A stretch of 62,438 nucleotides of DNA, taken from NCBI GenBank assembly GCA_017511535.1, contig JAFWJS010000043.1:1-62438 (forward strand). The letters run 5' to 3'. The DNA is from Eubacterium sp. (GTDB lineage Bacteria > Bacillota > Clostridia > Peptostreptococcales > Anaerovoracaceae). The notes under the pieces are model-generated. The model saw only the letters and a program-made list of their open reading frames with translations, was not told the DNA's origin and did not search any database. Each line of letters begins with the position of its first letter. Within the stretch, counting starts at the first letter, position 1. The translations under genes were made by a program, and so were the position numbers. Shown here piece by piece: positions 1 through 62,438 of this stretch.

Positions 1-1
1 G

Positions 2-583
2 GATGATGATGACGGAGATGACGATGATGACGACGATGATAATCCGGGAGGAGGCAACAGTCCTGGAGTCAATCCGCCTGCGGGACCTGCGCCGGTACCT
101 CCGATCACGCCACAGGTGATCGACGACCCCGACACACCGCTTGATCCGGGCGAAGACATCGACGAGCCTGATACGCCGCTTGCGCCGGCAGAACCAGAGC
201 AGCCGGTCGCCGTATGGGCGCTCATCAATCTGCTGTGTACGATAGTGACCGTTATCCTGAGCCTGCTTGCACTTATCTTCTATCTTGGCAAGAGCAAGAA
301 GGAAGAAAAGAAGGAGAACGAGGACGGTACTGAGACGACAGAAAAGAAAGATGTCAAGAAGAAGGGACTCCTGAGACTGCTCGACATCATCCCTGCAGTC
401 GTGGCAGTGATAGTGTTCATCCTCACAGAAGACATGAGCAATCCGATGGTCCTCGTAGACCAGTGGACACTTCTCATGGTAGTGATCCTCATCGTAGGCA
501 TCATATGCACCATCTTCACAAAGAAGAAGGTAAAGGACGCTGACGATGATGACGATGAGCAGGAAGAAGCCGCTCAGGCATAG
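2..583 (+). CDS. C-terminal part of a cell-surface or membrane-anchored protein (5' end outside window)
   Basis: The reading frame is open from the first bases of the window, so this is the 3' part of a larger gene. An ATG at 116 lies inside the open frame and has no good ribosome-binding site, so I do not take it as the start. The visible part begins with an Asp-rich run, followed by a Gly/Pro-rich stretch and two copies of a D-T-P-L-x-P motif. Two hydrophobic helices follow, around VWALINLLCTIVTVILSLLA and further on LLMVVILIVGIICTIF, with a Lys/Glu-rich loop between them. The tail is DADDDDDEQEE. This resembles the C-terminal anchor of large Clostridia surface proteins with repeat domains, but no functional domain lies inside the window. 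A strong terminator follows at 634. Confidence 0.7.
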   Translation, partial: DDDDGDDDDDDDDNPGGGNSPGVNPPAGPAPVPPITPQVIDDPDTPLDPGEDIDEPDTPLAPAEPEQPVAVWALINLLCTIVTVILSLLALIFYLGKSKKEEKKENEDGTETTEKKDVKKKGLLRLLDIIPAVVAVIVFILTEDMSNPMVLVDQWTLLMVVILIVGIICTIFTKKKVKDADDDDDEQEEAAQA

Positions 584-633
584 TCAGCCGGGAACAAAAT
601 CACAAACACGTCGATTTCAGACTTGAACATACG

Positions 634-673
634 CAGAAAGGCTGCCGCAGAGATGCGGCAGCCTTTCTGTTTT
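634..673 (+). terminator. Rho-independent terminator after the surface-protein gene
   Basis: A perfect 16-bp stem (634-649 pairing with 654-669) with a GAGA tetraloop is followed directly by TTTT. It closes the upstream transcription unit. Confidence 0.9.
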
Positions 674-686
674 ACGACGCGTATAC

Positions 687-715
687 TTTACAGGGACGCT
701 GCTTTGATTTAGAAT
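687..715 (+). promoter_or_regulatory. Likely sigma-A promoter for the HutD/Ves gene
   Basis: TTTACA at 687-692 and TAGAAT at 710-715 are separated by 17 bases. They lie 60 bases before the start codon and after the preceding terminator. Confidence 0.5.
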
Positions 716-775
716 AAGGGTACGGCAAAGCGTGATTCTGGAGGATGCGGCGGCATCCTGTGAGGAGATAGAAAC

Positions 776-1540
776 ATGGAATATGAAGTGGTTTTGAAGA
801 AGCATCAGCATCAGGACAAATGGTCCGGCGGGAAGACGGCACAGCTGGGGATATTTCCGAAGAACGCCGATGTGAGCAAGAAAGATTTCATCTGGCGCCT
901 TTCTACTGCGACATGCAAGAAAGACAAGGCCAAGTTTACTGACTATACAGGCTACAACCGTGTGCTGATACCGCTTGAGGGAGAAGTGAAGCTCGAGCAT
1001 AAGCCGGCTGACGGAGCTGAAGGAGAAGCAGCTGAGGTCAGGCAGACAGAACTCGGCGAGATGGAGCAGGTAGAGTTCTCCGGGGCAGAGAAGACCGTCG
1101 CATACGGACTCAAGCGCGACTACAATCTGATAATAAGAGAAGACGCCGAGTATTATGTCGATGTCATCGACCAGATCCAGGCCGGAGCAGGCGAGAACGC
1201 CGACAAGGCAGTTCCTGTCGGAGAGAACGGGGAAGCTTCATTCCTTTCGATCAATGCTATCCTTGAGGGAAAGCGTGTGCCGGTCAGGCTGCGCCATAAG
1301 AAGGGTTTTGATCACGTCACACAGGCGCTGTACTGCGCGGACGGATTCTCCAGCGTCCACATCGAAGAGAAACAGATAGAGCTCGTTACGAAGGAGGAAG
1401 ACGCGCCGACAGACATCAAGATCATCCGTCTGACTGAAGGCGATCAGCTGATCCTCCGCTACCGCGAGGGCGAGAAGCTCAAGATGAACATCAAGGGCGC
1501 CGGCCGGCTGATCCACTGCCAGATGTTCTACAACGTATAA
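776..1540 (+). CDS. HutD/Ves family cupin protein
   Basis: The 254-residue product matches the HutD/Ves cupin pattern near its N-terminus: a W-x-G-G-K-T stretch, IFPKNAD, then DFIWRLSTATC, and after a short gap FTDYTGYNRVLIPLEG. Family members are small bicupins found with histidine-utilisation genes or alone, and their biochemical role is poorly defined. No hut genes are adjacent, so a link to histidine catabolism is not supported here. The start follows a GAGGAG site at good spacing. The gene is a single transcription unit, with a promoter at 687 and a terminator at 1556. No truncation is visible. Confidence 0.75.
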   Translation: MEYEVVLKKHQHQDKWSGGKTAQLGIFPKNADVSKKDFIWRLSTATCKKDKAKFTDYTGYNRVLIPLEGEVKLEHKPADGAEGEAAEVRQTELGEMEQVEFSGAEKTVAYGLKRDYNLIIREDAEYYVDVIDQIQAGAGENADKAVPVGENGEASFLSINAILEGKRVPVRLRHKKGFDHVTQALYCADGFSSVHIEEKQIELVTKEEDAPTDIKIIRLTEGDQLILRYREGEKLKMNIKGAGRLIHCQMFYNV

Positions 1541-1555
1541 AATATGATACAGATG

Positions 1556-1585
1556 CCATGGCCTTGAAAAAGCCATGGTTTTTTT
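1556..1585 (+). terminator. Rho-independent terminator after the HutD/Ves gene
   Basis: CCATGGC at 1556-1562 pairs with GCCATGG at 1572-1578 and is followed by a run of seven T. Confidence 0.85.
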
Positions 1586-1606
1586 ATGCGGCGTTCATTC
1601 GGCGGT

Positions 1607-1635
1607 TTGCCTTTATCTCTGCATAGTAGTATAAT
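1607..1635 (+). promoter_or_regulatory. Sigma-A promoter for the zinc-ribbon protein gene
   Basis: TTGCCT at 1607-1612 and a perfect TATAAT at 1630-1635 have a 17-base spacer, about 60 bases before the start codon at 1696. Confidence 0.65.
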
Positions 1636-1695
1636 ATTATGGAATGTAATTTGTTTACGGGAAACATTATGTATTAATTGTTTCAGGAGGTATAT

Positions 1696-3639
1696 ATGAC
1701 ACAGGTAGTATGTGCGAATTGCGGGCAGGCCCTGAGGCCGACCGACAAGTTCTGCTATAACTGCGGAGCCAAAGTGGTGCCTATAAAAATGACACCCGAG
1801 GTGAAGGCTGAGGAGCCGAAGCCGGAAGTCATCAGAAATATCCCGAGGACTCCGGTGCAGAGACCGCAGGCAGCACAGGAAGTGAAGCCTGAACCAGAGG
1901 AAAGGCCTAAGTTCCACATGGATGAGAGCCTTAGCTGGAATACAGACGGTTATCCGGAAGCTCAGAAACATGAGACTGAGGAAGCTAATTTCAGCTGGAA
2001 CGATTCCAGCGCGCATGACCGTATAAAGAAGCGTCAGGAAGAGGGCCGCGAGGCGCTGTTCGAGGAAGAGAAGCCTGAACAGGAGGCATCAAAGGCCGGA
2101 GCCGGTATCCCTGATGAAGTGCCTGCTGCAGAAGAAGTCGTAAAAGCAGTCGACGCAGCGTCAGTCATGCCGATAAGTGAGGGAGCTCCTGCTTTTGAGG
2201 AAACAGCAGCTGAGCCTGAAGCTGAACCGGAAATCCAGGAGGCCGAGCCTGAGCCGGTTGTGCAGGAGGCTGAGCCTGAAATACAGGAAGCGCCTGCAGC
2301 ACCGTTTGCTGCATACAGCGAGATCCCGGCTGAGGAAGAAGACGACGGCGAGGTGCCGACTATCGAATCCATAGAGGCAGAAGCAGAGGCCGCCAAGGCA
2401 AGAGAAGTCGAGAAGGAGATCTTCGGATATACTATCGACGACGTTGACTCTGAAGAAGCAGAGAACGCCAAAGTCATAGATAAATTCTACACATACAGCA
2501 AGAAAAACGAAGAGTTCCAGAAGCTTCTGGATCAGGAGAATGAAAGACTCAGAGGAAGCCGCCCTGAAGCAGCGGTGAAGGCTGAGCCGGAGGCACCTGA
2601 AGCTGAGGCAGCTGAGCCTGAAGAGATCAGGCCGCTCAGCGCTGAAGAGGCAGAGGGGTTCGTCGGAGTCCAGATGCCGGAAACTCCGATGGAGGCAGAC
2701 GCGACGGAAGAGGCTGCTCCGGAAGCGGTTGAGGAACCGGAAGCTGAGGCTGTAGAGCCGGAGCCTGAAGCAGAAGAAGCACCTGCAGCTGAGTTCCTGG
2801 ACGGAAACTTCGGCAAGACAGACAGTATTGAAGAATACAGACCTGAAGACAAGGAAGACAAGCCTGAGTCAGACGGCAAGGTCGCTGCGGCAGTAGGTAC
2901 TGTAGCGGCAAGCGCAGCTGCTTTCGCCAAGATCGCAGACAAGGTCAAGGCAAGGAACGCAGAAGCTAAGAACGCTGAGAAGTTCGAGTTCGCTAAAGAA
3001 CAGGAAGATGAATTCAGCGATTTCAGCGGGAAAGTGGAAGACGCACAGGCTGCGGCAGAAGCTAAAGCTGACGAGATAGCAAACAGGTTCGAAGCCGCAA
3101 GAGAAGCGGCCGCAGAGAAAGCTGAGGCAGAGAAGGCAGAAGCCAAACCCAAGGCAGATGACCTTACAGAAAACGTTGCAGCCAAGGCAGAAGATATCAA
3201 GGCGGACGTCGCTGCTGAGGCAGAAGAAGTAAAAGAAGAGGCGGAAGACCTTAAGGCAGAAGCTGCTGAGAAGGTCGGGGATGTGAAGGCCGAAGCCGCC
3301 GACAAGGCTGAAGCCGTCGAGGATTCATTCAATAAAGTAAAGGAAGATGTCGAAGACAAGGCAGAAGAGATCAAGGCAAAGGCAGACGACATTCCTGAAG
3401 AGATAAAGAAAGAAGTAGAGGAAGAGGAGCATAAGCTTACATATCAGGAAGTATTCGATCAGGAGTCTGAGAAGACGTCCAAGCATACGTTCCTGAAGAT
3501 CATCGCTATTCTGATCCTCCTTCTGATAATATTGGAAGTAGTCGCGATACTGATCAGACGCTTCGCGCCGGACAGCCCTGCGGGTCTTCAGATCCAGCAG
3601 ATCTATGAGATGCTGTTCAGCCGGTTCACCGGGAACTGA
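1696..3639 (+). CDS. Zinc-ribbon, Glu/Ala-rich, C-terminally membrane-anchored protein
   Basis: The 647-residue product starts with a zinc ribbon, Cys6-x2-Cys9 and Cys20-x2-Cys23, in the style of bacterial zinc_ribbon_2 proteins. About 550 residues of strongly acidic Glu/Ala/Pro/Lys-rich sequence follow. The first half is rich in AEPE-type runs and the second half is a helical KAEA/EDIKA heptad-like region. A single transmembrane helix lies near residues 597-625 (FLKIIAILILLLIILEVVAI), with a short outside tail. I chose ATG 1696 over the upstream TTG at 1678 because AGGAGG sits seven bases before it. The layout suggests a cytoplasmic zinc domain on a long flexible arm tethered to the membrane. 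The function is unknown. A protein of similar plan lies at 45513. Confidence 0.75.
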   Translation: MTQVVCANCGQALRPTDKFCYNCGAKVVPIKMTPEVKAEEPKPEVIRNIPRTPVQRPQAAQEVKPEPEERPKFHMDESLSWNTDGYPEAQKHETEEANFSWNDSSAHDRIKKRQEEGREALFEEEKPEQEASKAGAGIPDEVPAAEEVVKAVDAASVMPISEGAPAFEETAAEPEAEPEIQEAEPEPVVQEAEPEIQEAPAAPFAAYSEIPAEEEDDGEVPTIESIEAEAEAAKAREVEKEIFGYTIDDVDSEEAENAKVIDKFYTYSKKNEEFQKLLDQENERLRGSRPEAAVKAEPEAPEAEAAEPEEIRPLSAEEAEGFVGVQMPETPMEADATEEAAPEAVEEPEAEAVEPEPEAEEAPAAEFLDGNFGKTDSIEEYRPEDKEDKPESDGKVAAAVGTVAASAAAFAKIADKVKARNAEAKNAEKFEFAKEQEDEFSDFSGKVEDAQAAAEAKADEIANRFEAAREAAAEKAEAEKAEAKPKADDLTENVAAKAEDIKADVAAEAEEVKEEAEDLKAEAAEKVGDVKAEAADKAEAVEDSFNKVKEDVEDKAEEIKAKADDIPEEIKKEVEEEEHKLTYQEVFDQESEKTSKHTFLKIIAILILLLIILEVVAILIRRFAPDSPAGLQIQQIYEMLFSRFTGN

Positions 3640-3672
3640 TCAGGGGGCGTATAAAGCCCCAGAGGAAATGCA

Positions 3673-6561
3673 GTGAGATTCTGGAAGAAACAGGAGTCAA
3701 ACGGAAAACCACAGCGTAGAAAGAGCGTGATCATCCTCCTTATTCTGGCGGTGATCATGCTTCTTTTCCTTGCATCCGGTTTTTTCACAGACTGGATGTG
3801 GTTCGGCGAGGTCGGATACACGAGCGTATTCATGAAGGGGATGATCACCCAGTTACTGATGGGGATCCCCGTTTTCGCCGTGGTTTTCCTGATCACGGAT
3901 GTTTATCTCCGTATGATCAAAACAAGATATTTCGCAAATGTGCGGTCTGACGTCGAGCCCGACAGGAAGAAGCTCTCCATGCTGACCAACGCCGCAGCAG
4001 CGGCTTTCGCTTTGCTGGTGTCGTACATCACGGCGTCGTCCATGTGGTACGACGGCCTGATGTTCTTCAATGCGACGCCGTTCAGCGTCAAAGACCCCAT
4101 ATTCCATCACGACATATCATTCTATATATTCAGGTATGAATTCCTGAAGGATCTGAACGCGCTCCTTATCACGGTCACGTTCCTGTACTTTGCATTGACG
4201 CTCGGATACTACTGCCTCCTCATAGTTATGAGAAAGCCGCTTGTATTCGAAGAATATACGAACGAAGCGCCGGCTGGGCAGGGACCGTTCGATGATACGC
4301 CGCTTGGAAAGAAGTTCGGCGACTTCGCCGGCCAGGTCGGAGACAGGATACCGAACGTGAGATCGTTCAGGCGCTTTTCAAGAGCCAATTCAAGCGAGCT
4401 CTTCGAATCAGCGTCCAACCAGCTGGTCATACTGGGAGTGGTGTTCTTCCTGCTTCTGGCGTTTGACTTCACGCTCAGGCAGTACGATCTGCTTCATATC
4501 CATCTGGGAGTAGTATATGGAGCAGGTTTCACAGCAGCCACGGTAGTATTGTGGACTTTCCGCGTGCTCGCCGTGCTCGCCGCGGCTGGAGCCGTAAGTA
4601 TCGCTTTGTTCCTGAAGAAGAAACAGTTCAGGAAGATCGCGCTGATACCACTTCTCATGGCAATAGTCGCAGGGGCGGGCATCCTGGGGAGCATCATAGT
4701 CCAGAGCTATATCGTGTCGCCGGACGAGCTCGACAAGGAGTCGAAGTACCTCAAGAGGAACATCGAGTTCACACAGCTTGCATACGGTCTGAACGATGTG
4801 GACGTCAAGGCTTTCAGCTCCGCGAACGACCTGGACGCCAGGGCGATAAGCGACAACAGCCAGACGATCTCCAATGTGAGAATAAACGACTACGACCCTG
4901 TCAACACGTTCTACAACCAGACACAGAGCATCAGGCAGTATTACACGTTCAACGACGTAGACGTGGACAGGTACATGATAGACGGCGAGCTTACGCAGAC
5001 ATACCTCGCCGTGCGTGAGATAGACGACAAGAAGATAAGCAACACATGGCTTAACCGCCACATAAAATACACTCATGGGTACGGCGTCACGCTTTCCAGA
5101 GTAGATACCGTTACCGCGAGCGGTCAGCCGGACGTACTCATAAAGAACATCCCGCCGGAGTCATCGGTAGATACGATCTCGGTCAAGCAGCCGCGCATCT
5201 ACTTCGGCGAGATGACGAACGACTATTCGCTCGTGAACACGAACGAGGATGAGTTCGACTATCCGGACGGAGACAAGAACAAATATACAAGATATGACGG
5301 CAAGGCGGGAGTAAGGCTGGGTCTGTTCGCCCGCATCATGTTCGCGGTCAAAGAGAAGAGCCTGAAGCTCCTCGTTTCCACGAATATAACGGGAAAGTCA
5401 CGCATCCTGGAGAACCGCAACGTCATAAAGCGTGTGAGCAAGATATTCCCGCACCTGAAATATGAGCAGGATCCGTACTGCGTCGCGGTGGACGGCAGAT
5501 TGTACTGGATAGTCGACGCGTTCACTACAAGCAGGCATTATCCGTATTCAGAGCCGTATTCCGGCTTCGTCGGGGGCGACAATTATGTCAGGAACTCGGT
5601 GAAAGTCATAGTCGACGCGTACGACGGAACGTGCGACTTCTATATCGTAGATGATGAAGACCCTATCGCGAAGACGATGGAGAAGATATATCCTAAGCTT
5701 TTCAAAGAGGGTAGCGAGATGCCTGAAGAGCTGAGGAGCCATATCAGGTACCCGAGCGATCTCTTCAGGATCCAGGCGCAGATCTACACAAGATACCACA
5801 TGCATAACGTGAAGGTGTTCTACCAGCAGGAGGACATGTGGGATGTCGCTGATGAGATGTACGGGACTGAAGAGCGCGAGATGACCTCGAACTATTATAT
5901 AGTCAAGCTGCCTGGAGAGAAGGACGCGGAGTTCATCAACCAGATCCCGTTCACGCCTAAGTCTAAGCAGAACATGACGGCGCTCATGATAGCGAGAAAC
6001 GACGGAGACGATTACGGGAAGCTCGTACTGTACAAGCTCCCTAAGAGCAAGACTGTATACGGGCCGATGCAGGTAGAAGCGCAGATCGACCAGAACACAG
6101 TGATATCACAGGACTTCTCGCTGTGGAGCCAGGCGGGTTCCAAGTACAGCAGAGGAAACATGTTCGTTGTTCCGATCAATGATTCGCTCCTGTATATCGA
6201 GCCTGTATACCTTGAGGCTTCCAACTCAGCGATACCTGAGATGAAGCGTGTAATAGTCATGTATAACGACAGGATCGCGTACGAGCCTACGCTCGGCGAC
6301 TGTCTTGAAGAGTTGTTCGGCGTATCAGGCGGTACAGTGACGAGCAGGACGGCAAGACAGGATGACGGTTCAGATAACGGTAAGGATGACGGCAAGGCAG
6401 ACAAGAAGGACAGCAGCGAGGTGAAGTCTTCATCCGGCTACGCCAAAGCGGCGCAGGAAGCATACGATAAGGCGCAGGAAGCCCTTAAAGATGGAGACTG
6501 GGCTGAATACGGCAGATATATGGACGAGCTCGAGAAGTATCTAGACAAGCTTGCTGAGTAA
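3673..6561 (+). CDS. UPF0182 family integral membrane protein
   Basis: The 962-residue product has the UPF0182 (COG1615) layout: about seven membrane helices in the first 330 residues, then a large extracytoplasmic domain with family-like features such as RNIEFTQLAYGL, FYNQTQSIRQYY and RLYWIVDAFTTSRHYPYS. A charged Ser/Asp/Lys linker and a helical C-terminal segment end the protein. Family members are about 900-1,000 residues and their function is not established. The start is GTG at 3673, seven bases after an AGAGGAA site. A GGGGC/GCCCC hairpin at 3644-3660 sits just ahead of that site and could affect translation. The preceding gene ends 33 bases upstream, so co-transcription is likely. Confidence 0.9.
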   Translation: MRFWKKQESNGKPQRRKSVIILLILAVIMLLFLASGFFTDWMWFGEVGYTSVFMKGMITQLLMGIPVFAVVFLITDVYLRMIKTRYFANVRSDVEPDRKKLSMLTNAAAAAFALLVSYITASSMWYDGLMFFNATPFSVKDPIFHHDISFYIFRYEFLKDLNALLITVTFLYFALTLGYYCLLIVMRKPLVFEEYTNEAPAGQGPFDDTPLGKKFGDFAGQVGDRIPNVRSFRRFSRANSSELFESASNQLVILGVVFFLLLAFDFTLRQYDLLHIHLGVVYGAGFTAATVVLWTFRVLAVLAAAGAVSIALFLKKKQFRKIALIPLLMAIVAGAGILGSIIVQSYIVSPDELDKESKYLKRNIEFTQLAYGLNDVDVKAFSSANDLDARAISDNSQTISNVRINDYDPVNTFYNQTQSIRQYYTFNDVDVDRYMIDGELTQTYLAVREIDDKKISNTWLNRHIKYTHGYGVTLSRVDTVTASGQPDVLIKNIPPESSVDTISVKQPRIYFGEMTNDYSLVNTNEDEFDYPDGDKNKYTRYDGKAGVRLGLFARIMFAVKEKSLKLLVSTNITGKSRILENRNVIKRVSKIFPHLKYEQDPYCVAVDGRLYWIVDAFTTSRHYPYSEPYSGFVGGDNYVRNSVKVIVDAYDGTCDFYIVDDEDPIAKTMEKIYPKLFKEGSEMPEELRSHIRYPSDLFRIQAQIYTRYHMHNVKVFYQQEDMWDVADEMYGTEEREMTSNYYIVKLPGEKDAEFINQIPFTPKSKQNMTALMIARNDGDDYGKLVLYKLPKSKTVYGPMQVEAQIDQNTVISQDFSLWSQAGSKYSRGNMFVVPINDSLLYIEPVYLEASNSAIPEMKRVIVMYNDRIAYEPTLGDCLEELFGVSGGTVTSRTARQDDGSDNGKDDGKADKKDSSEVKSSSGYAKAAQEAYDKAQEALKDGDWAEYGRYMDELEKYLDKLAE

Positions 6562-6583
6562 GCACACTTCAGAGGAGATCAGT

Positions 6584-8506
6584 ATGTTAGATTTTGATTT
6601 TGACAAGATGCTGTTTACCGTTCCGAAGGATCAGCATGATCCGGAAAGTCTGAGGAAACTTCTGGACGAACACAAGGAAGTTCATTTTGTTTCCTTCGTC
6701 GGAATAGACATCGCCGGCAACGCGACGGACGAGAAGATCCCGATAAGGCACTTCATCGATAACATGGAAGACCTGATGCAGCACGGCGTGCAGACAGACG
6801 GATCGTCGGTAGCGCTTCCGGGTATAGCAGACCTCGGGAACGCGAAGGTCGACATCATCCCGGACATGGACGTGAACTGGTTCGTGGACTACAATTACCA
6901 GTACATCGGATGGCATACCAAGCTTCCTGTAGGGACGCTCAGGATACCGTCTTTCCTCGTGCATAACGACGCCTTCGAGTGTGGTTCGAGAGCGACCCTG
7001 AAGAACGCGATAAAGTATTTCAAGGCCGGACTCATGGATCTGCTCAGAGAGAATCCGTATGTGTTCGATAACATCGACGGAGCAGACAGCGTCGACGACA
7101 TCGACGAGCTGGTGATGACGTCGGCGACAGAGCTTGAGTTCTGGGTAAGGACCCCGGATGAGAAGGGCGACAGGGAGCAGCTCTTTACCGCGCAGATGCT
7201 TAAGGAGCAGTACTGGAAGAGAACTTACGGAGACGTCAGGACGGCTCTCGAGGAGACGCTTGTTATACTCGACAGATATGGCTTTGACGTTGAGATGGGA
7301 CATAAGGAAGTCGGCGGCGTACAGGCCAAGATGAAAAACAGCGGCCACTATGACCACGTCATGGAGCAGCTGGAGATCGACTGGAAGTACGCAGACGCGC
7401 TTCAGGCGGCAGATAACGAGAAACAGATAAAATACGTCATAAGAGACCTGTTCACACAGCACGGGCTTGACGTTACATTTATGGCAAAGCCGTTCCCGGA
7501 TGTCGCGGGTTCCGGAGAACATACGCACCTCGGCATCGCGGCAAGGCTGAAAAACGGCAGGATGACGAGTCTGTTCGCGCCTGCGGACATGAAGAAAGAC
7601 TTCATGAGCCCGATCGGGTTCGGGGCTTTGATGGGTATACTGAAGAACTACGAAGTCATAAATCCGTTCATCAGCTCGTCGAACGACTCTATGAACAGGC
7701 TGAAGCCGGGATACGAGGCGCCGGTATGCATCGTGACCTCCCTGGGAAAGAAAGTCGACATGCCGTCCCGTAACAGGACAGTTCTGGTAGGCCTCATAAG
7801 AGACGCGAACAATCCGTTAGCGACGAGGTTCGAATTCAGGGCGCCTAACCCGAAGAGCAACACATATCTCGTGCTTGCGTCCGCTTACATCGCGGTGCTG
7901 GACGGCGTGAAGGTAGCTCTGGAGAACGGTAAGACATCAGCTGATCTGGAGAAGTCACTGTCCAAGAAATACGGCGAAGAAGACTTCTATCTGGACACCG
8001 ACCGGGAATACAGAAGCGAAGAAGACGTATTCACATATTACACAGAGGAAGAACGCGACAGGCTGTTCGGAAGAGCGCCTGAGACAGTATGGCAGAACCT
8101 GAAGGCGTTCAACCTGTATCCGGAGAAGACGAAGATCTTCAGCGAGAGTAAAATCATACCTGAGACGATACTGAAGTCATACAGGATACAGATGACAGAG
8201 CAGTGGGCGACAGAGATCTACAACAGGCTGGTGCCCGAGAATCTGGACTTCATCAGGAGCTGTGTGAAGCTGCACGACACCAAGGACTTCAACGACGTCG
8301 ACGTGCAGAACTGGCTCGAGATAGAAAGACTGAAGAGGGCCCTGGGCCAGAACACGCTCGAGCAGGAATGCCTGCTGACACAGATCAAGCGGGCGCTGGA
8401 CGACAAACGTTATGATGAGGCGTCGGATCTCCAGCTCGAGATCAAAGCCCGTAAGGAAGAATTAATGAACCGCTATGCAGATTATCAGAAGAATCTGATG
8501 ATATAA
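6584..8506 (+). CDS. Glutamine synthetase family protein, long form with UVR-like C-terminal tail
   Basis: The 640-residue product has the glutamine synthetase fold. An N-terminal beta-grasp region contains [13 protein letters not shown], and a catalytic region contains [15 protein letters not shown]. The ammonia/glutamate-site motif [10 protein letters not shown] lies at residues 309-318, followed by [25 protein letters not shown]. The reaction expected of the family is ATP-dependent ligation of ammonia to glutamate. It is much longer than type I enzymes (about 445-470 residues). The last 50 residues ([20 protein letters not shown] and on) look like a UVR-type helical hairpin. I chose ATG 6584 because AGAGGAG lies ten bases before it; an alternative start at 6551 overlaps the previous gene. 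serS follows after 22 bases. Confidence 0.85.
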
Positions 8507-8528
8507 AAACGAAAAAAGGAGAAGAGAA

Positions 8529-9812
8529 ATGCTGGACATCAAGCGCATCAGAGAGGATTACGAAGGAGTCAGGGAAAGAGTCGAATTCCGCGGCAAGGGA
8601 AGCTTCGGCATCGAGAACGTAAAGAAATACGATGAAGAAAGACGCGACCTGCTGGCGGAAGTAGAGCAGAAACGTGCCCGCCAGAACGCAGTTTCAAGAG
8701 AGATCCCGAAACTGAAGAAAGAGGGCAAGGACACGACTGATATAATGGCGGAGATGAAAGAGCTCTCAGCCGAGATCAAGGAAGAGAGCGCTAGGCTTTC
8801 TGAAGTAGAGCAGAAGCTGCATGACGCGCTTCTCGGAGTTCCTAACACTCCATATGAGGATGTTCAGTATGGAGAAGACGACACTGCGAACGTAGAGCTC
8901 AGGAAATGGGGCGAGCCGACAGAGTTTGACTTTGAACCTAAGGCACACTGGGATATCGGGACGAACCTCGACATCCTCGACTTCGACAGAGCGGCCAAGA
9001 TCTCCGGTACGAGATTCACAGTATACAAGGGACTCGGCGCCCGCCTCGAGAGATCGATCATGAATTTCATGCTTGACCTCCACACTATCGAACAGGATTA
9101 CAAGGAGATCCTCCCTCCGTTCATGGTGAACAGAGACTCGATGATCGGAACAGGACAGCTTCCTAAGTTTGAAGAGGACATGTTCTATGTACCGCAGAAG
9201 GACTTCTTCCTGATCCCGACGGCAGAAGTCCCTGTGACAAACCTCAGAAGAGAGGAGATCATGGACGAGTCAGAACTTCCTGTCCACTACACGGCATATA
9301 CTCCGTGCTTCAGAGCAGAAGCCGGATCAGCAGGCCGTGACACGAGAGGCATCATCCGCCAGCATCAGTTCAACAAGGTAGAGCTTGTTAAATTCACCAA
9401 ACCGGAAGACTCATGGAACGAGCTCGAGTCACTTACGAACGATGCCGAGGAAGTGCTGAAGAGGCTCGGACTTCCGTATCATGTAGTAAGACTCTCATCC
9501 GGAGACCTGGGATTCTCATCAGCGATGACATACGACATCGAAGTGTGGATGCCGAGCTACGGAAGATACGTAGAGATCTCATCATGCTCCAACTTCCTGG
9601 ATTACCAGGCAAGAAGAGCAAACATCAGATTCAGAAGAGCAGGCGGAAAGCCTGAATTCGTACACACTCTGAATGGATCCGGACTTGCCATCGGAAGAAC
9701 TACGGCGGCAGTTCTGGAGAACTATCAGCAGGCTGACGGGAGCGTAGTCGTTCCTGAGGCACTGAGGAAATACATGGGCGGAGTAGAGGTCATAAAGAAA
9801 GACGAGTTCTAG
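8529..9812 (+). CDS. serS: Seryl-tRNA synthetase
   Basis: The 427-residue product is full length for bacterial SerRS. The first 110 residues form the tRNA-binding coiled coil, rich in [13 protein letters not shown]-like helix. The class II core follows: motif 2 [20 protein letters not shown], then [15 protein letters not shown], and motif 3 [18 protein letters not shown] near the C-terminus. It charges tRNA-Ser with serine in the cytoplasm. The start ATG follows AAGGAGAAG. The cardiolipin synthase gene begins eight bases after its stop, with no terminator between, so the two are probably co-transcribed. Confidence 0.97.
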
Positions 9813-9820
9813 GACTTTTT

Positions 9821-11410
9821 ATGAGACAGACAGCGACCAAGATCTTCAACACAGTTTTTACAAGGTTCAATATCACGGTTTTCCTGGTATTGCTGCAGGC
9901 AGGGTATTTTGCCCTGCTTGTTTTCCGTCTCGATTCTTATGCGGACTGGGCGACTGCGCTGAACAGGGCGATCGGGATCGTCTGCTCCATCTATATCATA
10001 TGGCGCGACTACAATCCCGCGTACAAGATAAGCTGGCTGTTTTTCATCGGAGTCCTCCCGTCGCTCGGAGTCGTGAGCTATGTGATCTTCGGAGGCAAGA
10101 GGCCGTCGAGACGTCTCAGGAAGACGCTTGCGCCGCTGGATAAGGAACACATGAAAGATCTGGAGCAGACCGACGATATAAGCGGCCTGGCTGAGCCGCG
10201 GATCCGGAAGACATGCAGCTACATCCATGATTACGGGACATTCCCGGCATGGAAAGATACCGGCGCGAAATACTATTCGCTCGGCGACGATCTGTATCCT
10301 GACCTGCTCGACGATCTGAAGAAGGCAGAGCGCTTCATATTCCTTGAATTCTTTATAATCGGCGGGGGAGAGATGTGGGGCGGCATCGAGTCCATCCTCC
10401 GTGAGAAAGCGGCGGCCGGCGTGGACGTCCGCGTGATATATGATGACGTCGGCTCCATCAAAGTCCTTCCGAGGAATTTCCAGAAGAACCTGGAGGCCGC
10501 AGGCATCAAAGTCATTACTTTCAATCCTGTGCTTCCGCTCCTTACGTTTGCGTATAATAACAGAGACCACAGAAAGATCGTAGTGATAGACGGAGATCTC
10601 GGATATACGGGAGGCTTCAATCTGGCAGACGAATATATAAACAGGAAGAAGCGCTTCGGACACTGGAAGGACTGCGGCATAAGGCTTGAGGGTAACGCTG
10701 TATGGAACCTGACAGTCATGTTCCTGAATATGTGGAACGCGTTCAGAAAGACAGACGATGTATATGACGCATTCAGGCCTGCGGGTATCCGGACGGATGA
10801 ATCTCTTCTGACTGAGACATCTGAGGTATCAGTCACAGAAACACAGGCTGATCATGCCGCGTTACCTGGCATAGTCCAGCCATACGGCGATTCGCCGCTT
10901 GATGAAGAACACGTCGGTGAGTTTGTCTATCTGGACATGATCAACCAGGCGAAAGATTACCTGTATATATACACGCCGTACCTGCTGATCGACAATGAGA
11001 TGCAGGTAGCGCTTGAGATGGCGGTAAAGCGCGGAGTCAGGATCACGATAGTGACGCCGCATATACCTGACAAGCCGCTCGTCTTCGCGATAACCCGGTC
11101 ATACTATGAAGGGCTCGTGCATAACAAGGTACAGGTGATGGAATACACCAGAGGATTCGTTCATTCCAAGGTATTCGTAGCGGATGACAGGATGGCGGCA
11201 GTCGGAACGATAAACGTTGATTTCCGCAGCTTCTTCTTCCATTTTGAAGACGCTGTATTCCTTGTTGATTCACCCTGCATCAGTGACATCCGGCGCGACT
11301 TTGAGGAGACATTCGACATATGTACGCCTGTCACGACGAACTTCATGAACCACAGGATCCTGAGCAAGATCGCGGGAGTAGTACTGCGCGTGCTGGCGCC
11401 TTTGATGTAA
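9821..11410 (+). CDS. cls: Cardiolipin synthase, phospholipase D superfamily
   Basis: The 529-residue product has two N-terminal transmembrane helices (around residues 10-30 and 37-85) and two phospholipase D HxK motifs. These are HRKIVVIDGDLGYTGGFN with His250, and HSKVFVADDRMAAVGTINVD with His448. This is the bacterial ClsA-type layout. It joins two phosphatidylglycerol molecules to make cardiolipin plus glycerol at the membrane. A stretch near residue 330 is poorly conserved, Ser/Thr-rich and probably a loop. The gene begins eight bases after serS with only a weak ribosome-binding site, so translational coupling to serS is plausible. Confidence 0.93.
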   Translation: MRQTATKIFNTVFTRFNITVFLVLLQAGYFALLVFRLDSYADWATALNRAIGIVCSIYIIWRDYNPAYKISWLFFIGVLPSLGVVSYVIFGGKRPSRRLRKTLAPLDKEHMKDLEQTDDISGLAEPRIRKTCSYIHDYGTFPAWKDTGAKYYSLGDDLYPDLLDDLKKAERFIFLEFFIIGGGEMWGGIESILREKAAAGVDVRVIYDDVGSIKVLPRNFQKNLEAAGIKVITFNPVLPLLTFAYNNRDHRKIVVIDGDLGYTGGFNLADEYINRKKRFGHWKDCGIRLEGNAVWNLTVMFLNMWNAFRKTDDVYDAFRPAGIRTDESLLTETSEVSVTETQADHAALPGIVQPYGDSPLDEEHVGEFVYLDMINQAKDYLYIYTPYLLIDNEMQVALEMAVKRGVRITIVTPHIPDKPLVFAITRSYYEGLVHNKVQVMEYTRGFVHSKVFVADDRMAAVGTINVDFRSFFFHFEDAVFLVDSPCISDIRRDFEETFDICTPVTTNFMNHRILSKIAGVVLRVLAPLM

Positions 11411-11424
11411 CGGTAAAGGAGTAG

Positions 11425-12684
11425 ATGGGTTTGGCGGAATGTAAGTCACTGCCTGAATTTCTTGAGGCTCACAGAAAAGAAGAGAAAGCGTCGTTCCATA
11501 TGCCGGGCCATAAAGGGCAGGCGTTCTTCACGCGTCTTGGATATGAGGGAGCCGGCATGGCAGACGCGGCGGATCTCGATATCACGGAGATCCCCGGAGC
11601 CGACGACCTCAGGCACCCGGCAGGAGTGATCAAAGCCATATCAGACAGGTATTCAAAGCTGTACGGAAGCAGACGGTCGTTCATCTCTGTCAACGGGAGC
11701 AGCGCTCCCATAATGGCCGCGGTCATGTCTGTGACCGGAAGAGGCCGGAAGATAATAGCGGCGTCGGACTGCCACATATCAGTACAGAACGGCATCAGGC
11801 TTGCCGGGGCAGAGGCGCTTTATATAGAGCCTGAAAGGATCGGATTTGGCGGTCAGCTGCATGAGGAAGAAGTATCTGCGGCGCCTGGTCAGATATCAGA
11901 CGGAGACAGGCAGGGGATACCGGGAGGCGTGAGCGCTGAAAAGATAGGAGCTCTTCTTGATAAGCATGAAGACGCTGACGCGGTGATCTTCCCGAGCCCG
12001 AACTATTTCGGGATCATGAGCGATGTCGCGGCTGCTGCTGAAGAAGTACACAGACGCGGCAGGATCCTTATCGTGGATCAGGCGCACGGCGCTCATCTGA
12101 AGATGTTCTCTGAAGCATACGGCGGCGCAGAGTGCGGCGCTGACAGGTCGCTTCCCGCTCCGGCTGAGGAATGCGGAGCCGACATAGTGATCGACAGCAC
12201 ACATAAGACGATGGCGTCGTTCACGCAGTCTGCGGTCGTAAATATTTTCGGAGACAGAGTGGATGCTGAAGAATACGAGCAGGCGCTCCTGATGCTTGAG
12301 AGCACCAGCCCGTCATATATACTGATGGATTCGCTGGCTGTGAATGCTGAGATAACGGAAGAGCATGGAAGCACGCTGGCGAAGGCCTGGAAGGAAGATC
12401 TGGACTGTTTTTACAGTGAGGTAGTGAATATCAGCGGCATAAGGGCGCTCACAAGGCAGATGGTCCCGGGAGGGCTTTTTGACGAGACCAAGATCGTGCT
12501 TGATTTCAGCGGTCTCGGCATGAGCGGTAGTGAGGCTGAAGATGCCCTGACAGAAAGAGGCGTATATCCTGAATTCTGTACGGGTACAGTCGTGATGTGC
12601 CTGACAGGGATAGGAAACGTAAGAAAAGACTATGAAAAACTGCTGGACGCTCTGAAAGACATATCAGCTGCGGCAGGCAGATGA
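11425..12684 (+). CDS. Orn/Lys/Arg decarboxylase major-domain protein (YaaO-like PLP enzyme)
   Basis: The 419-residue product matches the major domain of the fold-type I Orn/Lys/Arg decarboxylases. It has FHMPGHKGQ near residue 30, DLDITEIPGADDLRHP, an aspartate that stacks on PLP in IVDQAHGAH, and the Schiff-base lysine in DSTHKTMASFTQ (Lys261). It lacks the large N-terminal wing and C-terminal domain of the inducible enterobacterial decarboxylases, like Bacillus YaaO. It probably decarboxylates a basic amino acid for polyamine synthesis, but the sequence does not fix the substrate. The start follows AAAGGAG. An RnfD-like gene follows after four bases, so they are in one operon. Confidence 0.85.
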   Translation: MGLAECKSLPEFLEAHRKEEKASFHMPGHKGQAFFTRLGYEGAGMADAADLDITEIPGADDLRHPAGVIKAISDRYSKLYGSRRSFISVNGSSAPIMAAVMSVTGRGRKIIAASDCHISVQNGIRLAGAEALYIEPERIGFGGQLHEEEVSAAPGQISDGDRQGIPGGVSAEKIGALLDKHEDADAVIFPSPNYFGIMSDVAAAAEEVHRRGRILIVDQAHGAHLKMFSEAYGGAECGADRSLPAPAEECGADIVIDSTHKTMASFTQSAVVNIFGDRVDAEEYEQALLMLESTSPSYILMDSLAVNAEITEEHGSTLAKAWKEDLDCFYSEVVNISGIRALTRQMVPGGLFDETKIVLDFSGLGMSGSEAEDALTERGVYPEFCTGTVVMCLTGIGNVRKDYEKLLDALKDISAAAGR

Positions 12685-12688
12685 GATC

Positions 12689-13720
12689 ATGGAGATAAGA
12701 AAATTGACAGACGTATACGATACACAGCAGAAGATGGTCCTTATGACAGCGGCGCTGGTGCCGTCGCTTATGATGGGCATCTATATTTTCGGAGCAGAGG
12801 CCCTTATTCTGACTTTAGTATGCGTGGTTTCCGCGTCAGCCGCAGACTGGCTGACGGGAAAGGCGCTTGCGTCGCTCAGAAAACAGAAAGCGGGAGGCAC
12901 ACAGCCTTCGGGCAATATACTGTCGTATCCGGCAGACGGCCTTTTCCACGGCGCGTATTCGGGCGACATACGCGACATGACAGCTGTAGTGACCGGCATG
13001 ATACTTGCGTTCAGTCTTCCGGCGAGGCTCCCTCTCTGGATAGCGGCCCTGGGATCCGTCACGGCGATAGTCGTGTTCAAATATCTTCTCGGCGGCCTGA
13101 TGGACAGGGTGGCGTGTCCCGCGCTTGCGGCCAGGATCATGATGCTTCTTGCTTTCAGAAAGCAGATGACAGAGTGGCCGCTGAATGATTTCGTCAAGAC
13201 GAGCTATGATGAGCCGGGCGCGGTGAGCGGATCTACTCCTCTCACGATGCTTGCTGAAGGCAAGGAGATACCGGGGCTTCTGAGGATGTTCATCGGATTC
13301 GTGAGCGGACCGTGCGGAGCGGCAAGCGTTGCCGCGATCCTTATCGGCGGTCTGTATCTGATATGGAAGAAGATCATATCTCCGAAGGTCCCGGCAGCTA
13401 TAGCAGCAGTCGTTTTCATTTCCGCGCTCGTATATTATATCTTCGCGGGAAACGCAGGCGAGGTAATGAACGGTATGGGGCGAAGCGCTCTGTATATGGC
13501 GGTATTTCATCTTTTCACAGGAGGAGTCCTGTTCACAGCTTTCTTCTGCGCTCCGCTCTGTGAAGCAGCGCTGAAAAGCAGCAGGAGACTGGCAGTCTAT
13601 GCCGCGGGCATCGGCCTTATCACGATGGCGGTCAGGATATGGGGAACTTTTGAAGACGGCGCGGCGCTTGCTGTGGTCGTAATGAATATAGCGATGTATA
13701 TGATCAGGGAGAAAAAATGA
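12689..13720 (+). CDS. RnfD/NqrB-like membrane protein with a probable covalent FMN site
   Basis: The 343-residue product has eight to nine membrane helices and the NQR2/RnfD/RnfE layout. The segment after the fourth helix contains GAVSGSTPLTML. In RnfD and NqrB the matching S/T-G-A-T motif carries FMN joined to threonine through a phosphoester; here the candidate residue is Thr183, close to the position in studied RnfD proteins. RnfD is a membrane subunit of the Rnf ferredoxin:NAD oxidoreductase. No rnfA, B, C, E or G gene lies nearby, so this is an orphan copy or part of another flavin-based chain. The gene lies between a PLP decarboxylase and an unknown protein and overlaps the latter by four bases. 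Confidence 0.72.
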   Translation: MEIRKLTDVYDTQQKMVLMTAALVPSLMMGIYIFGAEALILTLVCVVSASAADWLTGKALASLRKQKAGGTQPSGNILSYPADGLFHGAYSGDIRDMTAVVTGMILAFSLPARLPLWIAALGSVTAIVVFKYLLGGLMDRVACPALAARIMMLLAFRKQMTEWPLNDFVKTSYDEPGAVSGSTPLTMLAEGKEIPGLLRMFIGFVSGPCGAASVAAILIGGLYLIWKKIISPKVPAAIAAVVFISALVYYIFAGNAGEVMNGMGRSALYMAVFHLFTGGVLFTAFFCAPLCEAALKSSRRLAVYAAGIGLITMAVRIWGTFEDGAALAVVVMNIAMYMIREKK

Positions 13721-15357
13721 GCCTTTATTTTTCTTTGCAGCTTTTCAGACTGGATGATACAGATAGTAAGCCCGAGCCTTATCGTGTCGTAAATGTTGAC
13801 ATAGAAGACGGATCTGTGAAGCTGAAGTCAGAAGAGTCCGCTTCTGAGAACAGTTTCGAAGTCAAGCTCGGAGAGCAGATGTCAAATGAGTTCCTTATCC
13901 AGACTGAGCGTCTGGAAATAAGGAAGTGGAACCCGATGTATTATTCTCCTGCGTACGCCGGAGAGTATAAATGCTCGTGGGTGCTCGATTACAGCGGGCT
14001 GAATGGTGAGAGCACGATGCGCTCAGGCGTAGGTACGTATCCTAAGAAGTGGCAGATGCTCATGGATCTGATCGATTCTCTGAACGACAGGAAGAAGCTG
14101 CTTCAGGAGAATGCGGGGATCGCTTCCGAATACGCGGGACAGATGATCTCAGGAAAGCCGGGCAGCGCTGAAGCTGCAGCTGTCTCCGGCGTTCTTGATA
14201 CAGTAAATATTCTCTCTGCGATGCAGATGCCTCAGGATGTTATTGCCGCAGGGATACTCAGAAGTATCTTCAAAGCGGGTTTTGATGCTGACGCAGACCC
14301 TGCAGCAGGGCCGGACAGTACAGGCGCTGCCGGCTTCGCCAGAGAGAATTTTGACAAGACAGTCTCAGATATGCTGGCGCTGTTCGGGGATGAAACAGGT
14401 ATGGAACCCGCGGTGAGGCGCGTAGCGCTGATCGAGAAGGTGAAGTCTTCAGACAGCCTGTACTTCAAGCGGCTTGTGCTCGCAGAGACACTGAGCGACC
14501 TTGTTTCAGTAAAGGCGAAGATGGATATGGGGAAGGGCTTTGACGACCCTGCGATGGAAAAGGGTGAGATGGGTATATATTACGCCCAGATGATATCAGC
14601 CCTTGAGATCCTCGGCGGGGATAAAAAAGCAGGCGCGATGTACCAGAAGCTGATCGATCTGTATAAGACGGTCTTTGTTTCATATTATCTTGACTCGGTG
14701 AACGGCGTGATCTATCAGACACAAGGCGGCGCGGCCGGAGTCGCTCTGAAAAGAGGCGAGTATGACTGGTACGCTATGGATGGAGATATCCCGCCTGAAG
14801 CGGAATTCATACGGAAGGATCTTGCATTGTTCCTGGCAGGCCTGTGGCGCCGTGAAGCAGATGAGACACTGGTGAAAGACGGCAATAAGGCAGGAGTGTA
14901 CGACGTTCCTGATATCACTGTGATGAAGGTCGTTATGGGTAAAGCTGCTTCGGAGAAAGACCATAAAGACAACGAGGTGGTGCTTTCAGTACTGCGCAGG
15001 ATGATAAGCGAGGATGAACAGATCCTTACTCCTATGCGCGCTGAAGAGCCGGACATGGAGCTTATTGAGAACGGCGAGATAGAAGACGTGAACTCTATCC
15101 CGGTGAGTTTCCTCGGACTGGAGGCAGACGACGGTAAGACCATGGCTGCCGTCTTTACTTCTCTGGAAGAGCTCGGTGAGATCGACGGGGCAGACGTAGA
15201 GGCTATCCCGGTCAGGATGATATTCGAGTTCGTAAGACACATGAAGCGGCTTGACGGCATCATGATAGACCCGTTCAGCGACCGCTTCACGATAAGTAAG
15301 GATAAGATCGCAGAGATACTGGATGATCTGAAGAAAGACAGCAAGCCGACGGCGTGA
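13717..15357 (+). CDS. Hypothetical protein, 546 residues, translationally coupled to the RnfD-like gene
   Basis: I do not recognise the family. The N-terminal 130 residues are beta-rich and contain a compact unit with WVLDYSGLNGEST and GVGTYPKKWQMLMDLIDSL. The rest is mostly helical and soluble, with no signal peptide or membrane helix. Alanine/glycine-rich loops occur around residues 150-210. The ATG sits inside the TGA of the upstream gene (ATGA overlap), so the two are translated together. The stop lies two bases from the stop of the convergent aminopeptidase gene. Its partner suggests a cytoplasmic accessory or regulatory role for the RnfD-like protein, but this is inference from position only. 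Confidence 0.7.
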   Translation: MSLYFSLQLFRLDDTDSKPEPYRVVNVDIEDGSVKLKSEESASENSFEVKLGEQMSNEFLIQTERLEIRKWNPMYYSPAYAGEYKCSWVLDYSGLNGESTMRSGVGTYPKKWQMLMDLIDSLNDRKKLLQENAGIASEYAGQMISGKPGSAEAAAVSGVLDTVNILSAMQMPQDVIAAGILRSIFKAGFDADADPAAGPDSTGAAGFARENFDKTVSDMLALFGDETGMEPAVRRVALIEKVKSSDSLYFKRLVLAETLSDLVSVKAKMDMGKGFDDPAMEKGEMGIYYAQMISALEILGGDKKAGAMYQKLIDLYKTVFVSYYLDSVNGVIYQTQGGAAGVALKRGEYDWYAMDGDIPPEAEFIRKDLALFLAGLWRREADETLVKDGNKAGVYDVPDITVMKVVMGKAASEKDHKDNEVVLSVLRRMISEDEQILTPMRAEEPDMELIENGEIEDVNSIPVSFLGLEADDGKTMAAVFTSLEELGEIDGADVEAIPVRMIFEFVRHMKRLDGIMIDPFSDRFTISKDKIAEILDDLKKDSKPTA

Positions 15358-15359
15358 TA

Positions 15360-17156
15360 TCAGCCGATCGGTCTGGTGACTTCCTTCAGCCATGCAGCTT
15401 CATCATCTGTGAGATATGGACTGACTGTCTCATAAACACGCTTATGATAAGCATTCAGCCAGCTCAGCTCTTCTTCTGTAAGCATTTCAGGTACTATTGC
15501 TTCCCTTTCAAGAGGTACGAGCGTGATGGTATCGAATGTACATTTCTGTTCATCTGAATCGCTTCCGGATGCAGTTTCAACGCATAGTATCTCGCTCTCG
15601 ATACGTACTCCGAATTCTCCCTCAAGATATATTCCCGGTTCGTCAGATGTTATCATACCCGGTACGATCGGCGTATCGGCGTTACGGAAGCTGATATAGT
15701 TAGGCCCTTCATGTACGCTCAGCACATGGCCTACGCCGTGCCCGGTACCGTGATTGTAATCCATGACCGCATCCTTCATCGGCGTCCTGGCGAGAAGGTC
15801 CAGCTCTTTTCCGGTGGTGCCTTTGCTGAAGACAGCCTTCGCAAGGTCGATATGTCCTTTCAGCACCAGCGTATAGCACTTACGCATCTTGTCCGTCAGA
15901 GGTCCGAGGGCGATAGTCCTCGTGATATCGGTAGTACCGTCGATATACTGACCGCCGCTGTCAAGAAGGAAGAATCCGTCCGGCTTAAGCTCAGTGTCCG
16001 ACTCGGGCGTCGGCTCGTAATGGATTATTGCGCCGTTTTCCATATATCCCGCGATCGTAGGGAAGCTCAGATCGAAGCATCCGTCCTGGGCGCGGCGGAA
16101 TGACTCCAGCTTATCGCAGGCAGACAGTTCTGTCAGAGGCCTGCGGGAGGCCGTTTTTTTCTGTTCTTTCATTTCCTGTTTGAGCCAGTAAATGAATTTT
16201 GTCTCTGCGACGCCGTCTTTCAGGTGTGCGTTTCTGGTCGCGCTGATCTCGGTCTCGTTCTTGACAGCTTTCATCATTTCCACAGGAGTCGGCTTTTCGA
16301 TCATTGAAATGCCCTGAACAGGCTTGAGAAGCGCATATGAGGATTTTGACGGATCAGCCCACAGGGTCTTGCTGCCGCAGATCTGGCTGAGCACATCGCC
16401 GGCCTTGTCGTAGTCCATGCATTTGACGGACAGACACTTCAGTTTCGATACAAGACCGTCGGACAGCGCTGAAGGAAGCGTGAAGAGGTAACACTCGTCA
16501 GCCGTAACGATCGCGTATGAATAGAACACCGGCGTGTCCTGCACGTCCGCACCGCGGAGGTTGAACAGCCACGCGGTCTCCATCAGGTCGCATATCAGAA
16601 GAACGTCAGCATGGTTTTCTGCCATGCGTTCTCTTACGTCAGCAAGTTTCTCCGGGAAAGATCTCCCTGCTGAAGTCAGCGGGAATACCCATATGTCAGA
16701 CGGGTCCAGGGCCGGTCTGTCTTCCCAGATCATGCCGACGAGGTCTTTATCAAAAACAATATCGCTGCAGATCTTCTCGAGTTCTGAGCCTTCTTTTGCT
16801 GTCATGGTGCGGCCGTCAAAGCCGAGCGTGACACCGCCTAGCTCTTTCAGCTTTTCCTGTATAGTCGGAACTCCGGGTTCTCCCATCTTCATGAGTCCGA
16901 TGCCGGAGCCTTCCAGTTCAGCCGCGGCCTGCAGGAAATAGCGGCCGTCTGTCCACAGCCATGCGTCGTCAGCCGTGACCAGTACGGTACCGGCGGAACC
17001 GGTGAATCCGGATATCCACTCTCTGCATTTAAAGTGGTCGTTGACATATTCGGATGCGTGATCGTCGTCCGACGGGATAAGGTATGCGCCGATACCGTAT
17101 TCCGCCATGAGCTTACGGAGTTCTGTTATTCTGTTCCTGATATTGTCGTTTGCCAT
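15360..17156 (-). CDS. Aminopeptidase P family protein (Xaa-Pro aminopeptidase, M24B)
   Basis: The 598-residue product has the long eukaryote-like aminopeptidase P layout with three parts. The first is an N-terminal creatinase-like domain (AYLIPSDDDHASEYVNDHF, WLWTDGRYFLQAAAEL), the second a middle domain, and the third a C-terminal pita-bread catalytic domain. Metal-binding motifs are visible: DGTTDITRT (two Asp), HGTGHGVGHVLSVHEGP (His), TSDEPGIYLEG (Glu) and GVRIESE (Glu). It removes the N-terminal residue from peptides with proline in second position, in the cytoplasm. A GGGAGG site precedes the start, and TATAAT is visible about 40 bases upstream on the minus strand without a convincing -35. 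Confidence 0.93.
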   Translation of the reverse strand: MANDNIRNRITELRKLMAEYGIGAYLIPSDDDHASEYVNDHFKCREWISGFTGSAGTVLVTADDAWLWTDGRYFLQAAAELEGSGIGLMKMGEPGVPTIQEKLKELGGVTLGFDGRTMTAKEGSELEKICSDIVFDKDLVGMIWEDRPALDPSDIWVFPLTSAGRSFPEKLADVRERMAENHADVLLICDLMETAWLFNLRGADVQDTPVFYSYAIVTADECYLFTLPSALSDGLVSKLKCLSVKCMDYDKAGDVLSQICGSKTLWADPSKSSYALLKPVQGISMIEKPTPVEMMKAVKNETEISATRNAHLKDGVAETKFIYWLKQEMKEQKKTASRRPLTELSACDKLESFRRAQDGCFDLSFPTIAGYMENGAIIHYEPTPESDTELKPDGFFLLDSGGQYIDGTTDITRTIALGPLTDKMRKCYTLVLKGHIDLAKAVFSKGTTGKELDLLARTPMKDAVMDYNHGTGHGVGHVLSVHEGPNYISFRNADTPIVPGMITSDEPGIYLEGEFGVRIESEILCVETASGSDSDEQKCTFDTITLVPLEREAIVPEMLTEEELSWLNAYHKRVYETVSPYLTDDEAAWLKEVTRPIG

Positions 17157-17252
17157 TGTATGTTGTCCTCCCAGGTGTTACTTGTGTTATTATATCATCT
17201 TTTATAAAGCAATTGCGAACTATATGGAAATATAAATTATATATGGTAAATA

Positions 17253-17281
17253 TTGACATATAATATGCTGCGTGATATATT
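17253..17281 (+). promoter_or_regulatory. Strong sigma-A promoter for the small TA-like locus
   Basis: A perfect TTGACA at 17253-17258 and TATATT at 17276-17281 have a 17-base spacer. It points away from the aminopeptidase gene and drives only the short region before the convergent helicase gene. Confidence 0.75.
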
Positions 17282-17378
17282 TTTTCTACCAGAAGGAAAG
17301 CAGGGGTGATTGGCCTTTTCCGTTATCGCGGTTTGCCGCCTGAAGGGGGCAGGCGAGATGACCCGAAAGGAGGATGCC

Positions 17379-17657
17379 ATGATGAGAGTAACGATCTCAT
17401 ACGCCAAAGGGGTATTGAGGATCACTATGATTATCAGGGTACGAAAAGACCACCCCGTAGTGATTGCGAACCAGGGTGGTCTAACCATCCAAAGGCCGAT
17501 CGCTGAGCGATTCCTTCTGGCTTTATTATATCATCACATCAACAGAAAGCAACACAGATCGCAGCAGATACTGAATAAATGCTGTGTCATCCGAGCAGAC
17601 TCATCAGCTCGTCCTTTGTCAGGCTCGCGAGTGATTCGGATGTGCCTGACAGGATAG
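17379..17657 (+). CDS. Candidate small toxin-like ORF of a type I TA-like locus
   Basis: A perfect AAAGGAGG at 17366-17373 lies five bases before ATG 17379 (a second ATG follows at once), which argues strongly that this spot is translated. The first 22 residues, MMRVTISYAKGVLRITMIIR, are short, hydrophobic and beta-prone with a basic end. That resembles the small VTI/ITI-type membrane peptides of Clostridia type I toxin loci. The frame then stays open for 92 codons through a terminator-like hairpin and into the antisense side of the helicase gene, which is odd; the natural end may have been lost by mutation near 17445. The 5' leader of about 90 bases is structured. The assignment rests on locus geometry, not on a recognised family. 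Confidence 0.4.
   Translation: MMRVTISYAKGVLRITMIIRVRKDHPVVIANQGGLTIQRPIAERFLLALLYHHINRKQHRSQQILNKCCVIRADSSARPLSGSRVIRMCLTG
17443..17517 (-). ncRNA. Candidate antisense RNA antitoxin (about 75 nt)
   Basis: On the minus strand a promoter at 17525-17552 would start RNA near 17517. A GC-rich hairpin (17482-17474 pairing with 17455-17447, AGACCACCC/GGGTGGTCT) followed by TTTT would end it near 17443. The RNA would be fully complementary to the 3' half of the facing small transcript. This matches the convergent geometry of RatA/TxpA-like loci. Confidence 0.45.
17487..17525 (+). terminator. Hairpin that may end the small plus-strand transcript
   Basis: An interrupted stem with CCA, AAGG and ATCGCT pairs AGCGAT, CCTT and TGG around a one-base centre and is followed by CTTTATT. 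The U-run is weak, so confidence is moderate. Confidence 0.35.
17525..17552 (-). promoter_or_regulatory. Antisense promoter facing the small ORF
   Basis: Read on the minus strand, TTGCTT (17552-17547) and a perfect TATAAT (17530-17525) are separated by 16 bases. They sit between the helicase stop and the hairpin of the small locus, pointing into the small transcript. Confidence 0.5.
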
Positions 17658-20600
17658 CGTCAGCCAGATCTTTCTTGGCAGTCTGCATCCTTATGATCTT
17701 TTCTTCTATAGTTGCCGCGGCTATCAGCTTGTATACGGCGACCGGTCTGGTCTGGCCGATACGGTGCGCGCGGTCCGTAGCCTGGTTCTGTGCCGCGAGG
17801 TTCCACCACGGATCGTAGTGGATCACGACGTCGGCGCCTGTGAGGTTCAGCCCTGTGCCTCCTGCCTTGAGCGAAATAAGGAACAAAGGCGTGTCGTCGT
17901 CGTTGAAATGACGTACGAGCTGCAGACGTTCTTCCTTAGGCGTATCTCCGATGATCTTGTAATATGTGATGCCTTCCTTCTGCAGATCTTTTTCCAGAAG
18001 TGAAAGCATTGAGGTGAACTGCGAGAAGAGAAGTACCTTGTGTTCACCGTCGATAGCAGTCTTGATGAGCTCTATCGCGGCTTCACGCTTGGCGGAGCCG
18101 CCGTCCCAGTGATCTGAGACGAGCGAAGGATCGCAGCAGATCTGACGGAGTCTTGTGAGCTCTGCCAGCACTTCCAGCTTTTCTCCGCCGGACGTTCCCA
18201 TATTGTTGATGAGGTTACGGATTTGAACGACCTCGGCCTCGTACAGCTCACGCTGCTTCTTTTCGAATATCGCGTACTGTATCTCCTCGTTCTTTTCCGG
18301 AAGATCAGACAATACCTCTTCCTTAAGACGCCGCAGTATGAACGGCTGGACCATTTTCTTCAGCTGCGCAGTGGCCTCCTCGTCCTTCATCCTCGCGACA
18401 GGCATCTCGAATTTCTCTTTGAACGCGTTGTATGTGTAAAGGAATCCGGGCATCAGATAATCGAAGATGCTCCACAGCTCTGACAGCCTGTTCTCGATAG
18501 GCGTGCCTGTAAGCGCGAAGCGGACCTTGCTGCTTATGACCTTTACAGATTTGCTCACAGCAGCGCCCGGGTTCTTGATGTACTGTGCCTCATCGACGAT
18601 CTGGTATGAGAATTCTTTCTCGTTGTAATTATCTATGTCTCGTTTGAGCAGGTCGTAAGATGTGATGAGCACGTCGTACTTTCTGTATGAGTTCACTATC
18701 ATCTCACGTTCATCAGGCGTGCCTACGACACATACCGTCTTTATGTCAGGCGCCCACTTGTCGAACTCCATCTGCCAGTTGAATACCAGCGAGGCAGGGC
18801 AGACGATGAGTGCGGTATCCAGCGTGCCGCGCTCTTTCTCGGCAAGGAGCACGGAAATGGTCTCAAGGGTCTTCCCGAGTCCCATATCGTCGGCAAGTAT
18901 ACCGCCGAGGTGAGCAGATGAAAGAGTCCTCATCCACTGATACGCATACACCTGATACGGCCTGAGCACGTCCTTCAGCGACTCGGGCGCGTCATAGTCT
19001 GAATCAGCTATGGAATCGAAGTCCTGGAGCAGCTGGCGGAAGCCGTGATCTCTGTCTGCCGCGACATCCTCGTGCTCTTCAAGCATATGATTGAGATAAT
19101 ATGCTCTGTAAACAGGAAGATGCATCTTCCCGCTCACGAAATCTTTCAGCGGCACGTCGAGCTTCTGGAACAGGTCGTCCACGAACCTTAGCGTATCCTG
19201 GTGTTCCAGGCTGATGAACGTACCGTTGTTCAGAAGATGATATTTCTTCTTCTTCCTGTAGCTCTCAAGAAGCTCAAGAAGCTCTTTCGGCGTGAGCTCC
19301 TGCGGGTGGACCTGAAGATCCAGCAGATTGGAATTCATCTTCACGCCGACGCTTATCTGTGGACAGTTCCTGAGCTTCAGCTTCTCAAATTTCTCAGTGG
19401 CGTGTACGTCGCCGTAGTTCAGCAGTGTGTTCACACCGTCGTTCAGTATCTCATATACGTTGTCGTCTGTCTTGTCAGTCGCGTATTTCCCGTTAGGCAG
19501 ATCTATGGATGGGAAGAAGCCTTTCACCGCGTCGCGCACGCGTCCTTCCTGGCGTTTGTCGTGCATTGTGCGCCTGGCGTTTATTATCATCTCTTTGGAC
19601 AGATCCTGTCCTGACCCGGATCCGCCTGCATTTTCGCCGTCCGGAAGGTCAGCTCCTCTGAGATCGTCGGCGTGCTTTGCCTTCTCTGCGGCTTCAGCTT
19701 CTTTCTTCTTCTTCCGTTCGCTCTTCTTTCCGGCGTCCTCCTTTTTCCCGTTCTCTTCTGCGTCGAGTCCCGCGGCTTTGCCGTGCGGCAGGACCGCCGG
19801 CTCACCGGACGTAAGATCAAAAGAAGTGTCCCCGTATGTCACGAACGGTCTGCAGAAGAGCTCGTCCTTATCTGTGTCCAGATAGAAGTCGAATCTTGCC
19901 TCAGGAGGGAGGTTGCTTGTTATATCTTCCTCATCTTCCTCTATGACAGTGATGTAAGGGTTCCGCAGCAGCTCAGGCATGATCCTGTAATAGAATTCGG
20001 AAATATTATTTACGCCGATCGCGAATTCTGAGTGGCCGTATGCTCCCGGCCCCCTTGCGGATGCCTCATCTGAGCCGCTGTCTTTACCGGCGCCGCTTTT
20101 TGCCGAAGCGGTCTTCATGCCCGCCTCATAGAAAGGGGCGACTACGCGGTATGTGCTGTCTTCGAGCTTTGTCAGGGTCTCGTCCGTAAGGAAGAAATGG
20201 GACTTTGTTCCTGACAGTATGACAGGAGAGTCGAAGATGACGGTTATGCCGTGGAAGTCAGGGGCCATGCCGGAAGGGCCGGCTGAAGTACGTCTGACGC
20301 CCGGCTTATGCATCTTGCGTACAGTGATCGTGAATTCCGGAACGCCGCTTCCTATAACTATATGGTCCATGCGGCTCTTGCCTTCGCGGCTTGAGCCCGT
20401 GTCCTTCAGATCTTCCTCACGGGCTTCCTGTATGGCTTCGCTGATCTCATCCTGATCAAGCCTTGAGAGTGAGCTTCTGCTTCTGTTTCCGGCTGCCTGA
20501 GCGGCAGGCTTCTCACGTTTTGATGTTTCTTTATATTTATCGCTGTACTCGATGCTGAGTCCGGCTGCGATATCGTAGAATGTCTCCAGAGCTTCGCCCT

Positions 20601-21726
20601 CCAGCGCGATCTCCTTGTGCGCGGTAAGGTCGGGGATAGGGTACTTCGATTTCGCCTGCAGGCGCTCGTTGACCGCCTGAGCGTTCATTACCTCTTTTTC
20701 TATCAGCCTGTAGTAGCGCTCGTTACGTCCTGAGAAAGTGCTGTCGGTGAATACGATCCTGTCGTTTCTGCCGAGCTGGTATTCTTCACCTGAACGAACG
20801 GCGTCCACAAGCGAAGTCAGGTTCTTCACGACGAAAAGCTTATCTTTTCCTATGCTGAACGTCAGGTTCACATGCCCGTCAGCGCTTCGTTCTATCTTAG
20901 GCTCCACAGTGCATGCCTGCGGGTCAAGCGACCCGTCGAAGTCATAGTACTGGTTGAGTTCTCCGTATCGTCTCAGGAACCTCGCGGCTGTCCAGTCGGT
21001 CTCGTCGCCCGGATCATTCTTCTTCAGTTCCTTATCCAGGGCAAGCAGCATACATGTGGCGTGCTCGCACATCATCCTGCTGAGATATTTCTCGTCCGGG
21101 CTGTTCACGTAATGAAGGTTGCAGAGGTCACAGTCGATCCTGTCAAATCTGTCGCGGCGGAACTTTGCCGATACTGTGCCTGATGTGTATTCGGTCGAGA
21201 AGACAGCTTCGCATGATCCTGTCATGTCTTCACCGTCGCCCGGGTCGGCCTGCACCTTGCCCATTTCCAGCCTGCCGTCAGCAAGATCAAGCCTTGCCTT
21301 GTCCACGATGTCATGATAGAAGAGCAGGTCTTTCGTCATTTCCTGCATATCGAAGAAAGTCGGAGTCACGCCTTCCTCGTTCTGGAAAGGTCTGGAGTAT
21401 TCCCTCGGCTTTCTCGCGCCGGCGTTCTCTTCCTCCCATTTGATCAGTGCGGCGGCTTCATGGCAGCACCGTTTCCCGGATACGGCGTCAGAGCACGTAC
21501 ACCGCATGGAAGGGCGCCCCTGGTTCAGTCCCTGTATCAGCGCCTTGTCGTAGTCGTCCTTCTTCCTGCCGTAGCGGAATTTTGCCACACAGTAAGTCGG
21601 GCCGCTCGCGAACTCCTCCAGCTTTCCACTGTCGAGAAGGGTGTGCGCCTCTCTTATAGTCTCTTCATCAAAATCCTTTTTCCAGTCCTGCGGCTTTCCC
21701 GCCGCGCTGTTCTGCTGTGATTTCAT
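17587..21726 (-). CDS. SNF2/Rad54-type helicase with N-terminal SWIM zinc finger
   Basis: The 1,379-residue product starts with a SWIM-type zinc site (CTCSDAVSGKRCCH, about residues 80-95). A long central region of unknown fold follows, with a low-complexity Lys/Glu/Ala insert around residue 670. The C-terminal 450 residues are a full SNF2 ATPase: motif I ADDMGLGKT near residue 945, motif II VDEAQYIKN near 1045, motif III LTGTPIENRLSELWS, motif V LKAGGTGLNLTGAD and motif VI QATDRAHRIGQT. It is a DNA-dependent ATPase, likely a cytoplasmic DNA-translocating or remodelling enzyme of bacterial HepA/Snf2 type. I chose ATG 21726 over GTG 21735 because of ribosome-site spacing. Its stop overlaps the facing small ORF. 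Confidence 0.9.
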   Translation of the reverse strand: MKSQQNSAAGKPQDWKKDFDEETIREAHTLLDSGKLEEFASGPTYCVAKFRYGRKKDDYDKALIQGLNQGRPSMRCTCSDAVSGKRCCHEAAALIKWEEENAGARKPREYSRPFQNEEGVTPTFFDMQEMTKDLLFYHDIVDKARLDLADGRLEMGKVQADPGDGEDMTGSCEAVFSTEYTSGTVSAKFRRDRFDRIDCDLCNLHYVNSPDEKYLSRMMCEHATCMLLALDKELKKNDPGDETDWTAARFLRRYGELNQYYDFDGSLDPQACTVEPKIERSADGHVNLTFSIGKDKLFVVKNLTSLVDAVRSGEEYQLGRNDRIVFTDSTFSGRNERYYRLIEKEVMNAQAVNERLQAKSKYPIPDLTAHKEIALEGEALETFYDIAAGLSIEYSDKYKETSKREKPAAQAAGNRSRSSLSRLDQDEISEAIQEAREEDLKDTGSSREGKSRMDHIVIGSGVPEFTITVRKMHKPGVRRTSAGPSGMAPDFHGITVIFDSPVILSGTKSHFFLTDETLTKLEDSTYRVVAPFYEAGMKTASAKSGAGKDSGSDEASARGPGAYGHSEFAIGVNNISEFYYRIMPELLRNPYITVIEEDEEDITSNLPPEARFDFYLDTDKDELFCRPFVTYGDTSFDLTSGEPAVLPHGKAAGLDAEENGKKEDAGKKSERKKKKEAEAAEKAKHADDLRGADLPDGENAGGSGSGQDLSKEMIINARRTMHDKRQEGRVRDAVKGFFPSIDLPNGKYATDKTDDNVYEILNDGVNTLLNYGDVHATEKFEKLKLRNCPQISVGVKMNSNLLDLQVHPQELTPKELLELLESYRKKKKYHLLNNGTFISLEHQDTLRFVDDLFQKLDVPLKDFVSGKMHLPVYRAYYLNHMLEEHEDVAADRDHGFRQLLQDFDSIADSDYDAPESLKDVLRPYQVYAYQWMRTLSSAHLGGILADDMGLGKTLETISVLLAEKERGTLDTALIVCPASLVFNWQMEFDKWAPDIKTVCVVGTPDEREMIVNSYRKYDVLITSYDLLKRDIDNYNEKEFSYQIVDEAQYIKNPGAAVSKSVKVISSKVRFALTGTPIENRLSELWSIFDYLMPGFLYTYNAFKEKFEMPVARMKDEEATAQLKKMVQPFILRRLKEEVLSDLPEKNEEIQYAIFEKKQRELYEAEVVQIRNLINNMGTSGGEKLEVLAELTRLRQICCDPSLVSDHWDGGSAKREAAIELIKTAIDGEHKVLLFSQFTSMLSLLEKDLQKEGITYYKIIGDTPKEERLQLVRHFNDDDTPLFLISLKAGGTGLNLTGADVVIHYDPWWNLAAQNQATDRAHRIGQTRPVAVYKLIAAATIEEKIIRMQTAKKDLADAILSGTSESLASLTKDELMSLLG

Positions 21727-21900
21727 TTCGATCACCCTGCTGCCGATATAACTATATCTGTTCTTGCCGGACGGATAATCTGTCGTGATCCGTCTGACTT
21801 ATCGGTCAGGATCTATCTGTTCAGGCAGATCCTGTCTGCAATTTCAGTATACCACTTTCATCGATATGGTGAGCGGTCGTTTTGGATCGGCCGGGCATGT

Positions 21901-21969
21901 GGTTGCCTACGTATCAAAAAAAGACTCGTAGGTAACGGGATCCGCCTTTCGGAAGGTCTGTAGGCAACC
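21901..21969. repeat. 69-bp element with perfect 10-bp terminal inverted repeats
   Basis: GGTTGCCTAC at 21901-21910 is the exact complement of GTAGGCAACC at 21960-21969. A third near copy, GTAGGTAAC, lies inside at 21928-21936, and a small CCTT-TCGG-AAGG hairpin lies between. An A7 tract follows the left arm. The rest of the 21727-21976 gap holds further small inverted repeats (GGAT...ATCC around 21808) and the presumed helicase promoter, but no gene. Confidence 0.6.
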
Positions 21970-21976
21970 AAATCAA

Positions 21977-23401
21977 CTACGCCCATGCGGAGCAGAGCCC
22001 CCGCACCGCCTCGTTGATCTCATTCAACGGTATCTGGTCGTAGTAGAGAATGAGCTCCGCCTTTCCCGGCGTCCTGGTCTTCTCGTGCACAGGAACTATG
22101 TGGAGCCTCAGCTTTTCCGCTTCTTCGCACAGCTCTGAAGGCGAGCAGGCGGACATCACCTCGAGCCTTATGCTGATACCTGACTTCGTGTTCTCTGCGT
22201 GCACTATATCTCCGCCATATCTGGTGAAGGCCTCGATCAGCTTATCGAGTTTTCCCGCGTACAGTTTTCTTATCTTCCTGATCCCCGCCTGATAGAAGCC
22301 GTTCTTCATGAATTCGGCCAGAACGAGCTGCTCTATCTTGGAACAGGTCTGGTCATATTCGTTTCTGATACCGCGGAACAATATAGAAAGCCTTTCCGGA
22401 AGCACCATATAGCTTATCCTTATCGCGGGGAATAAAGTTGATGAAAATGAGCCCAGGTAAACGACACAGCCTGTGCTGTCGATGTTCTTCAGCGCAGGTA
22501 CCGGATTCCCGAAGTACCTGAGCTCACTGTCGTAGTCGTCTTCGATTATCACAGAGCTGTTCCTTCTGGCCCATTCAAGGAGCTGGTACCTTCTGTCGGC
22601 CGGCATTACTGAGCCAGTAGGGAACTGATTGGACGGGCTGACATATACAGCTGTCTCTATGTTTTCCGGCAGCTTTTCGATCTCGAGCCCATCGGTCCCT
22701 ACCGGGATCTTGTTCAGAGTGAAGTCCATGTCGCGGAATATATGCCGTACAGGCCTGTACCCGGGATCCTCTACATTTATTATGTCGATGCTGAATTCCC
22801 TGAGCATTTTCGCGAGCCTGCTGGTAAGCTGCTGCACGCCTGCGCCGATCACTATATCCTCCGGAGAAGCGGTGACGCCTCTTGCCGTATAGAGATATCC
22901 GGAGATCTCTTTCCTTAAGTCATATTCGCCCTGAGGGTCCTGCGGCGACAGAAGTACTTCCGGGCTGTTATTCATCACCCACGTGAAGCATTTCCTCCAT
23001 TTGCTGAAATCAAAGCTTTCAGGGTCGCATCTGTATGCCGGATCACCGGATACTGTACCAGTGCTTTCTGTTTCTTTGATATGTATTCCCGGAGTGTCCG
23101 GGTTGTCTGCCGTTTCCCTCAAAGGCGTTTTTTCCCCGGTCCTGTCCGGGCCCGTCACCTTGCGGACATAGTATCCGGAATTCGGCCTGGCGTCGAGATA
23201 TCCTTCCAGATAAAGCTGGTCATATGCCCTGGCACACGTAGTGATGCTGACGTCGAGCTGTGCTGACAGGCTCCGGAGCGACGGGAGCCGCTCGCCCGCC
23301 CGCATGTCTCCGCCAAGGATGCCGGACCGGATGATGTCATATAATTGTACATATAAAGGAGCATCAGAATTGTGCTTTAAATCTGCGTAAATAGGTTTCA
23401 T
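21977..23401 (-). CDS. MocR/PdxR-type GntR regulator with aminotransferase-like domain
   Basis: The 474-residue product has a GntR winged helix at residues 11-80 (PLYVQLYDIIRSGIL, GERLPSLRSLSAQL) and a fold-type I aminotransferase-like domain. PLP-pocket motifs are present: SPSNQFPTGSVMP and IEDDYDSELRY. The canonical GTFSK lysine that binds PLP is changed: the sequence reads GSFSSTLFPAIRIS, with Ser321 in the lysine position. MocR proteins sense PLP or an amino acid and control vitamin B6 or amino-acid genes. The gene is divergent from an ECF S component across 142 bases, which supports control of a vitamin B6 transporter. The missing lysine means a PLP Schiff base cannot form in the usual way. 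Confidence 0.88.
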   Translation of the reverse strand: MKPIYADLKHNSDAPLYVQLYDIIRSGILGGDMRAGERLPSLRSLSAQLDVSITTCARAYDQLYLEGYLDARPNSGYYVRKVTGPDRTGEKTPLRETADNPDTPGIHIKETESTGTVSGDPAYRCDPESFDFSKWRKCFTWVMNNSPEVLLSPQDPQGEYDLRKEISGYLYTARGVTASPEDIVIGAGVQQLTSRLAKMLREFSIDIINVEDPGYRPVRHIFRDMDFTLNKIPVGTDGLEIEKLPENIETAVYVSPSNQFPTGSVMPADRRYQLLEWARRNSSVIIEDDYDSELRYFGNPVPALKNIDSTGCVVYLGSFSSTLFPAIRISYMVLPERLSILFRGIRNEYDQTCSKIEQLVLAEFMKNGFYQAGIRKIRKLYAGKLDKLIEAFTRYGGDIVHAENTKSGISIRLEVMSACSPSELCEEAEKLRLHIVPVHEKTRTPGKAELILYYDQIPLNEINEAVRGLCSAWA

Positions 23402-23432
23402 TTCGCGTTACATCCTGAAATTGTTATTTGTA

Positions 23433-23469
23433 AAAAGTAATAAATTGCATATTTAAAAGTATACACTTT
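23433..23469. promoter_or_regulatory. Candidate MocR operator in the divergent intergenic region
   Basis: AAAAGTA occurs at 23433-23439 and again at 23455-23461, 22 bases apart (two helical turns), and the second copy is part of AAAGT-ATAC-ACTTT at 23456-23469. MocR proteins commonly bind direct repeats between divergent genes. The match is by pattern only. Confidence 0.35.
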
Positions 23470-23543
23470 ATTGTTATTATATTATCTGTAAACAAACAGG
23501 TCAATAGTGCGTCACGGCCATATGACCGGGAAGGATATATACT

Positions 23544-24098
23544 ATGGAAAACAGGAACACTCCGGCGGCAGCCGGTACAAGGAGCCAGCTGTACGAGCTG
23601 ATGCTGACAGGACTTCTGGCGGCGCTTGTCATGGCAGCGACGTCTTTCTTCAGGATCCCTGTCATCGCGACAAACGGATATATACACCTGGGCGACGCCA
23701 TGGTGCTTCTTTCCGTGTTCATTCTCGGCAGAAGGAACGGAACTATCGCGGCTGCTTCGGGTTCAGCTCTTGCTGATCTTCTTGGCGGCTATGCGCACTG
23801 GGTTCCGTGGACGTTCGCGATCAAAGGCCTCATGGCTTTTGTGGCTGCGACGGTTCTTCTCTGTTCCGGTGAAAAGAAAGAAACTGGCCCGGTGTCAAAG
23901 TCAGAGATCGCTGCGTCGCTGGCGGGAAGCCTTGTGATGATCTCAGGATACTTTATGGCACACCGTGTGATATACGGAACATGGGCTGCGCCATTTGCCG
24001 CTCTTCCGGGGAATATTGTCCAGGCGGCGGCAGGCGTCGTTATCGCCGTGATCGTATCGGCTGCGATGAGAAAGACAGCGCCGCAGGCTTTTAGATAG
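23544..24098 (+). CDS. ECF transporter S component, probable vitamin B6-related
   Basis: The 184-residue product has five to six membrane helices and the S-component signature near the N-terminus: helix 1 with LLAALVMAATSF, then GYIHLGDAMVLLSVFILGRR, GSALADLLGGY and WTFAIKGLMAF. This is the length and layout of HmpT/PdxU-type substrate-capture subunits, which use a shared EcfAA'T module encoded elsewhere. The neighbouring divergent MocR regulator suggests a pyridoxine-type substrate, but the sequence alone cannot separate this from hydroxymethylpyrimidine or queuosine precursors. The start follows a GGAAGGAT site. The gene is a single unit closed by a terminator at 24130. Confidence 0.82.
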   Translation: MENRNTPAAAGTRSQLYELMLTGLLAALVMAATSFFRIPVIATNGYIHLGDAMVLLSVFILGRRNGTIAAASGSALADLLGGYAHWVPWTFAIKGLMAFVAATVLLCSGEKKETGPVSKSEIAASLAGSLVMISGYFMAHRVIYGTWAAPFAALPGNIVQAAAGVVIAVIVSAAMRKTAPQAFR

Positions 24099-24129
24099 AC
24101 AGCAAGATCAAAACAGATGCTTTATACAG

Positions 24130-24160
24130 GGAACGCTGTGATACCGCAGTGTTCCTTTTT
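24130..24160 (+). terminator. Rho-independent terminator after the ECF S component
   Basis: GGAAC-G-CTG at 24130-24138 pairs with CAG-T-GTTCC at 24147-24155, followed by TTTTT. Confidence 0.85.
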
Positions 24161-24181
24161 CATTTCCGGCTTTGCAGAACC

Positions 24182-24210
24182 TTGATGCAGGGTGCCAAAA
24201 GTGAGATAAT
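24182..24210 (+). promoter_or_regulatory. Sigma-A promoter for the sirtuin gene
   Basis: TTGATG at 24182-24187 and GATAAT at 24205-24210 with a 17-base spacer lie 41 bases before the sirtuin start. Confidence 0.55.
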
Positions 24211-24250
24211 ATGAAAAACAAAAAAACGCAAGCTGAACAGGAGCGTCATC

Positions 24251-24997
24251 ATGGACAAGACATTGAAAGAGATAGTAGAAGAAGCCTCGAACATAGTGTT
24301 CTTCGGAGGCGCGGGAGTATCGACGGAGAGCGGCATACCGGATTTCCGCTCCAAGGACGGGCTTTACCACGCGCAGCAGAGTTACGGCTATCCGCCGGAA
24401 ACGATTCTGTCGCATACTTTCTACATGAACCATAACGAGACGTTTTTTAAATACTACAAAGAGAACCTCATCGCTGAGGGCGTGCAGCCGAACAAAGCCC
24501 ATAAGGCGCTTGCTGAGCTTGAGCGGAGAGGGAAGCTGAAAGCAGTCATCACGCAGAACATCGACGGACTGCATCAGAAAGCAGGGAGCGTGAACGTACT
24601 CGAGCTTCACGGAAGCACGCTCAGGAACACATGCGAGAAATGCGGCGCCCATTATGATCTCGATTATGTTATGGACGAGGCTAATTGTGAGGGCCTGGTG
24701 CCGCACTGCAGCGTATGCGGGGGCAGGATCAAGCCTGACGTCGTGCTGTATGAGGAGATGCTGGATAACGACGTGATGATAAAGTCAATAGACGCTATAC
24801 AGGCGGCCGATGTCATGATCGTCGGAGGAACGTCGCTGAACGTATACCCGGCTGCAGGACTGATCTCATATTTCAGGGGAAAGCATCTCGTGCTTATCAA
24901 CAGGTCAGCCACGCCGTATGATGACGCGGCGGATCTGGTCATACATGATACGATCGGCAAGGTATTGTGGAGCCTTATAGACGATGAAGAGGAATAG
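24251..24997 (+). CDS. NAD-dependent protein deacylase, sirtuin family
   Basis: The 248-residue product is a full bacterial sirtuin. It has the NAD-binding GGAGVSTESGIPDFRS motif at residues 19-34, QNIDGLHQKAG, the catalytic His120 in LELHGST, and a four-cysteine zinc site (CEKC, later CSVC). It also has GGTSLNVYPAAGL and INRSATPYD near the C-terminus. It removes acyl groups from lysine using NAD in the cytoplasm. The start follows an AGGAG site. surE begins 26 bases after its stop, so they are likely co-transcribed. Confidence 0.95.
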   Translation: MDKTLKEIVEEASNIVFFGGAGVSTESGIPDFRSKDGLYHAQQSYGYPPETILSHTFYMNHNETFFKYYKENLIAEGVQPNKAHKALAELERRGKLKAVITQNIDGLHQKAGSVNVLELHGSTLRNTCEKCGAHYDLDYVMDEANCEGLVPHCSVCGGRIKPDVVLYEEMLDNDVMIKSIDAIQAADVMIVGGTSLNVYPAAGLISYFRGKHLVLINRSATPYDDAADLVIHDTIGKVLWSLIDDEEE

Positions 24998-25023
24998 CAG
25001 CCGGAGATGAAGCGGAGAATCTG

Positions 25024-25866
25024 ATGGGACAGAAAGCTGAAGACAGAAAACTCAATATAATGGTAGTGAACGATGACGGTATCACGTCACGCGGACTCAG
25101 AGAGCTCGTAGACGCGCTCAGGACAAGGGCGAATATCTATGTTTCCGCTCCTGACGGGGAGCACAGCGGCGCGAGCCAGTCGATCACGATAACGGAGCCG
25201 ATCAGGGTATATGACTTCGATTATGATGGAGCGGAGGCGGCGTACGCTGTTACAGGGACGCCTACCGACTGCGTCAAGGCAGGACTCCAGTTCTACAAAG
25301 AGCGTGGGATAGAGATGGACATGGTGTATTCGGGTATCAACATCGGCAGCAATTTCGGTAAAGACACACTGTATTCGGGGACCATCGGCGCGGCTATGGA
25401 GGCAGCTTTGTCGAATGTCAGAGCTGTAGCCGTATCAGTGGACAGCCACAGCGCGACTCACTTTGAGACTGCCTGTGAAGCAGCGCTTGCCGTAGTAGAC
25501 AGGTCGATGAACGACCTTACGCCTGACACCATACTGAATATCAACGCCCCGGATCTGCCGCCTGAAGAGGTGAAGGGGATCAGATATACCGCGCTCGGAA
25601 ACAGATTTTACATTGACAGATTCATACCTGTTGAATCGGAGGAAGGTGACAGCTATATGCTGGACGGGGCGCCTCTCGATCTGAACGATATCGAGGAGAA
25701 GTATGACGTTACGGCTACCTGGGACAACTATGTCTCCATCACGCCGCTTCAGTTTGACTATACGGCGTACGACATGATCAGCAAGGTCGCCTCGTGGGGT
25801 CTGAAACTTGAAAAAGAGGATACGGCCAGAGCGTCGGGCAGCCAAAGAGAGAACATGCCGGAGTAG
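25024..25866 (+). CDS. surE: 5'-nucleotidase SurE
   Basis: The 280-residue product carries the SurE signature VVNDDGITSRG with metal-binding Asp17 and Asp18, then APDGEHSGASQSIT, SGINIGSNFGKDTLYSGTIGAAMEA and NINAPDLP. It is a metal-dependent phosphatase that removes phosphate from nucleoside 5'- or 3'-monophosphates in the cytoplasm. It is slightly longer than many SurE proteins because of a polar C-terminal tail. A small hairpin terminator follows at 25869. Confidence 0.95.
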   Translation: MGQKAEDRKLNIMVVNDDGITSRGLRELVDALRTRANIYVSAPDGEHSGASQSITITEPIRVYDFDYDGAEAAYAVTGTPTDCVKAGLQFYKERGIEMDMVYSGINIGSNFGKDTLYSGTIGAAMEAALSNVRAVAVSVDSHSATHFETACEAALAVVDRSMNDLTPDTILNINAPDLPPEEVKGIRYTALGNRFYIDRFIPVESEEGDSYMLDGAPLDLNDIEEKYDVTATWDNYVSITPLQFDYTAYDMISKVASWGLKLEKEDTARASGSQRENMPE

Positions 25867-25868
25867 GG

Positions 25869-25889
25869 GCGAAGAATTTCGCTGTTTTT
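25869..25889 (+). terminator. Short Rho-independent terminator after surE
   Basis: GCGAA at 25869-25873 pairs with TTCGC at 25878-25882 and is followed by TGTTTTT. The stem is only five pairs. Confidence 0.6.
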
Positions 25890-25912
25890 CAATATGTTTT
25901 CGACTTTTGGTA

Positions 25913-25941
25913 TTGATTTTTCAAATGTTAGGTAGTAGACT
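25913..25941 (+). promoter_or_regulatory. Candidate promoter for the thiolase gene
   Basis: TTGATT at 25913-25918 and TAGACT at 25936-25941 with a 17-base spacer would start RNA near 25948, giving a leader of about 120 bases. Confidence 0.5.
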
Positions 25942-25949
25942 AAACTCGA

Positions 25950-25971
25950 CAAGAATTTAACAAAATTCTTG
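25950..25971. promoter_or_regulatory. 22-bp palindrome at the thiolase transcription start
   Basis: CAAGAATTT at 25950-25958 and AAATTCTTG at 25963-25971 are exact complements around AACA. The site lies immediately downstream of the -10 element, where a dimeric repressor would block initiation. It could also form an RNA hairpin at the 5' end. Confidence 0.5.
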
Positions 25972-26000
25972 CTTCCATTGATATACAGATTGTTTAATCA

Positions 26001-26045
26001 GCCAGAGCATGGCTTTAGGATCATAAAGCCGTAAAATGGCTTTTT
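26001..26045 (+). promoter_or_regulatory. Attenuator-like leader hairpins before the thiolase gene
   Basis: GGCTTT at 26011-26016 can pair with AAAGCC at 26025-26030, and the same AAAGCC can instead pair with GGCTTT at 26038-26043, which runs into TTG. GCCA at 26001-26004 can also sequester TGGC at 26010-26013. The mutually exclusive stems resemble an antiterminator/terminator pair, though each is short. Confidence 0.4.
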
Positions 26046-26067
26046 GTACCAAGGAGGGAAAAAGAAA

Positions 26068-27255
26068 ATGAAAGAAGTTGTAATCGTAGGAGCAAAGAGA
26101 ACAGCTATCGGTTCATACGGAGGATCACTGAAGAACGTACCTGCTAAAGAACTTGGTGCTATCGCTATCAAAGGCGCTATCGAGCAGGCAGGCATCAAGC
26201 CGGAAGATGTTGAAGAAGTCATCATGGGTGATGTGCTCCAGGGCGGACTCGGACAGAACGTTGCAAGACAGATGTCGCTTGGCGCCGGACTCCCGATCGA
26301 GACTCCTGCAATGACAATCAATAAGGTCTGCGGTTCAGGTCTCAGAGCTGTTGAGCTTGCTGCTCAGATCATCAAGGCCGGTGACGCTGACATCATCGTA
26401 GCAGGCGGAGCTGAGAACATGTCAATGACAGGATATGCTCTTCCTAACATGAGATGGGGCGCAAGAATGTTCAATACACCTGCAGTAGACATGATGGTAA
26501 ACGATGGACTGTGGGATGTTTACAACAACTATCACATGGGTATCACAGCTGAGAACGTTGCTGAGAAGTACGGACTCACAAGAGAAGAGCTTGACGACTT
26601 CGCACTTGCTTCACAGAACAAGGCTGAAGCAGCTATCAAGGCCGGCAAGTTCAAGGACGAGATCGTTCCTGTAGAGATCCCTCAGAGAAAAGGTGATCCG
26701 ATCGTATTCGATACAGATGAATTCCCAAGATTCGGAGCTACAAAAGAAGCTCTTGCCAAGCTGAAGCCGGCATTCAAGAAGGACGGCGGAGTCGTTACAG
26801 CAGGAAACGCTTCCGGAATCAACGATTCAGGAGCTGCTGTAGTAGTTATGTCAGCTGACAAGGCTGAAGAGCTCGGACTCAAGCCGCTGGCTAAGATCGT
26901 TTCTTACGCATCAGCAGGTGTTGATCCTTCGATCATGGGTATCGGACCTGTTCCAGCTACCAGAAAGGCTCTGGACAAGGCTGGTCTGACGATCGACGAC
27001 ATGGATCTGTATGAAGCTAATGAAGCTTTCGCTGCTCAGTCAGTTGCAGTTGGTAAAGACCTCGGATTCGATCCTGAGAAGCTGAACGTAAACGGCGGAG
27101 CTATTGCTCTTGGTCACCCGATCGGAGCATCCGGATGCCGTATCCTCATCACTCTGATCTATGAGCTGATGAAGAGACCAGAAGCTAAGAAGGGTCTTGC
27201 TACACTGTGCATCGGCGGCGGCATGGGAACAGCTGTCATCGTTGAGAAGTGCTAG
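26068..27255 (+). CDS. Acetyl-CoA C-acetyltransferase (thiolase)
   Basis: The 395-residue product is a full biosynthetic-type thiolase: [16 protein letters not shown] at the start, the acyl-accepting Cys88 in [24 protein letters not shown], the active-site [15 protein letters not shown] and the C-terminal Cys in [11 protein letters not shown]. It condenses two acetyl-CoA to acetoacetyl-CoA, feeding butyrate or related pathways. I chose ATG 26068 because AAGGAGGG lies nine bases before it. Codon use differs from the neighbours (many GCT, AGA and TCA codons), which fits a highly expressed gene. It stands alone behind its own promoter and leader, with hairpins and a terminator after it. Confidence 0.95.
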
Positions 27256-27259
27256 TAAA

Positions 27260-27309
27260 GCGTATATGCACTGACTGCAGGCGAAGGTAAGTGCCTTCCG
27301 GCATATGCG
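27260..27309 (+). other. Long hairpin downstream of the thiolase gene
   Basis: CGTATATGC at 27261-27269 pairs with GCATATGCG at 27301-27309 (one G-U pair), and an inner GAAGG/CCTTC stem lies between. It may protect the mRNA 3' end ahead of the true terminator. Confidence 0.45.
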
Positions 27310-27333
27310 TTACGACCAGAAGTGCTGACGAGG

Positions 27334-27364
27334 CGCTCCCGCAGGAATGCGGGAGCGTTTTTTA
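27334..27364 (+). terminator. Strong Rho-independent terminator of the thiolase unit
   Basis: CGCTCCCGC at 27334-27342 pairs exactly with GCGGGAGCG at 27349-27357 and is followed by six or seven T. Confidence 0.95.
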
Positions 27365-27379
27365 CGTTGTATATACAAC

Positions 27380-27408
27380 TTGATAGAGCTGTATGTTTCA
27401 CATATAAT
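27380..27408 (+). promoter_or_regulatory. Sigma-A promoter placed for a leaderless transcript
   Basis: TTGATA at 27380-27385 and a perfect TATAAT at 27403-27408 have a 17-base spacer. The expected RNA start, 27414-27416, coincides with the ATG at 27415 of the phosphatase gene, and no ribosome-binding site is present. Confidence 0.65.
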
Positions 27409-27414
27409 GTAAAC

Positions 27415-28536
27415 ATGAATAAATGGCTTACAAAATGGTCGATAAAGAAAGTGGCCTTGGTTTTCATCATTGCTGTGGTCACGGTTTTTATATGCTCCGG
27501 ACCGGGATGGAGGTCTTTTGCCGCGGGGAAGATAACCAGAATATCCCCGCACCGGAAAACTGTGTGCACAGCCAATCCGAAGATCAGGAAATGGTTCAGG
27601 AACTACAGGCGCGGAACTTCGGCGAAATACTTCAAGAAAGGCGAGAATTCATGGCCGGTCCCTGTCAGGCTCAGATGGAGATCGGGGCTAGGCAGAGGGG
27701 CTTTGTTCACGGTACGCGTTTCGAAGAACAGGTCCATGAAAGGCGCCGTGACGTACCGTACGAAGAAAAAGTATCTGGATCTTCATGAACCTGAATCTGC
27801 CAGAACGTATTACTGGACCGTTACGGGGAAGAATGCGGGGAAAGCATACACGAGCAAGGTCAAGCGGTTCAGAGTCGCCGCGTACCCCAGGACCATCAAG
27901 GTGGGAGGAGTATCGAACGTTCGTGACTTTGGAGGATACAGCACCCCGTACGGAAGGATAAAGCAGGGAGTCGTATATCAGAGCGCCAATCTGGATAAGA
28001 TCACAAAGGCGGGTAAGAAGAAGCTGCTTAAGAAACTAAGGGTAAGAACGGATCTGGATCTGAGAAAGACAGGAGAAGGGACCTCAGGGAAGGGCTCTCC
28101 GCTGGGCAAGACTGTCAGATACAGGCACAGAAGCGGCGTGATGTATGACGAGGTCTGGAAGAATAAGAAGAACAGAAAACGGCTGGTAAATGAGGTCAGA
28201 GTCTTTGTTTCGAAGAAGAACTATCCGGTCATGTTCCACTGTACCTACGGACGCGACAGGACAGGGACGCTTGCGTTCACGGTCGGCGGCCTCCTGGGAA
28301 TGAACAAAAAAGATCTGTACAGGAACTATGAGCTTTCATTCTTCTCGGTCATGGGATCTCACGGCAGCAAGACTGTGGATGAAAGACTGAAAATGCTGGA
28401 CAGCCTGTACAGATATTTCAGAACATACAGATCAAAGGAACATTCATTGAGATGGAATATAGAAAGATTTCTTCTTGATAATGGAATGGAAAAGCGTGAG
28501 ATAAAAGCAGTAAGGAAGAATCTGGTGAACGCATGA
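27415..28536 (+). CDS. Exported tyrosine-protein phosphatase (DSP/PTP-like)
   Basis: The 373-residue product has a basic N-terminus and one hydrophobic segment (VALVFIIAVVTVFIC, residues 13-27) typical of a signal peptide or anchor. A lysine-rich region of about 120 residues follows, then a protein tyrosine phosphatase domain: VGGVSNVRDFGGYSTPYGRI, RTDLDLRKTGEG and the P-loop FHCTYGRDRTGT with catalytic Cys276. This is the Y_phosphatase3 type. It probably acts outside or at the outer face of the membrane. The ATG at 27415 has no ribosome-binding site and coincides with the expected transcription start. The stop overlaps the ATG of the LicD gene by four bases, so the products are probably functionally linked. 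Confidence 0.85.
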   Translation: MNKWLTKWSIKKVALVFIIAVVTVFICSGPGWRSFAAGKITRISPHRKTVCTANPKIRKWFRNYRRGTSAKYFKKGENSWPVPVRLRWRSGLGRGALFTVRVSKNRSMKGAVTYRTKKKYLDLHEPESARTYYWTVTGKNAGKAYTSKVKRFRVAAYPRTIKVGGVSNVRDFGGYSTPYGRIKQGVVYQSANLDKITKAGKKKLLKKLRVRTDLDLRKTGEGTSGKGSPLGKTVRYRHRSGVMYDEVWKNKKNRKRLVNEVRVFVSKKNYPVMFHCTYGRDRTGTLAFTVGGLLGMNKKDLYRNYELSFFSVMGSHGSKTVDERLKMLDSLYRYFRTYRSKEHSLRWNIERFLLDNGMEKREIKAVRKNLVNA

Positions 28537-31500
28537 ACAGGGAACAGGAACATCTGTATCAGCTTCTTGAAGAGGTTGACGACATCTGCAGAAGAAACAA
28601 CATCACGTACTATGTCGGCGGAGGGTGCGCGCTCGGAGCGATCCGGGGCGGCGGCTTCATGCCGTGGGACGACGATATCGATCTTCACATAACAAGAGAT
28701 GAGTGGAAGAAGCTTATCGAAGTGATGAAGACCGAGCTGCCGGAAAACAGGATGTTCGTTTGCAGCGATACAGACCCCGAGTATGGGAATCCGATAGGAA
28801 GATATGTCGACAGGAATACGACTGTGATGATGAGGTCGCAGCTTCTTTCGGCAAAAGCCTGCGGAGAGATGGTGGAGTTTTTCATATTCGACAGGATGCC
28901 GGAAGACCCTGTGAAGAAAGAGCGCCACAGGATGCTCGTAAAGACATACTGCGAGCTGCTTACTCCGTCGTTCCTCAGTAATCATAAGATACTGTACGTG
29001 AATAAAGGATTCAGCTATAAGCATTACCTGGAGTGCCGTAAGCGTGCTGAGACCGAGGGCAGAGAGAAAGTGCTCCATGAGCTTATGGATGAGATCTCAT
29101 CTGTTCCTGACGAAGAAAGCGATGAGTGGTACATGTGCTGGGCGTTCGTGGATCACGAATACAAGAAGGAGATGTTCGGGACGCCCCGCTATGTGAAGTT
29201 TGAGCGCGGGATGTTCCCGGTGGCTGAGATGCAGGAGCATGTAGACAGAATAGCTTACGGAGACAGCTGGATGTATGTGCCTGCGGTAGACGATCAGATA
29301 GTGCATGATAACCACGACAATGACGTGGAGATCCCATATCAGGAAGTAGTAGACGTGTATATGCCTCTGATCGATAAGGAAGCGGTACGGAAGGCTCAGA
29401 CGATCAAGAAGAACGCGATGGTAGACGCGCTTTACAGCAAAAGCATGTATAAGCGGGCGTTCTCAATGGCGCAGCTGGAGGTGCTCGGATGGGATCTGCT
29501 CCATAAATGCGATTCATCCGCTGCCGACCTCAGGGAGCTTCTGGATAAAGGCGAATATGACAAAGTATATTCAGGCATCAGGGATTTCCTTGTCATACAG
29601 GGAAAGAAGCGTGTGAAGCAGAACGGTATCATGCTTCCTGTGTCTGATGACTTCCTTGCAGTCGTCATAGACTATCTGGTAAGGACAGGTAAATACTATG
29701 CTGCCGGAGGACTGATCAGGATCAGGAGAGAACAGGGCGAGCCATACTGCGGCGCGCTGGCTGACGCTCTGAAGGAATACGACCATTCAAGAGAACTGTC
29801 TGTTGCTGTATATGACGACCGTGATCCTGAGAAAGTTATGGAGATCATCAGCGGCTGCCCTGAATATGAGGACCGTCTTGACACGATAAGGGCGAGGCTC
29901 TGGACAGATGCGAGGAAAGCAGAAACGGAAGATGACTTCAGGAAGCTTCTTGAAGATGCGGGGCAGGCTGTGTCAGCTTTCCCTGACGACGGAGAGCTCA
30001 TACGCTTTGCCGCGTTCGCGCTGTATTCACTCGGAAGAAAAGAAGAGGCGTATGAGAAGTATCTTGAAGCCGTAAAGAAGACCAGAAACGGATTCGTGTG
30101 GAAAGAAGCCGGCGAGCTGTGCGGGATAGACGCATATACTCTGAACGACAGCGAGGAGGATCCTGAGGAAGAGCTTGAAGATGAAGAAGACACAGAGAGC
30201 GCAGATGATGATCAGGACGACGATCAGGCGCCGGTAAGCGATACGTCAGCGTTCCGAATGGAAACGCTCAAGAGCATGCTCTTCGAGATCGACGATATCT
30301 GCAGGGAAAACGATCTGAAATATTCTCTGACAGGGAAATTCATCAAAGAGCTGATGACAGGAGAAAAGCTGCCGGATGACTATGATTATGTATGTATAGC
30401 GATGACGCAGGGCGATATAGAAAGGCTCATGCATATAGTCAACGATGAAGGCGACGGATCCAGGGTGGTCGAGACGATCCTGAACAATCCGCACGCCAAA
30501 GATATGACGGTACGCTATGTGAACTGCGAGACAACACTTCTTAACGCCGATGAGTTCGGCGACCATAAGTACTATGGCATATACATAGACATACGTCCGA
30601 TCAAGAGCTATATCCCGGGGAAATCGCCGGGATTCGGGTTCAAGGCCTCAAAAAAGGTCTGGAAGAGCTGTAAGCGTGACTATGACAAGGTCCCTGACAG
30701 GTCGGCGGTCAAAACGTTTGCTCTTGATGTGATCAGGAAGATCATCGGCGAAGAGAATATAGTAAGGAATTATTATGAGGCAGACCGGAGAGCCAAGTTT
30801 GTCGACACATGGGACGATATAGAGAAAGCGCCTGCGATAAGGTGCGGCGCGTTCAGGCTCCGCAGGAAAGATTACAGCTCGGTGTCACATTTTCCTGAGT
30901 TCAATCTGAAGAGGACCTGGAAAGTCGAAGACAAGACGGCGGACGGCCATCCTCTGATGTACTGCAGCCAGTTTTACGGAAAGCACATACGCGGAGGGAT
31001 CCACGGCCGCAAATGGGTCCTGGCAAATGAGATAGTCAGCCCTGACCCGTATACTGAGCTTATGACGGATGAGGTGGTAGAGCATCTTGACGACGTACGG
31101 AAATATCATGACCGGTATAACATGATCATGAGGCCGGTCCCTGAATGCAAGGATGTGGTCAACAGTGCCTGGAACGTATATCTGATGGCGAAGGAGCTCA
31201 TACAGTTCGACTACAGGATGGATGAAAAAGCGTGCGATGATATCGAGGACGCAGTCAGAAGCGGAGATACAGACCGTTTCACAGGGCTCATGGAAGAATA
31301 CTTTGAGTATCTGGTCAGATGGAGAAAGGAAGAGACTCCGATAGTACAGCTCCCGAGGCTCAGGCAGTATATCATTGACGCCGTGAAGTCGTTCTATCCG
31401 GGGGAAGCCATAACGGCCGCGGAATATGATCAGCACGGAAACAACAAGAAGATAAGGCAGCGCACATTCGGGCATCTTGGCAAGGCGCAGCAGATATCAC

Positions 31501-31670
31501 TGCTTCTTTACGCGGCAGGCACAGGTGAATGGGACCTGAAAGACAGAAAAGACAGAAGAGAAGGGGAAGTGCCGTTCGTAAAGTCTGATCTGTACAGCCT
31601 CCTTTCTGACGGACGGAAAGCCGCCGCATACATGAAGAAAAATATGAAAGCCGGAAAAGCAGATAAATAA
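28533..31670 (+). CDS. Tandem LicD-family protein, second copy degenerate
   Basis: The 1,045-residue product starts with a canonical LicD nucleotidyltransferase-fold domain (residues 1-280): EEVDDICRRNNITYYVGGGC, GAIRGGGFMPWDDDIDLHI. LicD proteins attach phosphocholine or similar groups to teichoic acids or glycans. A helical TPR-like middle follows (about 290-530, for example FAAFALYSLGRKEEAYEKYL), then an acidic linker (EEDPEEELEDEEDTESADDD). A second LicD-like domain starts near residue 570 (EIDDICRENDLKYSLTGKFI) in which the DDDID metal motif is replaced by PDDYDYV, so it is probably inactive. The gene is coupled to a phosphatase before it and to cca after it. Its substrate is unknown. 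Confidence 0.8.
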   Translation: MNREQEHLYQLLEEVDDICRRNNITYYVGGGCALGAIRGGGFMPWDDDIDLHITRDEWKKLIEVMKTELPENRMFVCSDTDPEYGNPIGRYVDRNTTVMMRSQLLSAKACGEMVEFFIFDRMPEDPVKKERHRMLVKTYCELLTPSFLSNHKILYVNKGFSYKHYLECRKRAETEGREKVLHELMDEISSVPDEESDEWYMCWAFVDHEYKKEMFGTPRYVKFERGMFPVAEMQEHVDRIAYGDSWMYVPAVDDQIVHDNHDNDVEIPYQEVVDVYMPLIDKEAVRKAQTIKKNAMVDALYSKSMYKRAFSMAQLEVLGWDLLHKCDSSAADLRELLDKGEYDKVYSGIRDFLVIQGKKRVKQNGIMLPVSDDFLAVVIDYLVRTGKYYAAGGLIRIRREQGEPYCGALADALKEYDHSRELSVAVYDDRDPEKVMEIISGCPEYEDRLDTIRARLWTDARKAETEDDFRKLLEDAGQAVSAFPDDGELIRFAAFALYSLGRKEEAYEKYLEAVKKTRNGFVWKEAGELCGIDAYTLNDSEEDPEEELEDEEDTESADDDQDDDQAPVSDTSAFRMETLKSMLFEIDDICRENDLKYSLTGKFIKELMTGEKLPDDYDYVCIAMTQGDIERLMHIVNDEGDGSRVVETILNNPHAKDMTVRYVNCETTLLNADEFGDHKYYGIYIDIRPIKSYIPGKSPGFGFKASKKVWKSCKRDYDKVPDRSAVKTFALDVIRKIIGEENIVRNYYEADRRAKFVDTWDDIEKAPAIRCGAFRLRRKDYSSVSHFPEFNLKRTWKVEDKTADGHPLMYCSQFYGKHIRGGIHGRKWVLANEIVSPDPYTELMTDEVVEHLDDVRKYHDRYNMIMRPVPECKDVVNSAWNVYLMAKELIQFDYRMDEKACDDIEDAVRSGDTDRFTGLMEEYFEYLVRWRKEETPIVQLPRLRQYIIDAVKSFYPGEAITAAEYDQHGNNKKIRQRTFGHLGKAQQISLLLYAAGTGEWDLKDRKDRREGEVPFVKSDLYSLLSDGRKAAAYMKKNMKAGKADK

Positions 31671-33010
31671 TGGACTATTTTCTGAACATCCCGAACAAGG
31701 TATATAAGATCCTCTGGACTCTTGAGCGGAGCGGCTTCGACGCGTATGTCGTCGGAGGGTGCGTCCGCGATGTTCTGATGGGCATAAAGCCTTCTGACTG
31801 GGATGTTGCCACATCTGCGGTACCGGAAGAGACTGAGAAGTGTTTCAGTGGATATAAAGTTATCAGGACCGGCATCAGGCATGGCACCGTGACGGTCATC
31901 GTCGACGGCGAACCGTTTGAGATCACGACTTTCCGGTCCGACGGGACATATTCCGACGGGCGTCATCCCGATTCTGTGGAGTTCAGCAAAGACATAAGAA
32001 CGGATCTGGCGAGGCGTGACTTCACGATGAACGCGCTGGCGTATTCGCCGAGCAAAGGCATCATCGACGAGTTTGACGGCATCAAAGACATCAGGAACAG
32101 AACAATAAAAGCAGTGGGAAAGCCGGAAGAACGCTTCAGAGAAGATTCACTCAGGATACTGAGGGCCGTAAGGTTTGCCGGTACCCTGGGATTCATGATA
32201 GAGCCGGATACGGCAAGGGCGGTCAGGGACCTTGCGCCCACAGCCGGCAGGGCTTCTGCTGAGCGGATCATGACTGAGATAAACAAGCTGTTCATGGGAG
32301 CGTACGCAGCATATGCCGTGAAGCAGTACAGACGCGCTGTAAATGATGCGATCTCTTTCTCCGGCGCGCAGATCACAGACAGAAAAGCGGTCAAGGCGCT
32401 GGAGCATGCTCCTGCGTCTCTCCCCCTCAGAATGGCGCTTCTGCTGGATGTGCCGGAAGAAGGGAAACAGACCAGCATATTCGGAGACGGACTGTTTGGC
32501 TTTGACCTTTTCGGCACAGGAACAGATACAGATATAGACGCGTTCCGGGCATCGCTCAGGAAGATGAAGTATGACAACGATACGATCAGGCTCGCCGCGG
32601 CGCTGAAGGAAACGGCTTCCAGGAAGATCGAGCCGGAAGATATGGTGGTGAGGCTCGAGATGCGTAAGCTCGCTGACAGGTTCCCGGCTGAACAGGTGCC
32701 TGACATCCTGATGGACGGGATCAGCGTACGGAGCCTGAAGGGCAAGCTTTCCGACAGCTCGACAGAAAAGCTTTTTGAGATCGTGCAGAACGTAGTCGCG
32801 AAGGATGAATGCTATGCAAGATCGCAGCTTGAGGTCACGGGGGACGACCTTGCAGGCGACGAAAGGCTTGCGGAAGCAGGATTAAAACAGGGCAGAGATA
32901 TCGGAAAGATCCTGTCAGCTCTGCTTGACGAGGTGATAGCAGGAGAGCTCGATAATGAGAAGAACGCGCTCATAAGGCGCGCAGGGGAAATATATGACAT
33001 CATGGCGTGA
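31670..33010 (+). CDS. cca: CCA tRNA nucleotidyltransferase
   Basis: The 446-residue product has the class II CCA-adding core: YVVGGCVRDVLMG, the metal-binding DWDVATSA, HGTVTVIVDGEPFEITTFR, RRDFTMNALAY, and the RNA-binding GRASAERIMTEINKLF. A helical body with low conservation makes up the C-terminal half. It adds or repairs the 3' CCA of tRNAs, using CTP and ATP. The ATG overlaps the TAA of the LicD gene by one base (TAATG), a typical coupling junction. No clear terminator follows; glnS has its own promoter. Confidence 0.93.
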   Translation: MDYFLNIPNKVYKILWTLERSGFDAYVVGGCVRDVLMGIKPSDWDVATSAVPEETEKCFSGYKVIRTGIRHGTVTVIVDGEPFEITTFRSDGTYSDGRHPDSVEFSKDIRTDLARRDFTMNALAYSPSKGIIDEFDGIKDIRNRTIKAVGKPEERFREDSLRILRAVRFAGTLGFMIEPDTARAVRDLAPTAGRASAERIMTEINKLFMGAYAAYAVKQYRRAVNDAISFSGAQITDRKAVKALEHAPASLPLRMALLLDVPEEGKQTSIFGDGLFGFDLFGTGTDTDIDAFRASLRKMKYDNDTIRLAAALKETASRKIEPEDMVVRLEMRKLADRFPAEQVPDILMDGISVRSLKGKLSDSSTEKLFEIVQNVVAKDECYARSQLEVTGDDLAGDERLAEAGLKQGRDIGKILSALLDEVIAGELDNEKNALIRRAGEIYDIMA

Positions 33011-33048
33011 CGTCAGAAAACAGGAATGTCTGAGATAGGCAGGAATGC

Positions 33049-33077
33049 TGGTCACAGCCCCGGATATCTGATATAAT
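33049..33077 (+). promoter_or_regulatory. Promoter for glnS
   Basis: A perfect TATAAT at 33072-33077 with TGGTCA at 33049-33054 and a 17-base spacer lies about 45 bases before the glnS start. Confidence 0.55.
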
Positions 33078-33119
33078 TAAGCAACAGATGATTTACAGCA
33101 ATGATACAGGGAGTCTTTC

Positions 33120-34769
33120 ATGGGCGAAGAAAACAGATCAAGAAATTTCATCGAGGAAAAGATAGACGCAGACAATGAGTCCGGTAAGTACGGCGGCGAA
33201 GTGTATACCAGGTTCCCGCCTGAGCCGAACGGATATCTTCACATAGGACATGCCAAGTCGATATGCCTGAATTTCGGGACAGCCGCGAAGTACGGCGGCA
33301 AATGCAACCTGAGATATGACGACACCAACCCCGGCAAAGAAGATATGGAATACGTCAATTCCATCGAAGAGGACGTGAAGTGGCTCGGCTTCAGCTGGGA
33401 CAAGAGATGCTGGGCGTCAGAGTATTTCGATATGATGTACGATTATGCTGTGATCCTGATCAAAAAGGGCAAGGCGTACGTCGACGATCTTTCTGCCGAT
33501 GAGATCAGAGAGTACAGAGGGACTTTGAAAGAACCGGGCAGAGAGAGCGCGGCAAGAAGCCGCTCGGCAGAAGAGAATCTGGCTTTGTTCGAGGAGATGA
33601 AAGCCGGGAAGTACGCCGACGGAGAGAAAGTCCTCAGAGCGAAAATAGATATGGCGTCGCCGAACATGAACATGAGGGACCCTGTCATCTACAGGATCTC
33701 ACACGCCGAGCACCACAACACAGGAACGAAGTGGTGCATATATCCGATGTACGACTTCGCGCATCCTGTCGAGGACGCGATAGAGGGCATCACACATTCT
33801 CTGTGCACTCTTGAGTTCGAGGACCACAGACCTCTGTATGACTGGGTGCTCAGGGAGATAGGGCTCTGGGAGACTCCGCCGCAGCAGATAGAGTTCGCGA
33901 GACTCGACCTGACCGATACGGTGACGAGCAAAAGACAGCTCAAGGCGCTGGTGGACGACGGCTTTGTTGAAGGATGGGACGACCCGAGAATGCCGACGAT
34001 AGCGGGCATGAGACGACGCGGATTCACGCCGGAAGCGATCAGGAACTTCTGTGACGAGATCGGCATCGCGAAGGCGAACAGCCTGGTGGACATTGCGGAG
34101 CTCGAGCATTTCGTGAGAGACGATCTTGCGGGGAAGACAGAAAGCAGGAACGTGGTCGAGGACCCGGTGAAGGTCATCATCACGAACTATCCGGAGGGAC
34201 AGACCGAGGAGATAGAGACTGAAAACAACAGGAACGTGCCGGAGATGGGTACGAGGACAGTGCCGTTCTCACGTGAGCTGTATATAGACGGGGCAGACTT
34301 CATGGAAGTGCCGGTGAGGAAATATTTCCGTCTGTTCCCCGGAAATGAGGTGAGATTCAAAGGAGCGTATTACGTCACCTGCAACGAGGTCGTGAAGAAT
34401 GACGACGGATCCATAAGGGAGCTGCACTGTACGTATGATCCCGCAACGAAGGGAGGAGACAGCCCGGACGGCCGCAAAGTCAAGGGAACGATCCACTTCG
34501 TGGAGGCTTCTACCGCTGTGAAGATCAGGATCAGGAATTACGAGCATCTGTTTACGACAGATGAGAACGGTGAACAGATCCTGAATGAGAACTCGGTGAA
34601 TGAAACGTTCGGATACGCGGAGCCGTCGCTTGGCGATGCTGCGCCGGGAGAGAGATTCCAGTTCTTCCGTCACGGATATTACGCGGCAGACAGTAAGCTG
34701 ACGACTGAAGATGAAAAGGTGTTCAACCGGATCGTAGAGCTGAAGAGCTCGTGGAAGCCGGTAAAATAG
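33120..34769 (+). CDS. glnS: Glutaminyl-tRNA synthetase
   Basis: The 549-residue product is a full class I GlnRS. It has [17 protein letters not shown] (HIGH at residues 41-44), [31 protein letters not shown], and the KMSKR-equivalent [11 protein letters not shown] followed by [10 protein letters not shown] beta-barrel anticodon-binding region follows to the end. Choosing GlnRS over GluRS rests on [12 protein letters not shown] and the two C-terminal barrels. It charges tRNA-Gln directly, so this lineage does not rely only on the transamidation route. Only a weak ribosome-binding site (ACAGGGAG) precedes the ATG. Confidence 0.95.
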
Positions 34770-34813
34770 ATTTACTCCGGCAGATCATGCCGGGATGATA
34801 AGGAGGATCGAAC

Positions 34814-35074
34814 ATGGGTATCACAGATGCATTGAACGGACTTAAGGACAAAGCACAGGAAGTTCTGGACAAGACAGATCTTGACGAGAAGATCACAGAC
34901 GCTGCCAGGAAGGCAAAGGACGCAGCGGAAGATGTTGCCGGCAAGGCCAAGGACGGAGTACAGGATGTCCTGGATAAGACCGACATCGACGACAAGATCG
35001 TTGACGCAGCTAAGAAGGCTAAAGACAAGGCTGCAGACGCTGTCTCAGACCTGAAAGACAAAGTATCAAAATAG
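34814..35074 (+). CDS. Small amphipathic helical repeat protein
   Basis: The 86-residue product consists of two copies of a 35-residue unit, beginning QEVLDKTDLDEKI at residue 15 and QDVLDKTDIDDKI at residue 50, each followed by a D-A-A-K-K-A-K-D type helix. It is Lys/Asp/Ala-rich with an 11-residue-like periodicity, as in LEA/YtxH-type stress or membrane-surface proteins. It has no membrane helix or signal peptide. An AAGGAGG site lies before the ATG, and a strong terminator follows, so it may be abundant. A GC hairpin without U-run (34777-34793) lies between glnS and this gene. The function is unknown. Confidence 0.75.
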   Translation: MGITDALNGLKDKAQEVLDKTDLDEKITDAARKAKDAAEDVAGKAKDGVQDVLDKTDIDDKIVDAAKKAKDKAADAVSDLKDKVSK

Positions 35075-35095
35075 CATTACGAGAATTGACAGAAG

Positions 35096-35127
35096 ATCCC
35101 CGGAGTTAACTGCTCCGGGGATAATTT
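35096..35127 (+). terminator. Rho-independent terminator after the small repeat protein
   Basis: ATCCCCGGAG at 35096-35105 pairs with CTCCGGGGAT at 35113-35122, followed by AATTTT. Confidence 0.85.
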
Positions 35128-35133
35128 TACAGT

Positions 35134-35859
35134 ATGGACACAGAGCTTATCATTTCAATAATCAAATACCTGGCTGCGGTGCTTGCCGGTGTGCTTCTGG
35201 GGAACGGGGCCGTTTACCTGTTCAACCATATGCCGGCGGAATGGTTCTGTGATTACGGAAGCGAGCCGTCAGAAGAGATGAAAGATCCGTACACCCAGCG
35301 CGTGAAAAGCACGCCCTGGAAATATTACTTTTCGATGTTTTTCGTCGCAGTGGGTCTGTATCTGGTCAGAGACGACTGGGCCTACGCGGTCGCTGCTTTG
35401 CTGATCATATGGATCCTGCTTGAGCTGTCGATCTCTGACATCAAATACCGGATAGTGCCGGATCAGCTTCTGGCGCTGCTTGCGGTCTCGGCGGTCGGGA
35501 CCATCCAGTATCACCGCGGGTGGCAGGATATGCTGCTTGGCGCGGTGCTGGGACTTGGCATAACAGGTATGTCCGCTCTTATAGGGAAAGCCGCGTACAG
35601 GCGTGAGACAGTAGGAGGCGGAGATATCAAGCTGTTTGCCGCGCTCGGGCTTGTGCTTGGCGTGAGAGGCGTGGTCATAGTTTTCATGCTGTCAGCCCTT
35701 ATGTCAGGCGCGCATATGGTATATCTGCTTGCCCGCAGGAAGATAGGAAGGAAAGATACGATACCGATGGTGCCGTATATCTCCGCTGCCGCTTTCATTT
35801 ACCTTGTGTTCATCTGGCAGGGGCCTGCGGGAGCATATCTGGACACGCTGATAATATGA
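35134..35859 (+). CDS. Prepilin peptidase-like aspartic protease (A24 family)
   Basis: The 241-residue product has about seven membrane helices and the two A24 aspartates: Asp102 in SISDIKYRIVPD and Asp164 in GGGDIKLFAALG. These cut the leader of type IV pilin-like or competence pseudopilin precursors at the membrane. The N-terminal N-methyltransferase domain with its CxxC zinc site is absent and replaced by a short polar loop (residues 38-60). No pilin or assembly genes are nearby. The start is ATG 35134 without a clear ribosome-binding site, and it lies only seven bases past the terminator U-run, so the start or its promoter is uncertain. Confidence 0.85.
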   Translation: MDTELIISIIKYLAAVLAGVLLGNGAVYLFNHMPAEWFCDYGSEPSEEMKDPYTQRVKSTPWKYYFSMFFVAVGLYLVRDDWAYAVAALLIIWILLELSISDIKYRIVPDQLLALLAVSAVGTIQYHRGWQDMLLGAVLGLGITGMSALIGKAAYRRETVGGGDIKLFAALGLVLGVRGVVIVFMLSALMSGAHMVYLLARRKIGRKDTIPMVPYISAAAFIYLVFIWQGPAGAYLDTLII

Positions 35860-35872
35860 AAAGGAGTTTGAA

Positions 35873-36928
35873 ATGGTTTCATTTGCAAGTGATTATATAG
35901 CCGGAGCGCACCCTGCGATCCTGAAGCGGCTGGAAGAGACGAACATGGAAGCTCTCCCGGGATACGGCACGGACAAGTACTGCGAGAGGGCAAAAGAAAA
36001 GATACGCGAAGCTGTCGGGATCCCGGACGCTGACGTTGAATTCATTACAGGCGGGACTGAAACGAATCAGGTGGTCATATCCACGATGCTTCATGATTTT
36101 GAGGGCGTAGTCGCGGCAGAAACAGGACACATCAACACGCACGAGGCAGGCGCGGTCGAATTCACCGGACATAAGGTGCTGCCGCTTCCGCAGAAGGAAG
36201 GGAAGATCTCCGCTGCTGACCTTAAGGCTCTTATGGAGACCTTCTACGGCGACGAGAACCACGAGCATGAGGTGTTTCCGGGCATGGTGTATATATCGTA
36301 TCCGACAGAATACGGCACACTGTACAGCAGGAAGGAATTTGAAGAGATATCCGCGGTGTGCAGAGAGTACGGCATCCCGCTGTTCCTCGACGGCGCCAGG
36401 CTGGCGTACGGCCTTGCGAGCAAAGCCTGTGACGTCACGCTTCGAGACATAGCCGGGTTCTGTGACGTGTTCTATATCGGCGGGACCAAGTGCGGCGCTC
36501 TTTGCGGCGAGGCTGTCGTATTCACAAAACATAACAGGCCGGCTCATTTCATGAATTCTGTGAAAAAGCGCGGAGCTCTCCTTGCGAAAGGAAGGCTTCT
36601 CGGCGTGCAGTTCGATACGCTTTTCAGCCCGGTCGACCCAAGATATAATTTACCGGTGCTTTTGTATGAGGAGATAGGGAGATACGGGATCGGAATGGCA
36701 GAGCGGCTGGAGAAGATATTCCGGGACAGAGGATATGAGTTCTTCCTCGAGACGCCTACGAACCAGAAATTCATCGTTCTCAGAGACGAAGAGGCAGCGC
36801 GCCTTTCAGAGAAGATCGCATATGGATTCTGGGAGAAGCCGGACGACGATCACACGGTAGTCAGGCTCGCGGCAAGCTGGTCGACGACTGAAGAAGATCT
36901 TGAAGAGCTTGAGGCAGCGCTCGGCTGA
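35873..36928 (+). CDS. Low-specificity L-threonine aldolase
   Basis: The 351-residue product has the threonine aldolase/beta-eliminating lyase fold: FASDYIAGAHPAIL, GYGTDKYCERAKEKI, TGGTETNQVV, ETGHINTHEAGAVE, LDGARLAYGL and the PLP lysine Lys206 in YIGGTKCGALCGE. It splits L-threonine or allo-threonine to glycine and acetaldehyde in the cytoplasm. The start follows AAAAGGAG at ideal spacing, 13 bases after the prepilin peptidase gene, so the two are co-transcribed. There is no obvious terminator; an inverted repeat at 36961 follows. Confidence 0.92.
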   Translation: MVSFASDYIAGAHPAILKRLEETNMEALPGYGTDKYCERAKEKIREAVGIPDADVEFITGGTETNQVVISTMLHDFEGVVAAETGHINTHEAGAVEFTGHKVLPLPQKEGKISAADLKALMETFYGDENHEHEVFPGMVYISYPTEYGTLYSRKEFEEISAVCREYGIPLFLDGARLAYGLASKACDVTLRDIAGFCDVFYIGGTKCGALCGEAVVFTKHNRPAHFMNSVKKRGALLAKGRLLGVQFDTLFSPVDPRYNLPVLLYEEIGRYGIGMAERLEKIFRDRGYEFFLETPTNQKFIVLRDEEAARLSEKIAYGFWEKPDDDHTVVRLAASWSTTEEDLEELEAALG

Positions 36929-36960
36929 CAGAGGATCATGAGGCGGCTCCTGAGAAATAC

Positions 36961-37003
36961 CATGAAAGTGGAATACAAGTCTGTTTTGTGGTATACTTTC
37001 ATG
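36961..37003 (+). promoter_or_regulatory. Inverted repeat overlapping the truA promoter region
   Basis: CATGAAAGT at 36961-36969 is the exact complement of ACTTTCATG at 36995-37003. TATACT, a likely -10, lies at 36992-36997 inside the right arm, with only a poor -35. The expected RNA start is within five bases of the truA ATG, so the message would be nearly leaderless and the repeat could act as an operator. Confidence 0.4.
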
Positions 37004-37007
37004 TAAT

Positions 37008-37817
37008 ATGGATAAGAATGTACTGCTGACAATTGAATACGACGGGACACGCTTTTCGGGGTGGCAGAGACAGCCTGAGGCAAGGACCGTGCAGGGCGTG
37101 ATAGAGCAGATGCTCAGCGACCTTGCGGGGCATAAGGTGACTGTCGACGGAGTCAGCAGGACAGACGCGGGAGTCCACGCGAAAGACCAGAAAGCGCTGC
37201 TGAAGGATGACATCAGGATCCCGGCAGAAAACCTGGCCAAGGTCATGAACGACCGCCTTCAGGGCAGGCCGGAGAGCCGCTCGGAAAACGACGATATAAG
37301 GATCGTCAGGGTCGAGGAAGTCCCGGCTGACTTCAATGTAAGGCACGACGTCGCTGGGAAAACGTACAGATATTCTATAAGGAACGCAGACACGATGCCT
37401 GTGTTCGACAGAAATTACAGATATCTGGTCAGGCAGCCTCTTGATCTGGAAAGGATGAGAGCCGCCGCGGAATATGTAATAGGAACGCACGACTTCAGCT
37501 GTTTTCAGGCGGCGGGAGGCGAGCCCGGGAAGACTGCGGTAAGAACCGTAAAAAGCCTTAGGATCACTGAGGAGACGCTTGGGCAGGGCGAAGGCCGAGA
37601 CATATATATCGACGTCACAGGTGACGGCTTCCTGTACAACATGGTGCGGATCATCACTGGAACACTCGTTGAGGCAGGACTGGGGAAAAGGGAGCCGGAA
37701 GACCTGAAGAGGATAATAGAGAGCGGAGACAGGCAGGAAGCGGGGCACACAGCGCCACCGCAGGGGCTTTGTCTCGTTAAGGTATATTACGACGGGGAAG
37801 GATTCCCGGACATGTAA
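37008..37817 (+). CDS. truA: tRNA pseudouridine synthase A
   Basis: The 269-residue product is full-length Tru[16 protein letters not shown], the catalytic Asp53 in SRTDAGVHA, and downstream [42 protein letters not shown] and the C-terminal [13 protein letters not shown]. It makes pseudouridine at positions 38-40 of the tRNA anticodon stem. The ATG sits just after the palindromic promoter region and has no ribosome-binding site. The dCMP deaminase gene follows after ten bases. Confidence 0.96.
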
Positions 37818-37827
37818 GGTGAAGCAA

Positions 37828-38322
37828 ATGGACGAAGAGAAGAAAACGCAGATCACAGAGGACGGACGTCCGTCGTGGGACGAGTATTTCATGCAGATGG
37901 CAGAGCTTACGGCTCAGCGCTCGACATGCCTTAGGAGACACGTCGGCGCGGTGATCGTAAGAGACATGCACGCAATGGCGACCGGATACAACGGAGCGCC
38001 GAAAGGACTGAAACACTGCGCTGACCTTGGCGGATGCCTCAGAGAAAAGCTACATGTTCCTTCAGGGGAAAGACATGAGCTGTGCAGAGCGCTGCACGCT
38101 GAGCAGAACGCGATAATCCAGGCCGCGGCTCTTGGACAGAGCATAGAGGGAGGCACGATCTACATCACGAACCATCCATGTTCTATCTGTGCCAAGATGA
38201 TCGTGAACGCAGGGATCAAGAGGATAGTGGTCAGAGAAGGATATCCTGACGAGCTTTCCAAAGAGATCCTCGGAGAAGCGGGACTTGTTGTGGAGAAACT
38301 GGAAAAACCGGAGCAGAAATGA
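37828..38322 (+). CDS. Deoxycytidylate deaminase (ComEB-like)
   Basis: The 164-residue product has the zinc-dependent CDA fold: [23 protein letters not shown], the zinc/catalytic motif LHAEQNAI with His90, and the distal PCSICAK. It converts dCMP to dUMP for dTMP synthesis. I chose ATG 37828 with AAGGTG six bases before it; an in-frame GTG at 37819 has no such site. Its stop overlaps the next start by four bases, tying it to the tagO/wecA-like gene. Confidence 0.92.
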
Positions 38323-39419
38323 TTCTTGAGCTTACTAAATACAACATTTTCGGAGCGTTCTTTATCGCGTTCGCGGTATCACTTCTTATGACGCCTGTCG
38401 CGATCTGGCTTGCTCCTAAGATACATGCCATGGACATACCTAAGGCCAGAGGCATGCACAACAAGCCGATGCCGAGATTCGGCGGAATGGCGATATACCT
38501 GGGAACGATGTGTTCGCTTCTGTATTTCCTGCACGGGAACGAGAATCTGCCGGCGATACTTACCGGGGGCACGCTTATCTATGTGCTCGGCGCTGCGGAC
38601 GATATCGTGAAGGGTGGCCTTGACGCAAGGCTCAAGTTCGCGTGCCAGATAGCGATCGCGGTCCTCATGTATTTTATGGGGCTCAGGATCGAATTCATCA
38701 CGAACTATTTCGCGGGAGGCGGACACTGGCAGTTCGGTACTGCTGTGTGCTTCCTGGTCACCGTACTCTGGATAGTCGGGATAACCAACACGATAAACCT
38801 GATAGACGGACTCGACGGGCTCGCTTCAGGCGTCGCTGCCATTGCGGCGCTCAGCATAGCATACGTCGCGTATATACATGGAGACCGCTATGGGATGATG
38901 GTGGTATGCCTCGGCATGATGGCTCTCGCGGGAGGGTCGCTGGGGTTCCTGCCGTATAACTTCTATCCGGCAAAGCTCTTCATGGGTGACAGCGGCTCGC
39001 TTTTTCTCGGATTCATGATAGCGATATTCGCGGTCATAAGTCCTTTGAAGAGGTCCACGTTCATAGCTGTTATCGTACCGGTGCTCGTGCTCGGCATCCC
39101 GATCTTTGATACGGTCCTTGCGATAATCAGACGGGTGCTTTCAGGGAAGCCTATCATGTCGCCGGACAAAGAACATCTGCACCACCATCTTATGAAGCTG
39201 GGATACGGACAGAGACGCGCCGTGCTTATGATATACGGGATAAGCATGATAATGGGAATGGCCGCCGTGCTTGTGAGCCGCGAGCTCTACAAGGATGCAG
39301 CAGTGCTGATATTCACGGCGATGCTATATATCTATGTATTTCTGACAGATCAGAACCATAAGGTACCGACTATAAAATCTCAGGACGTAAAGCCGGTAAA
39401 GAAGAAAAAGAAGCAGTAA
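38319..39419 (+). CDS. tagO: Undecaprenyl-phosphate GlcNAc-1-phosphate transferase (TagO/WecA-like)
   Basis: The 366-residue product has ten to eleven membrane helices and the PNPT family motifs: [14 protein letters not shown] near residue 47, the Mg-binding [44 protein letters not shown] and [15 protein letters not shown]. It transfers a sugar-1-phosphate (usually GlcNAc) from UDP-sugar to undecaprenyl phosphate at the membrane, the first step for teichoic acid or other surface glycans. It could serve LicD-decorated polymers made by the 28533 product, but that is inference. The symbol is by function; WecA is an equal reading. Confidence 0.9.
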
Positions 39420-39445
39420 CAGCAGTTCAGGAGGTAGATACAGGA

Positions 39446-40555
39446 TTGGTTGACATTACTTCAGTAGATTTTAACAAGAACAATGAGCTGGTGATCCTTG
39501 ATCAGACAAGGCTCCCGGGCGAAGAGAAATATCTCACGCTGGAGTCTAAAGAGGACGTCTATGTCGCGATAAAGAAGCTGCGTGTAAGAGGAGCCCCTGC
39601 GATCGGTATCGCGGCGGCTTTCGGCCTTTACGTAGACGTAAGGGAGAGCGAGGCTGAGACTACAGATGAATTCAAAGAAGAAGTGCATGAAGTTGCCGAA
39701 TATCTGAAGAAAGCCCGTCCGACCGCGGTGAACCTTGCGTGGGCTCTGGACAGGATGACAGATAAGCTGGACAGTTTTGACGGGACTGTCGCGGCTGCCA
39801 AGAAGATGCTTCTTCAGGAAGCGAGAAACATAAGGCAGGAAGATGAAGACGCCTGCCGCCGTATGGGCGAGAACGGGCTCAGTCTTCTCAGTAAGGGAAT
39901 GGGTATCCTGACGCACTGTAACGCCGGAACACTTGCGACCGCGAAATACGGAACGAGTCTTGCGGCGCTGTATCTCGGTAAGGAAAGAGGATACGATTTC
40001 CACGTGTACGCAGATGAGACAAGGCCGGTCCTCCAGGGCGCCAGACTTACCGCCTTTGAGCTGTCCAAGGCTGACATCGACGTCACGCTGATCTGTGACA
40101 GCATGGCCAATCAGGTCATGAAGAACGGCTGGGTCGACGCCGTGCTCGTAGGGTGCGACCGCATGGCGGCGAATGGAGACGGCGCGAACAAGATCGGTAC
40201 GAACGGCCTCGCTATTCTGGCTAAGGAATACAACATACCGTTCTATATGTTCGTTCCTACATCTTCACTCGACCTTGATACGCCGACGGGAGACGACATA
40301 GAGATAGAGCTCCGCGACGGAGACGAGATATATAAGATGTGGTATGAGAAGCCGATGGCGCCGGAAGGGATCAAGACATATAATCCTTCGTTCGATGTCA
40401 CGCCGGCTGAGTATATCACGGCAATAGTTACAGAAAACGGCATCGTAAGACCGCCTTACGCGGAAAATCTGAGAAAGATCAAAGAGGCGGGGGCGCAGAG
40501 AGAGGAACATGGAGTCATGCCAGCCCTCTCGGGACTTACACGAAAGAATGACTGA
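39446..40555 (+). CDS. mtnA: S-methyl-5-thioribose-1-phosphate isomerase
   Basis: The 369-residue product is MtnA of the eIF2B alpha/beta-like family: LRVRGAPAIGIAAAFGL, the catalytic-region HCNAGTLATAKYGTSL, and GCDRMAANGDGANKIGTNGL followed by FYMFVPTSSLDL. It converts methylthioribose-1-phosphate to methylthioribulose-1-phosphate in methionine salvage. No other mtn genes are in the window. The start is TTG 39446, 11 bases after AGGAGG, which is a little long. Its TGA overlaps the scpA ATG (TGATG), so the two are coupled. Confidence 0.93.
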   Translation: MVDITSVDFNKNNELVILDQTRLPGEEKYLTLESKEDVYVAIKKLRVRGAPAIGIAAAFGLYVDVRESEAETTDEFKEEVHEVAEYLKKARPTAVNLAWALDRMTDKLDSFDGTVAAAKKMLLQEARNIRQEDEDACRRMGENGLSLLSKGMGILTHCNAGTLATAKYGTSLAALYLGKERGYDFHVYADETRPVLQGARLTAFELSKADIDVTLICDSMANQVMKNGWVDAVLVGCDRMAANGDGANKIGTNGLAILAKEYNIPFYMFVPTSSLDLDTPTGDDIEIELRDGDEIYKMWYEKPMAPEGIKTYNPSFDVTPAEYITAIVTENGIVRPPYAENLRKIKEAGAQREEHGVMPALSGLTRKND

Positions 40556-41406
40556 TGAGCTACAAAGTTAGGCTGCGTGACTTTGAAGGTCCGTTCGATC
40601 TGCTTGTCTATCTGATAGAGAACAGAGAGATGAGCATATACGATATCAGGATCTCAGAGATCACAGGTGACTATATCGAATACCTGAGCACGATGAAAGA
40701 GATGAACATTAGTGTTTCATCTGAGTTTCTGGTGCTCGCGGCTGAGCTGCTTAACATCAAGTCCAGAATGATGCTCCCTCAGCCGGAACATGATGAGCCG
40801 GGAGTCGTGCAGGAAGATCCGAGAAGCGCTCTCGTTGAAAGGCTCATCGCGTACAAGCAGTGTAAGAGCCAGAGCCTCATGCTCCGCAGGCAGGCGGAGG
40901 AAATGGAAAACGTATACGAGAAGCCTCAGGAAGATATCTCTGTGTATCTGGATAATCCGGACGAGTATCTGAGCCTCGGGCTCGCGGACTTTGCCAAGGC
41001 GTTCAATCAGTTCCTGCTCAGGAAGCAGCGTATTGAAGAGACGAGGCGCCGCTATACGAGGATCGAGCGTGAACGTGTCACTATGGAGGACAGGATGAAC
41101 TTCATCAGAGACACATTCATACAGGCGCTGGACTCCGGGGATATAACGGAGAAAGATTTCCGCGACCTGATCCCTCCTGTGAGGACAGGAAGCGGGGAGC
41201 CGGGCACCGGTAGATATAATACGATCGTAAGCTTCACGTCGCTTCTCCAGATGATGCGTGACCGTTACCTGGACGCGGATCAGAACGAGACGTACGGCAG
41301 GATCACAGTCAGGCCGGGAGAAGTCGATATACATGGATACAACGCGGAAGAAGCTAGCCGCGGGATCATAGAAGAAGAGGATTCAGGGGAGTCAGATAAT
41401 GCTTGA
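40555..41406 (+). CDS. scpA: Segregation and condensation protein A
   Basis: The 283-residue product is the SMC kleisin ScpA. The N-terminal SMC-binding region has LRDFEGPFDLLVYLIENREM and EFLVLAAELLNIKSRMMLP, followed by a variable helical middle, and a C-terminal winged helix that begins FTSLLQMMRDRYL. It bridges the SMC heads and recruits ScpB to organise and segregate the chromosome. It overlaps scpB by eight bases. Confidence 0.95.
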   Translation: MSYKVRLRDFEGPFDLLVYLIENREMSIYDIRISEITGDYIEYLSTMKEMNISVSSEFLVLAAELLNIKSRMMLPQPEHDEPGVVQEDPRSALVERLIAYKQCKSQSLMLRRQAEEMENVYEKPQEDISVYLDNPDEYLSLGLADFAKAFNQFLLRKQRIEETRRRYTRIERERVTMEDRMNFIRDTFIQALDSGDITEKDFRDLIPPVRTGSGEPGTGRYNTIVSFTSLLQMMRDRYLDADQNETYGRITVRPGEVDIHGYNAEEASRGIIEEEDSGESDNA

Positions 41407-42016
41407 CAGAAAATCGATAAAATCAGCATTCGAATCAATGCTTTTCATATGGGGCCAGCCGCTTCCGGCAAAAGACGCCGCTGATACTCTCGACATCAGT
41501 AAAAAAGACGCGATAGAGATCTTCAACGAGCTCATGGAAGAGTACGAGAGAGAAGAGCGCGGCATCAGGGTCAGAAGGGTGAACGAGTCATATCAGTTTA
41601 TCACCAATCCCGAGAATGCCGACGCAGTGAAGAGGCTCTGTACGCCTGTAAAGATAAAGAGACTGTCACAGGCAGCGCTTGAGGTACTTGCGATAATCGC
41701 GTACCGCCAGCCTGTCACAAAGGGAGAGATCGACGCTATCAGAGGCGTGAAATGTGACAGAGTAATAGAGGGACTCGAGAAGAAGGGCCTTATCCGCGAG
41801 AAGGGAAGGTCGGACGCGGTAGGACGGCCGGTACTGTACGCCACAACAGATATGTTCCTTAAGAATTTCGGATTTGAAGACCTGTCAGAGCTTCCTGAGA
41901 TAGAAGACCTTGAGTCGGTAATGGAAGTCGACGAAGACTATGAAGAAGAGCCTGATTCCGGACAGCTTTCGATAGACATGAGCGGCTCTGAGAGCAGGGA
42001 GGAAAGCGATGAATAA
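41399..42016 (+). CDS. scpB: Segregation and condensation protein B
   Basis: The 205-residue product is ScpB, with two winged helices: LFIWGQPLPAKDAADTL, GIRVRRVNESYQFITNP, LSQAALEVLAIIAYRQPVTKGEI and IRGVKCDRVIEGLEKKGLI, then GRPVLYATTDMFLKNFG. An acidic tail (VDEDYEEEPDSG) ends the protein. It works as a dimer on ScpA in the SMC complex. It overlaps scpA upstream and aroK downstream by eight bases each, so translation is coupled throughout. Confidence 0.96.
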   Translation: MLDRKSIKSAFESMLFIWGQPLPAKDAADTLDISKKDAIEIFNELMEEYEREERGIRVRRVNESYQFITNPENADAVKRLCTPVKIKRLSQAALEVLAIIAYRQPVTKGEIDAIRGVKCDRVIEGLEKKGLIREKGRSDAVGRPVLYATTDMFLKNFGFEDLSELPEIEDLESVMEVDEDYEEEPDSGQLSIDMSGSESREESDE

Positions 42017-42512
42017 CGTTATCCTTATCGGTATGCCGGGATGCGGCAAAAGCTCAGAGGGAGTGCTCCTTGCAAAGGTGCTGAAGAAGAGCTTTGTTGA
42101 CACAGACCTGCTGATCCAGAAATGCGAAGGCATGACGCTCCAGGAGATAATCGACATCCGCGGAAACGCATATTTCCGCGATGTGGAAAAGGAGATACTG
42201 CTTCAGTTTGAAGGCGACAACTACGTGGTCGCTACAGGCGGGAGCGCGGTATATTACCCTGAGGCTATGGAGAAATTCAGACAGGGCGGCATTGTCGTAT
42301 ACATCAGGTTGCCGGTAGATACGATCATAAAGAGGCTGAGCAATATCAAGACGCGCGGCATATCGCTTGCGCCCGGTCAGACTATCGAAAGCCTTTACAA
42401 AGAGCGCATACCTCTCTACGAGAAAGAAGCTGATATAATAGTCGACGCGGAGGGTCTGGAGATCGAGGAGTCTGTGGCAAAGATCGCAGAGGCTCTGAAG
42501 CAGAACGCTTGA
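42009..42512 (+). CDS. aroK: Shikimate kinase
   Basis: The 167-residue product has the shikimate kinase layout: P-loop LIGMPGCGKSSEGVLL, substrate-binding FVDTDLLIQK and IIDIRGNAYFRDVEKEIL, then VVATGGSAVYYPEAM and the lid-side RLPVDTIIKRLSN. It phosphorylates shikimate with ATP in aromatic amino-acid synthesis. It is the only aro gene here, as often seen for dispersed aroK. The promoter for the next gene overlaps its last codon and stop. Confidence 0.88.
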   Translation: MNNVILIGMPGCGKSSEGVLLAKVLKKSFVDTDLLIQKCEGMTLQEIIDIRGNAYFRDVEKEILLQFEGDNYVVATGGSAVYYPEAMEKFRQGGIVVYIRLPVDTIIKRLSNIKTRGISLAPGQTIESLYKERIPLYEKEADIIVDAEGLEIEESVAKIAEALKQNA

Positions 42513-42537
42513 CAAAAACAGGCCTCAAGCGTACAAT
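42509..42537 (+). promoter_or_regulatory. Strong internal promoter for the SCIFF unit
   Basis: A perfect TTGACA at 42509-42514 overlaps the aroK stop, followed after 17 bases by TACAAT at 42532-42537. Transcription would start near 42544, 25 bases before the SCIFF start. Confidence 0.75.
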
Positions 42538-42568
42538 TTCAATAGTTGAAAGAAAGGCGGGAATAACT

Positions 42569-42712
42569 ATGGAAAGAATCAAGACACTGGAAACAAGAGA
42601 TCTCAAGAAGAGCATGGAAAACGGCGGATGCGGCGAGTGCCAGACATCATGTCAGTCAGCATGCAAAACATCATGCGGCGTAGCTAATCAGAAGTGCGAG
42701 AAGGATCAGTAG
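42569..42712 (+). CDS. scfA: SCIFF (six-cysteine) ribosomal peptide precursor
   Basis: The 47-residue product matches the SCIFF family, Six Cys In Forty-Five. A leader (MERIKTLETRDLKKSMENGG) is followed by a core with C-G-E-CQTSCQSACKTSC, all six cysteines within about 17 residues plus one more Cys near the end. SCIFF peptides are modified by a radical SAM enzyme that makes thioether bonds, and they are nearly universal in Clostridia. Their role is unsettled. The start is ATG 42569 after AAAGGCGGG. The strong dedicated promoter ahead suggests high expression. Confidence 0.95.
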   Translation: MERIKTLETRDLKKSMENGGCGECQTSCQSACKTSCGVANQKCEKDQ

Positions 42713-42721
42713 TTTCAGAAT

Positions 42722-44170
42722 ATGATACATCAGTACAAACTGAACGGTTATAACATCGTTCTTGACGTTAACAGCGGTTCTGTACATTACGTGGATGATG
42801 TCTGCTACGACATCATCCGTTCTTTTTCTGCGGCGAAAGACGCAGGGGAAGACCCTGACAGGACTGCGGTAAAAGACGAAATATTAAGTAGATACCCTGA
42901 CGAAACGCCGGAGACGGTAGATGCGGCTTTCCGCGACATCGACGCCCTTGCTGCGGAGGGGAAGCTCTTTGCGCCGGACGTTTACGAGCCTAAGGCGACG
43001 TATCTGAAGAATCGTCATACGGAGATCAAAGCTCTTTGCCTGCACGTGGCGCACACCTGTAATCTCAACTGCGAATACTGCTTCGCGAGCCAGGGGAAAT
43101 TCCACGGCGAGAGAGCGCTCATGAGTCTGGACACAGCAAAGAGGGCAATGGATTTCCTGATCGAGAATTCCGGAGATCATGTCAATCTTGAAGTTGATTT
43201 TTTCGGCGGAGAGCCTCTCATGAACTGGGACGTCGTGAAGGGAACGGTCGAGTATGCTCGTTCCATTGAGAAGGAGCACGGGAAGAATTTCAGGTTCACT
43301 TTGACGACGAACGGAGTCGGAATAAACGACGAAGTGATCGACTTTGTTGACCGTGAATGCCACAACGTGGTTCTGTCGCTGGATGGACGGAAAGAAGTAC
43401 ACGACAGACTTCGCAGGACCATCACGGGCGAGGGAAGCTACGACATGATCGTGCCGAAGTTCAAGAAGCTCGTTGAGGCGCGCGGCGGAAAGAATTACTA
43501 TATGCGCGGAACTTTCACGCATGACAATGTGGACTTTACGAAGGATATATTCCATATGGCAGATCTGGGCTTTGATCAGCTGTCGATGGAGCCGGTCGTC
43601 TGCGGGCCGGACGAGCTGTACGCTCTCACCGAGGAGGATAAGCCGAAGATCTATGAGCAGTATGAGATACTGGCAAAGGACATGCTCCGCCGTGAGAAAG
43701 AAGGGCGCCCGATCACGTTCTATCACTATATGATCGACCTGACTCAGGGGCCCTGCATCTACAAGCGGATATCCGGATGCGGATCGGGGACAGAGTATTT
43801 CGCCGTGACTCCGTGGGGCGACCTGTATCCGTGCCACCAGTTCGTAGGTGAGACTAAGTTTAAAATGGGCGACATCTGGAACGGTATCGACCGCGAGGAC
43901 ATAAAAGAAGAATTCAAGATGTGCAACGTGTATGCGCGTGAAGAGTGCCGCAAGTGCTGGGCAAGACTGTATTGTTCAGGCGGCTGCGCGGCGAACGCGT
44001 ACCACGGCACTGGATCGGTCACCGGAGTGTATGAGTATGGATGCGACCTTTTCAGAAAGCGTATCGAATGTGCGCTGATGATGAAGGTAGCGGAGTCTGA
44101 AATGGAAAGCGCTGACAGCAAGGCAGAAAATGCTGAAAGCAGCGAAACAAGCAAGGCGGGTGCACTGTAA
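42722..44170 (+). CDS. scfB: Thioether cross-link-forming SCIFF peptide maturase (radical SAM, SPASM)
   Basis: The 482-residue product starts with a peptide-recognition (RRE-like) segment of about 90 residues. The radical SAM core follows with Cys113-x3-Cys117-x2-Cys120 (CNLNCEYC) and the GGEPLMNW motif. A C-terminal SPASM/twitch domain with extra cysteines (GPCIY, CGSGTEYFAVTPWGDLYPCH, CRKCWARLYCSGGC) binds further iron-sulfur clusters. It forms Cys-to-carbon thioether links in the SCIFF peptide. It lies nine bases after scfA, as typical. The last 25 residues are a Glu/Ser/Ala tail. Its stop overlaps the rluB start (TAATG). Confidence 0.95.
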   Translation: MIHQYKLNGYNIVLDVNSGSVHYVDDVCYDIIRSFSAAKDAGEDPDRTAVKDEILSRYPDETPETVDAAFRDIDALAAEGKLFAPDVYEPKATYLKNRHTEIKALCLHVAHTCNLNCEYCFASQGKFHGERALMSLDTAKRAMDFLIENSGDHVNLEVDFFGGEPLMNWDVVKGTVEYARSIEKEHGKNFRFTLTTNGVGINDEVIDFVDRECHNVVLSLDGRKEVHDRLRRTITGEGSYDMIVPKFKKLVEARGGKNYYMRGTFTHDNVDFTKDIFHMADLGFDQLSMEPVVCGPDELYALTEEDKPKIYEQYEILAKDMLRREKEGRPITFYHYMIDLTQGPCIYKRISGCGSGTEYFAVTPWGDLYPCHQFVGETKFKMGDIWNGIDREDIKEEFKMCNVYAREECRKCWARLYCSGGCAANAYHGTGSVTGVYEYGCDLFRKRIECALMMKVAESEMESADSKAENAESSETSKAGAL

Positions 44171-44874
44171 TGAGGATAAACAAGTATCTCGCCGACGCCG
44201 GTGTCTGCAGCAGGCGCAAGGCGGACGACCTGATCGCGAACGGGAATGTCAGCGTGAACGGCGTGACTCTGACGAAGCCGGGGTATGACGTTCAGGAAGG
44301 CGATGACGTAAGGGTAAGCGGAAGGCCGGTCAAAGCCGGCGGCCAGAAGGTCTATTATCTGCTGAACAAGCCGATCGGCTGTGTGACTTCGGTTTCAGAT
44401 GATGTGGGAAGGCTGACTGTGATCGATCTTTTCGATGATACAGAAGCAAGGCTGTTTCCGGTAGGCAGGCTGGACTACAATACGAGCGGCGTCCTGCTGG
44501 TCACGAACGACGGCGATTTCGCGTATCATCTTACGCATCCGAAACATAACATAGACAAGCTGTACAGAGTCAGGATAGCAGGGCAGATAAGCAAGGAGGA
44601 CATCTCCAAGCTCAGGCACGGTGTGGATATAGGCGGCTTTACGACGTCGCGGGCCCGTGTGGATCTGGTAAGCTGGACGAATCATTCGACACTTCTTGAT
44701 GTGACTATACATGAAGGCAAGAACAGGCAGGTCCGCCGTATGTTCGAAGCCGTCGGCAAGCATGTGGAAGAGCTGACGCGTCTTGAATTCGCCGGACTCG
44801 GCCTGGGGCATCTGAAGCCCGGCCAGTACAGGAAGCTGAACCCCAACGAGGTCTCACGTCTGATGAACCTGTAG
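44170..44874 (+). CDS. rluB: Ribosomal RNA pseudouridine synthase, RluB/RsuA family
   Basis: The 234-residue product has an S4 RNA-binding domain (residues 1-60, KYLADAGVCSRRKADDLIANG) and an RsuA-type catalytic domain with Asp102 in VGRLDYNTSGVLLVTNDG, then KLYRVRIAGQIS and IHEGKNRQVRRMFEAVG. It makes pseudouridine in large-subunit rRNA. An 18-bp perfect tandem duplication begins at the stop codon (44873-44908). The gene is coupled to scfB by TAATG, as in a run of housekeeping genes. Confidence 0.92.
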   Translation: MRINKYLADAGVCSRRKADDLIANGNVSVNGVTLTKPGYDVQEGDDVRVSGRPVKAGGQKVYYLLNKPIGCVTSVSDDVGRLTVIDLFDDTEARLFPVGRLDYNTSGVLLVTNDGDFAYHLTHPKHNIDKLYRVRIAGQISKEDISKLRHGVDIGGFTTSRARVDLVSWTNHSTLLDVTIHEGKNRQVRRMFEAVGKHVEELTRLEFAGLGLGHLKPGQYRKLNPNEVSRLMNL

Positions 44875-44908
44875 GCGGCAGATATATGGCAGGCGGCAGA
44901 TATATGGC
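44873..44908. repeat. 18-bp perfect tandem duplication at the rluB stop
   Basis: AGGCGGCAGATATATGGC occurs at 44873-44890 and again at 44891-44908 with no mismatch. The first copy includes the last bases of the stop codon. It looks like replication slippage. Confidence 0.8.
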
Positions 44909-44963
44909 TGCAATCAGCGCTGCCTGATGAGACGCAGAACTGCGGATGGGCATATGAACACTT

Positions 44964-44995
44964 AGCAGACATGCGATTTGCATGGCTGCTTTTTT
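44964..44995 (+). terminator. Rho-independent terminator of the tagO-to-rluB chain
   Basis: AGCAG-A-CATGC at 44964-44974 pairs with GCATG-G-CTGCT at 44980-44990, followed by a T6 run. Confidence 0.88.
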
Positions 44996-45121
44996 GTCGT
45001 TGTGGCCTTTTTGTCGTTGTGACCTTTGATGCGGCCTGTGCTGCAGTTATTTTGAGGCTTTTGATGCTGCATGCATTGTGGCTATGCTGTGGCTTTTGAT
45101 GCGGCCTGTGATGCAGTTATT
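44991..45121. repeat. Direct repeats in the rluB downstream gap
   Basis: A 17-bp unit TTTTTGTCGTTGTGGCC is repeated in tandem at 44991-45007 and 45008-45024 with one mismatch. A 27-bp unit TTTGATGCGGCCTGTG-n-TGCAGTTATT occurs at 45025 and 45095, 70 bp apart, with one mismatch. A partial copy lies at 45060. No gene is visible. Confidence 0.7.
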
Positions 45122-45142
45122 GTGTGGCTAGTCGAGTCTGGT

Positions 45143-45211
45143 GTGGTACTAAAAAAATGATTTTGATGATTCTATGTGTGTAGAATGTGATACTACACAT
45201 TCCAGTACCAC
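45143..45211. repeat. 69-bp inverted-repeat element
   Basis: GTGGTACT at 45143-45150 is the exact complement of AGTACCAC at 45204-45211. An A7 tract follows the left arm, and an inner stem GAATGTG/CACATTC lies at 45183-45202. The length and plan echo the element at 21901, although the sequences differ. Confidence 0.55.
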
Positions 45212-45230
45212 GCAGCAAAACCAATGACGT

Positions 45231-45377
45231 ATCAAAGGCCGGATAGACGGCACCCGATGGTGGCATATACGGAAACAGTGGTGGCAGAGCCGCCAATGAG
45301 GCTATCAAAGCGACTGGTCAGCGGCACCCGGTGGTGGCACATACGGAAACGGTGGTGGCAGGAGCACCACCGCCGGG
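45231..45377. repeat. Two imperfect 74-bp tandem repeats
   Basis: ATCAAAG, then CGGCACCCGRTGGTGGC, AYATACGGAAACRGTGGTGG occur with the same order at 45231 and 45304, about 74 bp apart. They contain a small open frame (45224-45412, Trp/Arg/His-rich) without a ribosome-binding site, which I do not call a gene. Confidence 0.7.
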
Positions 45378-45439
45378 CAAAATCGCACGAAACAGGTGCT
45401 TTATCGCTTTAATGTGATTATTTAAAGGTTGAATAATGT

Positions 45440-45467
45440 TTGAATATAATGTAATATTCTGTATAGT
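45440..45467 (+). promoter_or_regulatory. Candidate promoter for the acidic tail-anchored protein
   Basis: TTGAAT at 45440-45445 and TATAGT at 45462-45467 have a 16-base spacer and lie about 46 bases before the start codon. A second TATAAT at 45445-45450 has no good -35. Confidence 0.4.
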
Positions 45468-45512
45468 GAGTAACTGTATCCATAAACAAACCGATGTTAC
45501 GGAGGCATGTAA

Positions 45513-47612
45513 ATGGGTGAAAGACTTGAAAAGCTGTTCACACTGACTGATATCGAAAATCTGGACGGAGCTCCGGTAACGATAGAGGCCGGCGGCCTTA
45601 TCAAAGACAATAAGACCGGTCGTGTGATAGCGAGGATGTATCTGAAGAACTGCTCCGACAGACCGCTGAATTCTGTCCTTGTGGGTTTCAAGCCAAAAGG
45701 TGAGGGCGGACGTACTATCTCCGGAATGCGTGACTATCTGTATAACGCGTCAGGTGTGCCGGTAGGAGAGATCTTCGGTGATCAGACAGGTATTCTATTT
45801 GATAATAACGAAACGAGATCATTTTCTGCGGACGTAGAAGAAGTCGATTTTGAAGACGGTGAATACTGGGATGCTGCTGAGGCTAAGAGGAAAGCAGAGG
45901 AGCTCAAGCTCATAGTTCCGGAAGAGAAAGAGCGTGAAGAAGTTCCGGAGATGTGGGAGAAGCCAGTCGATAAAGCCGCTGCTCCGGCAGTCTGGGAAAG
46001 CGAAGAGCACAGCGACGAGCCACACTCTGCAGATATCTATGGTGCAGCGATAGTAAAGCAGAAAATGGAAGAGCCGGACGACGGCGATTTCATGCCTGCA
46101 AGCATGGAAACAAGGCAGCTCCAGCATGAAGAGAGACCTGCGCTGGAAGAACAGACAGACGCATACAGACAGGAACAGGAAAAAGCTGTGATCAATCTTG
46201 AGGGTCCGGCTGAAGAACAGCCTGCGATAGAGCTTGGCGGACCGGTCGTTGCCGAAGAACAGCCTGAAGAAGGAGCTGAAGCTATTCAGGAAGAGCCGGA
46301 GATCACGGCAGAGCCTATAATAAAGCCTGCTGTTGAAGAGACTGAGCCGGCGGAAGAAGAGATACCTGAAGAAGCGGCAGAAGTTGAGGCTGAGCCAGAA
46401 GCTGCAGAAGAATCGGAACAGGAAGCGGCAGCAAAGGAAGAAGAACCAGAACCTGCAGCCGCAGAAGAACCTGCAGCTGAGGAAGAGCCGGAAACTGAAA
46501 CCGCACCTGAAGAAGAATCAGTAGAAGCGGGACCTGTAAGACTTGCAGACATGTATGGCGGCGCAGCCAATGCGTCAGTTCTCGCTACATATGCTGCTCA
46601 GTATGGAAGGCAGTTTGAACAGGCTGAAGTGATTCAGCCGGAACCGGCGATCCAGGCAGAGCCTGAACCAGTGGAGATGCCTGCGGAAGCAGCACCTGAG
46701 GAAGTCACTGAGGCGGAGCCGGAAGACCTGGCGCCTGAGGTAGAAACTGCAGAAGAGGCAGCAGCAGAAACTGCAGTGCCAGAGCCGGAAGCTCCTGCAG
46801 TGGAGCCTGAAGCAGAACCAGAGCCTGAAGAGGCAGCCCCTGCAGTGGAGCCTGAGGCAGAACCAGAGCCTGAAGAGGCCGCCCCTGCAGTGGAGTCTGA
46901 GCCGCAGAAGACTGAGGAAAGTGACCAGTGGGCCGGATACAGCGCAGCATATCCTTCGATATTTCCTGGGCAGAAACATGAACCGGAATCTACGGCAGAG
47001 CCGGGAGTCCAGGAGGCTGCGGGCACAGAACCTGCGGCGCCGGAAGCAGAGACAGCTGAGCCTCAGCCAGAGGCTGCAGAACAGCCGAATGCAGAACCTG
47101 AGCCTGCAACAGCAGAAGAACATATTCCTTCGATTGAAGATACGATAGAGCTGCCTAAAGCAGCAGCCCCGGAGAAGGGGCCGGAAGAGGCGGCACAGAT
47201 CCTGTCCGCGCTGGAAAACGCTGCCGGGAACGAAGCTGCTGAGCCGAAAGCAGCGGAAGCCGCGGCACTTGAAGCGGATACTGAAGCTCCGGAGGCATCA
47301 GAGCCTGCAGCAGCGGCGCCGGAAACAGCGCAGGAAGCCGAAACAACGGCACCTGCCGCGGAAGCGGAAGCAGCGCCGGAAGCCAAAACAACGGCCGAGG
47401 CAGCGGAAACAGCTGAAGAAGTCAGGCCTGCGCAGCAGCAGAAAGCAGACGTTGTCTTCGCGGCAGAAAATGAAGTCATCCCGTCGATCATCGACGACAG
47501 CAAAGAAAAAGCGCTCACCGGGGAAGACCACAGCGGGCGCAATCTGCTGAATATAATCGTGTTCGGAGGCATCGCGCTGATAATCCTGCTCGTGCTTCTG
47601 ATCAAGATGTAA
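45513..47612 (+). CDS. Acidic Glu/Ala/Pro-rich tail-anchored protein
   Basis: The 699-residue product starts with a compact domain of about 120 residues (FTLTDIENLDGAPVTIEAGG, KNCSDRPLNSVLVGFKP) that I do not recognise; it looks beta-rich and intracellular. About 540 acidic residues follow, built of A/E/P runs that include a 45-bp tandem repeat (46794-46883, PAVEPEAEPEPEEAA). A single C-terminal membrane helix (IIVFGGIALIILLVLLIKM) ends the protein. There is no signal peptide, so it is probably tail-anchored with its long arm in the cytoplasm. The start follows ACGGAGG. The plan matches the 1696 gene, which has a zinc ribbon in place of the N-terminal domain. The function is unknown. Confidence 0.72.
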   Translation: MGERLEKLFTLTDIENLDGAPVTIEAGGLIKDNKTGRVIARMYLKNCSDRPLNSVLVGFKPKGEGGRTISGMRDYLYNASGVPVGEIFGDQTGILFDNNETRSFSADVEEVDFEDGEYWDAAEAKRKAEELKLIVPEEKEREEVPEMWEKPVDKAAAPAVWESEEHSDEPHSADIYGAAIVKQKMEEPDDGDFMPASMETRQLQHEERPALEEQTDAYRQEQEKAVINLEGPAEEQPAIELGGPVVAEEQPEEGAEAIQEEPEITAEPIIKPAVEETEPAEEEIPEEAAEVEAEPEAAEESEQEAAAKEEEPEPAAAEEPAAEEEPETETAPEEESVEAGPVRLADMYGGAANASVLATYAAQYGRQFEQAEVIQPEPAIQAEPEPVEMPAEAAPEEVTEAEPEDLAPEVETAEEAAAETAVPEPEAPAVEPEAEPEPEEAAPAVEPEAEPEPEEAAPAVESEPQKTEESDQWAGYSAAYPSIFPGQKHEPESTAEPGVQEAAGTEPAAPEAETAEPQPEAAEQPNAEPEPATAEEHIPSIEDTIELPKAAAPEKGPEEAAQILSALENAAGNEAAEPKAAEAAALEADTEAPEASEPAAAAPETAQEAETTAPAAEAEAAPEAKTTAEAAETAEEVRPAQQQKADVVFAAENEVIPSIIDDSKEKALTGEDHSGRNLLNIIVFGGIALIILLVLLIKM

Positions 47613-48906
47613 TGTAGCCAAGAGCTTTTATGAAATTTTTCAGATCTTCGGCGGAGCTGAACATGGCTCTTGCCATCTGAGGCTTACCACCGCCCTTGCC
47701 TGAGAAGGCAGGGGCGTTTTCTTTTACAAGTTTTCCGCAGTCGGCTGTCTGGGAGATCAGTATCGCGGTGTTCTCAGCGCTGCTTACAAGCACAGTCAGT
47801 CCCGGGCGCGTGAAAGCACCGCTCTGGTCTGCCTTTTCCAGCCTGTCCATCTGCTTTACGATTAGGATAAGGTCGTTTGACGATAGGTCGTCGTAATACC
47901 TCACGTCGGTTTTTCCCCCGCCTGTCAATATCGATACAGCTTCTGATCGGGCTATACTCTGAGTCAGGGCGTAAAGCCTGTCATGGAGCTCCTGCGTCTT
48001 CTGCTGAGATACCGCAAACTTGCTCAGCAGATCGTCATACCCGGCTGACAGTTCGCAGGAGATATCGTACATATCGTCGAGCCTGTTCTGGTAATGCCTG
48101 AAGGCGCGCTCGCCGCATTCCAGATAGATCCTGGACAGGTTTTTGTTCGGCTCGATCTTGTATATCTTTATCAGGCCCACCTGACCTGCTGAAGACGGAT
48201 GTGTACCGCAGCATGCGACGCAGTCGTACGGCGCGTCAGGATCGCCGACTGTCACTATCGAGATGTCCTCGTCGAAGGCAAGCGCCTTTCGGAGCGGCAG
48301 CTTTTCCGCCTCGGCGCGGGTGTCGAAGTGTTCGCGGGTAACAGGCGCGTCAAGCCATATCACGCGGTTCGCTTCCAGCTCGGCCTGTTTCGCCATTTCC
48401 CATGTCACACGGTCAAAATGATACAGGCCCATCTTTTCCTGAACATCATGATCAAAGCCAAGATCGACTGTTATATAGTCTTCGCCCATATGGAAGCCCT
48501 TATTGACTGCACCGAAGAGCCTGTAGAAAGCCCCGGACAGTATATGTTCTCCCAGATGTCTCTGCATATTGTCAAAACGGTGATCCCAGTCGATCTCAAG
48601 CAGCATCCTGTCACCCGGTTCAGGTGCAGGCTGTGAAGCTTTGTGCAGGAGCACATGCCACACGATGCCTTCCTTCTCCTGGACATCTGTCACTGCCAGC
48701 GTATGCTCAGATCCATCCATGAAAGTGGCCTGGCCAATGTCGGAGCTCTGTCCTCCGCCCTCAGGAAAGAACACTGTCTGATCAAAGCTCACGATGCACA
48801 TCTGTTCGTCTGAGGAAGCGGACGGATGTTCGTCCTTTACGGCAGTCACAACAGCCTCACAAGACCTCAGATATGTGTTGTTTTCATACAGTTTTAATGT
48901 TTTCAT
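47602..48906 (-). CDS. AlaX-like alanyl-tRNA editing protein with DHHA1 domain
   Basis: The 434-residue product matches the AlaRS editing domain plus DHHA1 tail without the catalytic core. It has FFPEGGGQSSDIG, the zinc-site HLGEHILSGAFYRLFG, and CVACCGTHPSSAGQVG. A coiled coil leads into the C-terminal GGGKPQMARAMFSS. It removes serine or glycine from mischarged tRNA-Ala. The last 11 bases overlap the end of the convergent acidic-protein gene at 47602-47612, an unusually close arrangement. It is preceded by an AT-rich region with DnaA boxes. Confidence 0.9.
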   Translation of the reverse strand: MKTLKLYENNTYLRSCEAVVTAVKDEHPSASSDEQMCIVSFDQTVFFPEGGGQSSDIGQATFMDGSEHTLAVTDVQEKEGIVWHVLLHKASQPAPEPGDRMLLEIDWDHRFDNMQRHLGEHILSGAFYRLFGAVNKGFHMGEDYITVDLGFDHDVQEKMGLYHFDRVTWEMAKQAELEANRVIWLDAPVTREHFDTRAEAEKLPLRKALAFDEDISIVTVGDPDAPYDCVACCGTHPSSAGQVGLIKIYKIEPNKNLSRIYLECGERAFRHYQNRLDDMYDISCELSAGYDDLLSKFAVSQQKTQELHDRLYALTQSIARSEAVSILTGGGKTDVRYYDDLSSNDLILIVKQMDRLEKADQSGAFTRPGLTVLVSSAENTAILISQTADCGKLVKENAPAFSGKGGGKPQMARAMFSSAEDLKNFIKALGYITS

Positions 48907-48954
48907 GTTGTCCTCCGTGGACGCGAAAAAAATTTTTTTAAAAAGAACAAAAAA

Positions 48955-49085
48955 TGTGGATAACTTTATATTGACAAAATTTTTGTGCTCTGCAACCTAG
49001 TGTTTGCAAGGTGTGTACTGATTTGCATTATCCACATGCATAAGTTGATAAAAAACGAGGCGCATCGCTCGAGACATGTGGATAA
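48955..49085. promoter_or_regulatory. Cluster of three perfect DnaA boxes
   Basis: The consensus 9-mer TTATCCACA, or its complement TGTGGATAA, occurs exactly at 48955-48963 (minus), 49028-49036 (plus) and 49077-49085 (minus). A 30-bp A/T-only tract (48926-48953 region, A7T8A5) lies beside the first box. The rest of the gap to 49198 holds a GAGCAT/ATGCTC hairpin (49091-49116) and an ACATC-GTTC/GAAC-GATGT hairpin (49129-49155). There is no gene, and dnaA and dnaN are not adjacent. Confidence 0.75.
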
Positions 49086-49198
49086 GTCGGGAGCATCTGA
49101 AAAAATCAACATGCTCGGGCTTTGTTGAACATCCGTTCAGAAAACGAACAGATGTAGACATAAAACCGGGCCCGTTTTTATTCATCCGGACTCTTTTT

Positions 49199-50419
49199 TT
49201 ATTCTTCAGGACCTCTCGTTATCTCCGCCACGAAGTCATTGAAGTCATCGTATCCGCTCGACAGGAACTGCGCCATGACAGGCTCGTTGAATTCGTAATT
49301 TCCCTTGAGCTTAAGGTCCGTATGTATCGGGGAGAAGACAAGATCGAGCTCCAGCATGGCCATATCATGCTGAGAATTGGCAGAACAGATGAACTGGCCT
49401 GTCGATGTAAGATGATATATGCCGAATATGTCGTCGTACAGTCTGTAATCTCTGGTGTCGACATGGTTGTTGTCCGGCCTGAACAGCATATATGAAACGC
49501 CGTCGTTTTCCTCGACCATGGAGGAGCGCCTGGTGAACGGAGTGGAGTCAAGACTGAGCTCCACATGACCGCCCGGGGACTCGTAGACCATGACAAATTC
49601 AGAATGTGACATGGTCATGAACGCTTCGGTATCTGAGATACGCATTCTGGAAAGTCTCTTGTATGAAGATACGTATTTACTCATACGTTCTGAAGAGGAT
49701 CCGTCGCCTGCGGAGAGGCCTATCTCCGAGATCCACATCTCATATCCGTCGTCACGCTCAAGAAGAGATTCACATTCAGCGTGGTTTTTATCTTTCCATT
49801 GGATCTTGTTTCTGTAAACGGTGTAAAGCGTTCCTCTGGCAGGAGAGTCTTTGGCGGTCAGGCTGCCGTTTGAAAGATACCTGATCCCTGCGTTGTCGCT
49901 GTCAGCTATACGCATCATGAAATAGTTGACTGTTTCGTTTGCGGAAAGCGGCGTCTTGCAGATCCTCTGGAACAGCGCGATCCTTTTCTCATCGCTCAGC
50001 TCTATGTCTTCAGCAAGCATTCTTGACAGGCGTATGCCGATCCTTGCGGGAGCCTCGCCGGTCTTTTTGTTCACTCTCAGGAAATCCTGTATAAGAAAGA
50101 GCGCTTCCTCTTCAGAAAGGCCGAACTTTTTTCCGCCGAGTCCTCCGGCAAAGGAGATCTCCGCCTCGCGAAGCTCTTTCTCATCGCTGCCTGCGATCTC
50201 CTGGAACCTCTCAAAGCCCGTATCCACCGCATCGAAATAGAAGAACTGATGAATGTCGTTTCCCAGCCTGTCTTTCCAGATAACGCGCATCGCGTTCACG
50301 CCCATGAGCCTCGTATCGGTGATCCACGCCGAAACAAAGGCGTAAGGCTTCTGTTCTTCTTCCTCGCGGGGGCTGTCCTCCAGTCCTCCCTTTATCACTC
50401 TGAAAGGTGTGTCAGTCAT
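49199..50419 (-). CDS. Hypothetical protein, 406 residues
   Basis: I do not recognise the family. The protein is soluble and starts MTDTPFRVIKGGLEDS, with a poly-Glu stretch and then YAFVSAWITDTRLMGVNAMR. The first 150 residues look alpha/beta with FFYFDAVDTGFERFQEIAG; the C-terminal half is beta-rich (EFVMVYESPGGHVELSLDS, YDDIFGIYHLTSTGQFI). It has no membrane helix or signal peptide. The start follows AGGAGAGAG, and a good promoter (TTGTTA/TATACT) lies at 50452-50480. It is divergent from the S-box/metK unit. Its terminator region carries the DnaA boxes. Confidence 0.65.
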   Translation of the reverse strand: MTDTPFRVIKGGLEDSPREEEEQKPYAFVSAWITDTRLMGVNAMRVIWKDRLGNDIHQFFYFDAVDTGFERFQEIAGSDEKELREAEISFAGGLGGKKFGLSEEEALFLIQDFLRVNKKTGEAPARIGIRLSRMLAEDIELSDEKRIALFQRICKTPLSANETVNYFMMRIADSDNAGIRYLSNGSLTAKDSPARGTLYTVYRNKIQWKDKNHAECESLLERDDGYEMWISEIGLSAGDGSSSERMSKYVSSYKRLSRMRISDTEAFMTMSHSEFVMVYESPGGHVELSLDSTPFTRRSSMVEENDGVSYMLFRPDNNHVDTRDYRLYDDIFGIYHLTSTGQFICSANSQHDMAMLELDLVFSPIHTDLKLKGNYEFNEPVMAQFLSSGYDDFNDFVAEITRGPEE

Positions 50420-50451
50420 ACTCTCTCCTTGTCATCAAAGCTTTTTACATA

Positions 50452-50480
50452 AGTATAGCTTGATTCTGACCTGATAACAA
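50452..50480 (-). promoter_or_regulatory. Promoter for the unknown 406-residue protein gene
   Basis: On the minus strand, TTGTTA (50480-50475) and TATACT (50457-50452) have a 17-base spacer, 33 bases before the start codon. Confidence 0.65.
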
Positions 50481-50502
50481 GAGCGCGGGGCCTAAGGGCC
50501 TA

Positions 50503-50530
50503 TTGACTTTGACCGGGCAGATAGTATAAT
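50503..50530 (+). promoter_or_regulatory. Promoter for the S-box/metK unit
   Basis: TTGACT at 50503-50508 and a perfect TATAAT at 50525-50530 have a 16-base spacer, ten bases before the riboswitch. Confidence 0.7.
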
Positions 50531-50539
50531 TATATTGTC

Positions 50540-50652
50540 CTTATCAAGAGTGGCTGAGGGAATAGGCCCTTTGAAGCCCGGCAACCTGTGAAGGTCGTAA
50601 GATCCGTCAAGGTGCCAAGTCCTACAGATCCATATGGATCTGAAAGATGAGG
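50540..50652 (+). ncRNA. SAM-I (S-box) riboswitch
   Basis: The conserved elements occur in order: CTTATCAAGAG, GGCTGAGGGA, GGCCCTTTGAAGCCCGGCAAC, GGTGCCAAGTCC, CAGA and GAAAGATGAG. This binds S-adenosylmethionine and turns off transcription of genes for methionine and SAM synthesis. It is followed by an intrinsic terminator and metK, consistent with transcriptional control. Confidence 0.96.
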
Positions 50653-50670
50653 AGTGATATCGAGTATGTC

Positions 50671-50705
50671 ATGCCTTTTCTTTCGGTGAGAAAAGGCATT
50701 TTTAC
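50671..50705 (+). terminator. Riboswitch-controlled terminator
   Basis: TGCCTTTTC at 50672-50680 pairs with GAAAAGGCA at 50690-50698 (loop with TTTCGGTGA), followed by TTTTT. It lies 18 bases past the aptamer and before metK. Confidence 0.9.
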
Positions 50706-50761
50706 TTGTGTTCATATGAGGACAGCATATATATCAAATAGACCTGCAAAAGGAGGATAAA

Positions 50762-51943
50762 ATGAGAAAACTCTTTACATCTGAATCTGTTACCGAAGGT
50801 CATCCTGACAAGATCTGTGACCAGATATCTGATGCTATCCTGGATGCTATCCTGGAGAAAGATCCGTACGGAAGAGTTGCCTGCGAGACTACTACGATCA
50901 CCGGATATGCTATGGTGATGGGCGAGATCAGTACCGAATGCTACATCGACATCCCTTCTATAGTAAGAAACGTGATCTGCGACATCGGGTATGACAGGGC
51001 CAAATATGGCTTTGACGGCAGCACCTGCGCTGTTCTCACAGCAATAGACGAACAGTCGAGCGACATCGCGATGGGTGTTGACGACGCTCTCGAGCATAAA
51101 GAGGGCATCATGGATGATGAGAAAGAAGCGATAGGAGCGGGAGACCAGGGCATGATGTTCGGATATGCATGCAATGAGACGCCGGAACTCATGCCGATGC
51201 CGATATCACTTGCGCACAAGCTTGCCAGAAGGCTTGCTGAAGTCAGAAAAAACAAGACGCTGAGCTATCTGAGACCTGACGGAAAGACACAGGTCACCGT
51301 GGAGTATGACGACGGTAAAGTCGCGAGAGTCGACACTGTGCTCGTATCGACACAGCACGACCCTGACGTATCTCAGGAACAGATCAGAAAAGACATGATC
51401 GAATATGTGATAAAGCCGGTCGTACCTGCGGACCTTATCGATGATGAGACGAAGATCCTCGTCAATCCGACAGGACGCTTCGTTATCGGCGGACCTCACG
51501 GAGACTCCGGCCTTACGGGACGTAAGATCATCGTCGATACATACGGCGGATACGCGAGGCACGGCGGCGGATGCTTCTCGGGCAAAGACCCTACAAAGGT
51601 AGACAGATCAGCTTCATACGCAGCGAGATATGTCGCCAAGAACCTTGTCGCAGCCGGACTTGCTGATAAATGTGAAGTACAGCTTGCATATGCCATCGGA
51701 GTCGCGAGACCTGTATCGATCATGGTAGACACTTTCGGAACAGGTAAGCTTGACGACGAGAAGCTTGCGGACATCGTTCAGAAGCACTTCGACTTAAGAC
51801 CTGCGGCGATCATCGAGACGCTCGATCTGAGGCGTCCGATCTACAGACAGACGGCAGCCTACGGACACTTCGGAAGGACAGATATCGATCTTCCGTGGGA
51901 GCATACAGACAAGGTAGACGAGCTTAAGGCAGAGCTGGACTGA
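50762..51943 (+). CDS. metK: S-adenosylmethionine synthetase
   Basis: The 393-residue product is full-length Met[77 protein letters not shown] and [17 protein letters not shown]. It makes SAM from methionine and ATP. The gene stands alone under S-box control with an AAAGGAGG site. A terminator follows at 51984. Confidence 0.97.
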
Positions 51944-51983
51944 AGCGCTTCCGAAACAGAATAAGTGCATAAAAATGACGAAG

Positions 51984-52028
51984 ATCCCCGAAAATGTTCC
52001 TGTTTGCGAACAGTTTTTGGGGATTTTG
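51984..52028 (+). terminator. Rho-independent terminator after metK
   Basis: ATCCCC at 51984-51989 pairs with GGGGAT at 52019-52024, with an inner AAAA/TTTT and GTTC/GAAC stem, followed by TTTGGG. The T-run is short. Confidence 0.75.
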
Positions 52029-52114
52029 GGTTGTTTAGAAACAGCTGATAGTATAATATAAAAACAAGTTATATTCATTTCCCCTGTTATAACCGGTAAG
52101 AGAAAGGAAAAACA

Positions 52115-53431
52115 TTGGGACTTAAAGTAGCGAAGTTCGGCGGTTCTTCCGTCGCAGACGGTATACAGCTTGAAAAGATGCGCAAGATCATAATGCATGA
52201 TCCTGACAGGAGATATGTGGTGGTCTCTGCGCCAGGTAAGCGCTTTGACGGCGATAACAAGATCACGGATCTTCTGTTTCTGTGCCTTACGCAGATGGAG
52301 AATAACATTCCGTGTGACCAGATATTTCAGGTGATCTGTGACAGGTTCACAGCGGTCAAACTGAACCTGGATCTGGACATCGACCTTACGGAGGATTTTG
52401 ACGAGATACGCGAACGCATGCGTAACGGCGCGCCTAAGGATTATGTAGTAAGCAGGGGCGAGTACCTTTCGGCAAAGATCGCGGCCTGCTATCTGGGATA
52501 TGACTTCGTCGATACCGAGGGGCTGATCATATTCGACAAGCGCGGCCGAGTAAAGCTGGACGAAACAGACGCCAGGCTGAGCGAGGAGCTGGCGAAGCAT
52601 GAGCGTGCAGTACTCCCGGGATTCTATGGGACGAACGAAGAGACAGGCGAAGTCAGGACTTTCTCCCGCGGCGGCTCCGATATTACGGGAGCTCTCGTTG
52701 CGCGCGCGGTCAAAGCCGACGTATATGAGAACTGGACTGATGTGTCCGGGTTCCTGATGGCAGACCCGAGGATCGTGAAGGGCGCCAAGCCTATAGGAAA
52801 CATATCATACATGGAGCTCCGCGAGCTTTCATACATGGGCGCTTCTGTGCTGCATGAGGACGCGATCTATCCTGTACGCCTTGCGGGCATCCCTATCAAT
52901 ATCAGGAACACCAATCATCCGGAGGATCAGGGGACTGTCATAACGGCTGAGCACGACCCTGAGGACAAGAGAGTCATAACCGGCATCGCGGGGAACAGGG
53001 ACTTCACTGTCATAGCGATATACAAGAACACACTGAACAAGGAGATCGGCTTCGTCCGCAGGCTGCTGTCGATAATAGAAGATCACAGGATCAACTTCGA
53101 GCACATACCTACAGGCATCGATACAGTGTCGATCATAATATCGAACAAAGAAATAGAGGGCAAGCTGGACGATGTGCTGGAAGATATCAATCTGCAGCTC
53201 AAGCCTGACAATATAGACGTATATACGGATATATCGCTCATCGCGACTGTAGGATGCGGAATGAGCTTCCGTCCGGGCGTTTCCGCGATGCTGTTCAGCG
53301 CGCTTGCCAAGAACGACATCAATATCCGTATGATCGACCAGGGCTCGAGTGAGATGAACATAATCATCGGTGTCGCCAACAAGGACTTCGAGTCTGCGAT
53401 CAGGACGATATACGAAGCTTTCAATGAATAG
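52115..53431 (+). CDS. Aspartate kinase
   Basis: The 438-residue product has the aspartokinase layout: VAKFGGSSVADG at the start, SRGEYLSAKIAACYLG, FSRGGSDITGALVARA, EDAIYPVRLAGIP, then two ACT domains (VIAIYKNTLNKEIGFVRR and GCGMSFRPGVSAMLFSAL). It phosphorylates aspartate as the first step to lysine, threonine and methionine, and the ACT domains usually bind an end product. The start is TTG 52115 after AAAGGA. A TATAAT at 52052-52057 with a weak -35 lies ahead. It is not in an amino-acid operon here; ABC genes follow after 17 bases. Confidence 0.93.
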   Translation: MGLKVAKFGGSSVADGIQLEKMRKIIMHDPDRRYVVVSAPGKRFDGDNKITDLLFLCLTQMENNIPCDQIFQVICDRFTAVKLNLDLDIDLTEDFDEIRERMRNGAPKDYVVSRGEYLSAKIAACYLGYDFVDTEGLIIFDKRGRVKLDETDARLSEELAKHERAVLPGFYGTNEETGEVRTFSRGGSDITGALVARAVKADVYENWTDVSGFLMADPRIVKGAKPIGNISYMELRELSYMGASVLHEDAIYPVRLAGIPINIRNTNHPEDQGTVITAEHDPEDKRVITGIAGNRDFTVIAIYKNTLNKEIGFVRRLLSIIEDHRINFEHIPTGIDTVSIIISNKEIEGKLDDVLEDINLQLKPDNIDVYTDISLIATVGCGMSFRPGVSAMLFSALAKNDINIRMIDQGSSEMNIIIGVANKDFESAIRTIYEAFNE

Positions 53432-53448
53432 AGACGAAGCATCATAAG

Positions 53449-55254
53449 ATGAAGAATCTGTTCGGAAATCTGAAAAACTACAAACTGCAGGTATTCATCA
53501 TATTCCTGTTTCTTATGCTCCAGGCGTTCTGCGACCTTGCGCTGCCAAGGTATACGCAGGACGTTATTGACGTGGGAATAATAAATCATGGATTCGAAGG
53601 GGCCATACCGGAGAACGTCACACAGGCGGAGATAAACAGTACTCAGACCGAATATCTCTGGAGCATGGGCGGGAAGATGCTTATCATGGCATTCATAATG
53701 TTCCTCGCATCGGCAGTCGTGGCATATATGGCGTCAAAGATAGGAGCCGATATCGGGAAGGACCTTCGGAGCCGGGTGTTCGGACGCGTTATGCGGTACT
53801 CAAGCGCGGAAATGGATCAGTTCTCAACGGCGTCTCTGATAACGAGGTGCACCAACGACGTGCAGCAGGTACAGCTCGTGATGACGATGATACTCAGGAT
53901 GGTGCTCTATGCGCCCGTAATGGGCGTATGGGGAGTGGTGAACGTCGCGGCGACAGGATCCGGGATGGAGTGGATCATAGTGCTTGCCGTACTTACCGTC
54001 ATAGGACTGGTAGCTGTTATGATGTCGGTCACCATCCCGAGATTCAGGAAGATGCAGGAGCTGGTCGACGCACTCAACAGAGTGGCGAGAGAGATACTGA
54101 CCGGCCTTCCTGTGATCAGAGCGTTCGGAAGCGAGAAGATGGAAGAAGCCCGCTTCGACAAGGCGAACCGTGACCTTACAGACACACAGCTCTTCACGAC
54201 AAGGATCATGACCATGATGCAGCCCGGGATGATGCTCATCATGAACGGACTGATCGTAGCCATAACGTGGACAGCTGCTCACAGGATAGACGACGGCGTC
54301 ATGCAGGTCGGCCAGATGACAGCGTTCATTACATACTCAATGATGATCGTGATCTCGTTCCTGATGATGAGCATCATGTCTATACTGCTTCCGAGGGCCG
54401 GCGTCGCTGCAGACAGGATACAGGAGATACTGGATACAAAATCTTCTATCGTGGAGAAGGAAGAGCCGGAGAAAATGCTGAAGCGCGGCGGAGAGGTCGT
54501 GTTCAGCAGCGTCAGCTTCTGTTATCCGGGGGCTGAAGAAAACGCTCTGTATGATATCAGCTTTACCGCCGAGCCGGGAAAGACGACAGCGATAATCGGA
54601 AGTACTGGCTGCGGCAAGAGCACGCTTGTGAATCTGATACCGAGATTCTACGACGTCACTTCAGGAAGCATCAGCGTAAACGGGACAGATATAAGGGATC
54701 TGAGTCTTGAAGAGCTGAGAAAAGCTGTGGGTTTTGTTCCTCAGAAAGGGGTCCTGTTCTCAGGGACGATAGCGGACAACATACGGTTCGGCGATGAAGA
54801 GGCGGCGGACGAAGATATACGTGAAGCAGCTGATATAGCGCAGGCTTCAGGATTCATAGATGAAGATGATGAAGGCATGGACAGACCTGTGTCGCAGGGC
54901 GGGAGCAACGTGTCCGGCGGGCAGAAGCAGAGGCTTGCCATAGCGAGGGCGATCGCGAAGAAGCCGGATCTTCTGGTGTTCGACGACAGTTTTTCTGCGC
55001 TCGACATGAAGACAGACGCAGCGCTGAGGAAAGCGCTTGAGGAGAAGCTTAGGGGCGTTACAAAGATAATAGTCGCACAGCGGATAAGCACGATCGTCCA
55101 CGCAGACCAGATCATAGTGCTTGACGACGGAAGGATATCCGGCAGGGGCACGCACAGAGAACTGATGAAAACGTGTGAAGTATACCGTGAGATCGCGGAG
55201 TCACAGCTTTCCGTGAAAGAGCTCTCTGAGCTCGCGGAAGGAGGTGAAGTCTGA
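53449..55254 (+). CDS. ABC exporter subunit with degenerate ATP site
   Basis: The 601-residue product has six membrane helices (residues 15-335) and a nucleotide-binding domain: Walker A GSTGCGKST, Q-loop VPQKGVLFSG, signature NVSGGQKQ, and Walker B LLVFDDSFSALD. The catalytic glutamate after Walker B is Asp, as in the degenerate site of heterodimeric exporters such as TM287/288 and BmrCD. Its ATG-overlapping partner at 55254 has the complementary features. It probably exports drugs, lipids or peptides. The substrate is not visible from sequence. The start lies 17 bases after the aspartokinase gene, so it may share that transcript. Confidence 0.93.
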   Translation: MKNLFGNLKNYKLQVFIIFLFLMLQAFCDLALPRYTQDVIDVGIINHGFEGAIPENVTQAEINSTQTEYLWSMGGKMLIMAFIMFLASAVVAYMASKIGADIGKDLRSRVFGRVMRYSSAEMDQFSTASLITRCTNDVQQVQLVMTMILRMVLYAPVMGVWGVVNVAATGSGMEWIIVLAVLTVIGLVAVMMSVTIPRFRKMQELVDALNRVAREILTGLPVIRAFGSEKMEEARFDKANRDLTDTQLFTTRIMTMMQPGMMLIMNGLIVAITWTAAHRIDDGVMQVGQMTAFITYSMMIVISFLMMSIMSILLPRAGVAADRIQEILDTKSSIVEKEEPEKMLKRGGEVVFSSVSFCYPGAEENALYDISFTAEPGKTTAIIGSTGCGKSTLVNLIPRFYDVTSGSISVNGTDIRDLSLEELRKAVGFVPQKGVLFSGTIADNIRFGDEEAADEDIREAADIAQASGFIDEDDEGMDRPVSQGGSNVSGGQKQRLAIARAIAKKPDLLVFDDSFSALDMKTDAALRKALEEKLRGVTKIIVAQRISTIVHADQIIVLDDGRISGRGTHRELMKTCEVYREIAESQLSVKELSELAEGGEV

Positions 55255-57167
55255 TGGCAGATGAAAAGATCGAAGTCAGAAAACCTCCTCAGGTAACGAT
55301 GAGAAGAGGTCCGGGGTCAGGTATCGCGCCCGGCGAGAAGCCGAAGAACCTTAGCGAAGCTCTGGTAAAGCTTATCAGATACATGGGAAAAGCCAGATAC
55401 GCCGTGATCATATCCATGTTGTTTGCAGCAGGCGGCACCGTATTCCAGGTCGCGGGTCCTAAGATCATGGGTACGGCGACGACGGAGCTCGCGAACGGAC
55501 TCATCGCCAAGATGAACGGAAACGGGAGCATCAACTTTGAGAAGATATGGAGCATACTCATGCTCACTCTTGTCATATACCTGACTGCCAGCGTGCTCAA
55601 TATGATACAGGCACAGATAATGGCGGTCGTGACTCAGAAGCTCGGATACAGGATGAGGCGCGAGATCTCTGAGAAGATCAACAGGATGCCGATGAAATAC
55701 TTCGAGAGCAGGCCGTACGGCGACGTGCTGTCAAGGATCACCAACGACGTTGATACGTTCACTCAGAGCCTGTCGCAGAGCGTCGCGATGATGATAACGT
55801 CTGTCACGACGATCGTCGGTACTTTCATAATGATGCTCACGATATCACCGCTGATGACAGCAGTAGCGCTCGTCATACTTCCTGTTTCAGGCATACTGGT
55901 CAGTCTCCTGATCAGATTCTCGCAGAAGCATTTCAGAACGCAGCAGGAGTATCTCGGAACGCTCAACGGCAAAGTCGAGGAGGACTTCTCCGGGCAGCTT
56001 GTGATCAAAGCCTTCAGCGCGGAAAAAAGGATGATAAAGAGCTTCGAGAAGGATAACGACGTGCTGTATGAATCCGCCTGGAAAGCGCAGTTCATATCCG
56101 GACTGATGCAGCCTGTTATGTTCTTCGTCGGGAATCTAGGATACGCGGGGGTCGCTGTGTCAGGCGGATTCCTGGCTGTCAAAGGGGCGATAGGGATCGG
56201 CGATATCCAGGCGTTCATCCAGTATGTGAAGAACTTCACCCAGCCGCTCCAGCAGATAGCGCAGGTCATGAACCAGGTACAGTCCATGTCGGCGGCAGTC
56301 GAGAGGGTGTTTGAATTCCTGGAGGAAGAGGAAGAGGACGGACATAAGGCTGAGGCAGGGGCTGCTGGACCTTCCTCAGCGGAGAAGCTCAAGGACGCGG
56401 TGAATAAAGCGAAAAGCAGCGTCATGAACACAGTCACCAGAGGCGCGGTCACTTTTGATCATGTGAGGTTCGGATACGATCCGGAAGAACCGGTCATCCA
56501 CGATTTCTCGGCAGAGGTGAAGCCGGGGCAGAAGGTGGCGATAGTAGGACCGACAGGAGCCGGAAAGACCACGGTCGTGAAGCTCCTCATGAGATTCTAT
56601 GACGTGGATTCAGGCGCGATAAAGCTTGACGGTGTAGATATAAGAGAATACGACAGGCACGCGCTCAGGGAGAACTTCGGCATGGTACTGCAGGACACGT
56701 GGCTGTACTCGGCGTCGATCAAAGACAATATAAGATACGGAAAGCCTGACGCGTCAGACGAGGAAGTCGAAGAAGCCGCAAGGGCAGCCCATATACATCA
56801 TTTCATCCAGGCGCTTCCGGGCGGCTACGATATGGAGCTGAATGAAGAGGGATCCAACGTTTCCGCAGGTCAGAAGCAGCTCATCACGATCGCGAGAGCG
56901 ATACTGGCTGACAGCAGAGTCCTTATCCTGGACGAAGCTACGTCGTCTGTAGATACACGTACAGAAGAGCTCATTCAGAAGGCGATGGATAATCTGATGA
57001 AAGGCCGGACGAGCTTCGTCATAGCGCACAGGCTCTCGACGATAAGAAACGCCGATATGATCCTCGTTATGGATCACGGCGACATAGTAGAGCAGGGCAC
57101 TCATGAAGAGCTGCTTGCCAAGGGCGGTTTCTACGCGGAACTGTACAATTCGCAGTTCGACGACTGA
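55254..57167 (+). CDS. ABC exporter subunit with canonical ATP site
   Basis: The 637-residue product begins with a 40-residue polar extension, then six membrane helices and a nucleotide-binding domain: Walker A GPTGAGKTT, Q-loop LQDTWLYSAS, signature NVSAGQKQ, and Walker B VLILDEATSSVD with an intact glutamate. The signature's second residue is Ala instead of Gly, which belongs to the degenerate composite site, while the partner supplies a normal SGGQ. This is the typical asymmetry of heterodimeric exporters. An unusual polar insert (residues 360-400) lies between the membrane and ATPase domains. The ATG overlaps the partner's TGA. A strong terminator follows. Confidence 0.94.
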   Translation: MADEKIEVRKPPQVTMRRGPGSGIAPGEKPKNLSEALVKLIRYMGKARYAVIISMLFAAGGTVFQVAGPKIMGTATTELANGLIAKMNGNGSINFEKIWSILMLTLVIYLTASVLNMIQAQIMAVVTQKLGYRMRREISEKINRMPMKYFESRPYGDVLSRITNDVDTFTQSLSQSVAMMITSVTTIVGTFIMMLTISPLMTAVALVILPVSGILVSLLIRFSQKHFRTQQEYLGTLNGKVEEDFSGQLVIKAFSAEKRMIKSFEKDNDVLYESAWKAQFISGLMQPVMFFVGNLGYAGVAVSGGFLAVKGAIGIGDIQAFIQYVKNFTQPLQQIAQVMNQVQSMSAAVERVFEFLEEEEEDGHKAEAGAAGPSSAEKLKDAVNKAKSSVMNTVTRGAVTFDHVRFGYDPEEPVIHDFSAEVKPGQKVAIVGPTGAGKTTVVKLLMRFYDVDSGAIKLDGVDIREYDRHALRENFGMVLQDTWLYSASIKDNIRYGKPDASDEEVEEAARAAHIHHFIQALPGGYDMELNEEGSNVSAGQKQLITIARAILADSRVLILDEATSSVDTRTEELIQKAMDNLMKGRTSFVIAHRLSTIRNADMILVMDHGDIVEQGTHEELLAKGGFYAELYNSQFDD

Positions 57168-57173
57168 TCATAC

Positions 57174-57208
57174 GCACCTTCCGGAGGACTGCTCCGGAGG
57201 GTGCTTTT
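57174..57208 (+). terminator. Rho-independent terminator of the ABC unit
   Basis: A 13-bp stem (57174-57186 pairing with 57192-57204, one T-G wobble) with a GACTG loop is followed by TTTT. Confidence 0.92.
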
Positions 57209-57211
57209 AGA

Positions 57212-57241
57212 TTTACAAAAAGAGCATTTATATGGTAAAAT
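57212..57241 (+). promoter_or_regulatory. Promoter for the cytidylate kinase-like gene
   Basis: TTTACA at 57212-57217 and TAAAAT at 57236-57241 have an 18-base spacer, 45 bases before the start. Confidence 0.5.
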
Positions 57242-57285
57242 ACAATCAGATAATTATTACAGTTTTTTGAGCAGGCAGGGGGAAA

Positions 57286-57906
57286 ATGAAGAAGCTGATA
57301 ACGATAAGCCGTGAATATGGAAGCGGCGGAAGAGAAGTAGGAAAGATCGTTGCGAAGAGACTGGGTGTGCCGCTGTATATCAAGGATATCATAACGATGG
57401 CAGCTGAAGAGAGCGGCCTTTCTCCGGAAGTCATAGAGAGCGCTGAGCTCCAGGCGAAAAGCAGCTTTTCATACACACTTTCATCAGCCGTAAGCTTCGG
57501 CGAAGGATTCGGCGGAGAGGCGATCTCCATGAACGAGAAGCTGTTTCTCGCTCAGTTCGACGTGATCACAGAGATCGGAGCGAAAGGCGAGGGAGTAATC
57601 GTTGGAAGATGCGCCGACTACGTGCTCAGAGAAGACCCGGATGTCACCAATGTGTTCATATATGGTGAGAAAGAAGATAAGATCCGCCGCTGTATAGAGG
57701 AATACGGCGACGATGAGGCGACTGTTGAGAAGAAGATGGCGACGTACGACAAGGCACGCCGCAATTACTACAACTATCATACGTCGCGTAAATGGGGAGA
57801 ATACAAGAACTATGATCTTGCGATCAATTCAAGCCTTGTAGGAGAAGAAGGGGCTGCAGACATCATCTGCGCTTACCTTGAAGCCAGGAAAAACAACGGG
57901 AAATAA
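57286..57906 (+). CDS. Cytidylate kinase-like family protein
   Basis: The 206-residue product has the kinase P-loop region ITISREYGSGGREVGKIVAK and VIVGRCADYVLRED, as in the cytidylate-kinase-2 (AAA-type CMK-like) group. It lacks the full CMP-binding region of Cmk, so its substrate is uncertain. A C-terminal helix with NYYNYHTSRKWGEYKNYDL and INSSLVGEEGAADIICAYL is typical of this group. Its true role is not proved. The start ATG follows a GGGGGAAA site. The next gene is a tiny membrane protein. Confidence 0.82.
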   Translation: MKKLITISREYGSGGREVGKIVAKRLGVPLYIKDIITMAAEESGLSPEVIESAELQAKSSFSYTLSSAVSFGEGFGGEAISMNEKLFLAQFDVITEIGAKGEGVIVGRCADYVLREDPDVTNVFIYGEKEDKIRRCIEEYGDDEATVEKKMATYDKARRNYYNYHTSRKWGEYKNYDLAINSSLVGEEGAADIICAYLEARKNNGK

Positions 57907-57950
57907 CAGGTCCCGGAACCAGGAGTAATAATCAATACAGGGGGAGCAAA

Positions 57951-58151
57951 ATGAGCAGAAGAGAAATCAGAAGGCGCCGCGCTGAGAAAGCGGCAAAGAT
58001 CATTGTGATAACACTTGGAATAGGCGCAGTGACAGGGGCAATACTGGCGCTCAGCCTGCACGGTGTGATCAAGAAGGTTTTTGTTAACGAGAAGTGGCCC
58101 GGCGAGGAATGGTCAAGCGACGACTGGGCAGAAGAGGAACTGGAGAATTAA
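57951..58151 (+). CDS. Small single-pass membrane protein
   Basis: The 66-residue product has an Arg-rich N-terminus (MSRREIRRRRAEKAAK), one membrane helix (IIVITLGIGAVTGAILALSL, residues 17-36) and an acidic Trp-rich tail. By the positive-inside rule the tail faces out. A GGGGGAG site gives a clear start. It lies between a kinase-like gene and sppA, 15 bases before the latter, so it may be part of the same unit. I know no family. Confidence 0.7.
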   Translation: MSRREIRRRRAEKAAKIIVITLGIGAVTGAILALSLHGVIKKVFVNEKWPGEEWSSDDWAEEELEN

Positions 58152-58166
58152 TTATCCGGAGGATAT

Positions 58167-59261
58167 ATGGAAGAAAACAACGATAATAGAAACGAGATGG
58201 ATCAGCAGGACAGACAGAACAGTCAGTATGAAAGGCCGTATCCGCCACAGAAACAGTATCCGCCTCAGAAGAAAACAAGCGTGATCCCGATCATAGCGAT
58301 CGTGATCGCCGTTTTTCTGGTGTTCGGATCTATCTTCTCATTCATCATGAGGCTTATGACGTCGCCGCTTCTCGGAAGAGCGGGAAAAGAAAACGCTGTG
58401 AGCTACAGCACCCCGTACATCGGCGTGCTTACAGTGAACGGAACGATAGAGGGAGATTCCGACAGTCTGCTTTCGGAGCAGTCGTACCATCATTCGTGGA
58501 CTCTGAAAAAGATAAAGGAGCTGAAGAGCGACAGCAACAACAGGGGGCTCATCATCAAGGTCAATACGCCGGGCGGAGGAGTATATGAATCAGATGAGCT
58601 TTATTTCGCGATCAAGGATTACAAGGAGGCTACCGGGAGGCCTGTATATTCATACATGATGTCACAGGCGACTTCAGGCGGCTACTATATTTCCGCGCCG
58701 TGTGACAAGATCATAGCGAACAGAAACTGCTGGACAGGCTCCATCGGCGTGACCATCGGAACGCTTTACGATATCACGGGATTCCTGAAAAAGCACGGAG
58801 TCAGGACTGTGACGATAACCTCCGGAGCCAACAAGGCTATGGGAAGCTACACCGACGAAATGACGGACGAGCAGAGAGATATATTCCAGAGCCTCGTCGA
58901 CGACGCATACGATCAGTTCGTCGGCATCGTGGCTGAAGGCCGTAAAATGGACGAGAAGAAAGCAAGAAAGATCGGCGACGGACGCGTGTATACGGCGAAG
59001 CAGGCGAAGAAGAACGGTCTCATCGATGCGATCGCAAGCTATGACGACGCCGTGAAAGACATGAAAAAGCGTTTCGAGCTGGATTCATGCACTGTAAACG
59101 ATATAGAGTATAAGGAAGACGATTCTATTTTCTCGAAACTCATGAAGTCACTTTCGGAACTGAAGAGGAGCAATGCTGACTCGGAGATGAGTACACTTAA
59201 GGCACTTATGGATGAAAACAGGAAATTTACGGTTACTTATCTCGCGGAGGTGGAGCGCTGA
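58167..59261 (+). CDS. sppA: Signal peptide peptidase SppA (S49)
   Basis: The 364-residue product has a Pro/Gln-rich cytoplasmic start (residues 20-36), one membrane helix (VIPIIAIVIAVFLVFGSIF) and an S49 domain. That domain has IKVNTPGGGVYESDELY, the catalytic Ser170 in SQATSGGYYISA, WTGSIGVTIG and the catalytic Lys223 in TSGANKAMGSY. It is the short one-domain form seen in Gram-positives, which works as a ring and degrades leftover signal peptides outside the membrane. The start follows GGAGGAT. It overlaps the next gene (TGATG). Confidence 0.93.
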   Translation: MEENNDNRNEMDQQDRQNSQYERPYPPQKQYPPQKKTSVIPIIAIVIAVFLVFGSIFSFIMRLMTSPLLGRAGKENAVSYSTPYIGVLTVNGTIEGDSDSLLSEQSYHHSWTLKKIKELKSDSNNRGLIIKVNTPGGGVYESDELYFAIKDYKEATGRPVYSYMMSQATSGGYYISAPCDKIIANRNCWTGSIGVTIGTLYDITGFLKKHGVRTVTITSGANKAMGSYTDEMTDEQRDIFQSLVDDAYDQFVGIVAEGRKMDEKKARKIGDGRVYTAKQAKKNGLIDAIASYDDAVKDMKKRFELDSCTVNDIEYKEDDSIFSKLMKSLSELKRSNADSEMSTLKALMDENRKFTVTYLAEVER

Positions 59262-60475
59262 TGAGAGTCGGGATCATATTAGGCACATACGCGGCTGTGA
59301 ATATACTGGCGGTACTTCTTATCGACCGCTGGCTCTGCAGGAGCTCACGCGGCTATCAGAGAAGCGTAGGCGCTCGAGTCATTGTCTGCTTTATTTTTGC
59401 CGCGCTGGCATTCATGCCGGTGCTTGCGATACTTATAGACGGCAATCCGTATCAGTACATCCTTTTAAAATACAGTTATGTATGGATGGGAGTAAAGCTG
59501 TATTTTGGAGCGCTTCTGCTTATTGTGTCTGTGATCGATATGATCGCAGGCTTTTTTATGAGAAAACGTAAGAATGAGGATGACACTGACGAAAGCGGCG
59601 GCTGGCGCGCAGTGCATGCGTTCATATTTATTCTGATCATTGCCGCTGCTGTCGGTATAAATGTCTACGGCACGATCCACGCAAGAGACACCGTCGTGAC
59701 GCACATGGATGCCACTGTAAACAAGCAGGTGAAGACGGTGAAAAAGCTCCGTGTGGCTCTGATCGCGGATTTTCATATTTCCTACAATTCCGATCCGAGA
59801 ACGATCCGGAAGATGGTCGATAAGCTCAACCGTCAGAAGCCGGATGTCGTTTTTGCTGCCGGGGACATGTTCTCGTCTAGCTATTCCTCGGTGAAAGATC
59901 CGTCCGAATATATCAAAGCCTTCCGGGGCATCAAAGCCAAAGAGGGCGTATTCTGGGTATATGGGAACCACGACGTTGAAGAGCCGCTTTTCTGCGGGTT
60001 CGGTCTCGATGATCCGAAAAACGCAGTGAGGACGAAGAAGATGGTGAGATTCCTGAAAAAGTCAGGATTCACCATACTGGAAGACAGCTTCACCGCAGTA
60101 GCGGGAGGAGAGGTGCAGATAGCGGGAAGAGCCGATCTGTTCAAGCCGACAGACAAAGCGAAGAAAAGGCTCGATGCCAGGAAGCTTCTTACGGATCTCG
60201 ATAAAGAGAAGCCGATAATAGTTATCGAACATGAGATGGATGGATACAAGGCTCTGGCGGAGAGCGGAGCGGATATCTCGATGTCGGGCCACACGCACGC
60301 CGGACAGATATTTCCGGGAACGATATTCACGAGACTCATGAACGACGTCGCATACGGTAAAGCAGACAGAGAAGGCATGCAGGTGTTCGTGACTTCCGGA
60401 GTCGGCTGCTACGGACCACCGCTGAGGATCGGAACGAACAGCGAGATCATGATAATAGACATCACATTCAAATAG
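59261..60475 (+). CDS. Membrane-anchored metallophosphoesterase (YkuE-like)
   Basis: The 404-residue product has four N-terminal membrane helices (residues 2-22, 36-58, 68-105, 120-140) and a calcineurin-type phosphoesterase domain at the outer face: LIADFHISYNSDP, PDVVFAAGDMFS, WVYGNHDVEEP, IEHEMDGYKALAE and SGHTHAGQIFPG. These give the five metal-binding motifs of the family. Such proteins cut phosphodiesters or lipid-linked phosphates; the target is unknown. The ATG overlaps the sppA TGA, so both are coupled, suggesting a shared envelope role. Confidence 0.9.
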   Translation: MRVGIILGTYAAVNILAVLLIDRWLCRSSRGYQRSVGARVIVCFIFAALAFMPVLAILIDGNPYQYILLKYSYVWMGVKLYFGALLLIVSVIDMIAGFFMRKRKNEDDTDESGGWRAVHAFIFILIIAAAVGINVYGTIHARDTVVTHMDATVNKQVKTVKKLRVALIADFHISYNSDPRTIRKMVDKLNRQKPDVVFAAGDMFSSSYSSVKDPSEYIKAFRGIKAKEGVFWVYGNHDVEEPLFCGFGLDDPKNAVRTKKMVRFLKKSGFTILEDSFTAVAGGEVQIAGRADLFKPTDKAKKRLDARKLLTDLDKEKPIIVIEHEMDGYKALAESGADISMSGHTHAGQIFPGTIFTRLMNDVAYGKADREGMQVFVTSGVGCYGPPLRIGTNSEIMIIDITFK

Positions 60476-60489
60476 AGGCGATAAGAAAG

Positions 60490-62406
60490 ATGAGTGAAAA
60501 AAAGGAGAAGCGGTCTCTGTATGACTTTGACAGGAAGGCGATAAAAAAGAGCGCTCACGCAGTGGTGCGAAGCCACTACGTACTCCTTCTGTTCGTATGT
60601 CTGGTACTCATATTCCTGGGAATGGAGTATAACTCATCTGCCGGCGTGTTCAGGAGCTACCAGTCAGATACAGGAACTTCAGGCGCCGGCTCAGGCGCGC
60701 TCTACAGAGGTCAGGCAACGCAGGTCATCAGCGACATCGTTACCGAACGCATGGACAAGGGCAGCGATAGAGCCAAGGCAGCCATGAAGAAATACCGTAA
60801 AGATTCCGGAAAGGACAGCGTGCTCGGAAGAAGAAGAGGGGTATTCGCGTCTATCGTGAATAATGTCTCCTCCGGATATGTATTCATACAGCTGGCGCAG
60901 GCGATAAGGAATCTTTCGCATTCCACCGGTATAACAGCGTTTCTGTTTACGCTGATCATGTTCTTCGTATACTTTGGCATATGGATATTCATACGGCAGC
61001 CGATATCTGCTGTGACAAGAAGGTATTTCCTTGAGGCGAGGATGTATAAGAAAGTTCCTATGCATCATGCCCTTCTGTTCCAGTCGGTACACAGGTGGCC
61101 GAGGGTGAGCCTTGCGGACACATATGCATATGTTCTCGAGATGCTCTGGTGGTTCACGGTCATCGGAGGCGTCATCAAAATGTATTCGTACTCAATGGTG
61201 CCGTACATAGTTGCCGAGAATCCGGATATAAAGCCGAGAGAGGCAGTGAAACTTTCCAGAAAGATGATGGACGGTCATAAATGGGAAGCGTTCAAAATTG
61301 ACTTTACGCTTCTGCCATGGTTCCTTCTCGGCATGGTGACTTTCGGATTCTCTGATATCCTGTATACGATCCCGTATACACTTGCTGTCAAGTCGGAATA
61401 TTATGCGCACATCAGGAACTGTGCGAAGCTGGATAACATAGAAGGCGCGGACAGACTGAACGATACGTATCTGTTCGAGAAAGCAGACGAGGCGCTGATA
61501 AAGGAGCAGTATCCTGATATCGGTTCGCTCGAACAGTATGTGGGAAGCCACACAGTAGAGGTTAAGCCGTGGCAGAAGTTCTTCATCAGGAATTTCGGGA
61601 TCTGGCTCGGTGATTCAGAAAAGAAGAATGAGTATCAGAAGCTCCAGAGCATGAAATTCCAGATCAGCAAAGAGAAGGACGTTATCGCGGGGGACGCTTA
61701 TCCAAGAAGGCTGCATCCTATGTATGACCCGTCAGACAAGGAGTCGAAAGACCTTGAAGGTACAGTAGCGGCGTTCAGATGCTACACCATTTGGTCGCTC
61801 ATACTCATGTTCTTCGCGTTCTCGTTTGTGGGATGGCTGTGGGAAGTAAGCCTGCATATCATCACAGACGGTGTGTTCGTAAACAGAGGCACGATGCACG
61901 GGCCGTGGCTGCCTATATACGGGTTCGGAGCCATATATATACTGATATTCCTGAACAGATTCAGAAAGAATATCTTCGTCGAATTCCTCGGCGCAGTCAT
62001 ACTCTCAGGATTCGTTGAATACATGACATCCTGGTACCTTGAGGCCACCAAGGGGATGCGCTGGTGGGATTACACCGGGTATTTCCTGAACCTTAACGGA
62101 AGGATATGCGGAGAGGGGCTCCTGGTCTTCGGACTCGGAGGAATAGCGGTGGTATATGTCATCGCCCCTCTTCTTGACAGGCAGATAAGCAGGATAAAAA
62201 GCAGGCAGGTCATCGCGGCCTGCGTGATACTTCTGGCGCTGTATAATGTTGACGTCGTCTATTCCAGGATACACCCGAACGCGGGTAAAGGCATAACGGA
62301 TTACAGCGAATATCAGGAGCCGGGGAAGCCGAAAGCGGTAAGCGGATGGACAGGAGGGGCCGGCATGATCCCGGGCCGTGCTTCGGGGACCGGTCTCAGG
62401 ATATGA
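60490..62406 (+). CDS. DUF975 / CmpB-type (DUF1113) membrane protein fusion
   Basis: The 638-residue product joins two known membrane regions. The first, residues 1-330, resembles DUF975: DFDRKAIKKSAHAVVRSHYV, several helices, and LSRKMMDGHKWEAFKIDFTLLPW. The second, residues 430-600, is the ABC_trans_CmpB-like domain: SFVGWLWEVSLHIITDGVFVNRGTMHGPWLPIYGFGA, here kept to short pieces such as GFGAIYILIFLNRF, SGFVEYMTSWYLEA and WWDYTGYFLNLNGRICGEG. In other genomes these are mostly separate proteins. Neither has an established function. The start follows a weak AGAAAG site, 14 bases after the phosphoesterase. Residues 330-420 between the domains are soluble. Confidence 0.82.
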   Translation: MSEKKEKRSLYDFDRKAIKKSAHAVVRSHYVLLLFVCLVLIFLGMEYNSSAGVFRSYQSDTGTSGAGSGALYRGQATQVISDIVTERMDKGSDRAKAAMKKYRKDSGKDSVLGRRRGVFASIVNNVSSGYVFIQLAQAIRNLSHSTGITAFLFTLIMFFVYFGIWIFIRQPISAVTRRYFLEARMYKKVPMHHALLFQSVHRWPRVSLADTYAYVLEMLWWFTVIGGVIKMYSYSMVPYIVAENPDIKPREAVKLSRKMMDGHKWEAFKIDFTLLPWFLLGMVTFGFSDILYTIPYTLAVKSEYYAHIRNCAKLDNIEGADRLNDTYLFEKADEALIKEQYPDIGSLEQYVGSHTVEVKPWQKFFIRNFGIWLGDSEKKNEYQKLQSMKFQISKEKDVIAGDAYPRRLHPMYDPSDKESKDLEGTVAAFRCYTIWSLILMFFAFSFVGWLWEVSLHIITDGVFVNRGTMHGPWLPIYGFGAIYILIFLNRFRKNIFVEFLGAVILSGFVEYMTSWYLEATKGMRWWDYTGYFLNLNGRICGEGLLVFGLGGIAVVYVIAPLLDRQISRIKSRQVIAACVILLALYNVDVVYSRIHPNAGKGITDYSEYQEPGKPKAVSGWTGGAGMIPGRASGTGLRI

Positions 62407-62438
62407 TCCGGATAGTATTTAATATGTTTTTTTGATAC

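Follow-up and report, generated by a model that had tools for sequence, protein, structure and literature searches.

Whether 300 bases of DNA, in which a short reading frame is met by a facing promoter, encode a toxic peptide kept silent by an antisense RNA is the question raised by this locus. It lies in a stretch of 62,438 nucleotides (hereafter the window), which corresponds to contig 39 of a Eubacterium sp. genome (1.38 Mb, 88% complete, 55 contigs). On sequence comparison, the 300-base stretch is a member of a family of tiny loci, in which the gene of a predicted short, cationic and beta-strand-like peptide is opposed by a facing antisense RNA gene.

To begin with, the elements claimed in the initial annotation (both promoters, the ribosome site AAAGGAGG, the ATG at 17379, a GC hairpin followed by TTTT and an antisense RNA of about 75 nt) were all found in place. 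On the forward strand, the putative promoter of the peptide mRNA (17253-17281) comprises TTGACA (17253-17258), a 17-nt spacer and TATATT (17276-17281), with a TG ahead of the -10 box; it was detected by the promoter scan, and its TTGACA recurs in another copy of the locus (C17, see below). As judged from the -10 box, the mRNA would start at about 17287-17289 and carry a 5′ leader reaching to 17378, whose 5′ arm (CCAGAAGGAA ... GGCCTTT, 17289-17318) is a copy of the antisense RNA 5′ end and could pair with positions 17491-17520 of the same mRNA. The ribosome binding site (17366-17373), which has similar counterparts in relatives, is placed five bases upstream of the ATG at 17379, while the start in relatives matches the second ATG of the window (17382) or one codon earlier. 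The frame contains the conserved peptide core MRVTISYAKGVLRITMIIRVRK (17382-17447) and, as previously noted, remains open beyond the hairpin at which relatives stop, running to 17657. On the minus strand, the antisense promoter (17525-17552) is formed by TTGCTT (17552-17547), a 16-nt spacer and TATAAT (17530-17525), and the putative antitoxin RNA of about 75 nt would extend over 17444-17518, both ends being predicted. This RNA would fold into stem-loop 1 (17498-17512) and a terminator stem-loop (17448-17481) that overlaps the end of the peptide frame, with a stem of GACCACCC/GGGTGGTC and TTTT at 17447-17444.

The promoter and terminator motifs on their own are weak evidence, as simple scans did not place them beyond chance: two promoter sites were found at the locus versus 1.4 +/- 1.0 in shuffled sequences, and no terminator was called there under the strict rule of the scan. 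Folding, on the other hand, was better than in shuffles on both strands (z of -3.4 for the sense and -3.3 for the antisense strand). The locus is considered real because it is conserved, both in copies within its own genome and in 57 loci of the bacterial family. A DNA search of the own genome revealed a second full copy on contig 17 (C17), 77% identical to the window and with different neighbours, and a further, partial copy at the edge of contig 48 (C48). In the C17 copy, the sense promoter and the ribosome site are followed by a frame of 30 codons (MRLTISYHKGVLRITMSIRARKGHPCDLTE) whose stop codon falls inside the hairpin, and the antisense promoter TTGCNN-16-TATAAT is kept, with the same spacing, in the window, C17 and C48 copies. 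Moreover, a covariance model built from the antisense unit of these three copies matched a fourth one on contig 21 (C21), together with two true relatives (L020 and L021) and a false one (L022). In C48 and C21, the antisense unit is the sole recognizable part.

These last two copies merit a description of their own. At the edge of contig 48 (L003, 1-232), where no similar peptide was recognized on reading, the window-type antisense unit faces an unrelated open frame of about 47 codons, which includes cysteine and has its stop in the hairpin (by eye); perhaps the unit serves there as the antitoxin of another partner, or the arrangement is due to chance. On contig 21 (L025, 1501-1601), the peptide gene has lost its beginning, but the antisense unit remains and may still act in trans on the other copies.

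Outside this genome, the window DNA used as a query gave no match in 98 relatives, nor did the C17 peptide in the 16 other genomes of the genus, and more distant relatives were reached solely by a DNA pattern, the covariance model and peptide profiles. The pattern, searched in a collection of 84,980 named species genomes, retrieved five matches, each judged a member on reading: Emergencia timonensis (placed in the Anaerovoracaceae), an uncultured Eubacterium, two clostridial genomes and a rumen Peptostreptococcaceae genome. Among these, L036 and L040 are records that the covariance model had matched as well. Of 393 genomes of the order, 22 were matched by a profile of seven peptides, the matches in G109 and G507 being judged chance. 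A profile of 29 peptides, applied to 349 genomes of the bacterial family (probably the Anaerovoracaceae), yielded 57 loci, spread over 42 genomes from 9 of 92 genera, the own genome included. With this profile, no other genome of the 17 in the genus of the window matched, and among 391 genomes of the class and 388 of the phylum (E up to 0.001) the only match was again the own genome. All 57 loci were read by eye, and two chance matches (L060 and L061) were excluded from every count. Collections of viral contigs, phages and plasmids contained no relatives detectable by peptide or by antisense DNA, both of them short queries of limited sensitivity; a looser pattern gave ten matches in viral contigs, which were all rejected as chance on reading. 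The family of loci is apparently restricted to one bacterial family.

Regarding their surroundings, the member at L036 is located just upstream of MobC-like and relaxase-like genes (6009-6365 and 4632-6002; translations read by eye), which suggests that mobilisable elements may carry some of the copies. Furthermore, paired members less than 500 bases apart were seen in G136:C139 (6227 and 6689; L080 and L100) and in G357:C3 (12827 and 13162; L101), the first member of the latter pair being damaged. Such side-by-side members would be useful for testing cross-talk.

A typical locus reads, from 5′ to 3′, promoter, leader, ribosome site, peptide, hairpin, second stem-loop and facing promoter. The best upstream sense site starts with TTGAC in 20 of the 29 loci with a call, and the distance from the -10 box to the peptide start ranges from 70 to 133 nt (26 loci). 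The peptide follows the pattern M-x-R-[VI]-T-I-[ST]-x-...-[LVI]-R-[VI]-T-I-x-[IV]-K-K, with 18-30 residues in typical loci; its KK codons provide the T-run of the terminator on the antisense strand, and the hairpin arms overlap the codons that come after them. The homologs do not vary freely, as the ribosome site, the frame, the antisense promoter and the terminator are all conserved, and the type I geometry of convergent, 3′-overlapping RNAs, which had been put forward from the window alone, is strongly supported by this comparison.

The ratio dN/dS ranged from 0.16 to 0.43 across four subfamilies (20 loci, from two to nine in each), with values of 0.10 and 0.31 for the core in the two subfamilies where it was taken, which indicates that the peptide frame is translated and constrained. 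The loci therefore share with type I systems a short peptide gene that has a ribosome site and is under coding constraint. In 60 strands picked by their motif, the hydrophobic moment was 2.73 at 170 degrees versus 0.71 at 100 degrees (1.11 +/- 0.65 when shuffled). Among 30 peptides, V, I and T accounted for 39% of the residues, and the net charge lay between +4 and +8. Their mean hydropathy over the best 15 residues averaged 0.76 with a maximum of 1.16, a level that is low for a membrane helix. With low hydropathy and beta periodicity, no alpha-helical transmembrane segment was recognized, and the peptide looks like a cationic amphipathic beta-hairpin rather than a membrane helix. Of the small, beta-prone membrane toxin suggested in the initial annotation, the beta-prone character is thus borne out by the amphipathic strand pattern, while the membrane part was not borne out by the hydropathy; the peptide might nonetheless act on membranes, or else by self-assembly. 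No match at the family cut-off was obtained in Pfam, NCBIfam (two peptides only), PHROGs or PDB sequences, and the best Pfam E-values, for the 23 of 29 members long enough to scan, were 0.079 and 0.17, to unrelated families.

In 25 of the 57 loci, for example L043 and L055, the leader contains a separate frame that starts upstream of the peptide gene and is preceded by a very strong ribosome site of its own (GGAGGTGA; L086, the same record as L039, was left out of this count). This frame overlaps the peptide frame or runs into it, and all three phases are represented (5, 12 and 8 cases). In the absence of a conserved phase, a fixed mok-like role was not supported.

As for the antisense side, the facing promoter reached a mean score of 10.2 over 57 rows scored by one rule, compared to 8.0 +/- 1.0 in 680 control segments of the same loci; these rows hold one record twice (L039 = L086) and exclude L094, which is without the usual stop. 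The facing -10 box appeared 50-82 nt past the stop in 53 of the 57 rows. In 51 sequences (L062 left out), canonical pairs amounted to 94% in stem 1 versus 79% in shuffles (maximum of 1,000 shuffles, 82.5%) and to 99% versus 91% in the terminator, with changes on both sides in four of five and six of six pairs, respectively. The middle stem was weaker (73% vs. 55%), one of its columns being common to the terminator. The shuffles leave relatedness in place, and all these stem-pair figures are supporting values, not probabilities. Moreover, pairs were counted on named stems because folding the whole-family alignment gave a poor consensus. Sequence, conservation and covariation agree on an antisense gene that overlaps the mRNA and has its own promoter and terminator, as in type I systems. 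In Rfam, the window gave a weak, sub-threshold alignment to ctRNA_pND324 (17.2 bits vs. a cut-off of 45), and 20 relatives gave nothing besides tRNAs. Elsewhere in the window, a SAM riboswitch was detected on the forward strand (50538-50653, 87.7 bits).

The predicted mRNA and the antisense RNA of a given locus share a repeat over their first ~40 nt. The shared start is CCAGAAGGA...GGCC in the window, and GTCAGGA...CTCGACC, TCAAGAGGA...GACC or TAGGAACAGAA...GGTTAGC elsewhere. As the antisense RNA, alike at its 5′ end, complements the 3′ part of the mRNA, the two ends of the mRNA can pair with each other. In 26 loci, the match score with the own partner was 14.3 versus 9.1 +/- 0.5 when partners were permuted (a score computed with a misplaced antisense start for L066), and the duplex energy was -47.3 versus -35.2 +/- 1.2; L050, L052, L062 and L069 were kept out of these tests because of an unclear sense promoter or a contig edge. 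The own partner ranked first in just 12 of the 26 loci (16th for L057), as siblings share sequence, but permutation within four subfamilies, covering 23 of the 26 loci (L038, L042 and L049 belong to none), equalled the own pairing in 0 of 5,000 cases. Of 52 antisense rows, 51 had enough upstream DNA. In 46 of these, where no promoter had to be chosen, the duplex of the leader with its own 3′ end reached -39.4 kcal/mol versus -29.7 kcal/mol permuted (0/5,000), and the own leader was better than the median of the others in 40 loci and no better in six. The same 0/5,000 was obtained for the own 5′-3′ match in 17 held-out loci. The remaining five, without a leader, were taken as the control and showed a locus-specific match at most weakly (own -23.4, permuted -21.2; 194/5,000).

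When transcripts were folded from the sense start to the facing promoter, which were their assumed limits, the ends were paired in 25 of 26, the exception being L042. A masking of the ribosome site by this pairing was not supported, given that the equilibrium folds showed no consistent change: the unpaired fraction from ribosome site to start was 0.37 in the full transcript, 0.33 without the 3′ end and 0.36 without the 5′ end. The pairing may serve to protect the ends and to pose a barrier, which the perfectly matched antisense RNA would overcome. No terminator of the mRNA was identified.

The suggestion that the window copy might be decayed gained support from the position of the stop codon: on reading, 54 of the 56 other loci have it ahead of the hairpin or inside it (exceptions, L050 and L094). 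With no stop at the hairpin, translation in the window would run into the 3′ region, so this copy is probably damaged, unless the assembly is in error. Damage to the peptide gene with intact antisense promoter and hairpins was read in six of the 57 loci (L054, L096, L102, L104, L108 and L110), where the first part is lost or an early stop has arisen; C48 and C21 of the own genome represent two more antisense-only cases. In addition, L048 and L066 are without the usual start codon. The reverse loss was seen once, in L090, which keeps the peptide and has a poor antisense promoter, and both sides are altered in L094 and in the first copy of L101. As the search used peptides, these counts are biased against antisense-only loci. 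Such an asymmetry would be expected if the peptide were harmful and the antisense RNA protective.

Taken together, the window locus likely belongs, probably as a damaged copy, to a new module of the type I toxin-antitoxin kind that is apparently confined to one bacterial family. Sequence comparison shows the layout, the coding constraint, the antisense structure and the locus-specific 5′-3′ complementarity. The same RNA circuitry could, in an unlikely alternative, regulate a small peptide that is no toxin but a signal, a bacteriocin-like or a regulatory peptide, which would agree with the lack of a family or structure match and with its dissimilarity to a membrane helix. However, no export or processing genes were noticed in three neighbourhoods read by eye, and several copies per genome, a scattered presence, a copy beside mob-like genes and the retention of the antisense half where the peptide half is lost all fit a toxin-antitoxin module better.

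The two remaining alternatives concern the inverted repeat itself and bear on how its arms differ. A total of 88 G-U-compatible transitions, 36 opposite transitions and 135 transversions were counted between the arms (2,115, 1,486 and 4,935 in permuted pairs), and pairing was stronger on the sense than on the opposite strand in 23 of 26 loci (p = 2e-5), both of which speak for RNA pairing and not for a DNA operator. An operator bound by one regulator at both promoters would explain why the repeat lies just downstream of each -10 box, but it is rendered very improbable by these two biases and by an arm of ~30 nt that varies from locus to locus. Similarly, a small, MITE-like mobile repeat, with promoters in its inverted ends by coincidence and an incidental frame between them, would account for inverted repeats at both ends, several copies per genome and the differing neighbours of the window and C17 copies. 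It is nevertheless very unlikely, because the repeat begins within the predicted transcribed part, the arm differences favour G-U pairing on one strand, the peptide codons are under constraint, and the arms differ between subfamilies yet match within each locus.

Returning to the toxin-antitoxin reading, we infer that both RNAs exist, that the mRNA reaches the facing promoter, that the peptide is toxic and that events occur in the following order. One promoter would give a short message encoding an amphipathic, cationic beta-hairpin peptide, which in typical loci has 18-30 residues. From the facing promoter, a structured antisense RNA of ~75-85 nt would be made, spanning the last part of the frame as well as the 3′ untranslated region. 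The initial ~40 nt of the mRNA, imitating the antisense 5′ arm, would pair with its own 3′ end, partly through G-U pairs, and close the transcript into an inert, stable form. The antisense RNA, as a perfect complement of the mRNA 3′ end, would invade this closed transcript, and the pairing of both RNAs would be expected to lead to cleavage by RNase III, as for RatA, keeping the peptide off. With even chances of being right, a broader proposal is that these loci define a new class of RNA-silenced toxin, combining a beta-hairpin peptide with an mRNA closed by a G-U-weakened imitation of its antitoxin, and with copies kept apart by locus-specific co-evolution. In the shortest members of such a class, with 18-19 residues, the place of a membrane helix would be taken by two RITI-like strands plus KK, and the peptide would probably self-assemble or disrupt membranes as a beta-sheet. 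If this is true, beta-strand peptides of 18-30 residues under such RNA control would widen what type I toxins can be, and the family would offer natural minimal beta-hairpins for study. It would also supply an example of an mRNA that mimics the antisense RNA directed against it, with a specificity readable from compensatory changes in 46 loci. Because they are so short, these genes are likely to escape annotation.

Among the papers listed in literature searches, none described such loci in its title or at the beginning of its abstract. Holin-like Hol_Tox peptides are encoded by short genes with overlapping convergent RNAs in Firmicutes; here, no Pfam family match was obtained among the 23 scannable members. 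With TxpA/RatA of Bacillus subtilis and CD2517.1-RCd8 of Clostridioides difficile, these loci share convergent genes and an antisense overlap of the toxin mRNA, located at its 3′ end in the case of RatA (PMC8167048, PMC6563280). However, those toxins have 59 and 50-53 residues, respectively, and a predicted membrane segment (PMC8167048, PMC6563280), whereas the peptide described here is shorter (18-30 residues in typical loci), beta-strand patterned and without a curated-family match. More generally, an alpha helix is common to the membrane-associated type I toxins listed in one source, where the table legend also mentions a beta-sheet marking (PMC8309996).

The Fst/par system (RNA I/RNA II) resembles these loci in its convergent RNAs with repeats at both 5′ ends (PMC8167048), but its repeats are direct and Fst is an alpha-helical membrane peptide (PMC8309996). 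The repeats found here are inverted, so that the two RNAs begin alike and self-pairing of the mRNA is possible; an Fst-like repeat system was rejected on this ground, and no Fst-family match was found. Finally, hok/Sok and aapA/IsoA share a long-distance 5′-3′ pairing of the toxin mRNA (PMC6733600), which is seen here in sequence and predicted folds. In aapA, this pairing hides the ribosome site until 3′ trimming frees it, unlike the present folds, which do not mask that site, and the 5′ arm found here reproduces that of the antisense RNA itself. With no curated match and no helical membrane segment, the family was not assigned to any named one, the comparison with TxpA having been made through family databases. 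As far as sequences can tell, its layout comes nearest to that of TxpA/RatA and its mRNA closure to that of hok and aapA.
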